A program made the position numbers and the translations under genes. The notes under the pieces were generated by a model. The model made no database searches, had not been told where the DNA came from, and saw only the letters and a list, made by a program, of their open reading frames with translations. A stretch of 64,000 nucleotides of DNA. It comes from Luteimonas kalidii. GTDB lineage: Bacteria > Pseudomonadota > Gammaproteobacteria > Xanthomonadales > Xanthomonadaceae. Shown in pieces: positions 1 through 64,000 of this stretch (position 1 is its first letter; each line of letters begins with the position of its first letter). Location: positions 43,588-107,587 of the forward strand of contig NZ_JARXRO010000020.1 of assembly GCF_029887935.1 (NCBI RefSeq), read 5' to 3'.

Positions 1-19
1 GCCGCGTCCGCGCCAGCCA

Positions 20-1186
20 TCAGCGCAGCAGGCTCAGCACGCCCTGCGTGGACTGGTTGGCCTGGGCCAGCATCGCCGTGCCGGCCTGCTGCAGGATCTG
101 GTTGCGCGAGAGCGCCGCCGATTCCTTGGCGAAGTCCGCGTCCTGGATCCGGCTGCGGGCAGCCGACAGGTTCTCGGAGGTGGTCGACAGGTTGGCCACG
201 ACCGAGGTGAAGCGGTTCTGCACCGCACCCATGTCGGCGCGCGCGGTGTTGATGGCGGTCAGTGCACCGTCCATCGCCAGCATCGCGGCGTCGGCGCCTT
301 CGGCCGTGGAGATGTCCAGCGAGGCGAAACCGGTCTGGGCCGTACCGGCGACGACCGTCGCGGTGCCGTCCGTCGCACCCGCGGTCACGCCGCTGACGTT
401 GGTCAGGTTGGCCAGGGTCAGGGTCTCGTCCGTCGAGGTGATCGCACCGGTCGCGTCCATCGTCACGTTGGCCAGCGCGGTGTTGGCGGGCAGCGCCTTG
501 GCGGCGTCGAACGCGGCGACGAGCGCGGCGGTGGCGGCAGCAGCGTCGGCCGCGCCGTCGGCGGTGGTGACCGTCACGCCGTTGATGTCGAGCGACACGC
601 CGGTCGCGAACGCCGTGGCGGTCGCGGCGGCCGTGGTCTGCGTGTAGGTGGTGGTGCTGGCCGAGGTCCAGGTGCCGAGCGCGCTCGAACGCGCGTCGAC
701 GATGTTGGCGATGTCGATCGTCTCGCCCTGGTTGGCGCCGACCTGGAAGCTCTGGTTCTGGAACGAGCCGTCGAGCAGCTTGACGTTGTTGAAGTTGGTG
801 GTGCCGGCGACGCGGTCGACTTCGGCCTTCAGCGCCTGGGCTTCGGCGTTCAGCGCGGCGCGGTCGGAGGCGGAGTTGGTGGCGTTGCGCGACTGCACGG
901 CCAGCTCGCGGATGCGCTGCAGGTTGTTGCCGATCTCGGCCATCGCGCCTTCCGCCGTCTGCGACAGCGAGATGCCGTCGTTGGCGTTGCGGGCAGCCTG
1001 GTCCATGCCGCGGATCTGGGTGGTGAAGCGCTGCGAGATGGCGAGGCCGGCGGCGTCGTCCTTCGCGCTGTTGATGCGCATGCCGGACGACAGGCGCTGC
1101 AGGCTGGTGGCGAGGTCGGCGCCGGACGAGGTCAGGTTGCGCTGCGCATTGAGCGACATCACGTTGGTGTTGATGACAGACGACAT
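20..1186 (-). CDS. fliC: Flagellin
   Basis: Filament subunit of 388 aa, exported by the flagellar type III system. The N-terminal D0/D1 domain (about residues 1-165) starts MSSVINTNVMSLNAQRN and contains the LSSGMRINSAKDDAAGLAI segment. The C-terminal D1/D0 domain (about 300-388) ends LAQANQSTQGVLSLLR. The middle (about 168-290) is unusually Ala/Thr rich and is the surface-exposed variable part. An AGGAG-like ribosome binding site precedes the ATG. A sigma-28 promoter lies about 100 bp upstream. No second flagellin gene is visible, but the window ends just downstream. Confidence 0.97.
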   Translation of the reverse strand: MSSVINTNVMSLNAQRNLTSSGADLATSLQRLSSGMRINSAKDDAAGLAISQRFTTQIRGMDQAARNANDGISLSQTAEGAMAEIGNNLQRIRELAVQSRNATNSASDRAALNAEAQALKAEVDRVAGTTNFNNVKLLDGSFQNQSFQVGANQGETIDIANIVDARSSALGTWTSASTTTYTQTTAAATATAFATGVSLDINGVTVTTADGAADAAAATAALVAAFDAAKALPANTALANVTMDATGAITSTDETLTLANLTNVSGVTAGATDGTATVVAGTAQTGFASLDISTAEGADAAMLAMDGALTAINTARADMGAVQNRFTSVVANLSTTSENLSAARSRIQDADFAKESAALSRNQILQQAGTAMLAQANQSTQGVLSLLR

Positions 1187-1286
1187 CTGGGTATCTCCTG
1201 GAAGGTTGGGTCCGGCGGCGACGAGAAGGCTTAGCCGGCGTTCGCAGGGTGCTGACCGGGATTGGTCCTCGCCGCTGCTGTGATGG

Positions 1287-1313
1287 GTAACGGCGCCGGC
1301 CTGTCAAGCTTTA
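1287..1313 (-). promoter_or_regulatory. Sigma-28 (FliA) promoter of fliC
   Basis: Read on the minus strand, TAAA is followed after exactly 15 bases by GCCGTTAC, matching the class-3 flagellar consensus TAAA-N15-GCCGATAA. It lies about 100 bp before the fliC ATG in the fliC-flgL gap and fits late, FlgM-controlled flagellin expression. Confidence 0.8.
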
Positions 1314-1342
1314 GGGCCGGGCGCGACCCAAACGAAAATCCG

Positions 1343-2545
1343 TTACATGCGGTCGAACAGCGACAGCCGCTGCACGCTGAGCATCGTCTTCTGCGCCGCT
1401 TCCAGCGCGGTGAGCTGCAGCGAGAGCCGGCTGGCGGCTTCCGCGAAATCGACGTCGCGCAGTTCCGACAGCGACTGCGTGAGGGTGAGGTCTCCGGCGC
1501 TGCGCGCGTCCAGCGCGGTGTCCAGCGCGGCCAGTCGCGAGCCGGTGCCCGAACGCAGCGCCAGCATGTGGCTCTGCGCGGTCGAGATGTCGCCGATCGC
1601 GGAACCGACCAGGTTGTCGCGTCGCGCGCGCTCGGCGGCATCGGCGACGGGCATCTCGAGTGCGGCGGCCAGGCCGTCGAGCGTGGCGAAGATGTCGCGC
1701 GTGGGCGCGGGTTCGACGGTGAACGTGTCGCCCGCCGCGGGCGCGCCGGTGAGCGTGAGCTGCATGCCCGCGGCGGAAATGGTGGCGCCATCGGTGTAGC
1801 TGCCGGTCGCGAGCTCGGTGCCGGACCCGTCGAGCACGCGCCAGGTCGTGGCGTCGGCGAACTCCACCCGCAGCGGCTCGCCGCCCCAGGCCGAGTGGTT
1901 GGCGATCGCGCTGGACTGCAGCACGCCGCTGCCGGTGTTGCCGGCCGCGGCGCTGCCGCGCACCAGGCCGTCGCCGGTGCGCACGCGCAGGAACACCTCG
2001 CTGCCCGGGTCGCCGTCGGCGACCCACTGGTCGGGCGCCACCTCGACCCGGTTGCGGCCGTCGTCGCCGGCATAGGAGACCGTGCCGGCGTTGTCGGCGA
2101 AGGGAATCACGCCGTCGCGCGAACCGCCGAACAGGCGTCGGCCGTTGCCGTCGTCGCGATTGGCGATCGCCAGCAGCTCGCTGCGCACCGCGCGCAGTTC
2201 GGCCGCGACCGACTTGCGGTCCTCCGCCGACATGCCGCCGCTGTTGGCCTGGATCGCGAGTTCGCGCGCGCGGTCGAGCTGGCTGCCGACGTCGGCCAGC
2301 GCCGATTCCTGCGAGCGCAGGCGGTGCTCGACCAGGGTGGCGTTGCGGTCCTGCTGCTGCAGCTGCGACAACGCGTGGTCCATGCGCTGCGCGCGGGCCA
2401 TCGCGGCCGGGTCGTCGGCGGCGCGCTGCAGCTTGTTCTGGCTCACCAGCTCCTGCTGGGTGCGGGCCACGCGTGCCTGCTGCTGCAGCATGCCCTGCAG
2501 GCCCTGGGCGTACAGCGCGGCGGTGGAGATGCGCATGGTGCTCAT
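1343..2545 (-). CDS. flgL: Flagellar hook-filament junction protein FlgL (HAP3)
   Basis: 400 aa. Adaptor between the hook-associated ring FlgK and the flagellin filament. The N-terminus (MSTMRISTAALYAQGLQGML...) and C-terminus (SRLSLQLTALEAAQKTMLSVQRLSLFDRM) are the flagellin-like coiled-coil ends typical of FlgL, with an insert domain between them. The start lies 9 bp after the flgK stop, so flgL is probably translated from the flgK message. It is the last gene of the leftward flgB-flgL series; fliC follows with its own promoter. Confidence 0.96.
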   Translation of the reverse strand: MSTMRISTAALYAQGLQGMLQQQARVARTQQELVSQNKLQRAADDPAAMARAQRMDHALSQLQQQDRNATLVEHRLRSQESALADVGSQLDRARELAIQANSGGMSAEDRKSVAAELRAVRSELLAIANRDDGNGRRLFGGSRDGVIPFADNAGTVSYAGDDGRNRVEVAPDQWVADGDPGSEVFLRVRTGDGLVRGSAAAGNTGSGVLQSSAIANHSAWGGEPLRVEFADATTWRVLDGSGTELATGSYTDGATISAAGMQLTLTGAPAAGDTFTVEPAPTRDIFATLDGLAAALEMPVADAAERARRDNLVGSAIGDISTAQSHMLALRSGTGSRLAALDTALDARSAGDLTLTQSLSELRDVDFAEAASRLSLQLTALEAAQKTMLSVQRLSLFDRM

Positions 2546-2554
2546 CGAAACCCC

Positions 2555-4438
2555 TTAGCGGCGCACGGCCGACAGCAGTGTCTGGAACATCGAATCGGCG
2601 GTGCTGATGACCTGGGCAGCGGCCTGGTAGGCCTGCTGGAAGCGCATCAGGTCGGCCGCCTCCTCGTCCAGGTTCACGCCGCTTACCGACTCGCGTTCGG
2701 CCGTGACCTGGGCGTGGATCGCGGTCTGCGCCTCCAGGCCAAGGTTGGCGTGGCGGGCATCGGTGCCCACGCGCGCGGTGAACTGCGACAGTCCCGCGGT
2801 GATCGAGTGGCTGCCGCCGTCCAGGATCGCGCGCTGGTCGAATGCGCCCAGGGCCAGGGCGTTGCCGTTGTCGCTCGAACGCGGCGGCGTGCGCGCCAGG
2901 GTGAAGGCGTCGCCGGCCGACGGCGTGCCCTCGAGCGAGAGCGACCAGCCGCCGCCGGGGCCGGCGATCGGGCTGCCGGCGGTGTAGGGATAGGGGCCGG
3001 CGCCGTCGATGGTGTACTGGTTGGCGTCGATGAACTCGACCGTGGCGCCGGCGAATCCGGCGAAGGCCGCGGCATCGGTGACCTGCGCCGAGGCGGCGCG
3101 GGCGTTGCCCAGGTTGCCCGGATCGGCCGAGGCCTGCAGCGGCGAGGCCGCGGCGATCTGCGCGCCGTCGGTGAGCGCCACCCGCAGGCTGGCGGCCGCA
3201 TCGGCGGTGGGGCGCAGCGCGTAGCGGTCGCCCGGCGCCGGGGTGCCGGCGATCTCGAACGCGACTCCGGCCACGCGGAACGGATCGGCCGCGGTGCCGC
3301 TGCCGGTCATCGGTACCGCCTCGCCGGTCTCGGCGCGGGTGGCGGTCCAGCTGCCGTCGAAGCGCAGCACCAGGTCCTGCGCCTTGAGCGCGGACGCATC
3401 GTCCACCCGCGCGGCGATCGTGGCGCTGCCGGTGTTGCCGGTGTGCGCGTCGACGCGTGGCGGCGAGAGCGCGAAGAAGTCCGCGCCGGGCGCGCCGGTG
3501 AAGTCCACGCCGGCGCGGTGGGCCTCGTTGAACCCGGTGGCGAACACGGTCGCCAGCCGGCCGAGTTCGGCGCGCGCGGGATCGAGCACGCGCTCGCGGA
3601 ATTCGAACAGCCCGCCGAGCTCGCCCGAGACGCTGGCCGAGGGCAGGCGCACCTTGCCGCTGGGGCCGTCGAGCGCGAGCTGCTGGCGGTCGGGCCGCAT
3701 CGGATCGGGCACGGTGCTCAGCTGCATCGCCTGCGCGCCCAGCACCAGCGGCTGGCCGCCGGCGGTGAACACGCTCATCGAACCGTCCGCCTGGACGACC
3801 GTCTCCGCACCGACCAGTCCGGCGAGGCGCTCGATGCGCAGCGCGCGGGCGTCGAGCAGGTCGGGCGCGACATTGCGGCCACCATCGAGGATCGCGCGGT
3901 TCAGGCCGGCGATCTCGGTCGCCAGCTGGTTGGCGTCGGAGACCACGGCCTGCAGGCGCTGGCCGGTCTCCTGCTCGAGCGAGGACAGTTGCCCGTCGAG
4001 CGAACGCCAGCGTCCGGCGAGCTGTTCGCCCGCGGCCAGCAACTGGCTGCGGGCGGTGGCCGAGCCGGGTTCGGCGGTGAGCGCGTCGGCGGCGGTGAAG
4101 AAGGCCGACCACTGCGACGCCAGCCCGGTGGCCGGATCCGACACCAGCGCATCGACCCGGCCGGCCATCGCCGACAGCTGGCCGAGGCGGCCGAGTTCGC
4201 CGCTGCTGTCGACCTGGCGCGCGAACACCAGGCCGTCGGCCAGGCGCTGCAGGCTGGCCACGTCCACGCCCTGGCCGATGTAGCTGTTGCCCTGGGCCTG
4301 GCCGGCGCGCGCGGCGAGGTCGACGCGCTGGCGGCTGTAGCCGGGGGTCGAGGCGTTGGCCACGTTGTGGCTGATCGTACCGAGCGCGCGCTGGAAGGCG
4401 AGCAGCGCGGAAGTCCCGGTGCCGAGCATGCCGGTCAT
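2555..4438 (-). CDS. flgK: Flagellar hook-associated protein 1 FlgK
   Basis: 627 aa. Caps the hook and forms the first hook-filament junction ring. The N-terminus carries the rod/hook signature HNVANASTPGYSRQ (about residue 25). The C-terminus (NLDEEAADLMRFQQAYQAAAQVISTAD) is the conserved pairing helix that ends all rod/hook/HAP proteins. It lies 3 bp after the flgJ stop and 9 bp before flgL, within the flagellar operon. The large middle region is repetitive in style, with recurrent PAPGDRYALRP/PSAGDAFTLAR segments like those in FlgL's insert domain. Confidence 0.96.
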   Translation of the reverse strand: MTGMLGTGTSALLAFQRALGTISHNVANASTPGYSRQRVDLAARAGQAQGNSYIGQGVDVASLQRLADGLVFARQVDSSGELGRLGQLSAMAGRVDALVSDPATGLASQWSAFFTAADALTAEPGSATARSQLLAAGEQLAGRWRSLDGQLSSLEQETGQRLQAVVSDANQLATEIAGLNRAILDGGRNVAPDLLDARALRIERLAGLVGAETVVQADGSMSVFTAGGQPLVLGAQAMQLSTVPDPMRPDRQQLALDGPSGKVRLPSASVSGELGGLFEFRERVLDPARAELGRLATVFATGFNEAHRAGVDFTGAPGADFFALSPPRVDAHTGNTGSATIAARVDDASALKAQDLVLRFDGSWTATRAETGEAVPMTGSGTAADPFRVAGVAFEIAGTPAPGDRYALRPTADAAASLRVALTDGAQIAAASPLQASADPGNLGNARAASAQVTDAAAFAGFAGATVEFIDANQYTIDGAGPYPYTAGSPIAGPGGGWSLSLEGTPSAGDAFTLARTPPRSSDNGNALALGAFDQRAILDGGSHSITAGLSQFTARVGTDARHANLGLEAQTAIHAQVTAERESVSGVNLDEEAADLMRFQQAYQAAAQVISTADSMFQTLLSAVRR

Positions 4439-4441
4439 GGC

Positions 4442-5542
4442 TTATCCCCTCGTGCCCGGGACGGTCGCCCGGGCGATGGTGGCGGCGCCCGCGGCGTCGA
4501 TGGGTGCAGCGGGCGCGGCGCTGGCGTACTGCACGGCCGCGTCGGTGCGCGCCGGCATCGAGGCCAGCGCGCGGTTGAGCGTGGCGCCGTTGGCGATCGC
4601 GGTGATCTTCGCCGCGTACGACGGGTCGGTGGCGTAGCCGGCCTTCTGCAGCGCGCTGGCGAAGCGGTGCACGTCGTCGCCGGTGCCGCGCGCGGCGGCG
4701 TAGCGGTCCTTGCCGATCAGGCGGGTGTAGTCGGCGAAGCTTTCGGCGACCGAACCGTAGGCGCGGAAGTCCGCGCGCTCGTCGACCCGGCGCCCGTTGA
4801 CGAATTCGTGGGTGCCGGCGTTCATGCGGTCGCCCTTCCAGCCGCCGGTGGCCTTGATCCCGAACAGGTTCAGCGACGAGCTGCCCTCGCGGCCGGCGAA
4901 GCGCCGGCCCCAGCCGGTCTCCAGTGCCGCCTGCGCCACCAGCGCCTTGGCCGGCACGCCGAGTTCGGCCGCGGCCCGCTGTGCCTGCGGCCAGATCGAC
5001 TGCACGAAGGCCTCGGGCGAACTCGCGTCGAGCGGGGTGTCGGCGGCAAAGGCCGGTGTCGACAGGTCGAAGCCGGGATCGGACAGCGCCGGGCGCGGCG
5101 GCGCGTGCGCCTGCAGGTCCAGGCCCGGCATCGACACGCCGCTGCGCGTGGGCGCCAGCGGCAGCATGCCGGACGGTCCCGCAGGTGAAAGCGGCAGCAT
5201 GCCGGGCGGCTGCCCGTGCGTGCGCAGCGGGATCGCCGCGGGCGCGGCCGCCGCGGGCGCGGTCGGGTCGGCGCCGCCGGCGCTGCGTTCGAGCTGGCGC
5301 ATGATCATCGGCGCCAGCCCCAGGCCGCGGCCCTTCGACAGTTCGCGCGAGAGCTGCTGGTCGTACATGTCGCGATAGCGGGTATCGCCGCCCAGGCCGC
5401 CGTCGGGCGAGGCGCTGCGCATGGACTTGAGCAGCATGTGCGCGAACTGGGTTTCCAGCTCGCGCGCGGCCTTCTCGATATCCGCGCGCGGCGTGGCCTG
5501 CGTGGGCGAGAGTTCGATCGCGGTGGCGGCGGGCAGGCGCAT
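4442..5542 (-). CDS. flgJ: Flagellar rod-capping protein and peptidoglycan hydrolase FlgJ
   Basis: 366 aa. The N-terminal rod-binding domain (about 15-110) contains AARELETQFAHMLLKSMRSAS. The C-terminal glucosaminidase domain (about 205-345) contains AALETGWG with the probable catalytic Glu and SSLNLFGIKATGGWKGD. FlgJ caps the growing rod and opens the murein in the periplasm. The start at MRLPAATAIELSP was chosen because an upstream in-frame extension is Arg-rich and unlike the family. Residues about 110-200 form a Pro-rich linker. It is separated from flgI by 205 bp containing a strong hairpin, the largest gap inside the flg operon. Confidence 0.94.
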   Translation of the reverse strand: MRLPAATAIELSPTQATPRADIEKAARELETQFAHMLLKSMRSASPDGGLGGDTRYRDMYDQQLSRELSKGRGLGLAPMIMRQLERSAGGADPTAPAAAAPAAIPLRTHGQPPGMLPLSPAGPSGMLPLAPTRSGVSMPGLDLQAHAPPRPALSDPGFDLSTPAFAADTPLDASSPEAFVQSIWPQAQRAAAELGVPAKALVAQAALETGWGRRFAGREGSSSLNLFGIKATGGWKGDRMNAGTHEFVNGRRVDERADFRAYGSVAESFADYTRLIGKDRYAAARGTGDDVHRFASALQKAGYATDPSYAAKITAIANGATLNRALASMPARTDAAVQYASAAPAAPIDAAGAATIARATVPGTRG

Positions 5543-5695
5543 CAGCAGGCAGCCACGCGGGAATGCGCAACGCCCCGGTGCGCCTGCGACGCGGCGGGCG
5601 TGCCCGGAGCGTGGGCGAAGGCGGTGGCGATGGCGGCGGTCCAGTGCATGTGGGCCAGGATGCAAGCCGCATGCCGGGACGCGGCGGGAACCACG

Positions 5696-5724
5696 ACGCG
5701 AACCGGCGCGGGGCCGGTTCGCGT
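5696..5724. repeat. Palindromic stem-loop between flgI and flgJ
   Basis: A perfect 12-bp inverted repeat (ACGCGAACCGGC / GCCGGTTCGCGT) around a 5-base loop in the 205-bp flgI-flgJ gap. No T-run follows on either strand, so it is not a classical terminator. It could stabilise or process the operon mRNA between the P/L-ring genes and flgJ. Confidence 0.6.
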
Positions 5725-5747
5725 GGTCGTCCGCGCGCCGCCCGCGG

Positions 5748-6944
5748 TCATATGACCTCGAGCTCGGCGCGCAGCGCGCCGGCGCGCTTGAGCGCCTCGA
5801 GAATGGCGACGATGTCGCCCGGGGCCGCGCCCACGGCGTTCACCGCGCGCACGATCGACTCCAGCGACGAGCCGCCCTCGAACAGGAACATGCGTCCGCC
5901 GTCCTGGGTGACTTCCAGCGAGGACTGCGGCGCGACCACGGTGCCGCCGCGGCCGAACGCGCCCGGCTGGCTGATCTGCACGCCCTCGGTCACCGACACC
6001 GTCAGCGAACCGTGCGAGACCGCGGCCGGCAGCACCGAGACCTGGCCGCCCATCACCACCGTGCCGGTGCGGGCGTTGACGATCACCTTGGCCGCGGCCG
6101 CGCCGGGCGTGACGTCGAGCGCCTCCAGCTGCGCCAGGAAACCGATGCGGTCGCCGGGCGGCGGCGTGACCTCGATGGTGACGCCGTCCAGCGCACGCGC
6201 GCGGCCCGGGCCGAAGGCGGAGTCGATGGCCGTGACGATGCGCGCGGCGGTGGTGAAGTCGGACTCGCGCAGGTTCAGCGTCACCGGCAGCGCGGATCCG
6301 CCGCCATGGGTCGCACCGCCGGGCGCCGCGCGCTCGACGATGGCGCCGTTGGGAATGCTGCCGCCGTTGGGCGCATTGGTGGAGATGCGCGAGCCGTCGC
6401 GCCCGGAGGCGCCGAAGCCGCTGACCACCAGGGTGCCCTGCGCGATCGCGTAGACCTGGCCGTCGGCGCCCTTGAGCGGCGCCATCAGCAGGCTGCCGCC
6501 GCGCAGCGAACCGGCGTTGCCGATCGAGGACACGGTGATGTCGATGGTCTGCCCGGGCTTGGCGAAGGCGGGCAGTTCGGCATGGATCGCCACCGCGGCC
6601 ACGTTCTTCAGCTGCGGGTTCACGCCCGGCGGCAGGGTCACGCCGAGCTGGTCGAGCATGGTCTTCAGGCTCTGCACGGTGAACTGGGTCTGGCTGGTGC
6701 GGTCGCCGCTGCCGTCCAGGCCCACCACCAGCCCGTAACCCACCAGCGGATTGCCGCGCACGCCGGCCACCTGGGCCAGGTCCTTGATCCGCTCGGCCTG
6801 CGCCGGCATCGCGAACGCGAGCGACGCGACCAGAACCACCGCGACCGTCGCCCGGACAAGGCCCGTGGCCCGGATCAGGCCAAAGGCCGCATCCGGGGTC
6901 TTCACCTGCCCCAACCACGCTTTCATCGAATCCAACCGGAACAT
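5748..6944 (-). CDS. flgI: Flagellar P-ring protein FlgI
   Basis: 398 aa. Forms the periplasmic peptidoglycan-level ring around the rod. A Sec signal peptide ends about AMPAQA (near residue 50), a rather long leader; an internal ATG at MKAWLGQ (residue 7) is an alternative start. The mature part starts [31 protein letters not shown], diagnostic of FlgI. The C-terminus ([27 protein letters not shown]) is also typical. It lies 10 bp after the flgH stop. Confidence 0.96.
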
Positions 6945-6954
6945 GGCGTGGCCC

Positions 6955-7722
6955 TCAGTACGGGAATGCAGCGGAATTGAAGAACCGGGCCAGCCAGCCC
7001 ATCGCGTTCGAGCGTGCCAGCGTGCCCCGGCCTCCGTAGAGGATCTGGGCTTCGCCGACGCGGTCGGACGTGACGCGGTTGTCGGGACCGATATCGGCGG
7101 TGCGCACCAGGCCTTGAATCTGGACCAGCTCGTCGCCCTGGTTCAGGCGCATCTGCTTCTGCCCGGCCACCCGCAGGTTGCCGTTGCCCAGGTCCTCGAC
7201 CACGCTGACGGTGATGTCGCCCACCAGCTGGTTGCTCTGGGCGCTGTCGCCGGCGCCGGCGAAGTCGCGCGAGCCTTCGATCTCGGCCTGCAGCAGCGGC
7301 CGGCCGTTGTAGGTCACGCTCTGGCCGAACAGCGTCGGCGCGGCCATGCCGACCCCGCTGTCCTTGGTGACGGAGGTGCGGGCGTTGGTCTTGGCGCGGG
7401 TGTTTTCCACCAGCACGATGGTCAGCAGGTCGCCGACGCCGCGCGCCTTGCTGTCCTGGAACAGGCGCAGGCCGCGCTGGCTGCCACCGGCACTGGCGCC
7501 GGCGCTGGCGTAGATCGAGCCGCCGCCGTCGCCGCTGGCCGCAACCGCCATCGGCGCGGCCGCGGGGTAACCCGCGTAGCCCGTCGCAGCATGCGCGGGC
7601 ACCGCGTAACCGGGCGCGCCGGCGGGCGGCGCGAACGGACGCGCATCGCCCACCACGGTGGCGCAGCCGGTCAGCGCGAGCGCGAGGCCAATGGACAGGA
7701 ACGCTTTCATCGGCGTGCTCAC
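6955..7722 (-). CDS. flgH: Flagellar L-ring lipoprotein FlgH
   Basis: 255 aa. Outer-membrane ring of the basal body. The lipobox LALTGC places the lipidated Cys near residue 19. The conserved core includes [27 protein letters not shown] sequence, ending in [29 protein letters not shown]. The ATG overlaps the flgG stop (ATGA), arguing for translational coupling; MKAFLSIG four codons in is an alternative start. It is inserted between flgG and flgI in canonical order. Confidence 0.96.
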
Positions 7723-8504
7723 AGTTTGTTGTTGAGGTAGGCGAGCATCGAATCGATGGTCGTGATCGCCTTGGCGTTGGTCTCGTACGCGCGCTGGGTC
7801 TCGATCATCGACACCAGTTCCTGGACGACGTTGACGTTCGAGCCTTCCAGCGAACCCTGCACCAGCAGGCCCATGCCGTTCTCGCCGGGCGCGCCGCTCT
7901 GCGCCGGCCCGCTGGCGCCGGTCTCGATGTAGAGGTTCTCGCCCTTGGCCTGGAGGCCGGCGGGATTGACGAAGTCGGCGATGGTCAGCGCGCCGACCTG
8001 CACCCCCTCGGCCTGGCCGGCGAGCTGCACGCTCACGGTGCCGTCGGCGCCGATGGTCACCGCCTGCGCGCCTTCGGGCAGCTGCAGGCCGGGCTGCACC
8101 GGGAAGCCGGAGTTGTTGACCAGCTCACCCTGGGCATTGATCTGGAAGCTGCCGTCGCGGGTGTAGGCGGTGCTGCCGTCGGGCATCAGCACCTCGAAGA
8201 AGCCGCGGCCGTTGATCGCCACGTCGAGCGCGCCGCCGGTCTGGCCGAGGCTGCCCTGGGCGAACTCCTTCGAGGTCGCGGCCACGCGCACGCCGGTGCC
8301 CACCGACAGCCCTGTGGGCAGGGTGGTCTGTTCCGAGGTCGCACCGCCCGGCTGGCGGGTGGTCTGGTACAGCAGGTCCTCGAAGCTGGCGCGGTCGCGC
8401 TTGAAGCCGGTGGTGTTGGTATTGGCGAGGTTGTTGGAAATGACCGCCATGCGCGTCTGCTGCGCGTCGAGGCCGGTCTTGGCGATCCATAGAGCCTGGG
8501 TCAT
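7719..8504 (-). CDS. flgG: Flagellar distal rod protein FlgG
   Basis: 261 aa. Main distal-rod subunit. The N-terminus [39 protein letters not shown] and the C-terminus ([25 protein letters not shown]) are the paired rod/hook signatures. Length is standard for FlgG (about 260 aa). It lies 25 bp after flgF and overlaps flgH by 4 bp. Confidence 0.97.
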
Positions 8505-8529
8505 GGCGGGTTACTCCGGTGGACGCGCG

Positions 8530-9276
8530 TCAGCGCGAGGACAGCAGGGTGTTGGCCGCACGGGCGGTCTCGTCTCCGCTGTGCAAGACGCGTACCTGCA
8601 TCTCGAACTGGCGCGCGAGTTCGATCATCGACACCAGGCTTCCGGCCGCATCGACGTTGCTGCCCTCGCGCACGCCGGCGGTGAGCACGTTGCCGGCGGC
8701 GGGTGCGGGCGGCTGGGCGCCCGGTGCGGGGCGCATCAGGCCGTCGTCGCCGCGGACCATGTCCCGGGTCGCGGCCGCGACCACCTGCAGGCGGCCGGAT
8801 TCGGCCATGGTCGCCATCGGCTGCCCCTGCGGCACCACCGACACGGTGCCGTCGCCACCGATCTCGATCGCGTCGCTCGGCGGAATCGCCATCGGCGCGC
8901 CGCCGGCGTCGAGCACCTGCAGCCCGCTGGCGGTGGTCAGCAGGCCGTTCTGGTTGAGTTTCAGGTCGCCGGCGCGGGTGTAGGCGACGCCGCCGTTGCG
9001 GTCCTGCACCGCCAGCCAGTGGCCGGCCTGGAGCGCGACGTCGAGCGGATTGCCGGTGGTGGTGAGCGAGCCCGGGGCATCGCTCACCCCGAGCGTGCGC
9101 TGCACGGTCGCCACCCGGGAAGCGAATCCGGGGCCTTCGACCGGAGCGGCGACGGTGCCGCTGAGCGTGGCCTGGAAGCCGGTGGTGTCGACGTTGGCGA
9201 GGTTGTGCGCGACCGCGGCCTGGCCGCGCAGGGTGGCGCTGGCGCCGGTCATCGCGATGTAGAGGGACTTGTCCAT
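8530..9276 (-). CDS. flgF: Flagellar proximal rod protein FlgF
   Basis: 248 aa. The start MDKSLYIAMTGASATLRGQAAVAHNLAN was chosen over a longer upstream open frame because it is the conserved FlgF N-terminus. The C-terminal helix (LVSMIELARQFEMQVRVLHS) pairs with the N-terminal one in the rod assembly. It sits between flgE and flgG in the operon. An upstream 125-bp gap after flgE contains no recognised signal. Confidence 0.95.
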   Translation of the reverse strand: MDKSLYIAMTGASATLRGQAAVAHNLANVDTTGFQATLSGTVAAPVEGPGFASRVATVQRTLGVSDAPGSLTTTGNPLDVALQAGHWLAVQDRNGGVAYTRAGDLKLNQNGLLTTASGLQVLDAGGAPMAIPPSDAIEIGGDGTVSVVPQGQPMATMAESGRLQVVAAATRDMVRGDDGLMRPAPGAQPPAPAAGNVLTAGVREGSNVDAAGSLVSMIELARQFEMQVRVLHSGDETARAANTLLSSR

Positions 9277-9401
9277 GCGGGCCTCGGTGCGGCGGTCGGT
9301 CGGGCGCGTGGCGCCCGTGTCCGGTGTCGCTGCAACATCCGTGCCGCGGCGACGCCGCCAGCCTCGGACGCCGCCGGCCGGAACCGGCGGCGCGGGCCGG
9401 A

Positions 9402-10622
9402 TCAGCGGATGTTGATGACCGTCTGGGTCAGCTGGTCCTGGGCCTGGATCATCTGCGCGTTGGCCTGGAAGTTGCGCTGCGCCGTGATCATGTTCACCAG
9501 CTGCTCGGTCAGGTTCACGTTCGATGCTTCCAGCGCGCCGCCCTGGATCTGGCCGAACTCGGCGGTACCGGCGGCGCCGCGCAGGGCCTGGCCGGAGCCG
9601 AAGGTCTCGGCCCAGGCGTTGTCGCCGATCGGCTGCAGACCCTGCGGGTTGGCGAAGTTGGTCAGCGCGACCTGGCCCAGCGGATTCGACTCGCCGTTGC
9701 TGTAGCGCGCGCTCACCACGCCTTCCTCGGAGATCTCGATCGCGCTCAGGCGGCCGGTGGCGTGGCCGTCCTGCACCAGCGCGGACACGCCGAAGCGGTC
9801 GCCGTACTGGGTGGAGCCGTCGAATTCCAGGGTGATGTCCATCGCCGCCGCGCCACCGGGCGGCGTGAACGCGGGCAGCGCGATCTCGCCGTTGGCCGGC
9901 ACCAGCAGTTCGCCGGTCGCGGAGTACTGCAGGGTCTGCGGACCGCCGACATCGACGCCGTCGATCTGGGTGTGCACGGTCCACTCGTTCGGATTGGCGG
10001 TGCGCACGAAGTACATCGACTGGGAATGCGAGGCGCCCAGCGAGTCGTACACCGTCACCGAGGTGGTGTGGTTGTAGCTTTCCGGATCGTTCGGGTCGAA
10101 CGGGGTCGCCGCCGGCGCGGTGGCGTTGCCGGGCAGGTTGAGCCCGACGTCGACCTGCCCGGTGGCGCGCGGCGGGGCGTCGCCGGTGGCCAGGCGCAGG
10201 TCGGACATGCGGCCGGTGTCGAAGCCCTGGCCGCTGGCGTTGGGCAGGAACACCTGCAGCCGCTGGCCGGTGGGATTGACCACGTAGCCCTCGCGGTCGG
10301 CGCCGAAGTTGCCGGCGCGGGTGTACGACAGGCCACCGCCGCCGGACAGGGTGAAGAAGCCCTCGCCGCTCAGCGCCATGTCCAGCGACTTGCCGGTGTA
10401 GTCGACATTGCCCTGGGCGAACTGCTGCGCCACGCGCTGCAGCCGGGTGCCGGCGCCGATGGCGTTGTTCGACAGGCCGTAGCCGGACACCGCGAACACG
10501 TCGCCGAACTCGCCGCGCGACTGCTTGAAGCCGGCGCTGTTGGCGTTGGCGATATTGTTGGAGGTGATGTTGAGGTCGGCCGAAGCCGCGTTCATGCCGC
10601 TCAGCGAGATGAGGAAACTCAT
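9402..10622 (-). CDS. flgE: Flagellar hook protein FlgE
   Basis: 406 aa. Hook subunit. The N-terminus MSFLISLSGMNAASADLNITSNNIANANSAGFKQSRGEFGD and the C-terminus (LVNMITAQRNFQANAQMIQAQDQLTQTVINIR) are the conserved D0 helices. The middle is the hook D1/D2 region (NHTTSVTVYDSLGASHSQSMYFVR). It lies downstream of the hook-scaffold gene flgD. Confidence 0.97.
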   Translation of the reverse strand: MSFLISLSGMNAASADLNITSNNIANANSAGFKQSRGEFGDVFAVSGYGLSNNAIGAGTRLQRVAQQFAQGNVDYTGKSLDMALSGEGFFTLSGGGGLSYTRAGNFGADREGYVVNPTGQRLQVFLPNASGQGFDTGRMSDLRLATGDAPPRATGQVDVGLNLPGNATAPAATPFDPNDPESYNHTTSVTVYDSLGASHSQSMYFVRTANPNEWTVHTQIDGVDVGGPQTLQYSATGELLVPANGEIALPAFTPPGGAAAMDITLEFDGSTQYGDRFGVSALVQDGHATGRLSAIEISEEGVVSARYSNGESNPLGQVALTNFANPQGLQPIGDNAWAETFGSGQALRGAAGTAEFGQIQGGALEASNVNLTEQLVNMITAQRNFQANAQMIQAQDQLTQTVINIR

Positions 10623-10669
10623 GGTGTGCTCCTGGGAAGGTCCGGCGCGCGCGGACGGGCGGGCCGGGG

Positions 10670-11341
10670 TCAGCCGATGCGATGGATCGCGGAGAGCGGC
10701 ACTGCGCCCAGGCCCGCGAGGTTGAGGGACAGGCCGGTGGGTTCAATCGAGACGCTGTCCACGCGCGCGCTGGCGCGCACGTCGAGCAGGTCGGCGTCTG
10801 CCGCGGCGGGATCGCTGCCGCCGGTGACGGCGCGGAAGCTGTAGGTGCCGGCGGCGAGCACATTGCCAGCCTCGTCGCGCCCGTCCCATTCGAAGGGCGT
10901 AGCGCCGGCGGCGCCGGCTTCGACGGTCATGCGGCGCACGCGGGTGCCGTTGGCGTCGACCACGTCGAGCGTCACCGGGCCCGCGGAGCGGGCCGAAATC
11001 TCGCCGCGCAAGCCGGCGCCGGCGGCCAGGTCGACGGACTCGATGCCGACCAGTGCCTCACGGCCTACCAGCGAGGCCGCGCGCAGGGTCTGGTCGGATT
11101 CCATGACGCTGGCCATCGCCGCCATCGCGCCCTGCATCCCCTCGATGCCCTGGACGGTGGAGAACTGCGCCAGCTGGCCGAGGAACTGGTTGTTGTCGAG
11201 CGGCTTGAGCGGATCCTGATTCTTGAGCTGTTCGGTCATCAGGTGCAGGAAGTCGGCCTGGCCCAGCGCGGTGCTGCGCGGCGCCTGCTGCTGGCCGAGG
11301 CCGAGCGAGGCGTAGTCGGTGCCGTTGGCGATCGTGGTCAT
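10670..11341 (-). CDS. flgD: Flagellar hook assembly scaffold protein FlgD
   Basis: 223 aa. Temporary cap that guides FlgE polymerisation. The N-terminal conserved segment DFLHLMTEQLKNQDPLKPLDNNQFLGQLAQFSTVQGI (about 30-65) identifies it. The C-terminal part contains FlgD Ig-like/tudor folds (WDGRDEAGNVLAAGTYSFRA). Gene order flgC-flgD-flgE is canonical. Confidence 0.96.
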   Translation of the reverse strand: MTTIANGTDYASLGLGQQQAPRSTALGQADFLHLMTEQLKNQDPLKPLDNNQFLGQLAQFSTVQGIEGMQGAMAAMASVMESDQTLRAASLVGREALVGIESVDLAAGAGLRGEISARSAGPVTLDVVDANGTRVRRMTVEAGAAGATPFEWDGRDEAGNVLAAGTYSFRAVTGGSDPAAADADLLDVRASARVDSVSIEPTGLSLNLAGLGAVPLSAIHRIG

Positions 11342-11367
11342 CGGGTGTCCTCGTGGCGGGCGCGCGC

Positions 11368-11775
11368 TCAGCGGCCCATGTTCAGGGTGGCCATGGCGAG
11401 TTCCTTGGCGCTGTTGAAGACCTCGACGTTGGCCTGGTAGCTGCGCGAGGCGGAGATCAGATCCACCATCTGCGCCACAGGATCGATGTCGGGCGCGTAC
11501 ACGTAGCCCTCGGCGTCGGCCAGCGGGTGGCCGGGCTCGAAGCGCTTGAGCGGCTGCGCCGTGCTGTCGTTGACCGCGTCCACGCGCACCCCGGCCAGCG
11601 CCGGGTTGCCGTCGATCGGGGTGGCCGAGAACACCGGCTGCTTGGCGCGGAACACCTCGTCGGGGTTGCCGCTCACCGAGTTGGCGTTGGCCAGGTTGGA
11701 GGCGATGGTGCTCAGGCGCACGGACTGCGCGTTCATCGCCGAACCGGCGACGTCGAAGATCGGGAGGTTGCTCAT
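11368..11775 (-). CDS. flgC: Flagellar proximal rod protein FlgC
   Basis: 135 aa, normal for FlgC. The N-terminus is MSNLPIFDVAGSAMNAQSVRLSTIASNLANANSV. The C-terminus contains PVAQMVDLISASRSYQANVEVFNSAKELA. Part of the proximal rod with FlgB and FlgF; second gene of the flgB operon. Confidence 0.96.
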   Translation of the reverse strand: MSNLPIFDVAGSAMNAQSVRLSTIASNLANANSVSGNPDEVFRAKQPVFSATPIDGNPALAGVRVDAVNDSTAQPLKRFEPGHPLADAEGYVYAPDIDPVAQMVDLISASRSYQANVEVFNSAKELAMATLNMGR

Positions 11776-11797
11776 GGGCGGGCTCCGTTCACGGCGT

Positions 11798-12160
11798 TCA
11801 CTGGCCGGTGATCGCGGTCAGCATGCCGCGCACCTTGGATTCGACGAACGACATCGAGGCCCGGTATTCCAGCGTGGCCTGGGCGTAGACCGCGTTCTCG
11901 CGGTCGCCGTCGACGGTGTTGCCGTCGAGGCTGGGCTGGGTCGACACGCGTGCGTAGCGCGCGCCCTCGGCGGCCCCGGTGATGGCGTCGCCCGCGGCTG
12001 CGGACGCCGGGTGCAGCGCCGCGGACAGGGCGCTGTTGAAGTCCAGGTCCACGGCCTTGTAGCCGGGCGTGTCTGCGTTGGCGATGTTGGCGCTGAGCAG
12101 CTGCAGGCGCTGCTCGCGCAGGGCGAGCGCGGTGCCGTGGATGCCAAGGAAATCGGACAT
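11798..12160 (-). CDS. flgB: Flagellar proximal rod protein FlgB
   Basis: 120 aa. First gene of the leftward rod/hook operon. The N-terminal rod signature LQLLSANIANADTPGYKAVDLDF is clear. The C-terminus (TLEYRASMSFVESKVRGMLTAITGQ) is typical. GGAGG sits 5 bases before the ATG. A sigma-54 promoter lies about 38 bp upstream. Confidence 0.96.
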   Translation of the reverse strand: MSDFLGIHGTALALREQRLQLLSANIANADTPGYKAVDLDFNSALSAALHPASAAAGDAITGAAEGARYARVSTQPSLDGNTVDGDRENAVYAQATLEYRASMSFVESKVRGMLTAITGQ

Positions 12161-12197
12161 GGGCCCTCCGTGGGGCGGGATACGCCCGGGAAGGCAG

Positions 12198-12212
12198 GCA
12201 AGCGGCGTGCCA
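12198..12212 (-). promoter_or_regulatory. Sigma-54 promoter of the flgB operon
   Basis: On the minus strand TGGCACGCCGCTTGC matches the -24/-12 consensus TGGCAC-N5-TTGC exactly, with 10 bases between GG and GC. It sits 38 bp upstream of the flgB ATG and would start RNA near 12186. In this family such class-2 flagellar promoters depend on the activator FleQ and RpoN. The rest of the 308-bp gap (12161-12468) shows no gene. Confidence 0.85.
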
Positions 12213-12468
12213 GCGCGGCGCGGTGGCGGCTACCCGACGCGCGTGCCGACTCCGCCATGTCCGCGCCGGGACGCGGGCGCGCAGCCCGGCGGACCTCGGC
12301 CGGCATTGGCCGCGGCACGGCCGGCAGTCGGGCGCCCGAGCCGATGTCCTCAGGGTCTTCCGCGCGTGCGTGGATGGCCGCGACCCGCCGGCCAGGGCCC
12401 CGCAGGCGATTGATCCGGCAGGGTTTCGTGCCCGATCCGCGAACGTGACGCCGGCGCCGCGCGCCGCC

Positions 12469-13389
12469 TTACGCCAGGGCGCTGACGCGTGCGGACACCC
12501 GCTGCGCTAGCTCGTTCTCGGAGTACTTGGGCACGAAGTCGTCCGCGCCCACGCGTTCGACCATGGCCTGGTTGAACACGCCAGACAGCGAGGTGTGCAG
12601 CAGCACGAACAGGCCGCGCAGGGCCGGGTCGCGACGGATTTCCGTCGTCAGGGTGTAACCGTCCATCGCCGGCATCTCGATGTCGGAAATGACCATCGCG
12701 TAGCGGCTGGTGGGTGGTTCGCCGTTGCGCACCAGCGCCTGCAGGTGGTCCAGCGCCTGGCGGCCATCCGACAGCAGCACCGCTTCCAGCCCGAGCTGCT
12801 CGAGCACGGTGCGGATCTGGTTGCGGGCCACGCGCGAGTCGTCGACCACCAGCACTTCGCGCGGGCCGCCGCTTGCGGGCAGTGGGACGATGGCGCCCAG
12901 GTCGCTGCCGCGCGGGGCCGATTCGGCCAGCACGCTCTCCACGTCGATCAGCTGGATCAGTTCGCCCTGGTGGCGGGCCACGCCGGTGAGGTAGTGGCTG
13001 TCGCCGCCCAGGTCGGGCGGCGGCTGGATGTGTTCGACCGCGATGTTGACGATCCGGTCCACCCCGGCCACCAGGAAGCCCTGTACCGAGCGGTTGAACT
13101 CGGTGACCACCAGGTAGTGCGGCTCGCCGGCGTCTTCGCCGTCGTGCCCGATCGCGCGCGCCAGGTCCAGCACGGGCACGCTGCGCCCGCGCACGTCGGC
13201 CGCGCCGGCGAACGCATGGGGCAGCTGCGGCAGGGTGAACAGCGGCGGCCGCTGCAGCACTTCCTTGACCTTGAACACATTGACGCCAAAAAGCTGACGG
13301 CTGCCCAGCCGAAACAGCAGCAGCGCCAGCCGGTTGTGGCCGGCCAGGCGGGTGCGCTGGTCGATGCGGTCAAGCAGGTCCTGGCTCAT
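12469..13389 (-). CDS. cheV: Chemotaxis coupling protein CheV (CheW-REC)
   Basis: 306 aa. Links chemoreceptors to CheA. The CheW-like domain (about 20-165) contains LFRLGSRQLFGVNVFKVKEVL. The receiver domain (about 180-305) contains VLVVDDSRVARNQ and the phospho-acceptor in ISDIEMPAMDG. The start MSQDLLDRIDQRT was chosen because upstream codons do not resemble the family. No obvious Shine-Dalgarno sequence is visible before it. It is placed upstream of flgB on the same strand, as in many gammaproteobacteria. Confidence 0.93.
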   Translation of the reverse strand: MSQDLLDRIDQRTRLAGHNRLALLLFRLGSRQLFGVNVFKVKEVLQRPPLFTLPQLPHAFAGAADVRGRSVPVLDLARAIGHDGEDAGEPHYLVVTEFNRSVQGFLVAGVDRIVNIAVEHIQPPPDLGGDSHYLTGVARHQGELIQLIDVESVLAESAPRGSDLGAIVPLPASGGPREVLVVDDSRVARNQIRTVLEQLGLEAVLLSDGRQALDHLQALVRNGEPPTSRYAMVISDIEMPAMDGYTLTTEIRRDPALRGLFVLLHTSLSGVFNQAMVERVGADDFVPKYSENELAQRVSARVSALA

Positions 13390-13397
13390 GGAGCAGG

Positions 13398-13424
13398 GTG
13401 TCGGCCGCGATCGGCGGATCTTGA
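13398..13424 (-). promoter_or_regulatory. Possible sigma-28 promoter of cheV
   Basis: On the minus strand TCAA is followed after 15 bases by GCCGACAC, close to the sigma-28 consensus. It ends only 9 bp before the chosen cheV ATG, so a transcript from it would be nearly leaderless. For that reason it is only a candidate. Confidence 0.35.
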
Positions 13425-13519
13425 GGGTGCCGTACTCGCTGCTTCCTTCGCTTGAGACGGTCCAAGACGCTCCTCTCATTCGCGAACCGCGGTTCCGGGC
13501 TCCGGATGGACGCCGCGCC

Positions 13520-13616
13520 CCGCTGGCCGGGTGCCGCTTTTCCCTCGGTCAGGGCTCCTGCCCTGACTCGGGCGCGCGCCATCCATGGCGCGCTTGGCGC
13601 GGCACCCGGCCAGCGG
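13520..13616. repeat. Three-stem palindromic repeat, copy 1
   Basis: The outer arms 13520-13537 and 13599-13616 are perfectly complementary over 18 bp. Between them lie two further perfect hairpins: 13548-13567 (8-bp arms GTCAGGGC/GCCCTGAC) and 13574-13593 (9-bp arms GCGCGCCAT/ATGGCGCGC). Folded, this gives a three-way junction. A related copy in opposite orientation lies at 13926-14038. Role unknown; it resembles REP-type intergenic elements in size and symmetry. Confidence 0.8.
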
Positions 13617-13925
13617 TGCGCGCCTAGTCGGCAGTCGCCGCCGTCGCTTGCGGCGACTTGCCCCGGTACAGAGTCGGCACATCGGGACCTGTGCTGGCCT
13701 CTCTCTCGCGAGAGGGAGCCGGAAGACCGAAAGCGACCCGACAGTTGGCTGGGTCCTCGCGCCAAAACGCCAGCGGAAAAGTGTGGGCCGGCGCCTCGAC
13801 GCTGATGCTGCTCGTGCGTTCTCAGAGGGAAGGCTGTGACTACTTACTGACAGAGCCACGGATGTTGATGGCGCGGAGCGCTGTCGAGCACTGCTTTCCA
13901 ACGACCCGATCCTGAGGCCTCGATA
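13617..13925. other. Spacer between two facing repeats, no gene recognised
   Basis: About 310 bp between the two oppositely oriented three-stem repeats. Short open frames exist, but none has a credible ribosome binding site or recognisable product. Base composition is less GC-rich than the genes around it. A small palindrome (CTCTCGCGAGAG) occurs near 13701. It may be decayed sequence; no transposase motif was seen. Confidence 0.5.
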
Positions 13926-14038
13926 GCCGTGTCCTTCCGGCCGGGGTCGCGGCGAGCGCGCCATGGATGGCGCGCGCCCGAGTCGGGACAGGATGTCCCG
14001 ACCGAGGGAAGAGCGACCCCCGGGCGGGAGGGCACGGC
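13926..14038. repeat. Three-stem palindromic repeat, copy 2 (inverted)
   Basis: The outer arms (about 13926-13950 and 14013-14038) are complementary with a few mismatches. Inner hairpins are 9-bp GCGCGCCAT/ATGGCGCGC and 9-bp GTCGGGACA/TGTCCCGAC. Its reverse complement aligns with copy 1 through both inner hairpins and the linker TCGGGC, so the two copies face each other across about 310 bp. Confidence 0.8.
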
Positions 14039-14077
14039 GTCCTGCCGAAGCACGCGTCTGGTTTCGGGCGCTCATCG

Positions 14078-14093
14078 CGGCACGGCATTTGCA
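14078..14093 (+). promoter_or_regulatory. Sigma-54 promoter of flgA
   Basis: CGGCACGGCATTTGCA matches TGGCAC-N5-TTGCA with one mismatch at the first base. GG and GC are 10 bases apart. It lies about 40 bp upstream of the flgA ATG, after the repeat-rich intergenic stretch. Confidence 0.75.
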
Positions 14094-14129
14094 GCTTCGC
14101 CGACGAAGGCCGATCCACAGGAGTGACCC

Positions 14130-14837
14130 ATGCCCACCGGAGGTTTCCGCACCTCGATCCACGCCAGGCGCGCCGCGGCCTGGATCGCGATCGTGTTGGC
14201 GTTGGCCCTGGTGGCTGCGGTCAGGCCGGCGTGGGCGCAGGACCTGCAGCCGCTGGAGTCGATTTCCGAAGCGGCGATCAATGCCCTGGGGGCCGGCGAT
14301 GCGCAATCGGCCGAGGCGGTGCTGGCGCATTCGTTGCGGCTGCGGCGCTGCCAGCAGCCGCTGCAGGCCGTGGCCACGGGCCCCACCACCGCCCAGGTGC
14401 GCTGCGAGGACCAGCCCGGCTGGCGGCTGTACGTGCCGGTGCGGGTACGCCGCGAGGCCGAGGTGGTGGTGCTGCGCAGCCCGGCGGCCGCCGGCGTGCC
14501 GATCACCGCCGACCAGCTGGTGGTGCAGCGGCGCGACATCGGCGCCGAGGGCGGCGTCACCTTCGAGGATCCGGCGGCACTGGTGGGCCGCGTGCCCAGC
14601 CGCGCGATGGGGCCGGGCATGGTGCCGACCGAGGACGATCTCTCGCTCGGTGCCCCACTGCGCCGCGGCGACCCGGTGGTGCTGGTCTCGCGCACCGGCG
14701 GGGTCGAGGTGCGGATGCCTGGCCGCGCCCTGGGCCCGGCCCAGGCCGGCGGCCGCATCGGGGTCGAGAACGTGTCCTCGCGCCGGGTCCTGCGCGGGCG
14801 GCTGGTGGCCGAGGGCATCGTCGAGCTGCTGCCATGA
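14130..14837 (+). CDS. flgA: Flagellar P-ring assembly chaperone FlgA
   Basis: 235 aa. Periplasmic chaperone for FlgI. The N-terminal signal peptide (about 1-36) ends AAVRPAWA. The C-terminal SAF domain (about 105-235) includes VTFEDPAALVGRVPSRAMGPGMVPTEDDLS-type sequence and ends ENVSSRRVLRGRLVAEGIVELLP, the usual FlgA tail. AGGAG precedes the ATG. It transcribes divergently from the flgB operon, with flgM and flgN after it. Confidence 0.93.
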   Translation: MPTGGFRTSIHARRAAAWIAIVLALALVAAVRPAWAQDLQPLESISEAAINALGAGDAQSAEAVLAHSLRLRRCQQPLQAVATGPTTAQVRCEDQPGWRLYVPVRVRREAEVVVLRSPAAAGVPITADQLVVQRRDIGAEGGVTFEDPAALVGRVPSRAMGPGMVPTEDDLSLGAPLRRGDPVVLVSRTGGVEVRMPGRALGPAQAGGRIGVENVSSRRVLRGRLVAEGIVELLP

Positions 14838-14865
14838 GCCTGGACGCGCCAATGTGCGACGGGGT

Positions 14866-14892
14866 TCAAGTTCCTCCGGGGGGTGCCGTTAC
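14866..14892 (+). promoter_or_regulatory. Sigma-28 promoter of flgM
   Basis: TCAA, 15 bases, then GCCGTTAC; the -10 half is identical to that of the fliC promoter in this window. It lies 33 bp before the flgM ATG. FlgM would thus be made both from the flgA promoter and as a class-3 gene, the usual feedback arrangement. Confidence 0.75.
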
Positions 14893-14924
14893 AGTGCTCG
14901 AACAGGCACCCCCAGGAGCACGCC

Positions 14925-15230
14925 ATGACCCACAAGATCGACGGCACCGGCCCGATCACGCGACCCCCCGAGACGGCCAGCCGGCCGCTTCCCGTGGCGC
15001 GCGCGGGCGCCGAACGCAGCGCCCCGGTGGGCGCCGCGGAGAGCATCCGCCTCACCGGAGAGGCCGAAGGCCTGCAGGCGCTGGAGCGCGAGCTCGGCAC
15101 CGGCCCGGCCGGGATCGACCTGGCCCGCGTCAACGCACTGCGCGCGGCGATCGCCGACGGCAGCTATCGCGTCGACGCCCAGGCCGTGGCCTCGCGCATG
15201 CTGGAACTCGAGCGCCAGCTGGGGAGCTGA
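14925..15230 (+). CDS. flgM: Anti-sigma-28 factor FlgM
   Basis: 101 aa. Binds FliA until the hook is complete, then is exported. The N-terminus is disordered and Pro-rich. The C-terminal sigma-binding half contains DLARVNALRAAIADGSYRVDAQAVASRMLELERQL, the FlgM signature. The start follows AGGAG. The upstream ATG at 14883 is rejected because it lies inside the -10 region of the sigma-28 promoter. Confidence 0.93.
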   Translation: MTHKIDGTGPITRPPETASRPLPVARAGAERSAPVGAAESIRLTGEAEGLQALERELGTGPAGIDLARVNALRAAIADGSYRVDAQAVASRMLELERQLGS

Positions 15231-15231
15231 C

Positions 15232-15579
15232 ATGAACGCGGCGCTGGCCATCGAGCATCCGCTCGAGGCGCTCGAGCGCGCGCTCGACGCCGAACGCCGG
15301 GCGCTGCTGGACAACGACGTCGACGCGCTGCTCGCGTCGACCGCCGACAAGCTCGCCGCGCTGCGTCGGGCCGAGTCCGCGCAGCCGGGCGTGATCGCCG
15401 CCGAACGCCTCGAGGCGCTGCGGCTGCAGAACCAGGCCAACGGCGTGCTGCTCTCGCGCCGACGGCGTGAGGTCGGCTGGGCCCTGCGCCATCTCGGCCG
15501 GATCGAATCCACCGGCGTGTACGATTCGCGTGGACAGCCGGGCGCCCGACCCCAGGCCCGCTGTCTGGGAGTGGGATGA
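15232..15579 (+). CDS. flgN: Flagellar FlgN-family export chaperone
   Basis: 115 aa. Predicted cytoplasmic chaperone for FlgK and FlgL. The sequence is almost entirely helical (LEALERALDAERRALLDNDVDALLASTADKLAALRRAE). It begins 1 bp after flgM and ends with a tail rich in Arg and Pro. Its assignment rests on length, helical composition and position after flgM, because FlgN proteins diverge strongly. The stop overlaps the start of the histidine kinase gene by 4 bp. Confidence 0.8.
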   Translation: MNAALAIEHPLEALERALDAERRALLDNDVDALLASTADKLAALRRAESAQPGVIAAERLEALRLQNQANGVLLSRRRREVGWALRHLGRIESTGVYDSRGQPGARPQARCLGVG

Positions 15580-16835
15580 GCAATCACGGCGACGACAGCC
15601 ACGACACACACGCCACCGCCGTCCGCGATGGCGACATCGGGTGGGCGTTCCGCACCACCGAGAACGCGGTGATCCTGCTCGACGGCGCCCGCCGTCCGCT
15701 GCAGGTCAATCCGGCCGCGCAGGCGCTGGCCGGCCGTGCGCTGCCCGGCCAGGAGGCGGCCGACCTGCTCGCGCTGCTGCCGAGGGAGGCCTGGCAGCAG
15801 GCGCGCGCCGCCGGGCGCTGGGCGGGCGAGGTCGCCCTGCCCTCCGACATGGTGCTCGAGATCGTCGTGCGCGACGGCCACGGCACCGGCGACGGCGTCG
15901 ACCAGATCCTGGTGATCCTCGAAGACGTGAGCCAGCGCACGGCGCGCCAGGCCGAACTGCAGCAGCGGCACGACGAGCTGCAGGCCGCGCACCGGCGCCT
16001 GGCCGGTGCCCAGGAACAGCTGCTGCAGTCGGAGAAGATGGCCTCGATCGGCCTGCTCGCCGCCGGCGTCGCGCACGAGATCAACAACCCGATCGGCTAC
16101 GTGCACTCCAACCTGGGCACGCTGCACGAATACATCGGCGCCCTGTTCGCGCTGATCGAGCACCAGGACGCCGCGCTGCAGACGGCCGACCCCTCCGCGC
16201 GCGAGGGCATCCGCGCCCAGCGCGAGCGCCTGGACATCGACTTCATCCTCGGCGACCTGCCCAAGCTGATGGCCGAGTCGCGCGAGGGGATCGAGCGCGT
16301 GACCAAGATCGTGCAGGACCTCAAGGAGTTCTCCTACGTCGGCCGCGGCGACGCCATGCGTCCGTCCGACCTGCACAAGGGCCTGGAATCCACCCTCAAC
16401 ATCGTCTGGAACGACCTCAAGTACAAGGTCCGGGTGGAGAAGCATTACGGCCAGCTGCCGCTGGTGGAATGCCACATGTCGGAGATCAACCAGGTGCTGG
16501 TGAACCTGCTGATCAACGCTGGCCAGGCGATCGACAACCGCGGCACGATCACGCTCGCCACCGGTGCCGAGGACGGCGAGGCGTGGATCAGCATCGCCGA
16601 CAGCGGCTGCGGCATCGCGCCCGACGTGCTGCCGCGCATCTTCGACCCGTTCTACACCAGCAAGCCGATCGGCCGCGGCACCGGGCTGGGGCTGGCGATC
16701 GCCTACAGCATCGTGTCCAAGCACCACGGCCGGATCGAAGTGTCCAGCGAACCCGGCGTGGGCAGCACGTTCCGGATCGTGCTGCCGGTGGCCCAGCCGG
16801 CCGCCGATGCCGCGCAGGCTCAGAAGTCGGAGTAG
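15576..16835 (+). CDS. PAS-domain sensor histidine kinase (RavA-like)
   Basis: 419 aa, no transmembrane segment, so a cytoplasmic sensor. A PAS-like region (about 18-115) is followed by a coiled coil (about 120-150). The H-box is GVAHEINNPIGY (His near 171). The ATPase boxes are NQVLVNLLINAGQAI, DSGCGIAPD and GTGLGLAI. The ATG overlaps the flgN stop by 4 bp, so it is translationally coupled to flagellar genes. Its 3' end overlaps the convergent GGDEF-EAL-REC gene by 16 bp. The pair resembles RavA/RavR of Xanthomonas in domain make-up; partner assignment is inferred from adjacency. Confidence 0.9.
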   Translation: MSNHGDDSHDTHATAVRDGDIGWAFRTTENAVILLDGARRPLQVNPAAQALAGRALPGQEAADLLALLPREAWQQARAAGRWAGEVALPSDMVLEIVVRDGHGTGDGVDQILVILEDVSQRTARQAELQQRHDELQAAHRRLAGAQEQLLQSEKMASIGLLAAGVAHEINNPIGYVHSNLGTLHEYIGALFALIEHQDAALQTADPSAREGIRAQRERLDIDFILGDLPKLMAESREGIERVTKIVQDLKEFSYVGRGDAMRPSDLHKGLESTLNIVWNDLKYKVRVEKHYGQLPLVECHMSEINQVLVNLLINAGQAIDNRGTITLATGAEDGEAWISIADSGCGIAPDVLPRIFDPFYTSKPIGRGTGLGLAIAYSIVSKHHGRIEVSSEPGVGSTFRIVLPVAQPAADAAQAQKSE

Positions 16836-18559
16836 TCGTCGCCGCGCAGCCGCTCGTGCGAGCGGAACGCGGCCTCGATGTGGCCGCGCAGTTCGTCGTC
16901 GTTCCAGGGCTTGGTCAGGAACCGGTAGATCGAGCCGCGGTTGATCGCCTCGGTGATCGTGGCCAGGTCGGTGTAGCCCGACAGCACCATGCGCACCGTG
17001 TCCGGGTACAGGTCGCGCACCTTGGCCAGGAACTCGGTGCCGCTCATGTCGGGCATGCGCTGGTCGGAGACGATCACCTGCACCGTGTTGCTGCCCAGCA
17101 GGTCGAAGGCCTCGCGCACGCTGCTGGCGGTGAGCACCTTGTAGCCGTCGCGGCGGAACAGGCGCACCAGCGAGCGCAGCACGTTCTCCTCGTCGTCGAG
17201 CAGCAGCAGGGTGCGTTCGGGACGGGTGGCGGCGAACGCCGACGGCAGCAGGAACCGGCGCTGCACCAGCGGGTCGAGCAGGTCGGCCGGAAGCGGCGGG
17301 CTGAACAGGTGGCCGAGGAAGAAATCGCAGTGGTTGCGGCGCAGGAAGCCGAGCTCGGCCTCCGCCTCCACGCCCTTGGCGGTGAGCTTCATGTTCAGCC
17401 GATGGCCCATCGCGATGATGCCGCGCACGATCGCGGCGCTGCGCGGGTCGCTGGCGACGTTGCGGATGAAGCCGCGCCCGATCTGCAGCCGGTCCAGCGG
17501 GTACTGCCCGAGCGCGGCGAAGCTCAGCCCGCCCTTGCCGAAGTCCTGCACCGTCAGGGTGGCGCCGAGTGCGCGCAACCCGGTCAGGGTCTCGTGGATG
17601 CGGTGCGCGTCGAGCGCCAGCGCACTCTCGGGCAGTTCGAACTCGAACGCGTCCGCGCGCAGCTGGTGCTCGTGCAGGCGTTCGCCGATGGCGTCCAGGC
17701 AGTCGGGTCGCGCCAGCAGCACGCTGTCGATGTGCACCGAGAGCATCAGGTAGTCGAGCCCGCGCTCGCGCCAGGCCACCAGCTGCCGCATCGCCGCGTC
17801 GATCACCCACAGCCCCAGCCGGCTCGACAGGCCCGCGCGCTCGACCCGGGCCAGGAAGCGGTTGGGGCGCAGCAGGCCATGGGCGGGCGAATCCCAGCGC
17901 AGCAGGGCGCTGACCCCGACGATGCTGCCGTCCTGGGCCGCCACCTGGGGCTGGAAGTACAGCCGCATCTCGTCGCGGTCGAGCGCCTCGACGAAACGGT
18001 CGGCGAAGCCCGCCTCGGACGCGGACTTGGGCGGCCCGCCGGAATACAGGCCGACGTTGTTGTGCCCGGCGCGCTTGCTCTCGCGCAGCGCGCGCTCGGC
18101 GCTGGCCAGCAGCGCGGCGGCGTCGGCGCCGTGTTCGGGGAAGACCGCGATCCCGATCGAGACCGTCACCGGCAGCGTGTAGGGCGGGATCGAGAGCGGA
18201 TCCTCGAGCGCGTCGCGGAACTGCTCGGCCAGCGCCTCGCCGCTGGGCTCGCCATCGCGGTAGGCGACGCAGGCGATGAACTCGTCGCTCGACAGGCGCC
18301 ACAGCGACGCGTCCTCGGGCATCGTGGCGCGCAGCCGCTGCGCGACCGCGGCCAGCACCTGGTCGCCGACCTCCTCGCCCATGTTCACGTTGACCAGCTG
18401 CAGCATGTCGATGTCGACATGCAGCAGCGCCACGCTGCGCCGGCTGGCGCGCGCGGCGGCCAGCGTCGCGGTGAGGCTCGGCCCGCCCGCGCCTAGCCGG
18501 TACACCGAGGTCACCGGGTCGACCGGGACGCCGCTGGGTTCCTGATAGCCGAGAGTCAT
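16820..18559 (-). CDS. GGDEF-EAL-REC response regulator with degenerate catalytic motifs (RavR-like)
   Basis: 579 aa. Domain order is GGDEF-like (about 35-170), EAL-like (about 180-425), then a C-terminal receiver (about 440-575) with LLLLDDEEN and phospho-acceptor VSDQRMPDMSG. The GGDEF motif reads SSDEF. The EAL motif reads SALLRW. The usual NLS metal site is HID, the DDFG motif is QDFG, and the KID motif is QIG. Both cyclic-di-GMP activities are therefore probably lost. The start MTLGYQEPSGVPVDP was chosen because upstream sequence is non-coding in character. It is convergent with the neighbouring kinase. A signalling role through binding or protein contact is inferred. Confidence 0.88.
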   Translation of the reverse strand: MTLGYQEPSGVPVDPVTSVYRLGAGGPSLTATLAAARASRRSVALLHVDIDMLQLVNVNMGEEVGDQVLAAVAQRLRATMPEDASLWRLSSDEFIACVAYRDGEPSGEALAEQFRDALEDPLSIPPYTLPVTVSIGIAVFPEHGADAAALLASAERALRESKRAGHNNVGLYSGGPPKSASEAGFADRFVEALDRDEMRLYFQPQVAAQDGSIVGVSALLRWDSPAHGLLRPNRFLARVERAGLSSRLGLWVIDAAMRQLVAWRERGLDYLMLSVHIDSVLLARPDCLDAIGERLHEHQLRADAFEFELPESALALDAHRIHETLTGLRALGATLTVQDFGKGGLSFAALGQYPLDRLQIGRGFIRNVASDPRSAAIVRGIIAMGHRLNMKLTAKGVEAEAELGFLRRNHCDFFLGHLFSPPLPADLLDPLVQRRFLLPSAFAATRPERTLLLLDDEENVLRSLVRLFRRDGYKVLTASSVREAFDLLGSNTVQVIVSDQRMPDMSGTEFLAKVRDLYPDTVRMVLSGYTDLATITEAINRGSIYRFLTKPWNDDELRGHIEAAFRSHERLRGDDYSDF

Positions 18560-18698
18560 AGGGCGGAAGGGTAGCCGGTCGCTGCGCCGGGTTGATGGCG
18601 GGCGCTTGACCGGCCCGGGCGGTGGCCTGCGGGGACCGCAGCCGATGGTCGCGCTGGAGGCGGACCCGGCGCACGCGCGACACGCTGTGCCGCGACGG

Positions 18699-18715
18699 TG
18701 CCCTATATTGGTGCA
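18699..18715 (+). promoter_or_regulatory. NtrC-binding-site-like palindrome at the ntrB start
   Basis: TGCCCTATATTGGTGCA resembles the NtrC consensus TGCACC-N5-GGTGCA, with the right half intact. It ends immediately before the ntrB ATG. Binding here would repress ntrBC, the known autoregulation in enteric bacteria. Confidence 0.6.
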
Positions 18716-19792
18716 ATGTCGCCTGCGTCCGTCTTCGATCCCGCGCTCGATGCCCTGGTTACGCCCGTGCTGCGGGCCGACCGGCATGGCCGGGTGACGG
18801 CCTGCAACCAGGCTTTCGCACGCTGGCTCGGGGTCAGCCAGAAGCGGCTGCCGGACCAGCCGCTGGTGGCGCTGGAGGCCGAGGGCGACGGCCTGCGACG
18901 CGCATTGCAGGCACTGGACGACGCCGACGGATCGCGCCGCCTGCGCCGGGTGGCGCTGGCCTTCCTCGGCGGCGAGCCGCGCTTCGCCGATGTCTGGCTG
19001 ACCCGCGAGGCCGACGGCGGCACCCTGCTCGAGGCGCACCCGGTCGACGAATTCCCCGGCGAGGATCCCACCCGCGCGCTGCCGCTGGCGCTGTCGGCCG
19101 CGCTCAAAGGCCTGGCGCACGAGCTGCGCAATCCGCTGGCCGGGCTCAAGGGCGCGGCACAGCTGCTGGGCCGGCGCGCCACCGACGCCGATTCGCGCGA
19201 ACTGGTCGACCTGATCTCGCGCGAAGTGCAGCGCCTGACCCAGCTGGTCGAGCAGCTGATGTCGCCGGCGCCGCCGCGCCCGCACCAGCCGCTCAACATC
19301 CACGGCGCGCTGGAGCAGGTGGTGCGCCTGGCCGAGCAGGAGGCCGGCTGGGCGGTGCGCCTGGTGCGCGACTACGACCCCAGCCTGCCGCCGCTGCGCG
19401 GCGATCCCGACCGTCTCACCCAGGCGGTGTGGAACCTGGTGCGCAACGCCATCCAGGCCGGCGCGGCCAACGTCAGCCTGCGCACCCGCGCCGAGTTCGG
19501 CGTGCGCATCGGCGAGCAGGTGCACGCGCTGGCGCTGCGCATGGAGATCGTGGACGACGGCCGCGGCGTGCCCGAGGCGCTGGCCGAACAGATCTTCCTG
19601 CCGCTGGTGTCCGGACGCGCCGACGGCAGCGGCCTGGGGCTGGCGATGGCGCAGCAGGTGGCGCGCGAGCACGGCGGCTCGCTCGGCTACCGCTCGCGCC
19701 CCGGGCATACCGTGTTCACCCTGCTGCTGCCGCTGCCCGATGGCGACGGCGACGATCCACTCCCCGCCACCGACCGGGTGGCCCAGCCATGA
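18716..19792 (+). CDS. ntrB: Nitrogen regulation sensor kinase NtrB
   Basis: 358 aa. Cytoplasmic kinase/phosphatase of NtrC. A PAS domain (about 10-110) is followed by the H-box LAHELRNPLAGLKGAAQLL (His near 133). The N-box is WNLVRNAIQAGA, and the ATP lid region contains VDDGRGVPEALAEQIF and GSGLGLAMAQQVAREHGG. The ATG at 18716 was chosen because the NtrC-like site ends there and the upstream ATG lies inside it. glnA is not adjacent. It is followed after 9 bp by ntrC. Confidence 0.95.
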   Translation: MSPASVFDPALDALVTPVLRADRHGRVTACNQAFARWLGVSQKRLPDQPLVALEAEGDGLRRALQALDDADGSRRLRRVALAFLGGEPRFADVWLTREADGGTLLEAHPVDEFPGEDPTRALPLALSAALKGLAHELRNPLAGLKGAAQLLGRRATDADSRELVDLISREVQRLTQLVEQLMSPAPPRPHQPLNIHGALEQVVRLAEQEAGWAVRLVRDYDPSLPPLRGDPDRLTQAVWNLVRNAIQAGAANVSLRTRAEFGVRIGEQVHALALRMEIVDDGRGVPEALAEQIFLPLVSGRADGSGLGLAMAQQVAREHGGSLGYRSRPGHTVFTLLLPLPDGDGDDPLPATDRVAQP

Positions 19793-19801
19793 GGCCGCGC
19801 G

Positions 19802-21208
19802 ATGTCGAATGAAGGTGCCAGCGTGTGGGTGGTCGACGACGACCGCTCGGTGCGCTTCGTGCTGGCCACCGCGCTCAGCGACGCCGGCTACGACGTGTCC
19901 GGGTTCGACTCGGCCGACGCGGCCCTGTCCGCGCTCGGGTCGCGGCCGGTGCCGCAGCTGCTGTTCACCGACGTGCGCATGCCCGGCGACGACGGCCTGG
20001 TGCTGCTGGAGAAGATCAAGCAGGCGCATCCGCAACTGCCGGTGGTGGTGATGTCGGCCTACACGGACGTGGCCAGCACGGCGGGCGCGTTTCGCGGCGG
20101 CGCGCACGAGTTCCTGTCCAAGCCCTTCGACCTCGACGAGGCGGTGGAACTGGCCGCCCGGGTGCTCGGCGAGCGCGCGGAAGCGGCCGCCGACCTGCCG
20201 CCGGAGGTCGAGCCGGCGGGCGACGTGCTGGTGGGCGACTCACCGGCGATGCGGCAGCTGTTCCGCGCCATCGGGCGCCTGGCGCAGGCGCCGCTGACGG
20301 TGCTGATCACCGGCGAGACCGGCACCGGCAAGGAACTGGTGGCGCGCGCGCTGCATCGCGAGTCGCCGCGATCGCGGCAGCCGTTCGTCGCGCTCAACAC
20401 CGCCGCGATCCCGGCCGAGCTGCTGGAAAGCGAGCTGTTCGGACACGAGGCCGGCGCGTTCACCGGCGCCGCGCGGCGCCACATCGGCCGCTTCGAACAG
20501 GCCCACGGCGGCACCCTGTTCCTGGACGAGATCGGCGACATGCCGGCCTCGCTGCAGACCCGGCTGCTGCGGGTGCTGGCGGAGGGCGAGTTCTTCCGCG
20601 TCGGCGGGCGCGAACTGATCCGGGTCGACGTGCGCGTGATCGCCGCCACCCACCAGGACCTCGAGACCCTGGTCCAGGAAGGCCGCTTCCGCGCCGACCT
20701 GCTGCACCGGCTCGACGTGGTGCGCCTGCGCCTGCCGCCGCTGCGCGAGCGTCGCGGCGATGTGCCGGCGCTGGCCGAGCGCTTCCTGCACGAGGCCGCG
20801 GACAGGTTCGCGGCGCCGCCGAAGCGGTTCTCCAGGCCCGCGACCGATCGCCTGCTGGCCCACGACTGGCCCGGCAACGTGCGCGAACTGGAGAACCTGT
20901 GCTGGCGCCTGGCCGCGCTGGCGCCGGCCGACACCATCACCGGGTCCGACCTCGACGGAATGCTGCAGTCCACCGGACCGGCGAGCGCCGACTGGGATGC
21001 GGTGCTCAAGGCCTGGGCGCGCGACCAGCTCGCCGCCGGCACCGCCGACCTGCACGCGAAGGCGCGCGAGCGCTTCGACCATGCCTTGCTCGAAGCTGCG
21101 CTCGAACACACCGGCGGCCGCCGGACCGAGGCCGCCACCCGCCTGGGGCTGGGCCGCAATACCGTCACCCGCAAACTCGGCACCAGCCGCCGCCCGCGCC
21201 GCACCTGA
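19802..21208 (+). CDS. ntrC: Nitrogen regulator NtrC, sigma-54 activator
   Basis: 468 aa. The receiver domain (1-120) has its phospho-acceptor Asp57 in FTDVRMPGDDG. The AAA+ domain (about 140-370) has Walker A GETGTGKE, the sigma-54 contact loop GAFTGA and Walker B TLFLDEIGDM. A Fis-type helix-turn-helix at the C-terminus contains RRTEAATRLGLGRNTVTRKL. Candidate targets in this window are its own operon and the nitrate operon promoter at 52.3 kb. Confidence 0.96.
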   Translation: MSNEGASVWVVDDDRSVRFVLATALSDAGYDVSGFDSADAALSALGSRPVPQLLFTDVRMPGDDGLVLLEKIKQAHPQLPVVVMSAYTDVASTAGAFRGGAHEFLSKPFDLDEAVELAARVLGERAEAAADLPPEVEPAGDVLVGDSPAMRQLFRAIGRLAQAPLTVLITGETGTGKELVARALHRESPRSRQPFVALNTAAIPAELLESELFGHEAGAFTGAARRHIGRFEQAHGGTLFLDEIGDMPASLQTRLLRVLAEGEFFRVGGRELIRVDVRVIAATHQDLETLVQEGRFRADLLHRLDVVRLRLPPLRERRGDVPALAERFLHEAADRFAAPPKRFSRPATDRLLAHDWPGNVRELENLCWRLAALAPADTITGSDLDGMLQSTGPASADWDAVLKAWARDQLAAGTADLHAKARERFDHALLEAALEHTGGRRTEAATRLGLGRNTVTRKLGTSRRPRRT

Positions 21209-21243
21209 GCCATCGCTCCCGCCGCCCGCGTCGCCCCGCCCCC

Positions 21244-21316
21244 GTCGCCCGGATAAGCGAAGCGCATCCGGGACGGCGCGTGAATCCCCGGGTGCGCTGG
21301 CGCTTACCCGGGCTAG
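21244..21316. repeat. REP-like inverted repeat A
   Basis: CCCGGATAAGCGAAGCGCAT... is followed by an imperfect inverted partner GGTGCGCTGGCGCTTACCCGGG. Almost identical to the copy at 21432-21504. This intergenic repeat class recurs in the window at 23.1, 27.7, 27.85 and 59.8 kb. Confidence 0.8.
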
Positions 21317-21431
21317 CGTCGCAGGCGTCCGCCATGTCGCCGGCTTCCACCGCCCGAACACGCGCGGCGGTGGCTTTGCGATCTGCGATCGAGGAACCGG
21401 CTGCGCTCGTCCCGGCGAAAAAAGCGGCTTG

Positions 21432-21504
21432 CGTAGCCCGGATAAGCGAAGCGCATCCGGGAGGGCGCGAATCCCCGGGTGCGCCGGCGCTTACCCGGGC
21501 TACG
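21432..21504. repeat. REP-like inverted repeat B
   Basis: Starts CGTAGCCCGGATAAGCG and ends GGCGCTTACCCGGGCTACG. Same orientation as copy A, about 115 bp away. The 548-bp gap 21209-21756 otherwise shows no gene. Confidence 0.85.
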
Positions 21505-21756
21505 ATCCCCGTGCGTCACCGCGTGGCGGCAGTGGCGGCCGCTCGCAGCCAGGCGCCTGTTCCGGACAGCGGCGTGTGTACGCCCGAGCGTCGCGCAAGC
21601 GCGCCGGGCGCGCATCCGAAACTGCATCGAAGCGTACCGACATCGCGTCGCGTCACCATTCCGCCTTGGACGCACCCCCATTCCCGGCTACGCTCGAACG
21701 CCCCCGCCACGGGCGCGCGGCGCATGCCTGCGCCCACGTCACGACCGAACTCCCAC

Positions 21757-22338
21757 ATGTCCGATTACACCCCCGCCGTCCCCCTTCGCGGCCCGGCCAC
21801 CGCGCTCGCGATCGCCGCCGCGCTGCTGCTGTCGGCGTGCGCGTCCGCACCGCGTACCGTCGACGCGCCGGCGCCGGCCGCCGCGCCGCCGCCGGAGATC
21901 GCGCGCACCGGCACCCTGTCGCGCGCGGTGGCCAACCTGGCCTCGGCGTCCGGCAGCCTGGTCAGCGGACGCATGCTGCTGACCGTGGCCGGCGACGGCG
22001 TGCGCGTGCGCGGACAGGTCGGCGGCCTCGTCCGCAACGGGGCGCACGGCCTGCAGGTGCACGAGCGCGGCGACTGCAGCGCGGTCGATGCCCGCAGCGC
22101 CGGCCGCTACTACGATCCGCTTGCAGGCACGCGCCAGGACGGCGCCGTCGGCGAGACGCCCGGGCGCATCGTCGCCGATTCCGAGGGCGTGGCGACGGTC
22201 GACCTGACGCTGCGCGGCGCGGTGCTCGGCGGTGGCGCGGACAACGACATCCTGGGCCGCTCGCTGCTGGTACTGGGAGCGACGCCGGGCGCGATCAGTG
22301 CGCGCGTGGCCTGCGGCGTCATCACCGCGGGTGAATGA
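21757..22338 (+). CDS. Superoxide-dismutase-fold lipoprotein lacking metal ligands
   Basis: 193 aa. Signal peptide with lipobox LLSAC (Cys28). The remainder aligns along its length with the SodC-like protein encoded just downstream (HGLQVHERGDCSAVDARSAG; ILGRSLLVLGATPGAISARVACG). The first copper His is Gln (HGLQVHE), the bridging His is Tyr (AGRYYDP), the two following zinc His and the zinc Asp are absent, and the last copper His is replaced (LLVLGA). Only the second His of HxH and the disulphide-type Cys remain. It is therefore most likely not an enzyme. Structural or binding function unknown. Confidence 0.82.
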   Translation: MSDYTPAVPLRGPATALAIAAALLLSACASAPRTVDAPAPAAAPPPEIARTGTLSRAVANLASASGSLVSGRMLLTVAGDGVRVRGQVGGLVRNGAHGLQVHERGDCSAVDARSAGRYYDPLAGTRQDGAVGETPGRIVADSEGVATVDLTLRGAVLGGGADNDILGRSLLVLGATPGAISARVACGVITAGE

Positions 22339-22386
22339 CGCCGCCGTTAGCCTGCGCAGGCTCGAGTCCCACGAGGAGATCCCACG

Positions 22387-23013
22387 ATGCGCCACGCCAC
22401 GCTGCTGATCCTGCCCGCCGCGCTGCTGCTCGCCGCCTGCCAGCCGCAATCGCCCACCGACGATGCCGCCACTCCACCGGTGGATCCGGCCGCGCCGGCC
22501 GCCAGCGGCACCGCCGCCACCGGCGCGACGCCCGCCGCGATGCCGGAAGCGGACCAGGCGGCGATGGCGTCGGCCAACGCCACGCTGGCGCCCACCGAAG
22601 GCAACGAGGTCGCCGGTCGACTCGAGTTCGGCAGCGTCGACGGCGGCATCCGCATCACCGGCGAGGTCACCGGCCTGTCCCCGGGCAGCGAGCACGGCTT
22701 CCACGTGCACGAGACCGGCGACTGCAGCGCCCCGGACGCCACCAGCGCGGGCGGCCACTTCAATCCCGCCACCACGGACCATGGCCGCGTCGGCCAGGGC
22801 GAACACCATGCCGGCGACAGCGACAACATCGTCGCCAACGACGCGGGTACGGCGATGGTCGACACCCTCCTGCGCGGCGCCACCCTGGACCAGGGCGAGA
22901 CCGGCATCATCGGTCGTGGCGTGATCGTGCACGCCGACCCCGACGACTACACCACCCAGCCCACGGGCAATGCCGGCGCCCGCCTGGCGTGCGGCGTGAT
23001 CGAGGCGCAGTGA
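22387..23013 (+). CDS. sodC: Cu/Zn superoxide dismutase, lipoprotein
   Basis: 208 aa. Dismutates superoxide in the periplasm. Lipobox LLAAC (Cys18), then a linker rich in Ala and Pro (about 20-60). The metal-site motifs are intact: HGFHVHETGDCS, AGGHFNP, TTDHG, GEHHAGD and IVHADPDDY. GAGGAG precedes the ATG. It lies 48 bp after a paralogue without metal ligands and is probably co-transcribed. Confidence 0.94.
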   Translation: MRHATLLILPAALLLAACQPQSPTDDAATPPVDPAAPAASGTAATGATPAAMPEADQAAMASANATLAPTEGNEVAGRLEFGSVDGGIRITGEVTGLSPGSEHGFHVHETGDCSAPDATSAGGHFNPATTDHGRVGQGEHHAGDSDNIVANDAGTAMVDTLLRGATLDQGETGIIGRGVIVHADPDDYTTQPTGNAGARLACGVIEAQ

Positions 23014-23105
23014 CGCGACGCTGCGGTTGACGGACCGTCGCGGCGCAATCGGCAGCGACGGTTCCGATCCGGGTGAACACGCACCGCCGCCCAACCCGCG
23101 ATTCT

Positions 23106-23140
23106 CGTAGCCCGGCTAAGGCCAACGGCCGCATCCGGGT
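23106..23140. repeat. REP-like repeat C (half element)
   Basis: CGTAGCCCGGCTAAGGCCAA... with GCATCCGGGT. A diverged copy of the REP-like class without a clear inverted partner. The rest of 23014-23312 shows no gene. Confidence 0.6.
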
Positions 23141-23312
23141 GCGATGCCCGGGCCGAACCGGTGCCGCGTCGTGACAGCGCCGTGCTGCGCCGATGACGTC
23201 CGCAACGCGCGTGGACCGGACCCGGTCCAGTCGCGTCACCCCGATCAGGCCGACGGTCGCATCCAGCCGACGCCCGCATGCGGGGACAACGCACGCAACC
23301 GGTACCGCGTCG

Positions 23313-24215
23313 CTACAGCGCGCCTGCCTCCAGATCCGGCGCCGCATCGACCCACGTCACGTCCAGCCCGTGCGCGGAGAGCACCGCGGCCAGCTGACGC
23401 TGGCGCATTTCGAAGCGCGTGAACAGCTGGCGCAGGCGCGCGTCGTCGTTGGTATCCGGCCGGTAGCGCACTTTCCACGCTGCCGGCGAGTACAGCGCCA
23501 TGCGCACGCCGCCGTCGACATAGCGCGCGGCCGGCTCGGCGCCGGCATCGAGCACCGCCTCGCGCCGCGGCGCGAGCAGTGCGGTCTCGATCAGCGGCCA
23601 CAGCGGCTCGAGGCCGAGGTGCTCGTACTGCAGCGCGACCATCGCCGCCAGGTCGTGCAGCGTCATGCAGCGCGCATGCTCGATCGGGGCACCGAACGCG
23701 TCGCGCAGCAGCAGCGCGGTATCGGCGGCCGCCATGCCGGCGTCGAGCAGCTGCGCTTCGAACGCCTCGTCCACCCCGGCGGCGATCGCCGGATCGCCCT
23801 GCAGCAGGAACGGCAGCAGGCGCAGGCTGCCGCCGCGCAGCGCGGGATCGGCCATCAGTGGCTGCGGCACGTGGCCCGCGGCGTCGGCACCGAGCGCGAC
23901 CAGCCGCGGCGTGCCGTCGCCGCCCGGCGCGCGCGCCAGCAGGTCGGCCAGGCGGCGGTGCAGCGGCCAGCCCGGGCGCAGCACCTCGGCCGGATCGAAA
24001 TGTGCGGCGGCCAGGCACAGGTCGAGCCGGCGCACGGCCGGCACCAGCGCCGCGAGGTCCCGCCCCACGCAGGCGGCCACGCGTGCGGCCTCGGCCTGCG
24101 GCAGTGCATCGCGCGCCGGCACGCTGCCGTGCGCGAGTTCGATCGCCAGCACGCCCGCGACGGTGCCGTCCGGCAGGCCGGACTCGCGTGTGGCGGCGGA
24201 GTGCGATGCGTTCAT
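23313..24215 (-). CDS. Conserved-looking hypothetical protein
   Basis: 300 aa, soluble, Ala/Leu rich, no signal peptide or transmembrane helix. Family not recognised. Codon use is strongly GC3 and continuous, so it is a real gene. Visible features are RPGWPLHRRLADLLARAPGG, LRLLPFLLQGDPAIAAGVDEAFEAQLLDAGM and a C-terminal helical segment RLRQLFTRFEMRQRQLAAVL. The ATG at MNASHSAATRESG was preferred to a GTG five codons upstream. It is divergent from the thiolase gene with about 80 bp between. Confidence 0.7.
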   Translation of the reverse strand: MNASHSAATRESGLPDGTVAGVLAIELAHGSVPARDALPQAEAARVAACVGRDLAALVPAVRRLDLCLAAAHFDPAEVLRPGWPLHRRLADLLARAPGGDGTPRLVALGADAAGHVPQPLMADPALRGGSLRLLPFLLQGDPAIAAGVDEAFEAQLLDAGMAAADTALLLRDAFGAPIEHARCMTLHDLAAMVALQYEHLGLEPLWPLIETALLAPRREAVLDAGAEPAARYVDGGVRMALYSPAAWKVRYRPDTNDDARLRQLFTRFEMRQRQLAAVLSAHGLDVTWVDAAPDLEAGAL

Positions 24216-24294
24216 CGGGCCATTCGGCACGGTACGTTAGACTCGCCCATTATGCCCGTCGCGCGTGACGGGCCCGCACCGAAAGAGGCCCACG

Positions 24295-25572
24295 ATGCTG
24301 CAAGGTCGTCCCGTCGCCGTGCTGGGTGGCGTCCGCATTCCGTTCTGCCGCCAGAACACCGCCTATTCGGACGTGGGCAACCTCGGCATGTCGGTGCGTA
24401 CCCTCGGCGCCCTGGTCGAGAAGTTCGGCCTGCACGGACAGCAGCTGGGCGAAGTGGCGATGGGCGCGGTGATCAAGCACAGCAGCGACTGGAACCTGGG
24501 CCGCGAGGCCGCGCTCTCGTCGGGGCTGTCCGCGCTGACCCCCGGCATCACCCTGCAGCGCGCCTGCGGCACGTCGCTCGACAGCATCAACCTGATCGCC
24601 ACCAGGATCGCCACCGGCCAGATCGACTCCGGCATCGGCGGCGGTTCGGATACCACCTCCGACGTGCCGATCGTCTACGGCAAGTCGCTGCGCCGGCGCC
24701 TGCTGGCCGCGAACGCGGCGAAGACCACGAAGGACAAGCTGGCCGCGTTCAAGGGTTTCCGCCTGCGTGAGCTCAAGCCCGACTTCCCCGGCGTGGCCGA
24801 GCCGCGCACCGGCAAGTCGATGGGCGAGCACTGCGAGGACATGGCCAAGGAGTGGGCCATCTCGCGCGACTCGCAGGACGAACTCGCGGTGGCCTCGCAC
24901 CACAAGCTCGCCGCCGCCTACGAGCGCGGCTTCTTCGACGACCTGGTGGTGAGCTTCCGCGGCGTCTCGCGCGACAACATCCTGCGCCCGGACACCTCGC
25001 TGGAAAAGCTGGCCACGCTCAAGCCCGCGTTCGACAAGGCCTCCGGCCGCGGCACGCTGACCGCGGCGAACTCCACCCCGCTCACCGACGGCGCCGCTGC
25101 CTGCCTGCTGGCGAGCGAGGACTGGGCCGCCGCGCACGGGCACGAGGTGCTGTGCCGCATCCGCGACGTGCAGGTGGCCGCGGTCGACTTCGTGCACGGC
25201 GAAGGCCTGCTGATGGCGCCGACCGTGGCGGTGGCCGAGATGCTGGCGCGCAACGGCCTGGCGCTGCAGGATTTCGATTTCTACGAGATCCACGAGGCCT
25301 TCGCCGCGCAGGTGCTGTGCACGCTGCGCGCCTGGGAGAGCGAGGACTACTGCCGCAGCCGCCTGCACCTGGAGGCGCCGCTCGGCCGCATCGATCCGGC
25401 GAAGATCAACCCGCTCGGCTCCTCGCTCGCCACCGGCCACCCGTTCGCCGCCACCGGCGCGCGCATCGTCGCCACCGCGGCCAAGCAGTTGAAGGAACGC
25501 GACGGCGGCCGCTGCCTGGTGTCGATCTGCACCGCGGGCGGCATGGGCGTGGTGGCGATCCTGGAGCGCTGA
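24295..25572 (+). CDS. Acetyl-CoA C-acyltransferase (thiolase, FadI-like)
   Basis: 425 aa. Cleaves beta-ketoacyl-CoA in fatty-acid oxidation or makes acetoacetyl-CoA. The acyl-accepting Cys lies in LQRACGTSLDSINL (near 94). The second-half catalytic residues are in HEAFAAQVL, NPLGSSLATGHPFAATGAR (His) and CTAGGMGV (Cys). The start at MLQGRPVAVLGGVRIPF fits the family; an ATG ten codons upstream adds an unlikely Lys/Arg-rich leader. No fadJ/fadB partner is adjacent, so its pathway partner is elsewhere. Confidence 0.92.
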   Translation: MLQGRPVAVLGGVRIPFCRQNTAYSDVGNLGMSVRTLGALVEKFGLHGQQLGEVAMGAVIKHSSDWNLGREAALSSGLSALTPGITLQRACGTSLDSINLIATRIATGQIDSGIGGGSDTTSDVPIVYGKSLRRRLLAANAAKTTKDKLAAFKGFRLRELKPDFPGVAEPRTGKSMGEHCEDMAKEWAISRDSQDELAVASHHKLAAAYERGFFDDLVVSFRGVSRDNILRPDTSLEKLATLKPAFDKASGRGTLTAANSTPLTDGAAACLLASEDWAAAHGHEVLCRIRDVQVAAVDFVHGEGLLMAPTVAVAEMLARNGLALQDFDFYEIHEAFAAQVLCTLRAWESEDYCRSRLHLEAPLGRIDPAKINPLGSSLATGHPFAATGARIVATAAKQLKERDGGRCLVSICTAGGMGVVAILER

Positions 25573-25811
25573 GCGCGGCGTCTGCGCATGGCGCCGGACA
25601 CCTTGCGCCTGAGTCGCGAACGACCCGGAATCGACAGGACATGACCGGCTGCGCGGAGTCGCTTCGCCCACTGTCGCGCGGCTGGCGCGAGGTCGACCCG
25701 GCAGCGCAACTGCCTGCACCACGCATTGGACGAACGACGGGCGGGCCCCCGCCGCGCGACAGGCAACCTGCGGTGGGCGAGGCAGGTCTGCCGCGCCGGT
25801 AGAATGTCGCC

Positions 25812-27686
25812 ATGCCTCTCCTCCAGATCCAGCGGGTCGACTTCAGCGTCGGCGGGCCGCTCCTCCTCGAACACGTCGACCTGGCCATCCAACCCGGCGA
25901 ACGGGTGTGCATCGTCGGTCGCAACGGTGCCGGCAAGTCCACGCTGATGCGGCTGATGGCCGGCGAACTGCGGCCCGACGACGGCGAGATCCGGGTGCAG
26001 GGCGGGGTGGTGGTCGCGCGCATGGCGCAGGAAGTGCCGCAGGACACGCAGGGCACGGTGTTCGACGTGGTCGCACTGGGCCTGGGCGACCTCGGCCGCC
26101 TGCTCGCGCGCTACCACCATGCGCTGCACGACGGCGACATGGAGGCGATGGGCGAGGCCCAGGCGCAGATCGAGGCGCAGCGCGGCTGGGACCTCGACAG
26201 CCGCGTGCAGCAGGTGCTGGCACGGCTGGAATTGCCGGAGGACCTCGACTTCGGCGCGCTGTCGGGCGGGATGAAGCGGCGCGTGCTGCTGGCGCAGGCG
26301 CTGGTACGCAACCCCGACATCCTGCTGCTGGACGAACCCACCAACCACCTCGACATCGAGGCCATCGCGTGGCTGGAAGGCTTCCTCAAGTCGTTCGGCG
26401 GCAGCATCGTGTTCGTCACCCACGACCGCAGCTTCCTGCGCGCGCTGGCCACGCGGATCGTCGAGATCGACCGCGGCCGCGTCACCAGCTGGCCCGGCGA
26501 CTACGACAACTACCTGCGCCGGCGCGAAGAGCGCCTGCATGCCGAAGCGCAGGAGAATGCGCGCTTCGACAAGCTGCTGGCGCAGGAGGAAGTGTGGATC
26601 CGCCAGGGCATCAAGGCGCGCCGCACCCGCAACGAAGGCCGCGTGACCGCGCTCAAGGCGATGCGTCGCGAACGCGCGCAGCGGCGCGAGCTGGCCGGCA
26701 ACGTGAAGATGGAAGTCGCCAGCACCCGCAACTCCGGCAAGAAGGTGATCGAGGCCAGCCATGTGACCCAGTCCTACGACGGGCGCGTGCTGCTGGACGA
26801 CGTGTCCACCACGATCCTGCGCGGCGACCGCATCGGCATCATCGGCCCCAATGGCTCGGGCAAGTCCACCCTGCTCAAGATCCTGCTCGGCGAACTGGTG
26901 CCGCAGCACGGCGAGGTGAAGCTGGGCACCGGCCTGCAGATCGCGTATTTCGACCAGCACCGCAGCCAGCTAGACGACAGCCGCAACGCGCTGGAGAACG
27001 TGGCCGAAGGCCAGGACTTCATCGAGATCAACGGCAGCCGCAAGCACGTGGTCGGCTACCTGCAGGATTTCCTGTTCACGCCCGAGCGCGCGCGCGCGCC
27101 GATCACGCGCCTGTCGGGCGGCGAACGCAACCGCCTGCTGCTCGCCAAGCTGTTCGCGCAGCCGTCCAACCTGCTGGTGATGGACGAACCGACCAACGAC
27201 CTCGACGTGGAGACGCTGGAACTGCTCGAGGAACTGCTGGCCGACTACCGCGGCACGCTGCTGCTGGTCAGCCACGATCGCGACTTCCTCGACAACGTGG
27301 TGACCAGCACGATGGTGCTGGAAGGCGACGGCCGGCTGGGCGAATACGTGGGCGGCTATGCCGACTGGCTGCGGCAGCGCGCGTCCGCCGGCGCGCGGTC
27401 CGGCGTGCCGGATGCCGAAGCGGCGCCGCTCGCCGCCGCATCTTCCGCCGCGCCGGCGCCGGCCCGGCGCAAGCTCGGGTTCAAGCAGGCGCGCGAACTC
27501 GAACAACTGCCGGCGCGCATCGAGCAGCTCGAAGGCGAGATCGCCTCGCGCAGCGAGGCGATGACGCAGCCTGCGTTCTTCCAGCAGGAGGGCGGCGCGA
27601 TCACTGCCGCCAATCTCGCGCTTGCGCAACTGCAGGCCGAGCTCGACGCCGCCTACGCGCGATGGGCGGAGCTCGAGTCGGGTTGA
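25812..27686 (+). CDS. uup: ABC-F family ATPase Uup
   Basis: 624 aa. Two ATP-binding cassettes: Walker A GRNGAGKST (about 38) and GPNGSGKST (about 350), ABC signatures LSGGMKRR and LSGGERNR, and Walker B LLLDEPTNH and LVMDEPTND. They are joined by the ABC-F linker (about 230-310). The C-terminal coiled-coil domain (about 550-624) marks Uup. Soluble, no membrane domain. Acts on ribosomes/DNA-structure stability in known members. REP elements follow the stop. Confidence 0.94.
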   Translation: MPLLQIQRVDFSVGGPLLLEHVDLAIQPGERVCIVGRNGAGKSTLMRLMAGELRPDDGEIRVQGGVVVARMAQEVPQDTQGTVFDVVALGLGDLGRLLARYHHALHDGDMEAMGEAQAQIEAQRGWDLDSRVQQVLARLELPEDLDFGALSGGMKRRVLLAQALVRNPDILLLDEPTNHLDIEAIAWLEGFLKSFGGSIVFVTHDRSFLRALATRIVEIDRGRVTSWPGDYDNYLRRREERLHAEAQENARFDKLLAQEEVWIRQGIKARRTRNEGRVTALKAMRRERAQRRELAGNVKMEVASTRNSGKKVIEASHVTQSYDGRVLLDDVSTTILRGDRIGIIGPNGSGKSTLLKILLGELVPQHGEVKLGTGLQIAYFDQHRSQLDDSRNALENVAEGQDFIEINGSRKHVVGYLQDFLFTPERARAPITRLSGGERNRLLLAKLFAQPSNLLVMDEPTNDLDVETLELLEELLADYRGTLLLVSHDRDFLDNVVTSTMVLEGDGRLGEYVGGYADWLRQRASAGARSGVPDAEAAPLAAASSAAPAPARRKLGFKQARELEQLPARIEQLEGEIASRSEAMTQPAFFQQEGGAITAANLALAQLQAELDAAYARWAELESG

Positions 27687-27710
27687 GGCGGCACCCGCCG
27701 CCCTGAACGT

Positions 27711-27782
27711 GTAGCCCGGATAAGCGAAGCGCATCCGGGACTCGCGCGGCCTACCCGGATGCGCTGCGCTTATCCGGGCTAC
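27711..27782. repeat. REP-like inverted repeat D
   Basis: GTAGCCCGGATAAGCGAAGC faces GCGCTGCGCTTATCCGGGCT, a near-perfect 29-base inverted repeat with a short loop. It lies 25 bp after uup and may act as a 3' mRNA stabiliser. Confidence 0.88.
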
Positions 27783-27853
27783 GACGCGGGCCGCCGGTCC
27801 CGGGCCGCCCGCGGCGCGCGCGATTGCGAATGGGGGCATGTGCGGAACGAAGT

Positions 27854-27882
27854 CCCGGATGCGTTGCGCTTATCCGGGCGAC
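27854..27882. repeat. REP-like half element E
   Basis: CCCGGATGCGTTGCGCTTAT... followed by CCGGGCGAC. A single arm of the same class as copy D, in the gap between convergent genes. Confidence 0.75.
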
Positions 27883-27908
27883 GCTCTCGGGCTGCTTTGA
27901 CACACCGC

Positions 27909-29158
27909 CTACGACGGGAACGCGTTGAGCAGCGCCACCGCGGCCGCCGCCGCCGTGGCCGCCATCAGTCCGGTCGTGATGCGCAGGCCGAACGCGCGGC
28001 CGCCGCTGACGAAGGCGACCACCGACTTGGCGAGCGAGCTGGCGGCGACCAGGCCGACCACCGCCCACTGCGCCTGGCGCGTGTCGATGGTACCGTCGCG
28101 AAACAGCGTGGCCACGGTCGCGGTGGCCGCCTGCAGTTCCGCGAGCGCGGTGAGGAACGCAGTGGCCAGCGCCGCGTTCGGGCCCAGCCAGTGCGCGGCG
28201 ACGTGCGAGACCACCAGCACGCCGGCGATGAGTGCCGCCAGTCCGATCGCCTGGCCGATGCGGAACATGCGCGTCTCGGCGGAGGGTGGCGGCGCTTCGC
28301 TGCGGCCGTTGCGGCGGACGCCCAGCAGCGCACCGGCGACCAGCACCGCGCCCGCCGCCAGCAGGGGCAGGGCGACGGCCGGCAGCAGCGCGGGCGCGAC
28401 CGCGAGCAGGATCGGCACGAACAGGCTGAGCGATGCGAGGTTGGCCAGCATCGTCGCCCCGGTGGCGGCGTGCAGTTGGGACGGCTCGGCCTTCGCGCGC
28501 TGGCCGAAGCCGGCGGTGGCCGCGGTCGAGGACACGTAGCCGGAGAAGAATCCCGACAGCAGCAGGCCCCAGCGGCTGCCGATCAGGCGCAGCGCGACGT
28601 GGCCGAGCGCGCCCACCGCCATCACCAGCACCACCAGTTTCCAGACCGTGGCCAGGTTGAGCGCGCCGTAAGGCCCGATCGGCTCGTCCGGCAGCAGCGG
28701 CAGCACGATCAGCGCGAACGCGAGCAGCACCAGGCCGTCGGCGATCTCGCGGTTGCTGATCACCTCGCGGCTGAAGTGGTGGAGCCGCGCCTTGGCCTGG
28801 ATCAGGATCGCGATCAGCACGGCGAGCATGCCGGCCGCGCCCGGCTCGCGCATCGCCAGTCCGCCCAGAGCGCGCTGCAGATGAGGGCGACCTCGGCGGT
28901 GACGCCGGTATCGGTCTGGCTGGTGCGCAGGTAGCTCAGCGCGGCGAAGGTGCCGGTGAGCAGCAGCACGACGATGAACACGGGCAGGCCGATCCAGGCC
29001 GCGATGGCGCCTGCGAGCGCGACCAGGGTATGCGTGCGCAGGCCCGCCGCGATCGCCGGATCGTCCTCCTTGCGGCGCTCGTACAGCAGGCCGATCAGCA
29101 GGCCCGCGCCGAGCGCGGTGGTCAGGGACAGCAGCGGCAGGTCGGCGGCATCGGACAT
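27909..29158 (-). pseudogene. MgtC/DUF4010 membrane protein, frameshifted
   Basis: Homologues are one protein of about 415 aa with an MgtC-like N-terminal part and a DUF4010 C-terminal part. Here the N-terminal part (from MSDAADLPLLSLTTALGAGLLIGLLYERRKED, start 29158) runs in one frame to a premature stop at 28814. The C-terminal part continues in another frame from about 28870 to 27909 (AGMLAVLIAILIQAKARLHHFSREV... to LLNAFPS). The frames meet near AEVALICSAL/GGLAMREPGAAG, close to a CTCTGGGCGG run, consistent with one missing base. At least eight hydrophobic helices are split between the two halves. Either a true mutation or a sequencing error. Confidence 0.8.
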
Positions 29159-29406
29159 CGCGGCACTATCGCACCGTCGGGCCCGTGGCCGCCCGGACCT
29201 GTGCGCAGGAAGCTTCGGCCCGGCGCGGCCCTGTACCACCCGCGGCGGCGAGTGCGATGTCGGTGCCGTGCCGTCAGTTCCCCGGATGGCGGGCGCGCGC
29301 CGACTCCCGATCCGTGCGGGCAGCGCGGGCTGCCTGCACGGTCATCCGGCAGGCGGATGTATGCAACTGCGGTGTCAGAACGCGGGACGCGCCCGCCGGC
29401 CGCCCG

Positions 29407-30660
29407 TCACTCGCGCAGGCGCGGCATCCCGTGCGCGTCGCGTTCCTCGAACGCCGCCTCGTCCGCGATCGCCGGGTGCACGGCGCGCGTCGGTAGGGGC
29501 GTGACCGCCTCGCCACGCGCGGCGGCGAGCGCATTCGCGTAGCACAGCCGTGCGCCGGGCTCGTCGCCCGCGGCTGCGTAGCCATCGCCCAGCGCCTCCC
29601 ACGCATCCGCGCCGCCGCCCTGGGCGAGCGCGCGGTGCAGGTAATCCTCGGCGCGCGGCCAGTCGCCGCTGGCGTGCGCCAGTCGGGCCAGCGTCAGCAG
29701 CAGCGCCGGGCTGGCGGGGTGCGCCTTCAGCCACGTCCCGGCGCGCGCGCGCCGGTGTTCGATACGGCCCACGGGCAACTGCCCGTAGCGGGTGGCCAGC
29801 GCCTCGTCCCAGCGGGCGTCGAGCGCGTGCTCGACGCTGCCGGTGGCGGCGTCTTCCCAGCCGAATCCGGCCGCGCGCGAGGCGTAGGTCGATACCACGC
29901 CGGGCTCGCTCTTCAGCGCGCGCGGCAGCGCATCCCAGCGCTCGGCGAGCGCGTTGGCGTCCGGGGCCTCGCGCAGGGACGCTTCCGCCCACGCCAGTTC
30001 CCGTTCGGCCAGCTCCGCCTCCGGCCACGCGTGCTGCTGGCGCAGCGGGCCGAGCAGGCCCCAGGCCTGCGCCGCCTGGCCGCTGCCGCCCAGCGCCTCC
30101 GCGCGCAGCGCCAGGCCGCGCGGCGGAAGCGGCTGCGCGGCGGGGGCATCGAGTGCGACCAGGGCGTCGGTCGGGCGCTGTTCGCGCAGCGCGAGCTCGG
30201 CCGATGCGATCGCGCGCGAGGCCGGGTGGCGCTCGCCGAAGCCATCCAGGTACGCGCGCGCCGCCGGCGCATCGCCACGCGCCAGCGCGGCCTGGGCTGC
30301 GCCGATGCGGGCGGCCGCTTCCACCCGCTCGTCTTCCGTCGCCTGCGACAGCAGCTTCTCGGCGCGGGTCCAATGCCCCTGGTGCAGGGCATCGTAGCCC
30401 TCGCCCAGGCGAGCGCGCGCCTGGGTGTCGCGGTGGCGGCCCCAGGCGCGGAACGGCAGCGACAGCAGCGCCCACAGCAGCCACAGCGCGAACGCCGCCG
30501 CGAACGCCAGCGCAACCGCGACCAGCACCGTCGTGGTGTAGTCGTAGCCGCGCCAGCGCACGAGGACGTAGCCCGGATCCTGGGACAGCAGCAATTGCGC
30601 GGCGAGCGCGCCGGCCAGTGCCAGCACCAGCCACAGCAGCAGGTTGCGGAACAGGGTCAT
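29407..30660 (-). CDS. hemY: Heme biosynthesis-associated TPR membrane protein HemY
   Basis: 417 aa. Two N-terminal transmembrane helices (about 5-25 and 40-65) with the HemY_N motif GYVLVRWRGYDYTTTVLVAVAL between them. These are followed by TPR-like helices (YDALHQGHWTRAEKLLSQATED; LARLAHASGDWPRAEDYLHRAL). The protein is not the Bacillus protoporphyrinogen oxidase of the same name. It is the gammaproteobacterial TPR protein of the hem operon, exact role undefined. Third gene after hemD and hemX. Confidence 0.92.
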   Translation of the reverse strand: MTLFRNLLLWLVLALAGALAAQLLLSQDPGYVLVRWRGYDYTTTVLVAVALAFAAAFALWLLWALLSLPFRAWGRHRDTQARARLGEGYDALHQGHWTRAEKLLSQATEDERVEAAARIGAAQAALARGDAPAARAYLDGFGERHPASRAIASAELALREQRPTDALVALDAPAAQPLPPRGLALRAEALGGSGQAAQAWGLLGPLRQQHAWPEAELAERELAWAEASLREAPDANALAERWDALPRALKSEPGVVSTYASRAAGFGWEDAATGSVEHALDARWDEALATRYGQLPVGRIEHRRARAGTWLKAHPASPALLLTLARLAHASGDWPRAEDYLHRALAQGGGADAWEALGDGYAAAGDEPGARLCYANALAAARGEAVTPLPTRAVHPAIADEAAFEERDAHGMPRLRE

Positions 30661-30751
30661 CGCGGAACTCCTCGTGCGGATGGGCAGCGCGGCGTGGCCC
30701 CCAGCCTCGCGCGTCGGGCGTTGCGGTGGCGTGGATGGCCTGAACGGCCGC

Positions 30752-31720
30752 TCAGCCGGCGCTCCGCTGGCGGCGCAACTGGGCCAGGGTCGATCCGAGC
30801 GCCGGCAGGTCCACCGCCAGCGGCAGCGCGTGCAGGCTGCGCAACGCCTGCTGCTGGCGCGCGCGGGCGGGCGACTCAGGCCACAGCCGCGGCAGCCAGG
30901 CACCGGCGCGGACCAGCGCGGCGCGATAGCCCGCCGCGTCGCGGCGCTCGATCGCCACCCGCGCCAGGCCGAGGTCCAGCTGCAGCCCGGCCAGGCCCGC
31001 GGCGCGGTCGGCGGGGTCAACGGCCACCGCGTCGGCGCTGGGGCGCACCCGGACCACCGTCGTCAGCACGCGCTCCCACCAAGGCACGGGCACGGCCTGG
31101 GCTGGAGCATGGGCGGGCAATGCCGGCAGCGTCGCGACGAAGGCTTCGAGCCGGCCGGCGGCGACGACGCGTGGATCGGCGCCCAGCGCATCGAGCGCGG
31201 CACGTTCCTGCGCCAGCGCCTGGCGCAGGTCGAGCCAGGCCGGATCGGTCACGCCGTCCAGCAGTTGCGCCGCCAGCGCGTAGGCGCGGCGGGTGCCGTC
31301 TGCGTCGCCGGCCAGCAACAGGCGCTGCTGGCCCTGCGCGAGCAGCAGCTCCACCTCGTCCAGGCGCAGCGCGCGCGCGGCGTCGCGTTCGGGATCCGAC
31401 AATCGCTGCACGGTCTCCTCCACCAGCGCCGCGCGCTGGCCGAGGCCGATCAGCTCCTCGCGCAGCAGGCGGTTGGTGGCTTCGGCCTGCTGCATGCGGG
31501 CGGTCTGCGCGCGCTGGTCGCGCCGCAATGCGATGAGCCGCTGTTCCAGCGCCTCGATCCGCTGCCGGTCCGCGGCGGCGGCCTGCGCGTGCGCGGTGCG
31601 GGTCGCGTCGAGGCGCTGCCACGTGACCGCGGCCACGGCGAGTCCCAGCAACACCAGCGCGGCGAACCACATCACGCCGCGGGCGCGGCGCGTGGCAGGA
31701 GGCGGGGCGGGGCTGCTCAT
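30752..31720 (-). CDS. hemX: HemX family membrane protein
   Basis: 322 aa. One transmembrane helix (about 16-36), a long coiled coil (about 45-105), then a helical domain containing PVPWWERVLTTVVRVRP. HemX is often called uroporphyrinogen-III methyltransferase in databases, but no SAM-binding motif is present. Its ATG overlaps the hemD stop by 4 bp, so it is translationally coupled. Function within heme synthesis is not established. Confidence 0.9.
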   Translation of the reverse strand: MSSPAPPPATRRARGVMWFAALVLLGLAVAAVTWQRLDATRTAHAQAAAADRQRIEALEQRLIALRRDQRAQTARMQQAEATNRLLREELIGLGQRAALVEETVQRLSDPERDAARALRLDEVELLLAQGQQRLLLAGDADGTRRAYALAAQLLDGVTDPAWLDLRQALAQERAALDALGADPRVVAAGRLEAFVATLPALPAHAPAQAVPVPWWERVLTTVVRVRPSADAVAVDPADRAAGLAGLQLDLGLARVAIERRDAAGYRAALVRAGAWLPRLWPESPARARQQQALRSLHALPLAVDLPALGSTLAQLRRQRSAG

Positions 31721-32538
31721 CGACGGGGCGGGCGTGGGGGGCTGCGCATGCTATCCGAAGGTGAACGCGGAGCGGGCCCGCGGACGGCCGCGTCGAGCAA
31801 CGAGCGTGGCCGCGCGTCGGCCGCCACCACCACGTCGTCGAAACCCGAGGCGCGCGCCTGCTGCTCGAGCCGCTCGCTGGCGGCGAGCACGCGCGCGCAG
31901 CGCAGCCGTGCCTGCAGCGGGCCGGGGAGCGCGTCGAACACGCGGCGCAGCGCTTCGCCGCTGCCCAGTGCGAGAAAGGCCGGCGCGCGCAGCGCCCGCA
32001 GGCGCGCGAGCGACCGTGGCGACGGCGCCACCGGGACGCGTGCGTATACATCGGCGCGCAGCAGGCGCGCGCCGCGGGCGACCAGCGTCGGTGCGATCAG
32101 GTTGCGTCCGCCGGGCGCGGTGACCAGCGCGACGCTGCGGCCGCGGATCGCGGCGAGGGCGGGCAGCGCCAGCACGCCCTCGCTGTCCATGCGCGCCGGC
32201 GCGGCGACGTCGGCGACGCCCACCCGCCGCAATGCGGCGGCGGTGCCGGCGCCCGTGGCCAGCCAGGCCTGGCCGCGGCGCGGTCGCAGCCGGCGCAGGC
32301 CGGCCGCGGCGCGCACCGCCGCGGGGCTGGTGAACAGCACGACATCCGCCGCCAGCGCCGCGCGCAGCGCCGCGCGGGTGCCGGCATCGCGGCGCGGTTC
32401 GATCCGCCACGGCGAGAGCGCCAGCACCTTCGCTCCGTGCGCGGCGGCGGCGCGGCGCATCGATGCGTGTCCGCCGACCGGCCGCAGCGAGATCACGTAG
32501 CATGCGCGCAGCTTCGGCGTGGCGGTGCGTGTCGACAT
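31717..32538 (-). CDS. hemD: Uroporphyrinogen-III synthase HemD
   Basis: 273 aa. Closes and isomerises hydroxymethylbilane to uroporphyrinogen III, the branch point to heme and siroheme. The HemD fold shows as VVLFTSPAAVRAAAGL, WLATGAGTAAALRRVGV, SVALVTAPGGRNLI and ADVYARVPVAPSP. The start MSTRTATPKLRACYVISLRPVGGH was chosen over an upstream ATG in Arg-rich sequence. First gene of hemD-hemX-hemY. hemC is not adjacent. Its product also feeds CobA in this window. Confidence 0.9.
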   Translation of the reverse strand: MSTRTATPKLRACYVISLRPVGGHASMRRAAAAHGAKVLALSPWRIEPRRDAGTRAALRAALAADVVLFTSPAAVRAAAGLRRLRPRRGQAWLATGAGTAAALRRVGVADVAAPARMDSEGVLALPALAAIRGRSVALVTAPGGRNLIAPTLVARGARLLRADVYARVPVAPSPRSLARLRALRAPAFLALGSGEALRRVFDALPGPLQARLRCARVLAASERLEQQARASGFDDVVVAADARPRSLLDAAVRGPAPRSPSDSMRSPPRPPRR

Positions 32539-32600
32539 GGCGCCAGCTTGGTCCCACCGCCCCGCGCGCCGCAAGCATTCCCCGCAAGAGGCCCAGTTGC

Positions 32601-33068
32601 ATGACCGATCTGTCCGACGCCGCCCTGCGCGCACTGGAAGCGCAAGTGCTGGCGATGCCGCCGGCGCGCGCGCTGCAGCTGCGCATCACTGACGGCAGCC
32701 ACGACCGGCTGCGGCTGCAGGCGCCGCTGGCCGCGAACGTCAACGACAAGGGCACCGCGTTCGGGGGCAGCCTAGTGTCGCTGATGACGCTCGCGGCCTG
32801 GGGCCTGACCGCGCTCAAGATCGAACAGGCTGGCCTGCGCGCGGAGGTCTACGTCGCCGATTCGGAAGTGCGCTACCGCGCGCCCCTGCGCGACGACCTG
32901 ACCGCCGAGGCCTGGCTGGACGAGGGCGGCAGCTGGGACACCTTCCTCGCCACGCTGCGCGCGCGCGGCCGCGCCCGCGCCACCCTGGCCGCCCACGTGC
33001 TACTGCCCGATGGCGGCGTCGCTACCGAGTCGCGTTCGCGCTACGCCGCGATCCTCAAGCCGGACTGA
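32601..33068 (+). CDS. Thioesterase-fold (YiiD C-terminal-like) protein
   Basis: 155 aa. Single hot-dog domain of the thioesterase_put/YiiD type (NVNDKGTAFGGSLVSLMTLAAWGLTALKIEQAGL; VADSEVRYRAPLRDDLTAEAWLDEG). Substrate unknown. The ATG was chosen from the conserved helix that follows it (ALRALEAQVLAMPPARALQL). Divergent from hemD with 62 bp between. Confidence 0.85.
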   Translation: MTDLSDAALRALEAQVLAMPPARALQLRITDGSHDRLRLQAPLAANVNDKGTAFGGSLVSLMTLAAWGLTALKIEQAGLRAEVYVADSEVRYRAPLRDDLTAEAWLDEGGSWDTFLATLRARGRARATLAAHVLLPDGGVATESRSRYAAILKPD

Positions 33069-33131
33069 GGTCGCATCGCGACGGCCGGCACGGCTGCTAG
33101 CATGGCGTGTCCGGTTCCGGGGAGCGGTGCG

Positions 33132-33548
33132 ATGCGGCAGTGGCGGGCGGTCTGGCTGGCGTGCGTGGTGGCGTGCCTGTTCGCGGGCTGCGCCAGCAGC
33201 GGCAGGCAGATGTCGGCGCTCGAACGCGCGCAGTACAGCTGGTCGGCCGCCATCCGCTGGGGCGAATTCGAGGGTGCCTGGGCGCTGGTGGATCCGGACT
33301 ACCGCGAAGCGCACCCGATGAGCGAACTCGAGTTCGAGCGCTACAAGCAGGTGCAGGTGTCCCATTACCGCGACCTCGCCTCGCGTCCCGGCGAGACCGA
33401 GGCCGCGCGCGAGATCGAGATCGGCGTGATCAACCGCCACACGATGGCCGAGCGCACCCTGCGCTACACCGAGCAGTGGCGCTACGACGCCGAAGCCAAG
33501 TCCTGGTGGATCACGGGCGGCCTGCCGGATTTCTGGGCGGGGGAATGA
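33132..33548 (+). CDS. Small lipoprotein of unknown function
   Basis: 138 aa. Lipobox FAGC near residue 20. The mature part is charged, with EQWRYDAEAKSWWITGGLPDFW at the end and WSAAIRWGEFEGAWALVDPDYR in the middle, which looks like a small NTF2-like/cone fold. No known family assigned. GGAG lies upstream of the chosen ATG. Predicted to sit in the inner or outer membrane facing the periplasm. Confidence 0.75.
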   Translation: MRQWRAVWLACVVACLFAGCASSGRQMSALERAQYSWSAAIRWGEFEGAWALVDPDYREAHPMSELEFERYKQVQVSHYRDLASRPGETEAAREIEIGVINRHTMAERTLRYTEQWRYDAEAKSWWITGGLPDFWAGE

Positions 33549-33733
33549 CCCTGCCTGCGGGCTGATCGCCGCGCGAACGGCCGCCCCGGCCGTGCGCGCC
33601 GGATCGGCCCTGACGGCGCCTGGCGCGCCCGTCCGGCAGGTCCCGCGTGCGATCCGGGCGCGAGCGCCCCGAAGCGGCGCGCCTGCGCCGGACCCTGTGC
33701 GACAATCCCGTCCCCTTCCGATCCCGATCCGCC

Positions 33734-34171
33734 GTGGACTTCCAGGAACTGCTGGCCTTCGCAGGCCGCCACCAGATGCTGTCGCTGGTCTTCGTCGGCC
33801 TCACGGGCGGCATCATCCTGAACGAGATCGCCGGACTGTTCCGACCGTTCAAGACCGTGCGCCCGGCCGAGGTCACCGCGCTGGTCAACCGCGACAACGC
33901 GCTGGTGGTCGACCTGCGCCCGATCGCCGACTTCGACAAGGGCCATATCCCCGGCTCGAAGAACGTGCAGATGAGCCAGTTCGATCCCGAGAACAAGAAG
34001 CTCGCCGCGGCGAAGGCGCTGCCGGTAGTGCTGGTGTGCAAGACCGGCTTTACCGCGGGCGATGCCGCCAAGCGGCTGAAGAAGGCCGGTTTCGAGCGCG
34101 TGTTCGTGCTCGACGGCGGCATCGGCGGCTGGCAGCAGGCCGACCTGCCGCTGGCCAAGGGACGTGGCTGA
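33734..34171 (+). CDS. Membrane-anchored rhodanese-like protein
   Basis: 145 aa, GTG start. An N-terminal transmembrane helix (about 15-35) is followed by one rhodanese domain (about 40-140) with active-site Cys102 in LVCKTGFTAGDAAKRL and the C-terminal GGIGGWQQADLPL. Likely a sulfurtransferase. The gene precedes secB, an order seen in relatives. Confidence 0.9.
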   Translation: MDFQELLAFAGRHQMLSLVFVGLTGGIILNEIAGLFRPFKTVRPAEVTALVNRDNALVVDLRPIADFDKGHIPGSKNVQMSQFDPENKKLAAAKALPVVLVCKTGFTAGDAAKRLKKAGFERVFVLDGGIGGWQQADLPLAKGRG

Positions 34172-34226
34172 GCCCGAAGTGCGATAATCGCGCCTTTCCG
34201 AACCCCGATACCGGAGCAGTCCCAGG

Positions 34227-34757
34227 ATGTCCGAGCAAGCCCCCAACGGCGGCGCCGTTCCCGCGCAGCAGCCCAGCGGCCCGCAGTTCAGCGTCGAGAA
34301 GATCTACGTCAAGGACGTCTCGTTCGAGTCGCCCAAGGCGCCGCACGTCTTCAACGAGCAGAACGCGCCGCAGATCAACATGAACCTCAACCAGCGCGTC
34401 CAGCGCCTGGGCGAGAGCGTGTACGAAGTGGTGCTGGGCGTCACCCTGACCTGCACCGCGGGCGAGGGCGAAGGCAACTCGATCTACATGGTCGAGGTGC
34501 AGCAGGCGGGCGTGTTCGGCCTGGCCGGCTTCGAGCCCAACGTCACCGACGCGCTGCTCGGCACCCAGTGCCCGAACGTGCTGTATCCCTATGCCCGCCA
34601 GCTGATCGGCGACCTGATCCAGGCCGGCGGCTTCGCCCCGTTCCTGCTGCAGCCGATCAACTTCGACGCGCTGTACGCCGAAGGGCTGCGCCAGCGCCAG
34701 GGGCAGGGCGCCGGCAACGGCGACCTCGCCAACAGCGAGACGGCCGGCAACGCCTGA
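34227..34757 (+). CDS. secB: Protein-export chaperone SecB
   Basis: 176 aa. Tetrameric cytosolic chaperone delivering preproteins to SecA. The family core is [23 protein letters not shown] and [56 protein letters not shown]. The acidic/Gln-rich C-terminal tail is normal. Followed by gpsA after 3 bp, as in many proteobacteria. Confidence 0.96.
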
Positions 34758-34760
34758 GCC

Positions 34761-35819
34761 ATGACGACCCCGGCCGTCACGGTCGCGGTCCTCGGTGCCG
34801 GTTCCTGGGGCACCGCGCTTGCGTCGCTGATCGCGCGTCACGGATTCCCCACCACGCTGTGGGGCCGTGACGCCGCGGTCGTCGAGGCGATCGACCAGCG
34901 CCACGAAAATCCGCGCTACCTGCCCGGCATCCCGCTGCCGGCGTCGCTGCGCGCCACCACCGACCTGGCCACCGCCGTCACCGGCGCGGGCCTGGTGCTG
35001 GTGGTGGTGCCCTCGCACGCCTTCGGCGACACGCTGCGCGCGCTGGCGCCGCTGCGTCCGCCCCATGCCGGCGTCGCCTGGGCGGCCAAGGGCTTCGAAC
35101 CCGGCTCCGGACGCTTCCTGCACGAGGTCGCTGCCGAGGTGCTGGGCGCGGACGTGCCGCTGGCCGTGGTCACCGGTCCCTCGTTCGCGAAGGAGGTCAC
35201 CCTGGGCCTGCCGACCGCCGTCACCGTGCAGGGGGAGGACGCCGCGTTCGTGCAGCAGGTGGCCGACGTGCTGCACGGGCCGGGGTTTCGCGCCTACACC
35301 GGCAGCGACATGCGCGGCGCCGAACTCGGCGGCGCGATGAAGAACGTGCTGGCGGTCGCCACCGGCGTCGCCGACGGCATGGAACTCGGGCTCAACGCCC
35401 GCACCGGCCTGATCACCCGCGGCCTCAACGAGATGCTGCGGCTCAATGCCGCGATCGGCGGCCGTCCCGAAACGCTGATGGGCCTGGCGGGGTTGGGCGA
35501 CCTGGTGCTCACCTGCACCGGCGACCTCTCGCGCAACCGCCGCCTGGGCCTGGCCCTGGGCCGCGGCAAGAGCGTCGACGAGGCGGTGCGCGAGATCGGC
35601 CAGGTGGTCGAATCGGTGCAGACCGCCGACGAAGTCATGCGTCTGGCCGAACGGCACGGCCTGGAACTGCCGATCTCCAGCAACGTGCGCGCCGTGCTGC
35701 ACGGCGACATCACCCCGGCCGAAGGGCTGGCCCGGCTGATGGCGCGCGAGCGCAAGGCCGAATACCCGCAGGCGCTGTTCGAGGCCGGCCCGGCCGCGGA
35801 CGCGGATCCGGGCCCATAA
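34761..35819 (+). CDS. gpsA: Glycerol-3-phosphate dehydrogenase (NAD(P)+)
   Basis: 352 aa. Reduces dihydroxyacetone phosphate to sn-glycerol 3-phosphate for phospholipids. The N-terminal Rossmann motif is [11 protein letters not shown] (residues 11-21). TGPSFAKEV and the catalytic Lys region [20 protein letters not shown] follow, with [23 protein letters not shown] afterwards. Nearly contiguous with secB. A terminator follows that faces the opposite gene. Confidence 0.96.
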
Positions 35820-35844
35820 AAAAACCCGGCCGTTGCCGGCCGGG
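35818..35844 (-). terminator. Intrinsic terminator after the Ax21 gene
   Basis: A 7-bp GC stem CCCGGCC/GGCCGGG with a 6-base loop (35825-35844). On the minus strand it is followed by seven T (35818-35824). It can stop the leftward Ax21 transcript, and its hairpin may also serve gpsA. Confidence 0.85.
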
Positions 35845-35928
35845 CCATGTCGCGACGTCGGGAGAGAGGGGAGGGCGACGTCGCGTCTTGCTCGAATCAG
35901 ATTGGGTCGATCGCCCCGGTTTCCAGCC

Positions 35929-36492
35929 TTACCAAGTGAACCGCGGACCGACGAACCAGGCGGTGTCGCCGTCGCTGACCTTCACGTCGCCGTTGAGGCC
36001 CCAGTTCGGGTTGAACTTCACCGTGGCGCCGAGGCGCCCGTAGAAGTCGCCGTCGACCTGGTCGCCATCCTGGTAGCCGGCCAGCGCATAGCCCTCGAAG
36101 TTGCTCGTGAACGCGCCGCGGGCGCCGGCCTCGACGCTCCAGCCGTCGGCGTCGCCGGCATTGCCGAAGTCGACCTTCTCGTAGGCCACGCGCGTGAGCA
36201 GGTCGGCGCGCGGCGAGATCTCGTGGTTGTAGCCCAGGCCGACGCGCCACTGGTCGGCGTCGAAGCCGGTGTTGTCGAACTCCTGGTTGGCGTAGTCGCC
36301 GAACACGTGGAAATTGGGGTGGAACGCGATCGAGGCGCGGGCGCCGAAGCCGTCGGCATCGGGCAGGCCGTCGCTGAGGTTGGTCGCGGCGTAGCCGGCC
36401 TCGACATAGTTGTAGGACACGCCATCGGCGGCGGAGGCGGCGAACGGTAGGGCGGCGGCAACGGCCAGGCCAAGAAGTGACACGCGCTTCAT
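35929..36492 (-). CDS. Ax21-family outer-membrane protein
   Basis: 187 aa. Signal peptide (1-23, ending FAASA), then a small beta-barrel with alternating aromatic strands (GVSYNYVEAGYAATNL, FHVFGDYANQEFDNTGF, WFVGPRFTW at the C-terminus, ending in an aromatic residue as outer-membrane proteins do). The mature start ADGVSYNYVEAGY is that of Xanthomonas Ax21. The older claim that Ax21 is a secreted quorum peptide was withdrawn and is not implied here. The start MKRVSLLGL follows an AGG-type site. Confidence 0.88.
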   Translation of the reverse strand: MKRVSLLGLAVAAALPFAASAADGVSYNYVEAGYAATNLSDGLPDADGFGARASIAFHPNFHVFGDYANQEFDNTGFDADQWRVGLGYNHEISPRADLLTRVAYEKVDFGNAGDADGWSVEAGARGAFTSNFEGYALAGYQDGDQVDGDFYGRLGATVKFNPNWGLNGDVKVSDGDTAWFVGPRFTW

Positions 36493-36717
36493 CGGGGGAA
36501 AGCCTCTTTGGTTTCTTGTAGGTGAGGAGCCGCCCGGGTGGAGAGGGAGGGGAGTCACCGTCGGGGAAAACGGTTCCACCCGGGGCGGCACGCGCATTCT
36601 CGACACCCGCGTGCAACCGGGCCTGAATAATGAACTGTCGGGTTCAGGAACTTTTCCGGATCGGTCTGGTCCGGAGGGGCCACGCTCCCACGACGCCCGG
36701 GGATCTGGCCGGGGCGC

Positions 36718-37221
36718 TCAGGCCCCGCCGTCGAACCCCAGCTGGCGCCACGCCTCGAACGCCACCACCGCCACCGCGTTCGACAGGTTCAGGCTGCGGT
36801 TGCCGGGACGCATCGGCAGCCGCAGGCGACGGTCGTCGTCGATGCGCGCGAGCACCTCGTCCGGCAGCCCGCGCGTCTCCGGACCGAACAGGAAGGCGTC
36901 GCCCGGGGCATAGCGCGGCTGGTCGTAGCGCACGGCGTTGCGGGTGCTGAGCGCGAACAGGCGCGGCGGGGCGATCGCCTGTAGCGCCTCGTCGAGCGAG
37001 TCGTGCACCTGCAGCGTCGCGTACTCGTGGTAGTCGAGCCCGGCGCGCCGGAGCTGGCGGTCGTCGAGGTCGAAGCCCAGCGGACGCACCAGGTGCAGCC
37101 GCGCGCCGGTGTTGGCGCACAGGCGGATCACGTTGCCGGTGTTGGGCGGAATCTCGGGCTGGTAGAGCAGCAGGTCGAACACGGGAGCGGCGGCGGCGGC
37201 GGACCGGGCATTGTCGCCCAC
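36718..37221 (-). CDS. trmL: tRNA (cytidine/uridine-34-2'-O)-methyltransferase TrmL
   Basis: 167 aa SPOUT methyltransferase. Methylates the wobble base of leucine tRNAs. Motifs are YQPEIPPNTGNVIRLCANTGARLHLVRPLGF near the start and FLFGPETRGLP and LPMRPGNRSLNLSNAVAV in the knot that binds S-adenosylmethionine. Starts 13 bp after the SDR gene stop and is probably in one transcript with it. Confidence 0.94.
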   Translation of the reverse strand: MGDNARSAAAAAPVFDLLLYQPEIPPNTGNVIRLCANTGARLHLVRPLGFDLDDRQLRRAGLDYHEYATLQVHDSLDEALQAIAPPRLFALSTRNAVRYDQPRYAPGDAFLFGPETRGLPDEVLARIDDDRRLRLPMRPGNRSLNLSNAVAVVAFEAWRQLGFDGGA

Positions 37222-37234
37222 GCCGGGAGGCGGG

Positions 37235-37942
37235 CTACCAGGCGACCGCTCGCCCCTGCCAGTCGAGGAAGCGGCCGCTGTCGTCCGGCGACAGGCCCGC
37301 CGCCACCCGCAGCAGGCCGGCCACCGCCTCGGTCGCGGGGAGGTCGGCGCCGGCGCCGCCCATGTCGGTCTGCACCCAGCCCGGATGCAGGGCGACGACC
37401 ACGATCCCGCGCCCGGCCAGCGCGTGCGCCAGCAGCACCGTGGCCATGTTCTGCGCGGCCTTGCTGAGGTTGTAGCTGGGGGTGCCGAAACGTCGGGTGC
37501 CGGCGATCGAGCCCAGCTGCGAGGACAGGTTGAGCACGCGCGCGCGGTCGGCCAGCAGCGGCGCCAGGGCCTGGGTCAGCAGCAGCGGGCCGGACGCGTT
37601 GGTGCGGAAGCTGTCCTCGAAGTTCGCCGCGGTCAGGCTCCCGAAGCGTTCACCGGAGTGGAGCACGCCGGCGTTGTTGACCAGCAGGTCGAGACGGCCG
37701 TCGTCGCCGAGCACGAGCGGGAGTTCACGCGCCAGTTCGGCGTGGGATTTCGGATCGGTCACGTCCAGCGGCAGCACGTGCAGGCGACCGGGATGCTCGC
37801 CGGCGAGCGTGTTGAGCGCGGTGGCCTTGCCGGGGCGGCGGCAGGTGGCGACCACGTGGTCGCCGGCCGCCAGCAACTGGCGGACGAATTCCAGGCCGAG
37901 GCCGCGGCTGGCGCCGGTGACGAGGACATGGCGGGCGGGCAT
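37235..37942 (-). CDS. Short-chain dehydrogenase/reductase
   Basis: 235 aa. Classical SDR: the cofactor loop TGASRGLG (about 8-15), NNAG, catalytic Ser in NLSSQLGSI, YNLSK for Tyr/Lys, and PGWVQTDMGG. Resembles C-factor-type SDRs. Substrate unknown. The start MPARHVLVTGASRG was chosen because the preceding codons are non-conserved. Upstream of trmL and divergent from the M16 peptidase gene. Confidence 0.9.
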   Translation of the reverse strand: MPARHVLVTGASRGLGLEFVRQLLAAGDHVVATCRRPGKATALNTLAGEHPGRLHVLPLDVTDPKSHAELARELPLVLGDDGRLDLLVNNAGVLHSGERFGSLTAANFEDSFRTNASGPLLLTQALAPLLADRARVLNLSSQLGSIAGTRRFGTPSYNLSKAAQNMATVLLAHALAGRGIVVVALHPGWVQTDMGGAGADLPATEAVAGLLRVAAGLSPDDSGRFLDWQGRAVAW

Positions 37943-38060
37943 GGCCGCAGTCTCCGCCGCCGGCGGTGCAGGTGATGTCGAGGCGGGCGGGACTTCCGGC
38001 CCGGGGGCGCGCGCGACCCCTCCGCTACCATGCCCGGCATATCCGAACGCAGGACCATCC

Positions 38061-40907
38061 ATGCCGATCGCCCGACTTCCGCTCCGTCCCGCGCGCCGCG
38101 CGCTGCTCTCCCTCGCCCTGGGCCTGTCGTTCGCGGGCGGGATGGCGGCGCCCCTGCTGGCGGCGGACGCCCCGGCGGTCGACATCGCCTACGACAGTTT
38201 CACCCTGCCCAACGGCCTGCGCGTGGTGGTGCACACCGACCGCAAGGCGCCGATCGTGGCGGTCAACGTCTGGTACCACGTGGGCAGCAAGGACGAACCG
38301 GCCGGGCGCAGCGGCTTCGCGCACCTGTTCGAGCACCTGATGTTCCAGCGCAGCGAACACCACGACGGCGAGTTCTTCGATCCGTTCCGCGCCGTCGGCG
38401 CCACCGACCAGAACGGCACCACCAACACCGACCGCACCAACTACTTCCAGAACGTGCCCACCACCGCGCTGGACATGGCGCTGTGGATGGAGTCCGACCG
38501 CATGGGCCACCTGCTCGGCGCGATCGACCAGGCCGCGCTCGACGAACAGCGTGGCGTGGTCCAGAACGAAAAGCGCCAGCGCGAGAACCAGCCCTACGGC
38601 CAGGTCTGGGAGAAGCTCACCCGCGCGCTGTATCCGGTCGCGCATCCGTACGGCCACAGCGTCATCGGCTCGATGAACGATCTCAACGCGGCTTCGCTTG
38701 ACGACGTGAAGCAGTGGTTCAACGCCTGGTACGGCCCCAACAACGCGGTGCTGGTGCTCGCCGGCGACATCGACCTGGCGACCGCGAAGGAGAAGGTCGC
38801 GAAGTACTTCGGCCACATTCCCGCCGGCCCGACGATGGCGCAGCCGGAGGTCGACGTCGGCAAGCGCGCGGCCACGACCCGCGAGGTGATGCAGGACAAG
38901 GTGCCGCAGCCGCGCATCTACCGGGTATGGAACGTGCCCGAGACCGGCAGCGACGAACTCGACCACCTGCAGATGCTGGGCTACGTGCTCGGCGGCGCGA
39001 AATCCTCGCGCCTGGACACGCGCCTGCTGCACGGCGACCAGCTGGTCGACAACATCAGCACGATGGCCGGCGCCTCGCAGCTGGGATCGAACTTCTACCT
39101 CGTGGCCACGGTGAAGGAGGGCGTCGATCCGGCGAAGGTCGAGGCGATCATCGACGAGGAGATCGCGCGCCTGGTGGCCGACGGCCCCACCGCGGACGAA
39201 CTCGAGCGCGCCCGCACCATGATCCGCGCCGGCTTCGTCCGCGGCATCGAGCGCATCGGCGGCTTCGGCGGCAAGGCCGACGTGCTGGCCGAGTGCGCGG
39301 TGTACACCGGCGATCCGGGTTGCTTCCGGGGCCAGCTGGCCAACGTCGAATCGGCCACCGCGCGCGACCTGATGCAGGCCGGTGCGCGCTGGCTGGGCGA
39401 GGGCAGCCACACGATCGTGGTCGAACCCGGCGCCCGCACGCCGTTGGCCGAGGACCCGGCGGTCACGCCGGAGCCGTTCGACCTGCCCGATCCCGACCCG
39501 ATGTACGCCACCACGCCGCCCGCGGTCGACCGCAGCCTGGGCGTGCCGAAGACCACCGAATTCCCGGAACTGAAGTTCCCGCAGCTGCAGCGCGCGACGC
39601 TGCGCAACGGCAGCACGGTGATCCTGGCCGAACGGCACGATATTCCGGTGGTGCAGCTGAGCTATGAATTCCATGGCGGCCACAGCAGCGATCCCGGGGA
39701 CGGCGCCGGCACGGCCGACTTCACCCTGGATCTGCTCGACGAGGGGGCGGCCGGACTCGGACCGCTGGAGTTCGCCAACCGCGCAGAAGCCCTGGGTGCC
39801 AGCCTCGGCGCCGGCGCCGCGCAGGACGGCGGCAACGCCTACCTGTCCGCATTGAAGGAGCACCTCGATCCGTCGCTGGCGCTGTTCGCCGACATGGTGC
39901 GGCGACCGAATTTCGATCCGGCCGAGATCGACCGCATCCAGGCCACCTGGATCGCCGGCATCCGCCAGCAGAAGGCGCAGCCGTCCGGCATGGCGATGCG
40001 CGTGCTCCCGGCGCTGCTGTACGGGGACGCCCATCCCTACGGCGCCCCGGGCAGCGGCACCGAGGACTCGATCGCCGCGCTGGAGCGCGACGACCTGCTG
40101 GCCTACCACCGCCGCTGGGTGCGCCCGGAGAACGCGACCGTGATCGTGGTGGGCGACACCACGCTGGAAGAGATCGTGCCCGCACTCGACCGCCATTTCG
40201 GCGACTGGACGGGCGAGGGCGAGGCCCCGGCCGCGGTCGACGTGCCGCAGGTGCCGCTGCCGGCCTCGCCGCGCGTGTTCCTGATCGACCAGCCGGGCGC
40301 GGTCCAGGCCAACATCTTCGTCGCCCAGGTGGCGCCCCCGACCACCGACCCGGGCGCGGTGGCGCTGGAGATGGCCAATGGCGTGGTCGGCGGCGACTTC
40401 ACCGCGCGCCTGAACATGAACCTGCGCGAGGACAAGCACTGGTCCTACGGCGCCCGCAGTTCGCTCGGCGGCGCGCTGGGCCAGCGCCGCTGGACCGTCT
40501 CCGCGCCGGTGCAGATCGACAAGACCGGCGAATCGATTGCCGAGATCCAGCGCGAACTGGCCGAGTTCGCCAGCGGCGAGCGGCCGCCGACGCCGGCCGA
40601 GGTGGAGCGGGTCAAGGCGATCCAGACCCTGAGCCTGCCCGGCGCCTACGAGACGGCGTGGTCGGTGATGGGCACGATCGGCGGCATCGTCCGCTACGGG
40701 CGGCCGGACGACTACGTGTTCCGGCGCAAGGCGCTGGTCGAGGCGATGACTCCGGCCCAGGTGGCCGAGGCGGCCCGCACCCTGCAGCCGGACGCGCTGA
40801 CCTGGGTGGTGGTCGGCGACCTCGCGCAGACCGAGGCCCCGGTGCGCGCGCTGAACCTGGGCGAGGTGCAGGTGATCGACGCCGACGGTCGGCCCGTCAG
40901 CAAATAG
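38061..40907 (+). CDS. M16-family zinc metallopeptidase, two-domain
   Basis: 948 aa. Signal peptide (about 1-35), so periplasmic or lipid-attached. The first M16 domain holds the zinc motif HLFEH (His88, Glu91, His92) and the distal Glu in AALDEQRGVVQNEKRQRE. The second half (about 500-948) has the same fold but no HxxEH (ADFTLDLLDEG instead), the usual inactive partner. Substrates unknown. Divergent from the SDR gene with 118 bp between. Confidence 0.93.
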   Translation: MPIARLPLRPARRALLSLALGLSFAGGMAAPLLAADAPAVDIAYDSFTLPNGLRVVVHTDRKAPIVAVNVWYHVGSKDEPAGRSGFAHLFEHLMFQRSEHHDGEFFDPFRAVGATDQNGTTNTDRTNYFQNVPTTALDMALWMESDRMGHLLGAIDQAALDEQRGVVQNEKRQRENQPYGQVWEKLTRALYPVAHPYGHSVIGSMNDLNAASLDDVKQWFNAWYGPNNAVLVLAGDIDLATAKEKVAKYFGHIPAGPTMAQPEVDVGKRAATTREVMQDKVPQPRIYRVWNVPETGSDELDHLQMLGYVLGGAKSSRLDTRLLHGDQLVDNISTMAGASQLGSNFYLVATVKEGVDPAKVEAIIDEEIARLVADGPTADELERARTMIRAGFVRGIERIGGFGGKADVLAECAVYTGDPGCFRGQLANVESATARDLMQAGARWLGEGSHTIVVEPGARTPLAEDPAVTPEPFDLPDPDPMYATTPPAVDRSLGVPKTTEFPELKFPQLQRATLRNGSTVILAERHDIPVVQLSYEFHGGHSSDPGDGAGTADFTLDLLDEGAAGLGPLEFANRAEALGASLGAGAAQDGGNAYLSALKEHLDPSLALFADMVRRPNFDPAEIDRIQATWIAGIRQQKAQPSGMAMRVLPALLYGDAHPYGAPGSGTEDSIAALERDDLLAYHRRWVRPENATVIVVGDTTLEEIVPALDRHFGDWTGEGEAPAAVDVPQVPLPASPRVFLIDQPGAVQANIFVAQVAPPTTDPGAVALEMANGVVGGDFTARLNMNLREDKHWSYGARSSLGGALGQRRWTVSAPVQIDKTGESIAEIQRELAEFASGERPPTPAEVERVKAIQTLSLPGAYETAWSVMGTIGGIVRYGRPDDYVFRRKALVEAMTPAQVAEAARTLQPDALTWVVVGDLAQTEAPVRALNLGEVQVIDADGRPVSK

Positions 40908-41070
40908 CACGGGACGCGGAAGCCCGCGGGCAGCGCGCGCATGTCAGCGTGCGCGCTGCCGGCAGGCTGAACGCCGCCGGTATCCGCCGGGCTGCCCGCA
41001 ACCCCGCGCACCGCCGATGCCCGCCACAATGCCGGCCGTCGCGTTCCGCTCCACTCAAGAGGACCTCCCG

Positions 41071-41379
41071 ATGCGCAGACTCCTGATCCTTCCCCTGCTG
41101 GCCGCCCTGTCGGCCTGCACCTGGGTGCACATGGCCCCGGGCGCCAGCGCCGTGCGCGTGGTGGCCACGCCGCCCGCCGGCTGCCAGAAGCAGGGCGAGG
41201 TGGAGGTCTCGGTGAAGCATTCGATCGCCTTCATCGAGCGCAACCCGATCAAGGTCCGCGACGAACTCGAGACCCTGGCCCGCAACGAGGCCCCCGGCCT
41301 GCAGGCCGACACCATCTCGCCCGTGGCGGAGCCAGCGGCCGGCAGCCAGCGCTTCGCCGCCTGGCGCTGCGGGGGCTGA
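41071..41379 (+). CDS. DUF4156-type small lipoprotein
   Basis: 102 aa. Lipobox ALSAC (Cys16), then VRVVATPPAGCQKQGEVEVSVKHSIAFIERNPIKVRDELETLARNEA, which matches the DUF4156 family. Two extra Cys (CQKQG and WRCGG) could form a disulphide. AGGACC lies upstream of the ATG. Function unknown. Confidence 0.85.
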   Translation: MRRLLILPLLAALSACTWVHMAPGASAVRVVATPPAGCQKQGEVEVSVKHSIAFIERNPIKVRDELETLARNEAPGLQADTISPVAEPAAGSQRFAAWRCGG

Positions 41380-41469
41380 CCGCGCGGGTTCCCCGTTCAG
41401 GCGGTCATGCGGCCCGGTCCCGGAGGCGGTACCCTATACGGCTCCGTATCCGATACCGGCGCCACGCCC

Positions 41470-42486
41470 ATGCTCTTCCAACACGTCGCCATTGCCGGCC
41501 TGGCCCACATCGATGCACCCCGGCGGCTGTCCTCCGCGGAGATCAATGCCCGCCTGAAGCCGACGCTCGACCGCCTCGGGATCAAGACCGACGTACTCGG
41601 CGACATCGCCGGCATCCATTCGCGCTACCTGTGGGAAGAAGGCGTGCAGGCCTCCGAGGTCGCTACCCTTGCCGGCGTCAAGGCGCTGGCCGATGCCGGC
41701 ATCGATCCGGACAAGGTCGGCCTGCTGGTCAACACCTCGGTCAGCCGCGACTACCTCGAGCCGTCCACCGCCAGCATCGTGTCCGGCAACCTCGGCCTGC
41801 CCGACACCTGCCAGAACTTCGACGTCGCCAACGCCTGCCTGGCCTTCATCAACGGCATGGACATCGCCAGTCGCATGATCGAGCGCGGCGAGATCGACTA
41901 CGCGCTGATCGTCGACGGCGAGACTGCCGACCTGGCCTACGAGAAGACCCTCGAGCGCCTCACCAGCGCCGACGCCACCGAAGAGCAGTTCCGCAACGAG
42001 CTGGCCACGCTCACGCTGGGCTCGGGCGCGGCGGCGATGGTGCTGGCCCGCGCCGAACTCGCGCCTGGCGCGCCGCGCTACCGCGGCGGCGTGACCCGCG
42101 CCGCGACCGAGTGGAACAAGCTGTGCCGCGGCAACCTCGACGGCATGGTCACCGATACCCGGATGCTGCTGATCGAGGGCATCAAGCTGTCGCAGAAGAC
42201 CTTCGGCGCCGCCAAGCTGGCGCTGGGCTGGGTGGTGGAGGAACTCGACCAGTTCGTGATCCACCAGGTCAGCAAGGTCCACACCGCCGCCTTCACCAAG
42301 GCCATCGGCATCGACCCGAAGAAGGTCATGACCATCTTCGGCGAGCACGGCAACATCGGCCCGGCCTCGGTGCCGATCGTGCTCAGCAAGCTGCGCGAGA
42401 TGGGCCGGCTGAAGAAGGGCGACCGCGTGGCCCTGCTGGGCATCGGCTCGGGGCTGAACTGCTCGATGGCCGAGGTGGTCTGGTAG
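41470..42486 (+). CDS. oleA: Thiolase-fold acyl-CoA condensing enzyme OleA
   Basis: 338 aa. Condenses two long-chain acyl-CoAs head to head to a beta-keto acid, the first step of olefin synthesis. The nucleophile is Cys123 (VANACLAFINGMD). The catalytic-base Glu97 lies in DYLEPST, the same 26-residue spacing as C143/E117 of Xanthomonas OleA. FVIHQVSK (His) and FGEHGNIGPASVP (Asn) complete the site. Sequence similarity to Xanthomonas OleA is high throughout. It lies about 16 kb from oleB/oleCD instead of beside them. A hairpin follows. Confidence 0.95.
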   Translation: MLFQHVAIAGLAHIDAPRRLSSAEINARLKPTLDRLGIKTDVLGDIAGIHSRYLWEEGVQASEVATLAGVKALADAGIDPDKVGLLVNTSVSRDYLEPSTASIVSGNLGLPDTCQNFDVANACLAFINGMDIASRMIERGEIDYALIVDGETADLAYEKTLERLTSADATEEQFRNELATLTLGSGAAAMVLARAELAPGAPRYRGGVTRAATEWNKLCRGNLDGMVTDTRMLLIEGIKLSQKTFGAAKLALGWVVEELDQFVIHQVSKVHTAAFTKAIGIDPKKVMTIFGEHGNIGPASVPIVLSKLREMGRLKKGDRVALLGIGSGLNCSMAEVVW

Positions 42487-42510
42487 CCACGCCGCGCCGC
42501 TGATGCATCG

Positions 42511-42535
42511 CAAGGGCCGGCCTGTCCGGCCCTTG
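42511..42535 (+). terminator. Hairpin after oleA
   Basis: A 10-bp perfect stem CAAGGGCCGG/CCGGCCCTTG with a 5-base loop, 25 bp after the oleA stop. Only a weak T/G tract follows, so termination is likely but not certain. The remaining sequence to 42767 shows no gene. Confidence 0.6.
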
Positions 42536-42767
42536 TCGTGTGTGTGGGCGGTGCGTCCGACCGCTGTCGTGCGCGGCCTTGGCGAACGCGCCTGAGCGCA
42601 TCGTTCCGGCGCGATGACCGGCGATGGCGCTGCGGGCGCGGAGCCGGAGCGGGCCGCGCCCGGCGCGGGCCGTCGCCCCCCGTTCGCGCGGGTGGACGCT
42701 CTGCCCGCAGGTCAGGGCGTCAGTCGAGCCGCGACGCAGATCGGCGCACCCGGCCGACCGGGTGGCG

Positions 42768-43508
<741 letters not shown>

Positions 43509-43729
43509 GGCGGCAGGCGAGGGCGGACAGGCGAGCATGGTAGTCCCTGCGGTCGTCGGCTTGCGTCGCCGGCGTGCCCGAGCCGCCGGTCACACGTTCC
43601 GAAGGCGTGCTGGCAGCTGCATCGGTGAAGGGCGACTCCAGCGGGGCTTCGTCCCGCGAGACCAGTGCCCTGCCGTGTCGTCGCGTGTTAAGTTCGCCCC
43701 CGTCCAACCCGCGCACAAGGATGCCCGCA

Positions 43730-43975
43730 ATGCCCGAACGCCTTCCCCCACATCTGCAACTCGCGCTGGCTACCATGCCGGTGTTCAGCGATGACGGACG
43801 TCTGGATCTGGCTGAGCTCGAGTCGCTGCTGGCCAAGGCGCTGGCCGACCACCAGCTCGACGAAGACGAGAAGCGGGTGTTGGCCAATGTGCTCGACCGG
43901 GCAGAGGCCGACGGGGTGGACAGCGAAGTGGGCATGCGGATTGCCGAGATCCGCCGCGAGCATCTCGCGGCCTGA
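43730..43975 (+). CDS. Small helical protein of unknown function
   Basis: 81 aa. Acidic, helical (LDLAELESLLAKALADHQLDEDEKRVLANVLDRAEADGV). The pattern of DDGRLD and ADGVDSE resembles TerB/EF-hand-like small proteins, but no family was recognised. The ATG at 43730 has AAGG 8 bases upstream; another ATG three codons earlier is possible. Convergent with cobA. Confidence 0.65.
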   Translation: MPERLPPHLQLALATMPVFSDDGRLDLAELESLLAKALADHQLDEDEKRVLANVLDRAEADGVDSEVGMRIAEIRREHLAA

Positions 43976-44004
43976 CCTGCACCATCGGACCGCGGCGCGC
44001 CTGA

Positions 44005-44805
44005 TCACGCCAGGCAGGCCGCGTTGCCTGTCGGATGGACGGGCAAAGCAGCAGGAATCGCTTCGCCCAGCGCCCCGCCCACGAGGATCACGCCGGGTGA
44101 ACCGCCGGCCAGCTCCGCGGCGTCGCGGGCCAGGGCCTGCAATGTGGTGAGCAGGCACTGCTCGCCCGGCTGGCTCGCGGCCAGGACCACGGCCGCGGGC
44201 GTGTGCGCCGGCAGGTGGCGCAGCAGCGACTGCGCAAGCGATCCGATGCGACGCATGCCCATGTAGATCGCGAGCGTGGTGCCGGTGGCGCACAGCGCGG
44301 CCCAGTCGGGTTCGCCGTGGTCGGCGGTGTGGGCGGTGACGAAGCTGATGCCGTGGCAGTGTTCGCGATGGGTGAGCGAGACGCCCAGCGCGGCGGCGGC
44401 GGCGAACGCGGCGCTGACCCCGTTGATGATCGTCACCGGCACGCCGGCGGCGCGCAGGAACGCGATCTCCTCGCCGGCGCGGCCGAACAGCAGCGCGTCG
44501 CCGCCCTTCACCCGGACCACGCGCAGGCCCTGCAGCGCGTAGCGGCGCATCAGCCGGCAGATGAAGGCCTGCGGCGTGGAGCGGCAGCCGCCGCGCTTGC
44601 CCACGCGCACCACGCGCGCGTTTGGTGCCAGTTCGACGATGCCCGGATCGACCAGTTCGTCGAGCAGCAGGACTTCCGCCGCAGCCAGTGCGCGCACCGC
44701 CTTGAGGGTGAGCAGTTCGAGATCGCCGGGCCCTGCGGACAGCAGCACCACGTCGGCGGGCATGCGCCGCGGCGCGTGCGGATCGTTGCTGGCGGGCGTG
44801 GTCAT
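44005..44805 (-). CDS. cobA: Uroporphyrinogen-III C-methyltransferase (SUMT)
   Basis: 266 aa. Makes precorrin-2 for siroheme. SUMT signatures: VVLLSAGPGDLELLTLKAVRALAAAEVLLLDELVD, the GKRGG loop, VRVKGGDALLFGRAGEE and VTIINGVSAAFAAAA. Last gene of the nitrate operon, so siroheme supply rises with the siroheme enzyme NirB. The cysG-like gene about 10 kb away retains only part of this domain, so CobA probably provides the activity. Confidence 0.94.
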   Translation of the reverse strand: MTTPASNDPHAPRRMPADVVLLSAGPGDLELLTLKAVRALAAAEVLLLDELVDPGIVELAPNARVVRVGKRGGCRSTPQAFICRLMRRYALQGLRVVRVKGGDALLFGRAGEEIAFLRAAGVPVTIINGVSAAFAAAAALGVSLTHREHCHGISFVTAHTADHGEPDWAALCATGTTLAIYMGMRRIGSLAQSLLRHLPAHTPAAVVLAASQPGEQCLLTTLQALARDAAELAGGSPGVILVGGALGEAIPAALPVHPTGNAACLA

Positions 44806-44831
44806 CGGGGACTCCGGGGTGGATGGGGACG

Positions 44832-47600
44832 TCACGCGTGGGTCGGGTCGCGCGCCATGCGCGCGAGTTGCGGCAGACAGGAACCGCAGACCGTGCCGCA
44901 GCCCAGCTGCGCCTTGAGCGCGGGGACGTCCGCGCCGCCCTGCACGGCGGCGCGGATCGCCGACTCGGTGACCTGGCGGCAGACGCAGACCACCGGGTCG
45001 CGCGCGAGGACCGCGGACGCCGAGAACGCGGCCAGGCGTGGACCCTGCCAAGGGCCGCCGGCAAGCGCGACGCGCAGCAGTGCATCGCCACCTGATTGCG
45101 CATCGGCCCAGAGCAGGCCGTCGATCAGGTTCGCCTCGTGCGCGCTGCGCCAGGCCACGCGTTTGAGCAGGCCGCGGCGCGCGTCGCGGTATTCCAGCGT
45201 GTCTGGACCCGGCATGAGCGAGAGCGCGGCTTCGAGCGATTCCATCCATGCGGACGGCATCGCCTCCGTCGCCGCGGCGCGCATGACCAGCCACGCGCTG
45301 CCGTCCTGCGTAGACGGATCCGCATGCAGCGCCACGCCGGCGTAGCCGCAGTCCTTCAGCAACGGCTGCAGCGCCGCGCGCAGCGCCAGCGTATCGCCAC
45401 GGCGCGCGGCCAGCAGGTGCCAGCCGAAGTCCGCTCTCTCCACCCGGACCGCCGCATGCTTGAGCTCGGGCTGGCGCGAGCGCGCGTCCACCGCGGGTTG
45501 GCTGACCTCGTTGATGCCGCCGCTGGACAGGTGCTGCCCGCTCCAGTGCATCGCCGCGAACACGGTGCCGGAGCCGACCTCGTCCGACAGCTCCAGCGGC
45601 AGTACCAGGTCGCCGCGCTTGCTGGCGATGCGTACCAGCTCGCCGGCCTTCAGGCCGCGCCGCGCCGCGTCGTCCGGATGCATGCGCAGGCCGGGTTCCG
45701 GGCTGTGCGCGTACAGCTGCGGCACGCGCCCGGTGCGCGACATGCCGTGCCACTGGTCGCGCAGGCGACCGGTGAGCAGGCGCAGCGGGAAGCGCGCCGA
45801 GGTCTGTTCGGCCACCGGCTTGTAGGGCGTTACGTGGAAGCGGGCGCGTCCGTCGGCGGTGGCGAACACGCCGTCCGCGTAGCGGCGCGCCTCGCCGGTC
45901 GCATGCCCCGCACGGAACGGCCATTGCTGCGGGCCGTCGCGCTCGAGCCGCGCGTAGTCGAGCCCGCCGATGTCGAGGTCGCGGCCGACGGTCAGTGCGC
46001 GATGCTCGTCGAAGAGCTGTTCCGGCGCGTCGGCCTCGAACAGCGGCGCCGCGCCGGGCGCGGCCAACCGCGCCTCCATCCGCCGAGCGACCTCGCGCGC
46101 GATCCACCAGTCCGGCTTCGCCTGGCCGGGCGGCGCCACCGCGGCGCGCACGCGCGAGATGCGGCGTTCGGAATTGGTCACCGTGCCGTCCTTCTCGCCC
46201 CAGGTGGCGGCCGGCAGCAGCGCGTCGGCGAACGGCACGGTGTCGGTGTCGGCGAACGCCTCCTGCACGATCACGTACTCGGCGCGCTGCAGCGCCTCGC
46301 GCACGCGGCCGATGTCGGGCATCGAATGGGCGGGATTGGTGCAGGCGATCCACACCGCCTTGACCTTGCCGCTGTGCAGCGCGTCGAACAGCTCCACCGC
46401 CGCCAGTCCCGGTCGTGGCGAGAGGCTGCCGGGCGCCAGTGTCCACAGCGTTTCGAGCTCCACTCGATGCGCGTCGTTGTCGATCTCGCGATGCGCTGCC
46501 AGCATCGTCGCCATGCCGCCGACCTCGCGTCCGCCCATCGCGTTCGGCTGTCCGGTCAACGAGAACGGGCCCGCGCCCGGCCTGCCGAGCTGGCGCGTGG
46601 CCAGGTGCAGGTGGATCAGCGCCAGGTTCTTGTCGGTGCCGTGCGCGGACTGGTTCAGGCCCATGCAGTACAGCGACAGCGCCGCCGGGCTGCGACCGAA
46701 CCATTCCGCGGCCGTCACCAGGTCCTGCGCGGGCACGCCACAGATCTCGGCCGACATGCGCGGCGTGTAGTCGCGCAGCAGAGCCTTGAGTTCGCCGAAG
46801 CCGGTGGTGTGCGCGTCGATGAAGCCCTGGTCGAGCAGCCCTTCCCACACCAGGTGGTGGAGCATGCCGTTGAACAGCGCCACGTCGGTGCCCGGCTGGA
46901 TCGCCAGGTGCAGGTCGGCCATCGCCGCGGTGTCGGTGCGGCGCGGGTCGACCACGATCCAGCGCACGCCGGGATCGCGCACCTTCGCGTCTTCCAGACG
47001 CCGGAACAGCACCGGGTGCGCGTAAGCGGCGTTGCTGCCGGCAAACAGCACCGTCTTCGCGTGTTCGAGGTCGTCGTAGCAGGTCGGCGGGCCGTCGGCG
47101 CCGAATGCGAGCTTGTAGCCGGCCACTGCGCTGGACATGCACAGGCGCGAGTTGGTGTCGATGTTGTTGGTGCGCAGCAGACCCTTGGCCAGCTTGTTGA
47201 AGACGTAGTAGTCCTCGGTCAGCAGCTGACCGGAGAGATAGAAGGCGATGGAATCGGGCCCATGGCGTTCGACGATCCGCGACAGGCGCTCGGCCACGGT
47301 GTCCAGCGCCAGGCCCCAGTCGACTGTACGCCTTGCCTCCTGCCGCGTGGCGCGCAACTGCGGCTGCAGCAGGCGCCCCTGCAGGCTGCGCGCGCTGTCG
47401 GCCAGCGCCAGGCCCTTGCTGCACAGGCGGCCGTAGTTCGCCGGGTGCCTTGGATCGCCTTCCACCGCGACGATGCGTTCGCCGCCCGCCGCGTCGTGTT
47501 CGCTGTGGACGATCACGCCGCAGCCGACGCCGCAGTAGCAGCAGGTCGAGCGCGTGCTGCGACGTTCGACCGGCAGGCCCGTGGCGCCGGTGCCGTCCAT
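44832..47600 (-). CDS. nasA: Assimilatory nitrate reductase, molybdenum catalytic subunit
   Basis: 922 aa. Reduces nitrate to nitrite in the cytoplasm. The N-terminal [4Fe-4S] motif is CCYCGVGCG...LCSKG (about residues 20-60). The molybdopterin domains include GSNAAYAHPVL, GLNQSAHGTDKN and GQPNAMGGREVGGMATML. An extra C-terminal BFD-type [2Fe-2S] domain (CVCRQVTES... CGTVCGSC) probably receives electrons. The ATG overlaps the nirD stop by one base. No NasB-type flavoprotein gene is adjacent, so its electron donor is unclear. Confidence 0.96.
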   Translation of the reverse strand: MDGTGATGLPVERRSTRSTCCYCGVGCGVIVHSEHDAAGGERIVAVEGDPRHPANYGRLCSKGLALADSARSLQGRLLQPQLRATRQEARRTVDWGLALDTVAERLSRIVERHGPDSIAFYLSGQLLTEDYYVFNKLAKGLLRTNNIDTNSRLCMSSAVAGYKLAFGADGPPTCYDDLEHAKTVLFAGSNAAYAHPVLFRRLEDAKVRDPGVRWIVVDPRRTDTAAMADLHLAIQPGTDVALFNGMLHHLVWEGLLDQGFIDAHTTGFGELKALLRDYTPRMSAEICGVPAQDLVTAAEWFGRSPAALSLYCMGLNQSAHGTDKNLALIHLHLATRQLGRPGAGPFSLTGQPNAMGGREVGGMATMLAAHREIDNDAHRVELETLWTLAPGSLSPRPGLAAVELFDALHSGKVKAVWIACTNPAHSMPDIGRVREALQRAEYVIVQEAFADTDTVPFADALLPAATWGEKDGTVTNSERRISRVRAAVAPPGQAKPDWWIAREVARRMEARLAAPGAAPLFEADAPEQLFDEHRALTVGRDLDIGGLDYARLERDGPQQWPFRAGHATGEARRYADGVFATADGRARFHVTPYKPVAEQTSARFPLRLLTGRLRDQWHGMSRTGRVPQLYAHSPEPGLRMHPDDAARRGLKAGELVRIASKRGDLVLPLELSDEVGSGTVFAAMHWSGQHLSSGGINEVSQPAVDARSRQPELKHAAVRVERADFGWHLLAARRGDTLALRAALQPLLKDCGYAGVALHADPSTQDGSAWLVMRAAATEAMPSAWMESLEAALSLMPGPDTLEYRDARRGLLKRVAWRSAHEANLIDGLLWADAQSGGDALLRVALAGGPWQGPRLAAFSASAVLARDPVVCVCRQVTESAIRAAVQGGADVPALKAQLGCGTVCGSCLPQLARMARDPTHA

Positions 47601-47968
47601 CAGGCGACGGCCGCCTCGGCCGCACTGGTGTCGACCTGCGCCATCGACACTAGCGACAGCCACACGAAGCCGTTGCGCAGCTCCACCGTGTAGCGGCGCG
47701 CACAGCCCACGTCCGGCGCGCAGGCCTGGCCGCTGTCGAGTGCGATGTTCCAGCCGTGCAGCGGGCAGGTCACGCTGTCGCCGGACACGATTCCCTGCGA
47801 CAGCGGCCCGCCCTTGTGCGGGCAACGGTCGGCCAGCGCGAACACGCGGTCGGCCGCGGGACGGAACAGGGCGATGTCGTCGCCTTCGCCGCACTGCAGG
47901 ACGCGCGCGCCGAGCACGGGGATCTCGTCGATCGCGCACACGCGCACCCAGGCGTCGATGCCGGCCAT
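47600..47968 (-). CDS. nirD: Nitrite reductase small subunit NirD
   Basis: 122 aa. Rieske-fold partner of NirB. The iron-sulfur ligand motifs CPHKGG and CPLHGW are intact, unlike E. coli NirD, which lost them. The start MAGIDAWVRVCAID follows nirB by 2 bp, and its stop overlaps nasA by one base. Confidence 0.95.
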   Translation of the reverse strand: MAGIDAWVRVCAIDEIPVLGARVLQCGEGDDIALFRPAADRVFALADRCPHKGGPLSQGIVSGDSVTCPLHGWNIALDSGQACAPDVGCARRYTVELRNGFVWLSLVSMAQVDTSAAEAAVA

Positions 47969-47970
47969 GT

Positions 47971-50427
47971 TCAGTCCTCCAGTGCGACGGCGATCGGCCG
48001 CGCGAGCTTGAGCGGCGTGTACTCGCGCGGCGTGCTGCCGGCGATGCGCGCGGCCCAGGGGTCGGGCAGGCCCTCGAGCGCGAACAGCAGGCGCTCGAAC
48101 AGCGCGCGGCGGTTGGCCGCGTCCTCCACCACCTTCTGCTTCACGTACTCCAGGCCGACGCGCTCGATGTAGTGCACGGTGCGGTCCAGGTAGTAGGCCT
48201 CCTCGCGGTAGAGCTGCAGGAAGGCGCCGGTGTACTCCTTCACCTCCTCGGCGGTCTTGACCTTGCACAGGAAGCGCGCGACCTCGGTCTTGATGCCTCC
48301 GTTGCCGCCGACGTGGAGTTCCCAGCCCGAATCCACCGCGATGATGCCCACGTCCTTGATGCCGGATTCGGCGCAGTTGCGCGGGCAGCCGGAGACCGCC
48401 AGCTTGACCTTGTGCGGGCTCCACATATTGGCCAGCATCGTTTCCAGGTCGATGCCCATCTGGGTGCTGTTCTGGGTACCGAAGCGGCAGAACTCGCTGC
48501 CCACGCAGGTCTTCACGGTGCGGATCGACTTGCCGTAGGCGTGGCCGGACTTCATCCCGAGGTCCTTCCACACGCCCACCAGGTCTTCCTTCTTCACCCC
48601 GAGCAGGTCGATGCGCTGGCCGCCCGTCACCTTGACCATCGGCACCGCGTACTTGTCGGCGACATCGGCGATGCGGCGCAGTTCGCTCGCGTTGGTCACG
48701 CCGCCCTTCATCTGCGGGATCACCGAGAACGTGCCGTCCTTCTGGATGTTGGCGTGCGCGCGCTCGTTGATGAAGCGGCTCTGCGGATCGTCCACCGCCT
48801 CGCGCGGCCAGGTCGAGAGCATGTAGTAGTTGATCGCCGGCCGGCAGGTGGCGCAGCCGTTGGGGGTACGCCATTCCATAAAGGCGTAGGCCTGCGCGTG
48901 GCTGACCAGGTGGTGGTCGCGGACCGCCTGGCGCACTTCGGCGTGGGTACGGTCGGTGCAACCGCACACCGCCTTGGTCTTGGGCGTTTCCTGGAAGTTC
49001 GAGCCCAGGCAGTTCATCAGGATCTGCTCGACCAGGCCGGTACACGAACCGCAGGAACTCGCTGCCTTCGTGTGCTTCTTGACCTCGTCGACGGTGAACA
49101 GTCCCTGCCCGCGCACCGCATTGACGATGGTGCCCTTGCACACGCCGTTGCAGCCGCAGACTTCGTCCGCATCGGCCATGCTCGCGGCCCGGTCCTGGCC
49201 GCCGGTACCGCTGTCGCCGAGCGCGGTCTCGCCGAAGGCGAGCGTGTCGCGACGGTCGCCGATCGGGCTGCCGTCCCTGATCTGGCGGAAGTACCAGGCG
49301 CCGTCGCCGGTGTCGCCGTACAGGCAGGCACCGATGAGTCTGTCGTCGCGGATGACGAGCTTCTTGTACAGGCCGCCGGCCGGATCGGAGAGCACGATCT
49401 CCTCGGTGCCTTCGCCGCCCATGAACTCGCCGGCCGAGAACAGGTCGATGCCGGTCACCTTCAGCTTGGTCGACACCGACGAGCCCTTGTAGATGCCGAT
49501 GCCGTAGGTGGCCAGGTGGTTGGCGCAGATCTTCGCCTGCTCGAACAGCGGCGCGACCAGGCCGTAGGCGATGCCGCGATGCGCGGCGCATTCGCCGACC
49601 GCATACACGCGCGGGTCGAAGGTCTGCAGGCTGTCGTCGACCACGATGCCGCGGTTGCAGTGGATGCCGGCCGCCTGTGCGAGCGTGGTGTTGGGGCGGA
49701 TGCCGGCGGCCATCACCACCAGGTCGGCCGGCACCTCTTCGCCATCGGAGAAGCGGACACCGACGACTTCACCGGCCTCGTTGCCCAGGATTTCAGTGGT
49801 CGAGGTGTTGAGCCGGAACGCCAGCCCGCGCTGCGCGAGCGACTTCTCCAGCAGCGCGCCGGCGACCGGGTCGAGCTGGCGCTCCAGCAGCCAGCCGGCC
49901 AGGTGGACCACGGTCACGTCCATGCCGCGCAGCTTCAGTCCGTTGGCCGCTTCCAGACCCAGCAGGCCGCCGCCGATCACCACCGCGTGCGTCTTCACCT
50001 TCGCGGTGTCGATCATCGTGCGCGTGTCGTGGATGTCGCGGTAGCCGATCACGCCCTTCAGGTCCTTGCCCGGCACCGGCAGGATGAAAGGCACCGAGCC
50101 GGTGGCGAGCAGCAGGCGGTCGTACTCGGCCTGCGTGCCGTCGCTGGCGACGACCTTGCGGCGAACGCGATCGATCTTCGTGACTTCCTTGCCCAGGTGC
50201 AGGGTGATGCCGTGCTCGACGTACCACGACAGCGGATTGAGCACGATCTCGTCGAAGTCCTGCTCGCCGGCCAGCACCGGCGAAAGCAGGATGCGGTTGT
50301 AGTTCGGGTGCGGCTCGGCGCCGAACACCGTGATCTCGTACATGTCCGGCTGCAGCTTGAGCAGTTCCTCGAGCGTACGGATACCGGCCATGCCGTTGCC
50401 GACCACCACCAGTCTTGGTTTCTTCAT
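47971..50427 (-). CDS. nirB: NADH-dependent nitrite reductase large subunit NirB
   Basis: 818 aa. Reduces nitrite to ammonium. The N-terminal FAD/NAD module starts LVVVGNGMAGIRTLEELLK and has a second nucleotide site AVVIGGGLLGLEAANGL. A BFD [2Fe-2S] domain (CGCNGVCKGT; SCGSCTGLVEQIL) follows. The siroheme/[4Fe-4S] domain has CVGSEFCRFG and VSGCPRNCAESG. Its ATG overlaps the GNAT gene stop by 4 bp. Confidence 0.97.
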   Translation of the reverse strand: MKKPRLVVVGNGMAGIRTLEELLKLQPDMYEITVFGAEPHPNYNRILLSPVLAGEQDFDEIVLNPLSWYVEHGITLHLGKEVTKIDRVRRKVVASDGTQAEYDRLLLATGSVPFILPVPGKDLKGVIGYRDIHDTRTMIDTAKVKTHAVVIGGGLLGLEAANGLKLRGMDVTVVHLAGWLLERQLDPVAGALLEKSLAQRGLAFRLNTSTTEILGNEAGEVVGVRFSDGEEVPADLVVMAAGIRPNTTLAQAAGIHCNRGIVVDDSLQTFDPRVYAVGECAAHRGIAYGLVAPLFEQAKICANHLATYGIGIYKGSSVSTKLKVTGIDLFSAGEFMGGEGTEEIVLSDPAGGLYKKLVIRDDRLIGACLYGDTGDGAWYFRQIRDGSPIGDRRDTLAFGETALGDSGTGGQDRAASMADADEVCGCNGVCKGTIVNAVRGQGLFTVDEVKKHTKAASSCGSCTGLVEQILMNCLGSNFQETPKTKAVCGCTDRTHAEVRQAVRDHHLVSHAQAYAFMEWRTPNGCATCRPAINYYMLSTWPREAVDDPQSRFINERAHANIQKDGTFSVIPQMKGGVTNASELRRIADVADKYAVPMVKVTGGQRIDLLGVKKEDLVGVWKDLGMKSGHAYGKSIRTVKTCVGSEFCRFGTQNSTQMGIDLETMLANMWSPHKVKLAVSGCPRNCAESGIKDVGIIAVDSGWELHVGGNGGIKTEVARFLCKVKTAEEVKEYTGAFLQLYREEAYYLDRTVHYIERVGLEYVKQKVVEDAANRRALFERLLFALEGLPDPWAARIAGSTPREYTPLKLARPIAVALED

Positions 50428-50912
50428 TGCCGGGTCCCGTCTTGCGCGCCGGACAGGGCGCGGGTCATGAAGGTGCTGCAGGGGTCTTCGACGTAACCGG
50501 CGAACGGGCCGCAGGTCTCGAAACCAAAACGCGCGTACAGCGCGCGCGCCGGCGCGAACTTCGGCTGGGTGCCCGTCTCCAGGCTCAGGCGGCGGTAACC
50601 GCGCCTGGACGCTTCGTCCATCACCTGCGTGAGCAGCGCCGCCGCCACGCCGCGACGCCGCGCCGCGGGTTCGGTGCGCATCGACTTCACCTCGCCGTGC
50701 GTGGAGTCGAGTTCGCGCAGCGCGGCGCAGCCGAGCAGCGCGTCGCCCTCCCACGCGCTCCAGAAGGTGATGTCGGGCGCGCGCAGGCGCGCGAGGTCGA
50801 GCGCGTGCACGCTCTCGGGCGGCGAGATGCGGTGCATCTCGTCCAGGTGCGCCTGCAGCAGGGCCGCGATCTGCGGTCCGTGCAGCGGGTCGACGGCGAT
50901 GTGCAGCGGCAT
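50424..50912 (-). CDS. GNAT-family N-acetyltransferase inside the nitrate operon
   Basis: 162 aa. The acetyl-CoA loop is VKSMRTEPAARRRGVAAALLTQVMDEA, followed by YRRLSLETGTQPKFAPARALYARFGFETCGPFAGY, typical of YhhY/PhnO-like GNATs. Target unknown. It begins 2 bp after narK and overlaps nirB by 4 bp, so it belongs to this operon. Confidence 0.9.
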   Translation of the reverse strand: MPLHIAVDPLHGPQIAALLQAHLDEMHRISPPESVHALDLARLRAPDITFWSAWEGDALLGCAALRELDSTHGEVKSMRTEPAARRRGVAAALLTQVMDEASRRGYRRLSLETGTQPKFAPARALYARFGFETCGPFAGYVEDPCSTFMTRALSGAQDGTRQ

Positions 50913-50914
50913 GC

Positions 50915-52123
50915 TCAGACCCTCGCCGCGCCGGCGGCGGCCCAGTGCAGGCGCCAGCGCTGCTTCACCCCGACCAGGCACAGCGATGCCGACAGCGCGA
51001 TCGCCGAGAACAGCCACAGGCCCAGCGCATACGAGCCCAGCTGCTGCTTGACCACGCCGAGGCCGGCCGCGAGCAGGAATCCGCCCACGCCGCCGGCCAT
51101 GCCGATCAGCCCGGTCATCAGCCCGATCTCGGCGCCGAAACGCTGCGGTACCAGTTGGAACACCGCCCCGTTGCCCGCACCCAGGCACAGCAGCGTGAGC
51201 ACGAACAGCGCCACCGTCGCCACCGCCCCGCCCACGCCGAGCGCCGCCGCCGCCACCAGCGCGGTGACCGCGACGTACACCATCTGCAGGGTGCGCGTGC
51301 CACCGATGCGGTCGGCGATCACGCCGCCGATCGGGCGCATCACCGAGCCGGCCAGGACGCAGGCCGCCGTGGCCCAGCCGGCGAGTTTCGGTTCGAACCC
51401 GAACTGGTCGTGGAAATAGCCCGGCAGCGCGCTGGCGAAGCCGGCGAAACCGCCGAAGGTGATCGCGTAGAACAGCATGAACCACCACGAGTCGCGGTTG
51501 CCGACCAGCACCGTGGCGTAGTCGCGCAACTGCTTGCGCGCCACCGGCACCGGCGCGTCCTTCGCGCACAGCGCGAACACCACCAGCACCACCAGCAGTG
51601 GCAGGCAGGCCAGGCCGAAGACATTGCGGAAGCCGAACGCCGCCGCCAGCGCGGGGGCGAACAGCGCGGCGAGCACGGTGCCCGAGTTGCCGGCACCGGC
51701 GATGCCCAGCGCCGTGCCCTGGTGCTCGGGCGGATACCAGCGCGAGGCCAGCGGCAGGGCGACCGCGAACGACGCACCGGCCACGCCCAGCATCAGGCCC
51801 AGCAGCAGGACCTGGCCGAAGCTGTGCACGCCCAGCCGCCACGCCACCAGCAGCGCGCCGATCACCAGCACCTGCGCCAGCAGGCCGGTGCGCCGGGCGC
51901 CGATGCGGTCGGCCAGCATGCCCAGGAACAGCCGCAGCACCGCACCGCACAGGATCGGCACGGCCACCATCAGCGCCCGCTGCTGGGTGTCGAGCGCCAG
52001 CACCTCGGCGATCTGCACCTGCATCGGACCCAGCAGGTACCAGACCATGAAGCTCAGGTCGAAGTAGAGGAAGGCGGCCAACAGCGTGGGCGTGTGCCCG
52101 GCCTGCCAGAAGGATCGGTTCAT
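50915..52123 (-). CDS. narK: Nitrate/nitrite transporter, MFS (NarK/NasA type)
   Basis: 402 aa with about 12 transmembrane helices. The nitrate-porter signatures appear as GIAGAGNSGTVLAALFAPALAAAFGFRNVFGL and MTGLIGMAGGVGGFLLAAGLG. Imports nitrate into the cytoplasm. First gene of the narK-GNAT-nirB-nirD-nasA-cobA operon. CGGAG precedes the ATG. It is preceded by a long regulatory leader. Confidence 0.95.
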   Translation of the reverse strand: MNRSFWQAGHTPTLLAAFLYFDLSFMVWYLLGPMQVQIAEVLALDTQQRALMVAVPILCGAVLRLFLGMLADRIGARRTGLLAQVLVIGALLVAWRLGVHSFGQVLLLGLMLGVAGASFAVALPLASRWYPPEHQGTALGIAGAGNSGTVLAALFAPALAAAFGFRNVFGLACLPLLVVLVVFALCAKDAPVPVARKQLRDYATVLVGNRDSWWFMLFYAITFGGFAGFASALPGYFHDQFGFEPKLAGWATAACVLAGSVMRPIGGVIADRIGGTRTLQMVYVAVTALVAAAALGVGGAVATVALFVLTLLCLGAGNGAVFQLVPQRFGAEIGLMTGLIGMAGGVGGFLLAAGLGVVKQQLGSYALGLWLFSAIALSASLCLVGVKQRWRLHWAAAGAARV

Positions 52124-52190
52124 CGGCGTGCTCCGAGGAGAGGCCGCCGTCGGGCGCCGGGGGACACCACGACTTCGGCCGGTGGAAACG

Positions 52191-52229
52191 AAAAACGGCG
52201 CCCTCCGGGGTGGCCGGAGAGACGCCGTT
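52191..52229 (-). terminator. Attenuator terminator in the narK leader
   Basis: On the minus strand AACGGCG pairs with CGCCGTT and encloses an inner CTCCGG/CCGGAG stem. It is followed by a run of T (TTTTTCGTTT). It lies about 70 bp before the narK ATG and after the two hexaloop hairpins, the geometry of NasT/NasR-controlled attenuation. Confidence 0.85.
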
Positions 52230-52237
52230 GTCGGCGA

Positions 52238-52297
52238 CCCAGGGCCGCCGTTGGCCTCGGGTCGGAATCTGGTTGTGCGGGCGCGTCGTTGCGCCCG
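52238..52297 (-). promoter_or_regulatory. Tandem hexaloop ANTAR-binding RNA motif
   Basis: Minus strand. Hairpin 1 (52278-52297) has a 7-bp stem and loop AACGAC. Hairpin 2 (52238-52261) has stem CCCGAGGCC/GGCCCTGGG (one mismatch, one G-U) and loop AACGGC. Both six-base loops have A at position 1 and G at position 4, the known ANTAR recognition rule. They lie just after the predicted transcription start and just before the terminator. NasT would bind here to let transcription continue. Confidence 0.85.
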
Positions 52298-52310
52298 ACA
52301 GTTATTGCAT

Positions 52311-52326
52311 CGCAACACGCGTGCCA
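52311..52326 (-). promoter_or_regulatory. Sigma-54 promoter of the nitrate assimilation operon
   Basis: On the minus strand TGGCACGCGTGTTGCG fits TGGCAC-N5-TTGC exactly with 10 bases between GG and GC. The start would fall near 52300, so the RNA begins just before the first hexaloop hairpin. The leader to the narK ATG is about 180 nt. Confidence 0.85.
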
Positions 52327-52513
52327 AGCGCATGCGCCAGCCGCGGCCCCGAGGTGCCCAACGTGTCCAGACCTTACGGTGCCGTCCCGGATCCTCTGCC
52401 GGATCAAATGCTTGGGCGTCACATCGCCGTCACGCGGCGCACTCGACGCCCTGTGTCGCCGTCAGTGTGCTGACCAGCGATGGAAGGCGACCCGGGCCTG
52501 TTATCCCCAACAA

Positions 52514-52541
52514 GGTGCAAGCGATGCACCTGTACGGTGCT
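52514..52541. promoter_or_regulatory. NtrC enhancer half-sites
   Basis: TGCACCTGTACGGTGCT (52525-52541) matches TGCACC-N5-GGTGCA with one end mismatch. A third half-site GGTGCA at 52514 keeps an 11-bp start-to-start spacing. The site is about 220 bp upstream of the sigma-54 start, a usual enhancer distance. Confidence 0.75.
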
Positions 52542-52649
52542 TTCGAGCAGGCAGGGCGTCTGTGGTCGTGCAGTGCCTAGCGATTGCCGGCTGCCGGGGG
52601 CCTCTCTCGGTTTTTGCTCACCGGAGACAGGCAAATTCCGATCGCGCAG

Positions 52650-52762
52650 CCGGAGGGGTCCGGGCGGGGGTTGCGCAAGCGGCACACGGATGTGCCGCGG
52701 CCGCGAGTGCGGACAGGGATGTCTGCCCGAGCGGTGCGCGACCCCCGTCCGGACCCCTCCGG
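52650..52762. repeat. Three-stem palindromic repeat, copy 3
   Basis: Outer arms of about 32 bases (52650-52681 and 52731-52762) pair over most of their length. Inside are GCGGCACA/TGTGCCGC (8 bp, loop CGGA) and GCGGACA/TGTCTGC (loop GGGA). Same architecture as the copies at 13.5 and 13.9 kb, and the second inner hairpin shares the core GGACAGG(G)ATGTC. It lies between nasS and the NtrC sites, and could act as a nasS terminator. Confidence 0.75.
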
Positions 52763-52901
52763 CCCCTCCGAAGGCGCGTCTTGCGCTCCATTCGAGACTC
52801 TGGATGTCGCGATCGCAGTCGCCGCTCGTCCCCGCCAGGAAGAGCGTGGGAACAGTCGCAAGCATGTGCTCGCGCGCTCGCATGCCTCCGACCGCGAGCC
52901 G

Positions 52902-53978
52902 CTAATCCCAGCGCATCCCATCGAACAGCACGCTGGTGCGCGTCTCGCCGCGCGGGAGCGGCACCCCGACCTGGAGCGCGGCCAGCCGATAGCTGTCGAG
53001 GCGATGGATCTCCTCCAGGCGCGCGTCGTCGCCGGTCGCGTCCGCGCCCAGCCAACCCCAGCGGCGGAACTGGTGCAGGAACCAGCGCCCGTCCGACAGC
53101 CACGGGAAGTTCACCTCGCCATCGCCGTGGAAGCGCAACCGGGCGACACGCGGCGTGGTGTCTGGCGGCAGCAGGCAGTCGACCAGACTGGCCACGGGCA
53201 GGTCGATCGCGCCGTCGTCCGCCAGCCACTGCGCCGCCTGCGCGCGATGGTCTGGATCCTCGTCCAGCCAGCGGCAGGCCTCGAGCACCGCGGCCGTGAG
53301 TGCAGTCGCCGCCTCCGGCTCCAGTGCCGCGAACGCGCGTCGGCAGGCCAGCACCTTTTCCGGATGCCCGGGCCAGATCTCGCCGCTGCGGATCACCCGC
53401 GCGCCGGCGCCCAGTGCCTCTGCCTGGGCCGCCCACGGCTCCCCGGCGCAGTAGCCCTGTATCTCGCCGCGCGCCAGCGCCGTCGGCATCTCCGGCGGCG
53501 GCAGCGTCAGCGCCTGCACCTCGTGCAGCGGGTCGATCCCTTGCGCCGCCAGCCAGTAGTACAGCCACATCGCGTGGGTGCCGGTGGGGAAGGTCTGCGC
53601 CAGCTGCGGCCGCCGAGCCGGCACGTCCAGGGCCTCGCGCAGGGTCGCCCCTGCGCGCAGGCGCTGCGCCGCCTCCGGCGCAAGCACGATCGCCTGGCCG
53701 TTCTGGTTGAGCACCATCAGCACCGCCATCGGCGCCTGCGGTCCGCCGATGCCGGCGTCGACGCCGTAGACCATGCCGGCGAGCGCATGCGCGGCATCGA
53801 GTTCGCCCGACAGCAGCTTGTCGCGCACCGCCGCCCACGAACCCTGCCGTCGCAGCTCCAGCTGCAGGCCATGCGTACGGTCGAATCCCATCCGCACCGC
53901 CACCACCAGCGGCGCGCAGTCCACCAGCGGCATGTAGCCCAGGCGCAGGGGGCGGAGCGTTCCGGCGATGCGCGTCAT
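52902..53978 (-). CDS. nasS: Nitrate/nitrite sensor NasS
   Basis: 358 aa. Belongs to the NrtA/CmpA substrate-binding family, but has no signal peptide (MTRIAGTLRPLRLGYMPLVDCAPLVVAVRMGF) and no nrtBC transporter genes nearby. That makes it the cytoplasmic sensor NasS, which holds NasT inactive until it binds nitrate or nitrite. Motifs include FPTGTHAMWLYYWLAAQGIDP and IQGYCAGEPWAAQA. Its ATG overlaps the nasT stop by 4 bp. Confidence 0.9.
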   Translation of the reverse strand: MTRIAGTLRPLRLGYMPLVDCAPLVVAVRMGFDRTHGLQLELRRQGSWAAVRDKLLSGELDAAHALAGMVYGVDAGIGGPQAPMAVLMVLNQNGQAIVLAPEAAQRLRAGATLREALDVPARRPQLAQTFPTGTHAMWLYYWLAAQGIDPLHEVQALTLPPPEMPTALARGEIQGYCAGEPWAAQAEALGAGARVIRSGEIWPGHPEKVLACRRAFAALEPEAATALTAAVLEACRWLDEDPDHRAQAAQWLADDGAIDLPVASLVDCLLPPDTTPRVARLRFHGDGEVNFPWLSDGRWFLHQFRRWGWLGADATGDDARLEEIHRLDSYRLAALQVGVPLPRGETRTSVLFDGMRWD

Positions 53979-54550
53979 CCCAGCAGGTCCGCCATCGACA
54001 GGATCCGGCGCGCCACGTCGGCCAGTTTGAGGTTCTGTCGCATCGCCTGCTGGCGCAGCGCCGCGTAGGCGTCGCGTTCGCTCATGCCGCGTTTCTCCAT
54101 CAGCAGGCCCTTGGCCTGTTCGATCTGCTTGCGGTCCTGCAGCTGCTGCTGCACGCCTTCGAGCTGCTGGCGCAGCTGCGATTCCTGTTCGAAGCGCGCC
54201 AGCGCCACCTGGATGATCGGCCGCAGCCGCGACGGCGCCAGCCCGTCGACCACGTAGGCCGCCACGCCCGCGCCGACCGCGGCGCGGATCAGCTGTTCGT
54301 CGCCGTTGGCCGAGAACATCACCACCGGGCGCGGTGCGTGCCGGTGCAGCATCGCCAGCTGTTCCAGCGCGTCGCGCGAGGGCGAATCGACGTCGAGGAT
54401 CACCACGTCCGGCCGGTGCGCCTCCACCACCTTGAGCAGCGTGGCCACGCCGTCCACCACGTCCAGCACCTCGTGCCCGGCCGCGACCAGCGCGGCCCGC
54501 AGGTCGCCGATCGGCTTGGCCGTGTCGCTGATGAGGAGGATGCGGGGCAT
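53975..54550 (-). CDS. nasT: ANTAR-domain transcription antiterminator NasT
   Basis: 191 aa. N-terminal receiver-like domain (1-120) with VVILDVDSPSRDALEQL. A coiled linker follows, then a C-terminal ANTAR RNA-binding domain (about 125-190): DRKQIEQAKGLLMEKRGMSERDAYAALRQQAMRQNLKLADVARRIL. Would bind the two-hairpin leader of narK. First gene of nasT-nasS, divergent from the cysG-like gene. Confidence 0.94.
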   Translation of the reverse strand: MPRILLISDTAKPIGDLRAALVAAGHEVLDVVDGVATLLKVVEAHRPDVVILDVDSPSRDALEQLAMLHRHAPRPVVMFSANGDEQLIRAAVGAGVAAYVVDGLAPSRLRPIIQVALARFEQESQLRQQLEGVQQQLQDRKQIEQAKGLLMEKRGMSERDAYAALRQQAMRQNLKLADVARRILSMADLLG

Positions 54551-54592
54551 GCCTGTGGCGGCCGGCTGGCTGGCGGGAGCGGGGGGTTGGCG

Positions 54593-54613
54593 CTATGTTG
54601 CCTTGCAACATAG
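54593..54613. promoter_or_regulatory. Perfect operator-like palindrome between nasT and cysG
   Basis: Nine-base arms CTATGTTGC / GCAACATAG around CTT, AT-richer than its surroundings. It lies about 43 bp from the nasT start and about 33 bp from the cysG start in the 95-bp divergent gap. The shape suits a dimeric regulator controlling both genes. No known regulator consensus was recognised. Confidence 0.6.
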
Positions 54614-54645
54614 TCGCTCGCGACGCGGTTTGCCAAGGAGCCCCG

Positions 54646-55653
54646 ATGCCGCTGTATCCCCTGTTCGCCGACCTGGCCGGTCGCGAGGTGCTGGTCGTCG
54701 GCGGCGGCGAGGTCGCGCTGCGCAAGGTCGAGGCGCTGCTGCAGGCCGGCGCCCGGGTCCGGCTGCACGCGCACGAACTGCATCCGGTGCTCGCCGGCTG
54801 GATCGACGCCGGGCGGATCGACCGCCTGCGCGGCGACTTCGACCCGGCGTGGATCGACGCCGCCTGGCTGATGGTGGTGGCGACCGACGACGGCGCGTTC
54901 AACGCCACGCTCGCGGCGCAGGCGGGCGCGCGGCGCCGGTTCGCCAACGTGGTCGACGATGCCGCGCTCTCCACCTTCCAGGTGCCGGCGGTGATCGATC
55001 GTGCGCCCCTGCAACTCGCGATCTCCTCAGGCGGCGCCGCGCCGATGCTGGCCCGCCGACTGCGCGAACGCCTGGAGGCCGAACTCGATCCCGCGCTGGG
55101 CGCGCTCGCCGGCCTGTTCGCCCGCCACCGCACGGCGATCCGCGCGCGGCTGCCGGAACTCGGACACCGGCGGCGCTGGTTCGATGCGGTCATCGATGGC
55201 CCCGTGCCGGCACTGCTGCGCGAGGGGCGCGATGCGGACGCCGCGCAGGCGTTCCTGGCGATGCTGGACGATGCGGGCATGGTTCCGGCCGGTGGCCGCG
55301 CCAGCCTGGTCGGCACCGGTCCCGGCGACCCCGGCCAGCTCACGCTCGCCGCGCTGCGGGCGATGGCCCTGGCCGACGTGCTGCTGGTGGACGCCGCGGT
55401 GGCCGCGCCGGTGCTGGCGCTGGCGCGCAAGGACGCCACGCGGGAGCTGGCGCCGGGCGATCCGGACGCTTGTTCCGGGCGCGTACGCGACCACGCCGGC
55501 GCCGGTCGCCATGTGGTCTGGCTGCGGCCGGGCGATGGCTTCCGCGAGGCGCCCTTCGATGCGATCGCGACCGCACTGCGCGAGGCGGCGTGGCCATGCG
55601 AAGTGCATGCGGGCGTCGGCGACCCCGCCGCGTGGAAGAGGGCGGGCGCGTGA
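54646..55653 (+). CDS. cysG: CysG-like siroheme synthase with shortened methyltransferase domain
   Basis: 335 aa. The N-terminal precorrin-2 dehydrogenase/ferrochelatase module (about 1-210) has VLVVGGGEVALRKVEALLQAGARV and the family's central AISSGGAAPMLARRLRERLE. The C-terminal SUMT-like part (about 222-335) keeps only the first motif LVGTGPGDPGQLTLAALRAMALADVLLVD. It lacks the later VKGGDPFVFGR-type core, being about 115 aa instead of about 245. Methylation is thus expected from CobA. AAGGAG precedes the ATG. Full-length CysG is about 455-480 aa. Confidence 0.88.
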   Translation: MPLYPLFADLAGREVLVVGGGEVALRKVEALLQAGARVRLHAHELHPVLAGWIDAGRIDRLRGDFDPAWIDAAWLMVVATDDGAFNATLAAQAGARRRFANVVDDAALSTFQVPAVIDRAPLQLAISSGGAAPMLARRLRERLEAELDPALGALAGLFARHRTAIRARLPELGHRRRWFDAVIDGPVPALLREGRDADAAQAFLAMLDDAGMVPAGGRASLVGTGPGDPGQLTLAALRAMALADVLLVDAAVAAPVLALARKDATRELAPGDPDACSGRVRDHAGAGRHVVWLRPGDGFREAPFDAIATALREAAWPCEVHAGVGDPAAWKRAGA

Positions 55654-55879
55654 CGTCGACATGGAACCGGACCTCCGCGCGGCCGTGCAGGCAACGGGCG
55701 CACCAGGCGTACCGCGCCGCCGTCCTCCGGCGTCTTCGCATGGCGAAGCCTCGCACGCGGTAGCGGAAACCCGGCGCGGTCCGGCGCATCCGGATGCACG
55801 GTGAGGAACGAAGCCCCGTCGGCGGGGCTGCCAATCGGTGCCTGCTGCCGATCCGACGCAGCGCCAGGCGTGGCGGGAT

Positions 55880-57598
55880 CTACTCCGCGGCGACGCTGGC
55901 CGAGGTGATCAGCGACTGCAGGTCGTCTTCGAGCCGGGAGATGCGTTCGGCCAGCAGCGCGGTTTCCGTCGGGCTCACGTGCACCAGGCCGTCCAGCAGT
56001 TCCGACAGTTGCACCAGCCGGTCGCGGTGCTGGCGCACGTCGAGGCGGCTGCGGCGGCCGCGCAGGTCGCCGACCTCGGTCGGCGCGCCGACGCGCCGGC
56101 AGTACTCGCGCAGCACCAGGCCCATGCGCGACGCGGCGCGCAGGTCGGCATCGCTCCAGGGTTCGCTGCTGCCGCGCACGGTCTCGTGCCAGGCGCCGAA
56201 ACTCTCGCGCGGGCCGATCCGGGTGCCGTCGCCGTCGACCACGAACGGCTCGTCCGGGCGGCCGGCCCAGCGCACGTCCTCGACCTGCTCGCAGCGGAAG
56301 TACAGCAGCCACTCCTCGCGGGCCGGATCGAGCGCCAGCGCCAGCACGCCGGCGATGCCGTCGGCAGCCTGCGGGCTCGGGCTCCAGTCGTCGACGCGCG
56401 CCGTGTATGCGGGCGCGCCCGGTCCCGAAACCCGCGCCAGCCAGGCCAGCAGGTCGGGGATGCGTTCGGCCGGCGGCGTGCGCCCGGCACTGTGCCAGTG
56501 CCCGGACCGCAGCAACGCCACCCCGTCCGCGCGCAATGCGCGCAGCAGCAGGTCCAGTTCGCTGGCCAGCGCCAGGCGTGCGTCGCTGGCATGGGCCAGG
56601 CGCACCGCCAGCGTGTCGCGCACGCCTCTCGTTTCCTCCTCGGTACGCGCGGCCTCCTGCTGTTCGCGCGCGGCCACGCGCATCGACACGAACAGGCCGA
56701 ACAGGTCGGCCGCCGCGCGTACGCCGGGCGACAGATGACGCACGGCGCGGTGGTGGCAGGCGATCAGGCCCCACAGGCGGCCGCCGGCGACGATCGAGAT
56801 CGACATGGACGCGGCCACGCCCATGTTCGCCAGGTACTCCAGGTGCACCGGCGAGACGCTGCGCAGTGACAGCTGGCCGAGGTCGAGCGGTTCGCCGCGC
56901 ACGTCGCGGTCGGGCAGGATCGGCACCGGCGCATAGCGCGCGTCCGGAATCACGCGGATGCGGTTGTGCAGGTACAGGCGCCTGGCCTGGGGCGGGATGT
57001 CGGAGGCCGGATAGCGCAGGCCGAGGTAGGGCGGCATCGCCGAGTCGCGAGATTCGGCCACCACCTCGCCCGAGTCGTCGTGCAGGAAGCGGTACACCAT
57101 CACCCGGTCGTAGCCGGTGAGCAGGCGTACCTGTTCGGCGACCCGCTGGTGGAAGCTGTCGTCGGCGCCGCCCTGGGCGACGCGCGCGATCATCGCCTGC
57201 GCCACCACCGTCGGCGAGCGCTCGCCCGCGGTGCGCGCCTGCGGCTCGATCTCGATGTGCACCAGCCCGTCGGCGACATGCACCCCCACTTCGCACAGCA
57301 TGGCCAGCGGACCGATGTTGGCCACCGCGGCGCGCTGCGCGGGCGCGCCGGGCTCGCTGAAGTCGACCGCCTCGGCGATGGTCTGGATCACGTCGTCGGT
57401 GATGAACTCGCGCAGCGAATGGCGCAGCATGTCCTCCGGCGCCACCGCGGCGAGCGCCTCGATGTTGGCCGAGACATGGTGGATCGACCAGTCCGGCAGC
57501 CGGCAGCTGATCAGGTATCCATGCGGCTGGATCGCACCCGACAGGTGGATCGGCTCGTTGGCGCAGACCTGGAGCGCGCGTTCGAGTTCGGGGGTCAT
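55880..57598 (-). CDS. bphP: Bacteriophytochrome photosensory protein without kinase
   Basis: 572 aa. PAS (about 10-110), GAF (about 140-310) and PHY (about 320-500) domains. The chromophore Cys is Cys12 in VCANEPIHLSGAIQPHG. The bilin contact motif RYPASDIPPQ is at 195-204. The PHY tongue motif GPRESF is present. No H-box or ATPase follows; only a short coiled coil (LAERISRLEDDLQSLI). Absorbs red/far-red light with a biliverdin cofactor. Starts 2 bp after the heme oxygenase gene stop, and is co-transcribed with it. Confidence 0.93.
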   Translation of the reverse strand: MTPELERALQVCANEPIHLSGAIQPHGYLISCRLPDWSIHHVSANIEALAAVAPEDMLRHSLREFITDDVIQTIAEAVDFSEPGAPAQRAAVANIGPLAMLCEVGVHVADGLVHIEIEPQARTAGERSPTVVAQAMIARVAQGGADDSFHQRVAEQVRLLTGYDRVMVYRFLHDDSGEVVAESRDSAMPPYLGLRYPASDIPPQARRLYLHNRIRVIPDARYAPVPILPDRDVRGEPLDLGQLSLRSVSPVHLEYLANMGVAASMSISIVAGGRLWGLIACHHRAVRHLSPGVRAAADLFGLFVSMRVAAREQQEAARTEEETRGVRDTLAVRLAHASDARLALASELDLLLRALRADGVALLRSGHWHSAGRTPPAERIPDLLAWLARVSGPGAPAYTARVDDWSPSPQAADGIAGVLALALDPAREEWLLYFRCEQVEDVRWAGRPDEPFVVDGDGTRIGPRESFGAWHETVRGSSEPWSDADLRAASRMGLVLREYCRRVGAPTEVGDLRGRRSRLDVRQHRDRLVQLSELLDGLVHVSPTETALLAERISRLEDDLQSLITSASVAAE

Positions 57599-57600
57599 CG

Positions 57601-58131
57601 TCACGACTCCTTGCCGTGGATCACGGGAATGCGCTCGAAACCGCGCTCGAAACACGAGCGCACCAGTGCGAAGGCGGCGCGTGCGCCTTCCTCGGCCTGG
57701 GCCATGCGCACGGCGTCGTCGACGTCCAGGGCCTGCAGCCGCGCCTGCAGCGCGCCCCATTCGTCGGACGTCGCGTGGCGATCGAGGAAGCGTGCGCCGC
57801 GGTCGGGATCGAAACCCAGCGCACGCGCATCACGCAGCAGCACGCGCGCACCCATGCTGCTGCCGGCCATCACGTATTCCCAGCCCAGGCGCGCGGCCTG
57901 TCCGGCCACTGCGCGATGCGTGCCTTCGGCGGTCAGCGGGAGCAGCGAGAGCGCGGTGAGGTCGCGCGCCAGCCACGCCGAGTGGCGCGGCACGGCATCG
58001 ATCGTGCGTTCGAAGTCGGCGGCGAACCGGTGCATGCCCAGGATGTAGCGGCGATAGGTGGCGACCGAATCCAGCCCGTGCGGAAACAGCCCGTCGACCT
58101 GTCCATGCAGCTGCGCGGTGGCCGCGCGCAG
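57601..58131 (-). CDS. bphO: Heme oxygenase (biliverdin-forming), start unclear
   Basis: Cuts heme to biliverdin, the chromophore of the adjacent phytochrome. The conserved start of the fold, LRAATAQLHGQVDGLFPHGLD with the heme-ligand His, lies upstream of the first in-frame ATG (58035), so that ATG cannot be the real start. No in-frame ATG, GTG or TTG occurs between the upstream stop (58321) and 58035. The left boundary here is set at a CTG (58131) preceding the fold. GC3 bias extends further to about 58200. The C-terminal part (RHSAWLARDLTALSLLPL; LGWEYVMAGSSMGARVL) is typical. A non-standard start or a small sequence error is likely. Confidence 0.75.
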   Translation of the reverse strand: MRAATAQLHGQVDGLFPHGLDSVATYRRYILGMHRFAADFERTIDAVPRHSAWLARDLTALSLLPLTAEGTHRAVAGQAARLGWEYVMAGSSMGARVLLRDARALGFDPDRGARFLDRHATSDEWGALQARLQALDVDDAVRMAQAEEGARAAFALVRSCFERGFERIPVIHGKES

Positions 58132-58315
58132 GCGCTCCCGTGCTCCGCCGATGGCGGGGATGGAGGGAGTGCCCGGGGTGATGGCGGCGTCGATGGCGGG
58201 AAGGATACCGGCCCGTACGCTGGCTGCCGCCGCAGTCGATTCAGGAAGATGAGCAAACCGTCCACACCCCGCGCCATCGCTACAATGTCGGTCTTCACGA
58301 ACCTGTCCCGTTCCC

Positions 58316-59218
58316 GTGCCCTACCCCGATTACGACTTCGCCAGCCATCGATTCGAGGTCCGTCCCGGGATCAGGATGCACTACCTGGACGAAGGCCCGC
58401 GCGACGGTGAGGTGGTGCTGGCCCTGCACGGCAATCCGTCGTGGAGCTACTACTGGCGCCATCTCGTCCATGGGCTGCGCGACCGCTATCGCGTCGTCGT
58501 GCCCGATCATGTCGGCATGGGGCTTTCGGACAAGCCCGACGACGATGCCGGCGCCGTGCCGCGCTACGACTACACCCTGCAGTCGCGGGTCGACGACATC
58601 GGCGTGCTGCTCGCGCACCTGGGCATCGACGGCCCGCTGACCCTGGCGGTGCACGACTGGGGCGGGATGATCGGATTCGGATGGGCGCTGGCGGCTCCCG
58701 AGCGCGTGCGGCGGCTGGTGGTGCTCAACACCGCCGCCTTCCCGATGCCGGCGGGCAAGCCGATGCCGTGGCAGATCGCGCTGGGCCGCGATTACCACAT
58801 CGGCGAACTGGTGATCCGGGGATTCAATGCGTTCTCCGCCGGTGCCTCGCACCTCGGCGTCGAGCGGCGCATGCCGCGCGCGGTGCGTCGCGCCTACGTG
58901 GCGCCCTACGACAGCTGGCACAACCGCATCGCGACCGTGCGCTTCATGCAGGACATTCCGCTGGCCGAAGGCGACCGCGCGTGGCCGCTGGTGGCGGCGT
59001 CGGCCGAGCGCCTGGCCGGCTATGCCGACCGCCCTGCCTTCCTGGGGTGGGGGCTGAAGGACTTCGTCTTCGACGAAGACTTCCTCGACCGCTTCCGTGC
59101 CGCGTGGCCGCAGGCCGAGGTGCATGCGTTCGAGGACGCCGGCCACTACGTGCTGGAGGACCGGCACGCGGTGCTGGTCCCCGCCATCCGCGCCTTTCTC
59201 GATCGCCACCCGCTCTGA
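58316..59218 (+). CDS. oleB: Beta-lactone decarboxylase OleB (haloalkane-dehalogenase fold)
   Basis: 300 aa, GTG start. Alpha/beta hydrolase with nucleophile Asp114 in AVHDWGGMIGFG, the oxyanion motif HGNPSWSYYWRHL and the C-terminal His in DAGHYVLEDRHAVL. Decarboxylates the cis-beta-lactone made by OleC to the olefin. The N-terminus PYPDYDFASHRFEVRPGIRMHYLDEG matches Xanthomonas OleB. Divergent from bphO and followed by an antisense YkgJ gene before oleC. Confidence 0.94.
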   Translation: MPYPDYDFASHRFEVRPGIRMHYLDEGPRDGEVVLALHGNPSWSYYWRHLVHGLRDRYRVVVPDHVGMGLSDKPDDDAGAVPRYDYTLQSRVDDIGVLLAHLGIDGPLTLAVHDWGGMIGFGWALAAPERVRRLVVLNTAAFPMPAGKPMPWQIALGRDYHIGELVIRGFNAFSAGASHLGVERRMPRAVRRAYVAPYDSWHNRIATVRFMQDIPLAEGDRAWPLVAASAERLAGYADRPAFLGWGLKDFVFDEDFLDRFRAAWPQAEVHAFEDAGHYVLEDRHAVLVPAIRAFLDRHPL

Positions 59219-59327
59219 CGGCCATCGCGCGGGGCGGGGAAGGGCGCGCGGTGGGGCCGGGGTGCCATGCGTGCGCCGGGGAAGTTCGACCGGATCGCGC
59301 CACGCGCAGGCACGCGGTGTTCGGCGC

Positions 59328-59759
59328 TCACGCCGCGAGCGGAGGCAGCCTGGGCGCGGGCGGCGTGTTGCCGTTGTCGTCGGGACGGTCGCCATCGTTG
59401 CCGGCGGGGTCGCGCCAGCGCCAGTCGGCGGGGCCGAGTAGCGGGAGGCCATGCGCGAGCCGGGCCTTGTCGCACTGCGGGCTGGCCCGCCCGTGTTCCC
59501 ACGAGGCGTCGACCTCACGGCACACCGAGGGCCGCTGCGGGTGGATCGTGCAGCGCGAATACACCCCGATCTCGGCATCCAGGGCGATGCAGCGCACCGG
59601 TTCGGAATAGGTGCCGCGCATGCACAGGCGGTGGGCGTCGAGGCGCTCGGTGAGCCCGGCGGGGACGCCGCCGGCGACGGCATCGTCGGCTTCCATCCAG
59701 TGGAACGCCACCCGGTACCGCGTGCAGCAGGCGCCGCAGGTGAGGCAGGGATGCGGCAT
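59328..59759 (-). CDS. YkgJ-family cysteine-cluster protein
   Basis: 143 aa. The N-terminal cluster LTCGACCTRYR, with later Cys in CMRGTY, RCIALD, SRCTIHP and VCREVD, fits the YkgJ CxxCxxCC family that likely binds a metal centre. Codes between oleB and oleC but on the opposite strand. Function unknown. The C-terminal 30 residues are Asp/Asn/Pro rich. Confidence 0.88.
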   Translation of the reverse strand: MPHPCLTCGACCTRYRVAFHWMEADDAVAGGVPAGLTERLDAHRLCMRGTYSEPVRCIALDAEIGVYSRCTIHPQRPSVCREVDASWEHGRASPQCDKARLAHGLPLLGPADWRWRDPAGNDGDRPDDNGNTPPAPRLPPLAA

Positions 59760-59833
59760 GGCGGCGGCAGCGGCAGCAGGGGGATGCGGATTCTTCGCCC
59801 AGCCGGCGCCCCGCGCAAGAGGCGCGCCGTCCC

Positions 59834-59864
59834 CGTAGCCCGGGTCAGCAAAGCGCACCCGGGG
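59834..59864. repeat. REP-like half element F
   Basis: CGTAGCCCGGGTCAGCAAAG... with GCACCCGGGG. A diverged single arm of the REP-like class, in the ykgJ-oleC gap. Confidence 0.6.
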
Positions 59865-59952
59865 CCCGCGCGACTCATGCCATTGCCGCCCGATCGGCAT
59901 GACCGCAGCGCGTGTGCCCGAGCGGTACCGCCCCGCGGGCGATAATCCCGGC

Positions 59953-61590
59953 ATGAACCCACCGTGCAACATCGCCGCCGCGCTGCCGCGGCTGGCGGCC
60001 GAGGCGCCCGGGCGCGTCGCCATGCGCAGCCCGGGGCGTGACGGCCGGTACGCGCACGCATTGACCTACGGCGAGCTGGATGCGCGCAGCGACGCGATCG
60101 CCGCAGGACTCGCCCGCCACGGCATCGGGCGCGGCACGCGCACGGTGCTGATGGTGCGGCCGACGCCCGAGTTCTTCCTGCTGATGTTCGCGCTGTTCAA
60201 GGCCGGCGCGGTGCCGGTGCTGGTGGACCCCGGCATCGACCGGCGGGCGCTGCGGCAGTGCCTCGACGAAGCGCAGCCGGAGGCCTTCATCGGCATCCCG
60301 CTGGCGCATCTGGCGCGCGTGCTGCTGGGCTGGGCGAAGGGCGTGCGGGTGCGCATCACCACCGGCCGCCGTGCGTGGCTGGCCGATGCCACGCTCGACC
60401 GGGTCGAACGCGACGGCAGCGGCGCCGGCCCGCAGCTGACCGACACCTCGCCCGACGACGTCGCGGCGATCCTGTTCACCAGCGGCTCGACCGGCGTGCC
60501 CAAGGGCGTGGTGTACCGCCACCGCCACTTCGTCGCCCAGGTCGAACTGCTGCGGGCGGCGTTCGGGATCGAGGCGGGCGGGATCGACTTCCCGACGTTC
60601 CCGCCGTTCGCCCTGTTCGATCCCGCGCTGGGGCTGACCTCGATCATTCCCGACATGGATCCCACCCGGCCGGCGCGAGCCGACCCGCACCGGCTGCATG
60701 CCGCGATCGCGCGCTACGGCGTCGACCAGCTGTTCGGGTCGCCGGCGCTGATGCGCGTGCTGGCCGAGCACGGCGCGCCACTGCCGACGCTCCGCAGGGT
60801 GACCTCGGCGGGTGCACCCGTGCCGCCCGAAGTCGTGGCGCGGATGCTGGAGCTGCTGCCCGGCGACGCACGATTCTGGACGCCGTACGGCGCCACCGAA
60901 TGCCTGCCGGTGGCGGTGATCGAAGGCCGCGAACTGCTGGCGCTGCGCGAACGCACCGAGCAGGGCGCAGGCACCTGCGTCGGCCGTCCGGTGCCGCCGA
61001 ACGATGTCCGCATCATCCGCATCACCGACGCGGCCATCGAGGCGTGGTCGGACGACCTGCTGGTCGCGCCCGGCGAGGTGGGCGAGATCACCGTCGCCGG
61101 TCCCACCGCCACCGATGCGTATTTCAACCGCGAGGCGCAGACGCGGCTGGCGAAGATCCGCGAGCCTCGAGGCGAGGCCGGGCGCGTGGTCCATCGCATG
61201 GGCGATCTCGGCTGGTTCGACGACGAAGGGCGACTGTGGTTCTGCGGACGCAAGTCGCACCGGGTGGAGACTGCCGATGGACCGCTCTACACCGAGCAGG
61301 TCGAGCCGGTGTTCAACGTGCATCCGGACGTGCGCCGGACCGCGCTGGTGGGCGTCGGCGCACCGGGCGCACGGCAACCCGTACTGTGCGTCGAGACCAT
61401 GCCGCGGATCGCACGCCGCGAACGGTCGCGCATCGCGCACGAACTGCGCGCGATCGGGGCACGCCTGCCGCACACCGCGCGCATCGAACGCATCGCGTTC
61501 CATCCGCGCTTCCCGGTCGACATCCGCCACAACGCCAAGATCGGCCGCGAAGCGCTGGCGCGCTGGGCCGCAGGCAGGAGCCGCGCATGA
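59953..61590 (+). CDS. oleC: Beta-lactone synthetase OleC (ANL superfamily)
   Basis: 545 aa. Adenylates the beta-hydroxy acid made by OleD and closes the beta-lactone. The ATP loop is [17 protein letters not shown]. The adenylate site motif is [15 protein letters not shown], then [25 protein letters not shown]. The start [12 protein letters not shown] matches the Xanthomonas protein; an upstream ATG at 59899 was not used. Overlaps oleD by 4 bp. Confidence 0.94.
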
Positions 61591-62603
61591 AGATCCTCGT
61601 CACCGGTGGGGGCGGCTTTCTCGGACAGGCGCTGTGCCGCGGCCTGGTCGAACGCGGTCACGACGTCTCCAGCTTCAATCGGGGCCACTACCCGGAACTC
61701 GACGCGATCGGCGTGCGCCAGCTGCGCGGCGACCTGGCCGACGCCGATGCCGTGCGCGCCGCTGCCGGCGGGGGGATGGAGGCGATCTTCCACAATGCCG
61801 CCAAGGCCGGCGCCTGGGGCAGCTACGACAGCTACCACCGGGCCAACGTGCTGGGCACGCGCCACGTGCTGGCAGCCTGCCGGGCCCACGGCATCGGCCG
61901 GCTGGTGTACACCTCGACGCCCAGCGTGACCCACCGCAAGACGCATCCGGTCGAAGGCGGCACCGCGGACACCGTGCCCTATGGCGAGGGCTTCAAGGCG
62001 CCGTACGCGACCACCAAGCTGATCGCGGAGCAGGAGGTGCTGGCCGCCAACGGCACCGTCGTGGCCGACGGCGCGCAGCTGGCCACCGTCGCGCTGCGCC
62101 CGCGGCTGATCTGGGGGCCGGGCGACCAGCAGATCCTGCCGCGCCTGGTCGAACGCGCGCAGGCCGGACGGCTGCGTTTCGTCGGTGGCGGCGACAACCT
62201 GATCGACACCACCTACATCGACAACGCGGCCCAGGCCCATTTCGACGCGTTCGAGCACCTCGCCCCGGACGCCGCCTGCGCCGGTCGCGCGTATTTCATC
62301 AGCAACGGCGAGCCCAGGCCGACGCGCGAGATCGTCAACGCGCTGCTCGCCGCGGCAGGCGCGCCCCAGGTGCAGGGCTTGATCCCGTTCGGGCTGGCGT
62401 ATGCGATCGGCGCGGCGTGCGAGACGCTGTGGCCGTTGCTGCGGCTGCAGGGCGAGCCGCCGATGACGCGTTTCCTGGCCGAGCAGCTGAGCACGACGCA
62501 CTGGTATTCGATGGCGCCCGCGACGCGGGATTTCGGCTACGTGCCACGGGTGACCATCGCCGAAGGGCTGCAGCGCCTGCAGGCTTCCCTGCAGCAGGAG
62601 TGA
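61587..62603 (+). CDS. oleD: NADPH-dependent 2-alkyl-3-ketoalkanoate reductase OleD
   Basis: 338 aa. Reduces the beta-keto acid from OleA. Extended SDR: cofactor motif [12 protein letters not shown], catalytic YATTK (Tyr and Lys) and the 3-beta-HSD-like segment [22 protein letters not shown] overlap with oleC shows coupled translation. The OleB-C-D proteins form a complex in known species. Confidence 0.95.
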
Positions 62604-62740
62604 ACCGGCCCACCGTCGCATCGTCCTGCTTTCACGACGGGATCACCCGGTGCTCACCCGGCCGCGACCCGGGCCCGCGTAGCGTTCGCCTGCACCCCCC
62701 AATCCCTCGCGGCCAATGGCCGCCGCCCAGGAGACGCTCC

Positions 62741-62899
62741 ATGCTCAGATACGCCGTCATCTTCTTCGTCATCGCGCTCATTGCCGCCGTGCTCGGCTTC
62801 AGTGGCGTCGCCGGCGCGGCCACCAATATCGCCTGGATCCTGTTCGTGGTGTTCGTGATCCTGGCGATCGTGTCGCTGCTGCGCGGCAAGCGCGTCTAG
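62741..62899 (+). CDS. DUF1328 (YtjA-type) membrane peptide
   Basis: 52 aa with two hydrophobic helices (about 4-24 and 29-47) and a basic end LRGKRV. Motif [21 protein letters not shown] is that of the DUF1328 family. AGGAG lies before the ATG. Function unknown; often stress-inducible in relatives. A terminator follows. Confidence 0.9.
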
Positions 62900-62924
62900 C
62901 GCCATCGCGATTGCGAAACGCGAA

Positions 62925-62951
62925 GGGCCCGCCGACCGGCGGGCCCTTTTT
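62925..62951 (+). terminator. Intrinsic terminator after the DUF1328 gene
   Basis: A 9-bp stem GGGCCCGCC/GGCGGGCCC with loop GACC (62925-62946), followed by TTTTT. Confidence 0.92.
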
Positions 62952-63002
62952 CATGGCCGATCCACGTCCTCGCGGCACGCGGGGCAGCCGCTACAATGCG
63001 AC

Positions 63003-63653
63003 ATGGCCCTCTTCCCGCCCTCCCCATTCGACGCGATCAAGCCGATCGCCGGCCGCGCGCTGGAGGCGGCGCTCAACCGCGCGATCGCACTCGACCCCGA
63101 CACACGCGACGCGCTGGGCCGGCTCGACGGACGGCGCATCACGCTGGCGGTGCAGTCGCCCCCCATCGCCCTGTCGCTGCAGGTGTCGGGTGACCGGCTC
63201 GTGGTCGGCCCCGCGGACGCCGGGTCCGAACCCGACCTGGCGGTCAGCGCCACGCTAGCCGGCATGCTCGGGCAGTTGCCGTTCCTGCGCCGCGATGATG
63301 CCGCGCCGGTCGGCCGGGTGCGGGTCTCGGGCGATGCCGAACTCGCGCGCCAGTTGCAGCGCCTGGCCGAACGCTTCGACCCGGACTGGCAGCAGCCGTT
63401 CGTGTCCGTGTTCGGCGAGGTGGTCGGCGTGCAGCTGGCCAACGCCTTCGCCGGTGCGCTGGGACAGGCGCGCATCGTCGGGCGCAACCTGGCGCAGAGC
63501 GCGGCCGAGTACGTGACCGAGGAATCGCGCGACGTGGTCGCGCGCGCCGAACTCGACGCGTTCCTCGACGACGTCGACGTGCTGCGCGAGGACGTCGATC
63601 GCCTCGCCGCGCGCGTCGCGCGGATGGGCGCGCGGGTCGGGACCGGGGCGTGA
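63003..63653 (+). CDS. ubiJ: Ubiquinone biosynthesis accessory protein UbiJ
   Basis: 216 aa. The N-terminal SCP2 lipid-binding domain (about 15-125) carries [20 protein letters not shown] strands (actual [23 protein letters not shown]). The C-terminal coiled coil ([25 protein letters not shown]) is usual for UbiJ. Scaffolds ubiquinone assembly. Next to ubiB, as in most gammaproteobacteria. Confidence 0.9.
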
Positions 63654-64000
63654 ACACCGTCCTGCGCGCCGCACGCATCGGCCGCGTGCTGCTGCGCTAC
63701 CGGCTGGACGACCTGCTCGACCAGACCCCCGCCGAGCGCTGGCTGAAGCTGATGCGGCCGTTCGTGCCGCGCGCGCAGGCCGCGATCGCGGCCCAGTCGC
63801 GCGGTGCGCGCCTGCGGCTGGCGCTGCAGGAACTGGGGCCGATCTTCGTCAAGTTCGGGCAGATCCTCTCCACCCGACGCGACCTGCTGCCGCCGGACCT
63901 GGTGGACGAGCTTTCGCTGCTGCAGGATCAGGTCGCTCCATTCGATGGCGACGCCGCGCGCGCGATCGTCGAGTCCGAACTCGGTGCGCCGGTGGCCACG
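63650..64000 (+). CDS. ubiB: Ubiquinone biosynthesis ATPase UbiB, 5' part
   Basis: First 117 codons, cut by the window end. GTG start overlapping the ubiJ stop (GTGA). The family motif [39 protein letters not shown], with the KxGQ nucleotide-loop signature, is clear. UbiB is a kinase-like ATPase needed for coenzyme Q synthesis. Confidence 0.95.

Follow-up and report, generated by a model that had tools for sequence, protein, structure and literature searches.

A conserved third hexaloop at the 5' end of a putative dual-control narK leader in Luteimonas kalidii

In RNAs targeted by ANTAR proteins, the 5' base of the terminator supplies the sequence of the second mini-hairpin (PMC3369931). The EutV dimer is in contact with a single hexaloop at any one time, and it has been proposed to bind P1 first and then P2; an additional single hexaloop is mentioned for EutX RNA, which is sequestering (PMC8934654). 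In Paracoccus denitrificans, nitrate dissociates the NasS-NasT complex (PMC3795266). When the Paracoccus leader was mutated and nitrate was supplied, the HI mutation abolished expression and the HII mutation hardly altered it (PMC5424462). The nas genes of P. stutzeri fall in an ntrC mutant (PMC8443478). In Bradyrhizobium diazoefficiens a hairpin that NasT could recognise was predicted before narK, yet narK was up in a nasT mutant (PMC6759348).

Here, we describe the narK leader in the window, which is the whole 64-kb stretch of Luteimonas kalidii DNA that was analysed. It is very probably a nitrate-assimilation leader under double control, in which transcription would start through NtrC and sigma-54 and would read through when nitrate allows NasT to act via a hairpin that we call H2. 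The dual-control switch itself is of a known kind. The new element is H0, a conserved third hexaloop at the 5' end of the leader; the open-access literature, some of it available in part and with few subscription papers covered, yielded no report of a third 5'-terminal hexaloop in NasT leaders.

The narK locus and its promoter

The initial annotation of this region had read, on the minus strand, NtrC sites, a promoter, hairpins, a terminator and narK, and both this order and its coordinates were confirmed on the sequence. The first gene past the leader is narK, encoding an MFS transporter (50915-52123, minus strand), with nirB downstream of it (about 47971-50334 and beyond). Among 29 long Lysobacteraceae loci, 27 likewise have narK directly after the leader. 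Upstream of the leader, in the same orientation as narK, are nasT (53975-54550, minus strand), for a receiver and ANTAR RNA-binding regulator, and nasS (52902-53978, minus strand), for its NMT1_2-type sensor partner. The adjoining nasT and nasS had been predicted, and the expected domains were found: the ANTAR domain of NasT matched PF03861 (E 5e-20) and that of NasS was NMT1_2. The distance from the end of nasT to the NtrC site, which is downstream of it, is about 1.4 kb. The NasT protein shares 97% identity with its L. rhizosphaericola counterpart, and its residues R140, E158, Y162 and M170 align with R142, E160, Y164 and M172, which contact the loop in EutV (PMC8934654), if an inferred chain-numbering offset of two is accepted. 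The predicted ntrBC pair is likewise in the window, with ntrC, a sigma-54 activator gene (19802-21208, plus strand), above the cut-off (TIGR01818, 673.8 bits against 558.6) and an ntrB-like histidine kinase gene (18698-19792, plus strand) below it (NF008293, 211.7 bits against 240). Within the genus nasT is patchy, with matches of at least 74% identity in 7 of 37 genomes, the window's own included.

Between nasS and the leader is a long inverted repeat (52645-52768). Partial copies with 80-94% identity are found three more times in the genome, and it is therefore a dispersed palindromic element and not a gene. The top sub-threshold Rfam match in the window, MIR1437 (25.5 bits), was rejected since it is this repeated genomic element (inverted repeat 52649-52763).

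The consensus of the NtrC palindrome is TGCACCN5GGTGCA. The palindrome AGCACCGTACAGGTGCA (52525-52541, minus strand), centred about 208 bp before the -24 GG, is the sole match to it with at most one mismatch within the 64 kb. A second NtrC-like site, TGCACCTTGTTGGGGAT (52503-52519, minus strand), follows 22 bp on; it is weak, with three mismatches and one good half-site, so that the earlier wording of phased NtrC half-sites held for the first site and was generous for the second. The claim of an exact -24/-12 promoter was borne out by TGGCACGCGTGTTGC (52312-52326, minus strand). From the spacing of this sigma-54 box, transcription would start at about 52303-52299.

The window has two exact matches to the box, one in the narK leader and one in front of flgB. 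The latter (12198-12212, minus strand) is, by eye, just upstream of a flgB-like ORF (11798-12160) and reads like a flagellar sigma-54 promoter in its placement. The bare pattern was not enriched in the window, with 26 matches at two or fewer mismatches against 37.45 in shuffles, and the weight of the box in the leader therefore rests on its place and its conservation. The box reads TGGCACG-N4-TTGC in all seven same-genus leaders. With at least 9 of 12 letters matching, it precedes 46 of the 57 leaders found with a covariance model (described below), compared to 52 of 1140 shuffled upstream regions. A palindrome with at least 8 of 10 letters matching precedes 29 of 34 leaders, compared with 397 of the 1700 shuffled sequences, and 12 of the 34 carry paired palindromes spaced 20-23 bp. 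The narK leader thus has a -24/-12 box with one strong and one weak upstream site, and both kinds of element are frequent in relatives.

Hairpins, terminator and conservation of the H1 and H2 pair

Two hairpins with loops AACGAC and AACGGC had been described, and both fold as claimed. The first, H0 (52278-52297, minus strand), is the 5'-terminal hairpin CGGGCGC-AACGAC-GCGCCCG with its loop at 52290-52285, and the second, H1 (52235-52264, minus strand), has the loop AACGGC at 52252-52247. The 114-nt leader has a minimum free energy of -65 kcal/mol (z -5.05), and none of 200 shuffles was equally stable. The annotated intrinsic terminator before narK is also present (52191-52229, minus strand; stem 52229-52194, T-run 52195-52191). 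Two hexaloop hairpins are stable in the free RNA, H0 and H1, and neither overlaps the terminator. They had been taken as the ANTAR pair; both loops are real, but the leader has three hexaloops with the A1/G4 signature, and the one overlooked is in the 5' arm of the terminator. This is H2, GAC-AACGGC-GTC (52221-52232, minus strand). The 5' arm of the terminator is exactly the loop plus the 3' arm of H2 (AACGGCGTC, 52229-52221), so H2 and the full terminator are mutually exclusive. Forcing H2 in the fold cost the terminator its base (-52 compared to -65 kcal/mol).

Since H0 and H1 are clear of the terminator, gripping them alone gives no evident terminator block. H2 overlaps the terminator as ANTAR targets do, and the likely antiterminator pair from the sequence is H1 and H2, with H0 as an additional element. 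On its own, H2 has only 3 bp here, and without protein the RNA folds preferentially into a competing tetraloop hairpin until the terminator forms. Such a weak hairpin would suit an element that needs a protein to form, and the support for H2 comes from conservation and not from folding energy. The leader has two hairpins with A1/G4 hexaloops (H1 and H2), the second of which by sequence excludes an intrinsic terminator, in agreement with the covariation, and a cognate ANTAR protein, NasT, is encoded nearby. The presumed working element is thereby relocated to H2, away from the two stable hairpins.

A comparison of the leader across relatives had been proposed as a check. The seven same-genus leaders, which were aligned with no loop filter, all share the same H1 loop and the same H2 loop, but their H0 loops vary (AACGAC in two, AAAGCC in two, and AATGCC, AACGGC and ATCCAC). 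Detection required H2 elsewhere, so an unchanging H2 in the large set is no evidence, and it is these seven leaders that count. They also bear on another reading, in which the target of NasT is H0 plus H1 (the hexaloop hairpins that are stable when the RNA is free), H2 is a coincidence and bound NasT acts on RNA polymerase instead of excluding the terminator. We consider this very improbable. The constancy of the H2 loop in the seven leaders argues against it, as do the loss of A1/G4 from H0 in L035 and L044, the loss of the H1 hexaloop in L073 and L076, and the overlap of H2 with the terminator, which is as in published ANTAR targets (PMC3369931); the larger leader sets demanded H2 and were not counted against it.

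For the preferred pair of H1 and H2, a covariance model (R2) was built from 37 leaders, the window's own site included. In the 3.96-Mb genome the leader scored 50.4 bits (E 1e-8) and the next best candidate 17.0 bits (E 0.87), making the leader the only significant match found, with 150 of 6008 first-look candidates scored. At E 0.01, R2 matched in 46 genomes of the class (369 searched) and in 26 of the family (149 searched), and at E 0.001 in 36 of 398 genomes of a phylum sample, all 36 in the window's own class; the filters of these surveys drop weak matches, and the three samples share genomes. H2 is more divergent in alphaproteobacterial leaders, which were taken from NasT loci. In the genomes G141 (contig 17, at 91249, 96260 and 97946), G196 and G266, two to three leader matches lie within about 2-11 kb, which suggests more than one NasT target per cluster.

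The model-found set has 57 of the 84 loci fetched with R2 (L133, L138-L220). Near-duplicate, weak or truncated loci were left out (L140, L141, L157, L163, L168, L170, L173, L182-L193, L197-L199, L204, L205, L215, L216 and L220). Our broad H2 detector also flagged H1 as terminator-linked in many loci, because H1 and H2 both read AACGGC, and the promoter-distal candidate was kept per locus. In 95 leaders filtered for box, H2 and terminator, position 3 of the H2 loop faces the 3' arm of the terminator as C-G in 45, A-T in 32, G-C in 3 and a non-Watson-Crick combination in 15; the filter allowed one mismatch, and the paired share is thus in part a product of selection, which affects the variety of pairs less. 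Over 24 leaders, picked for having H0, two-sided changes occur at 7 of 8 pairs of the H1 stem and at 1 of 5 pairs of the H2 stem, in which three pairs are invariant.

H0, a third hexaloop at the 5' end

H0 is present in 35 of 38 distinct Lysobacteraceae leaders, and 34 have H0, H1 and H2. In L073, which has H0 and H2, a tetraloop takes the place of the H1 hexaloop, and L035, L044 and L081 have no H0 hexaloop at the scanned place. L081, a doubtful MAG titled Lysobacteraceae (NasT 49%), was kept in the denominator of 38. Leaders entered this set with a sigma-54 box, H2 and a terminator, and were distinct by exact sequence. The filter missed, among others, L036 (three hexaloops, broken T-run), L180 and L181 (without the box), and L139-L141, L160 and L165 (a third hexaloop, box not recognised). 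No leader was found in 5 of 35 Lysobacteraceae loci (L047, L055, L070, L075 and L098), of which L055 and L070 stop less than 1.4 kb after nasT. Scripted triples in L089 and L091 (stable tetraloops) and L156 (weak stem) were not counted, and L166 and L219 were scripted as lacking H1 only because it is 42 nt before H2, beyond the scanned range. The counted leader sets overlap in species.

The position of H0 is narrow. In all 35 leaders with H0 its loop starts 35-37 nt downstream of the -24 T (33-41 scanned), i.e., at about +10 of the predicted transcript, and the RNA would therefore start with the H0 hairpin. Over the 24 leaders above, 93.2% of the cells of the H0 stem are paired. The covariation score of the three hairpins was 0.475 compared to 0.213 for shuffles and was matched by no shuffled or slid version (rows with H0). 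Among Lysobacteraceae leaders with the box, H0 was found in 10 of 12 (shuffle mean 1.22, maximum 5 in 500). Beyond the Lysobacteraceae it was found in 10 of 34 leaders with the box (shuffle mean 3.03, maximum 11 in 500) and in 15 of 43 of all leaders (shuffle mean 3.78, maximum 10). The excess outside the family is therefore a tendency. Clear cases outside the family are L072 (Jeongeupia), L074 (a Neisseriaceae bacterium), L194 and L202. The NasT clade as the sole cause of H0 was ruled out by L194, which has H0 with a nearby NasT of 40% identity. In 12 leaders the promoter is directly followed by H1, 35-41 nt from the -24 box and at about the place of H0; in other leaders with no H0, H1 is farther off, at 43 to 105 nt (17 of 27).

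Alternatively, H0 may serve only as a stem at the 5' end, protecting the mRNA or insulating the leader, and NasT may not read its loop. In 12 alphaproteobacterial loci (L089, L091, L092, L101, L102, L107, L109-L112, L114 and L118), about the same position is taken by a hairpin whose loop has four or five bases (that of L107 folded differently in a second examination), suggesting that a 5' hairpin may have a general role and carry a NasT loop only sometimes. Also, L035 and L044 retain the H0 stem with a loop lacking A1/G4, alongside H1 and H2, and other loops occur in L143, L145, L156 and L162. Against a stem of this kind, the H0 stem shows two-sided change at 7 of 8 pairs while the loop is AACGGC in 24 of 35 Lysobacteraceae leaders, the selection having demanded A1 and G4 only. 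Perfect hexaloop hairpins of at least 5 bp upstream of H1 have A1/G4 in 6 of 9 cases in 14 Lysobacteraceae leaders and in 7 of 13 in 43 other leaders, compared to 1 in 16 for equally frequent signatures. L073 and L076 carry H0 and H2 but no H1 hexaloop, which also counts against a stem alone. We therefore regard a purely structural H0 as rather unlikely.

The losses suggest a different role. The H0 loop is lost in some leaders and the H1 loop in others, suggesting that either H0 or H1 can serve as the upstream contact, with H2 as the switch. This pattern agrees with the EutV structure, in which the dimer visits one hexaloop at a time. On this view NasT could land on H0 as well as on H1, the two being redundant, and would get hold of the transcript earlier through H0. 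As a tentative model that we put somewhat below an even chance, the minimum may be one upstream loop plus H2, with the second upstream loop tuning sensitivity. The same geometry would be expected if H0 were a decoy that kept NasT from H2 and so set a threshold, and the extra hexaloop mentioned for the sequestering EutX RNA (PMC8934654) is a precedent in its favour. However, if two loops are needed, L073 and L076 require a positive action of H0, and a decoy seems very improbable to us. The natural loop-loss leaders bear on the current question of whether an ANTAR dimer visits hexaloops serially or an oligomer holds several.

Proposed switch and its relation to described systems

The proposed switch would work as follows. 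Under nitrogen limitation, NtrC~P would activate the sigma-54 promoter and RNA would start with H0. When nitrate is absent, NasS would retain NasT, AACGGCGTC would pair into the terminator and transcription would stop before narK. When nitrate is present, NasS would free NasT, which would grip the hexaloops of the nascent RNA, H0 and/or H1 first, and would next stabilise H2. Formation of H2 would exclude the terminator, and RNA polymerase would read into narK and on to nirB. In this scheme, the binding of NtrC and of NasT and the nitrate response at the narK leader are predicted from the precedents, and the role of H0 as a third NasT site is predicted from its conservation. The nitrogen-status AND nitrate switch of the initial annotation keeps its logic, which fits the sequence and the precedents, but the mechanism offered with it appears incomplete and its loop pair mis-assigned. 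The Bradyrhizobium narK and Paracoccus HII results count against a simple transfer of mechanism.

At the gathering threshold, Rfam had no match in the window. The 'narK RNA' family RF03032 reached 24.3 bits in the window, below its gathering score of 43.2, and the leader appears to work like this family but is not filed as a member. The consensus of RF03032 opens with GGCaCAgcucUUGC, and its first 15 positions read as a -24/-12 box; it has the H1 hexaloop and, 3' of it, an A1/G4 hexaloop that is left unpaired in the structure line. A search of 274 class genomes with RF03032 found matches at E 0.001 in 12, two of them over the cut-off, and 14 control genomes had none. Thirteen loci matched (L120-L132), of which 11 were readable (L128 and L131 excluded). 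Seven of the 11 start with GGCA...TGC, an eighth has TTGA instead, and 10 have, by eye, the second A1/G4 hexaloop at the place that Rfam leaves unpaired. RF03032 therefore looks like a sigma-54 promoter with a dual hexaloop for NasT, the same element as the leader here, and NasT is proposed as the protein partner of an RNA family whose first 15 positions are promoter-like. The source of the family is reportedly a 2017 paper, and no paper in the open-access literature was matched for narK motif or narK RNA. RF03032 shares with our leader the -24/-12 box, the H1 hexaloop and the second A1/G4 hexaloop, but it lacks H0 and has H1 directly after the box.

The EutV/eut, NasR/nasF and AmiR/amiE systems (PMC3369931) resemble the leader in their two A1/G4 hexaloops, with the terminator's 5' base providing the second, in their ANTAR protein and in their nitrogen genes. 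Unlike them, the leader has a third hexaloop hairpin ahead of the pair, at the 5' end of the transcript. In Paracoccus denitrificans (PMC3795266, PMC5424462) nasTS is likewise upstream of the nasA operon, nitrate releases NasT onto a leader RNA with hairpins HI and HII, and NtrBC is required. The NtrC site that was mutated in Paracoccus is at nasT, whereas here the sigma-54 box and the NtrC-type site are on the narK leader. Klebsiella nasF also combines Ntr-dependent expression AND nitrate-dependent antitermination, as the introduction of PMC5424462 describes, and has two hexaloops (PMC3369931). There, the single protein NasR senses nitrate and binds RNA, whereas here these tasks would be split into NasS and NasT. 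The combination of NtrC control AND antitermination has been published in Klebsiella nasF and to some extent in Paracoccus (PMC5424462), so the switch proposed for the narK leader is of a known kind.
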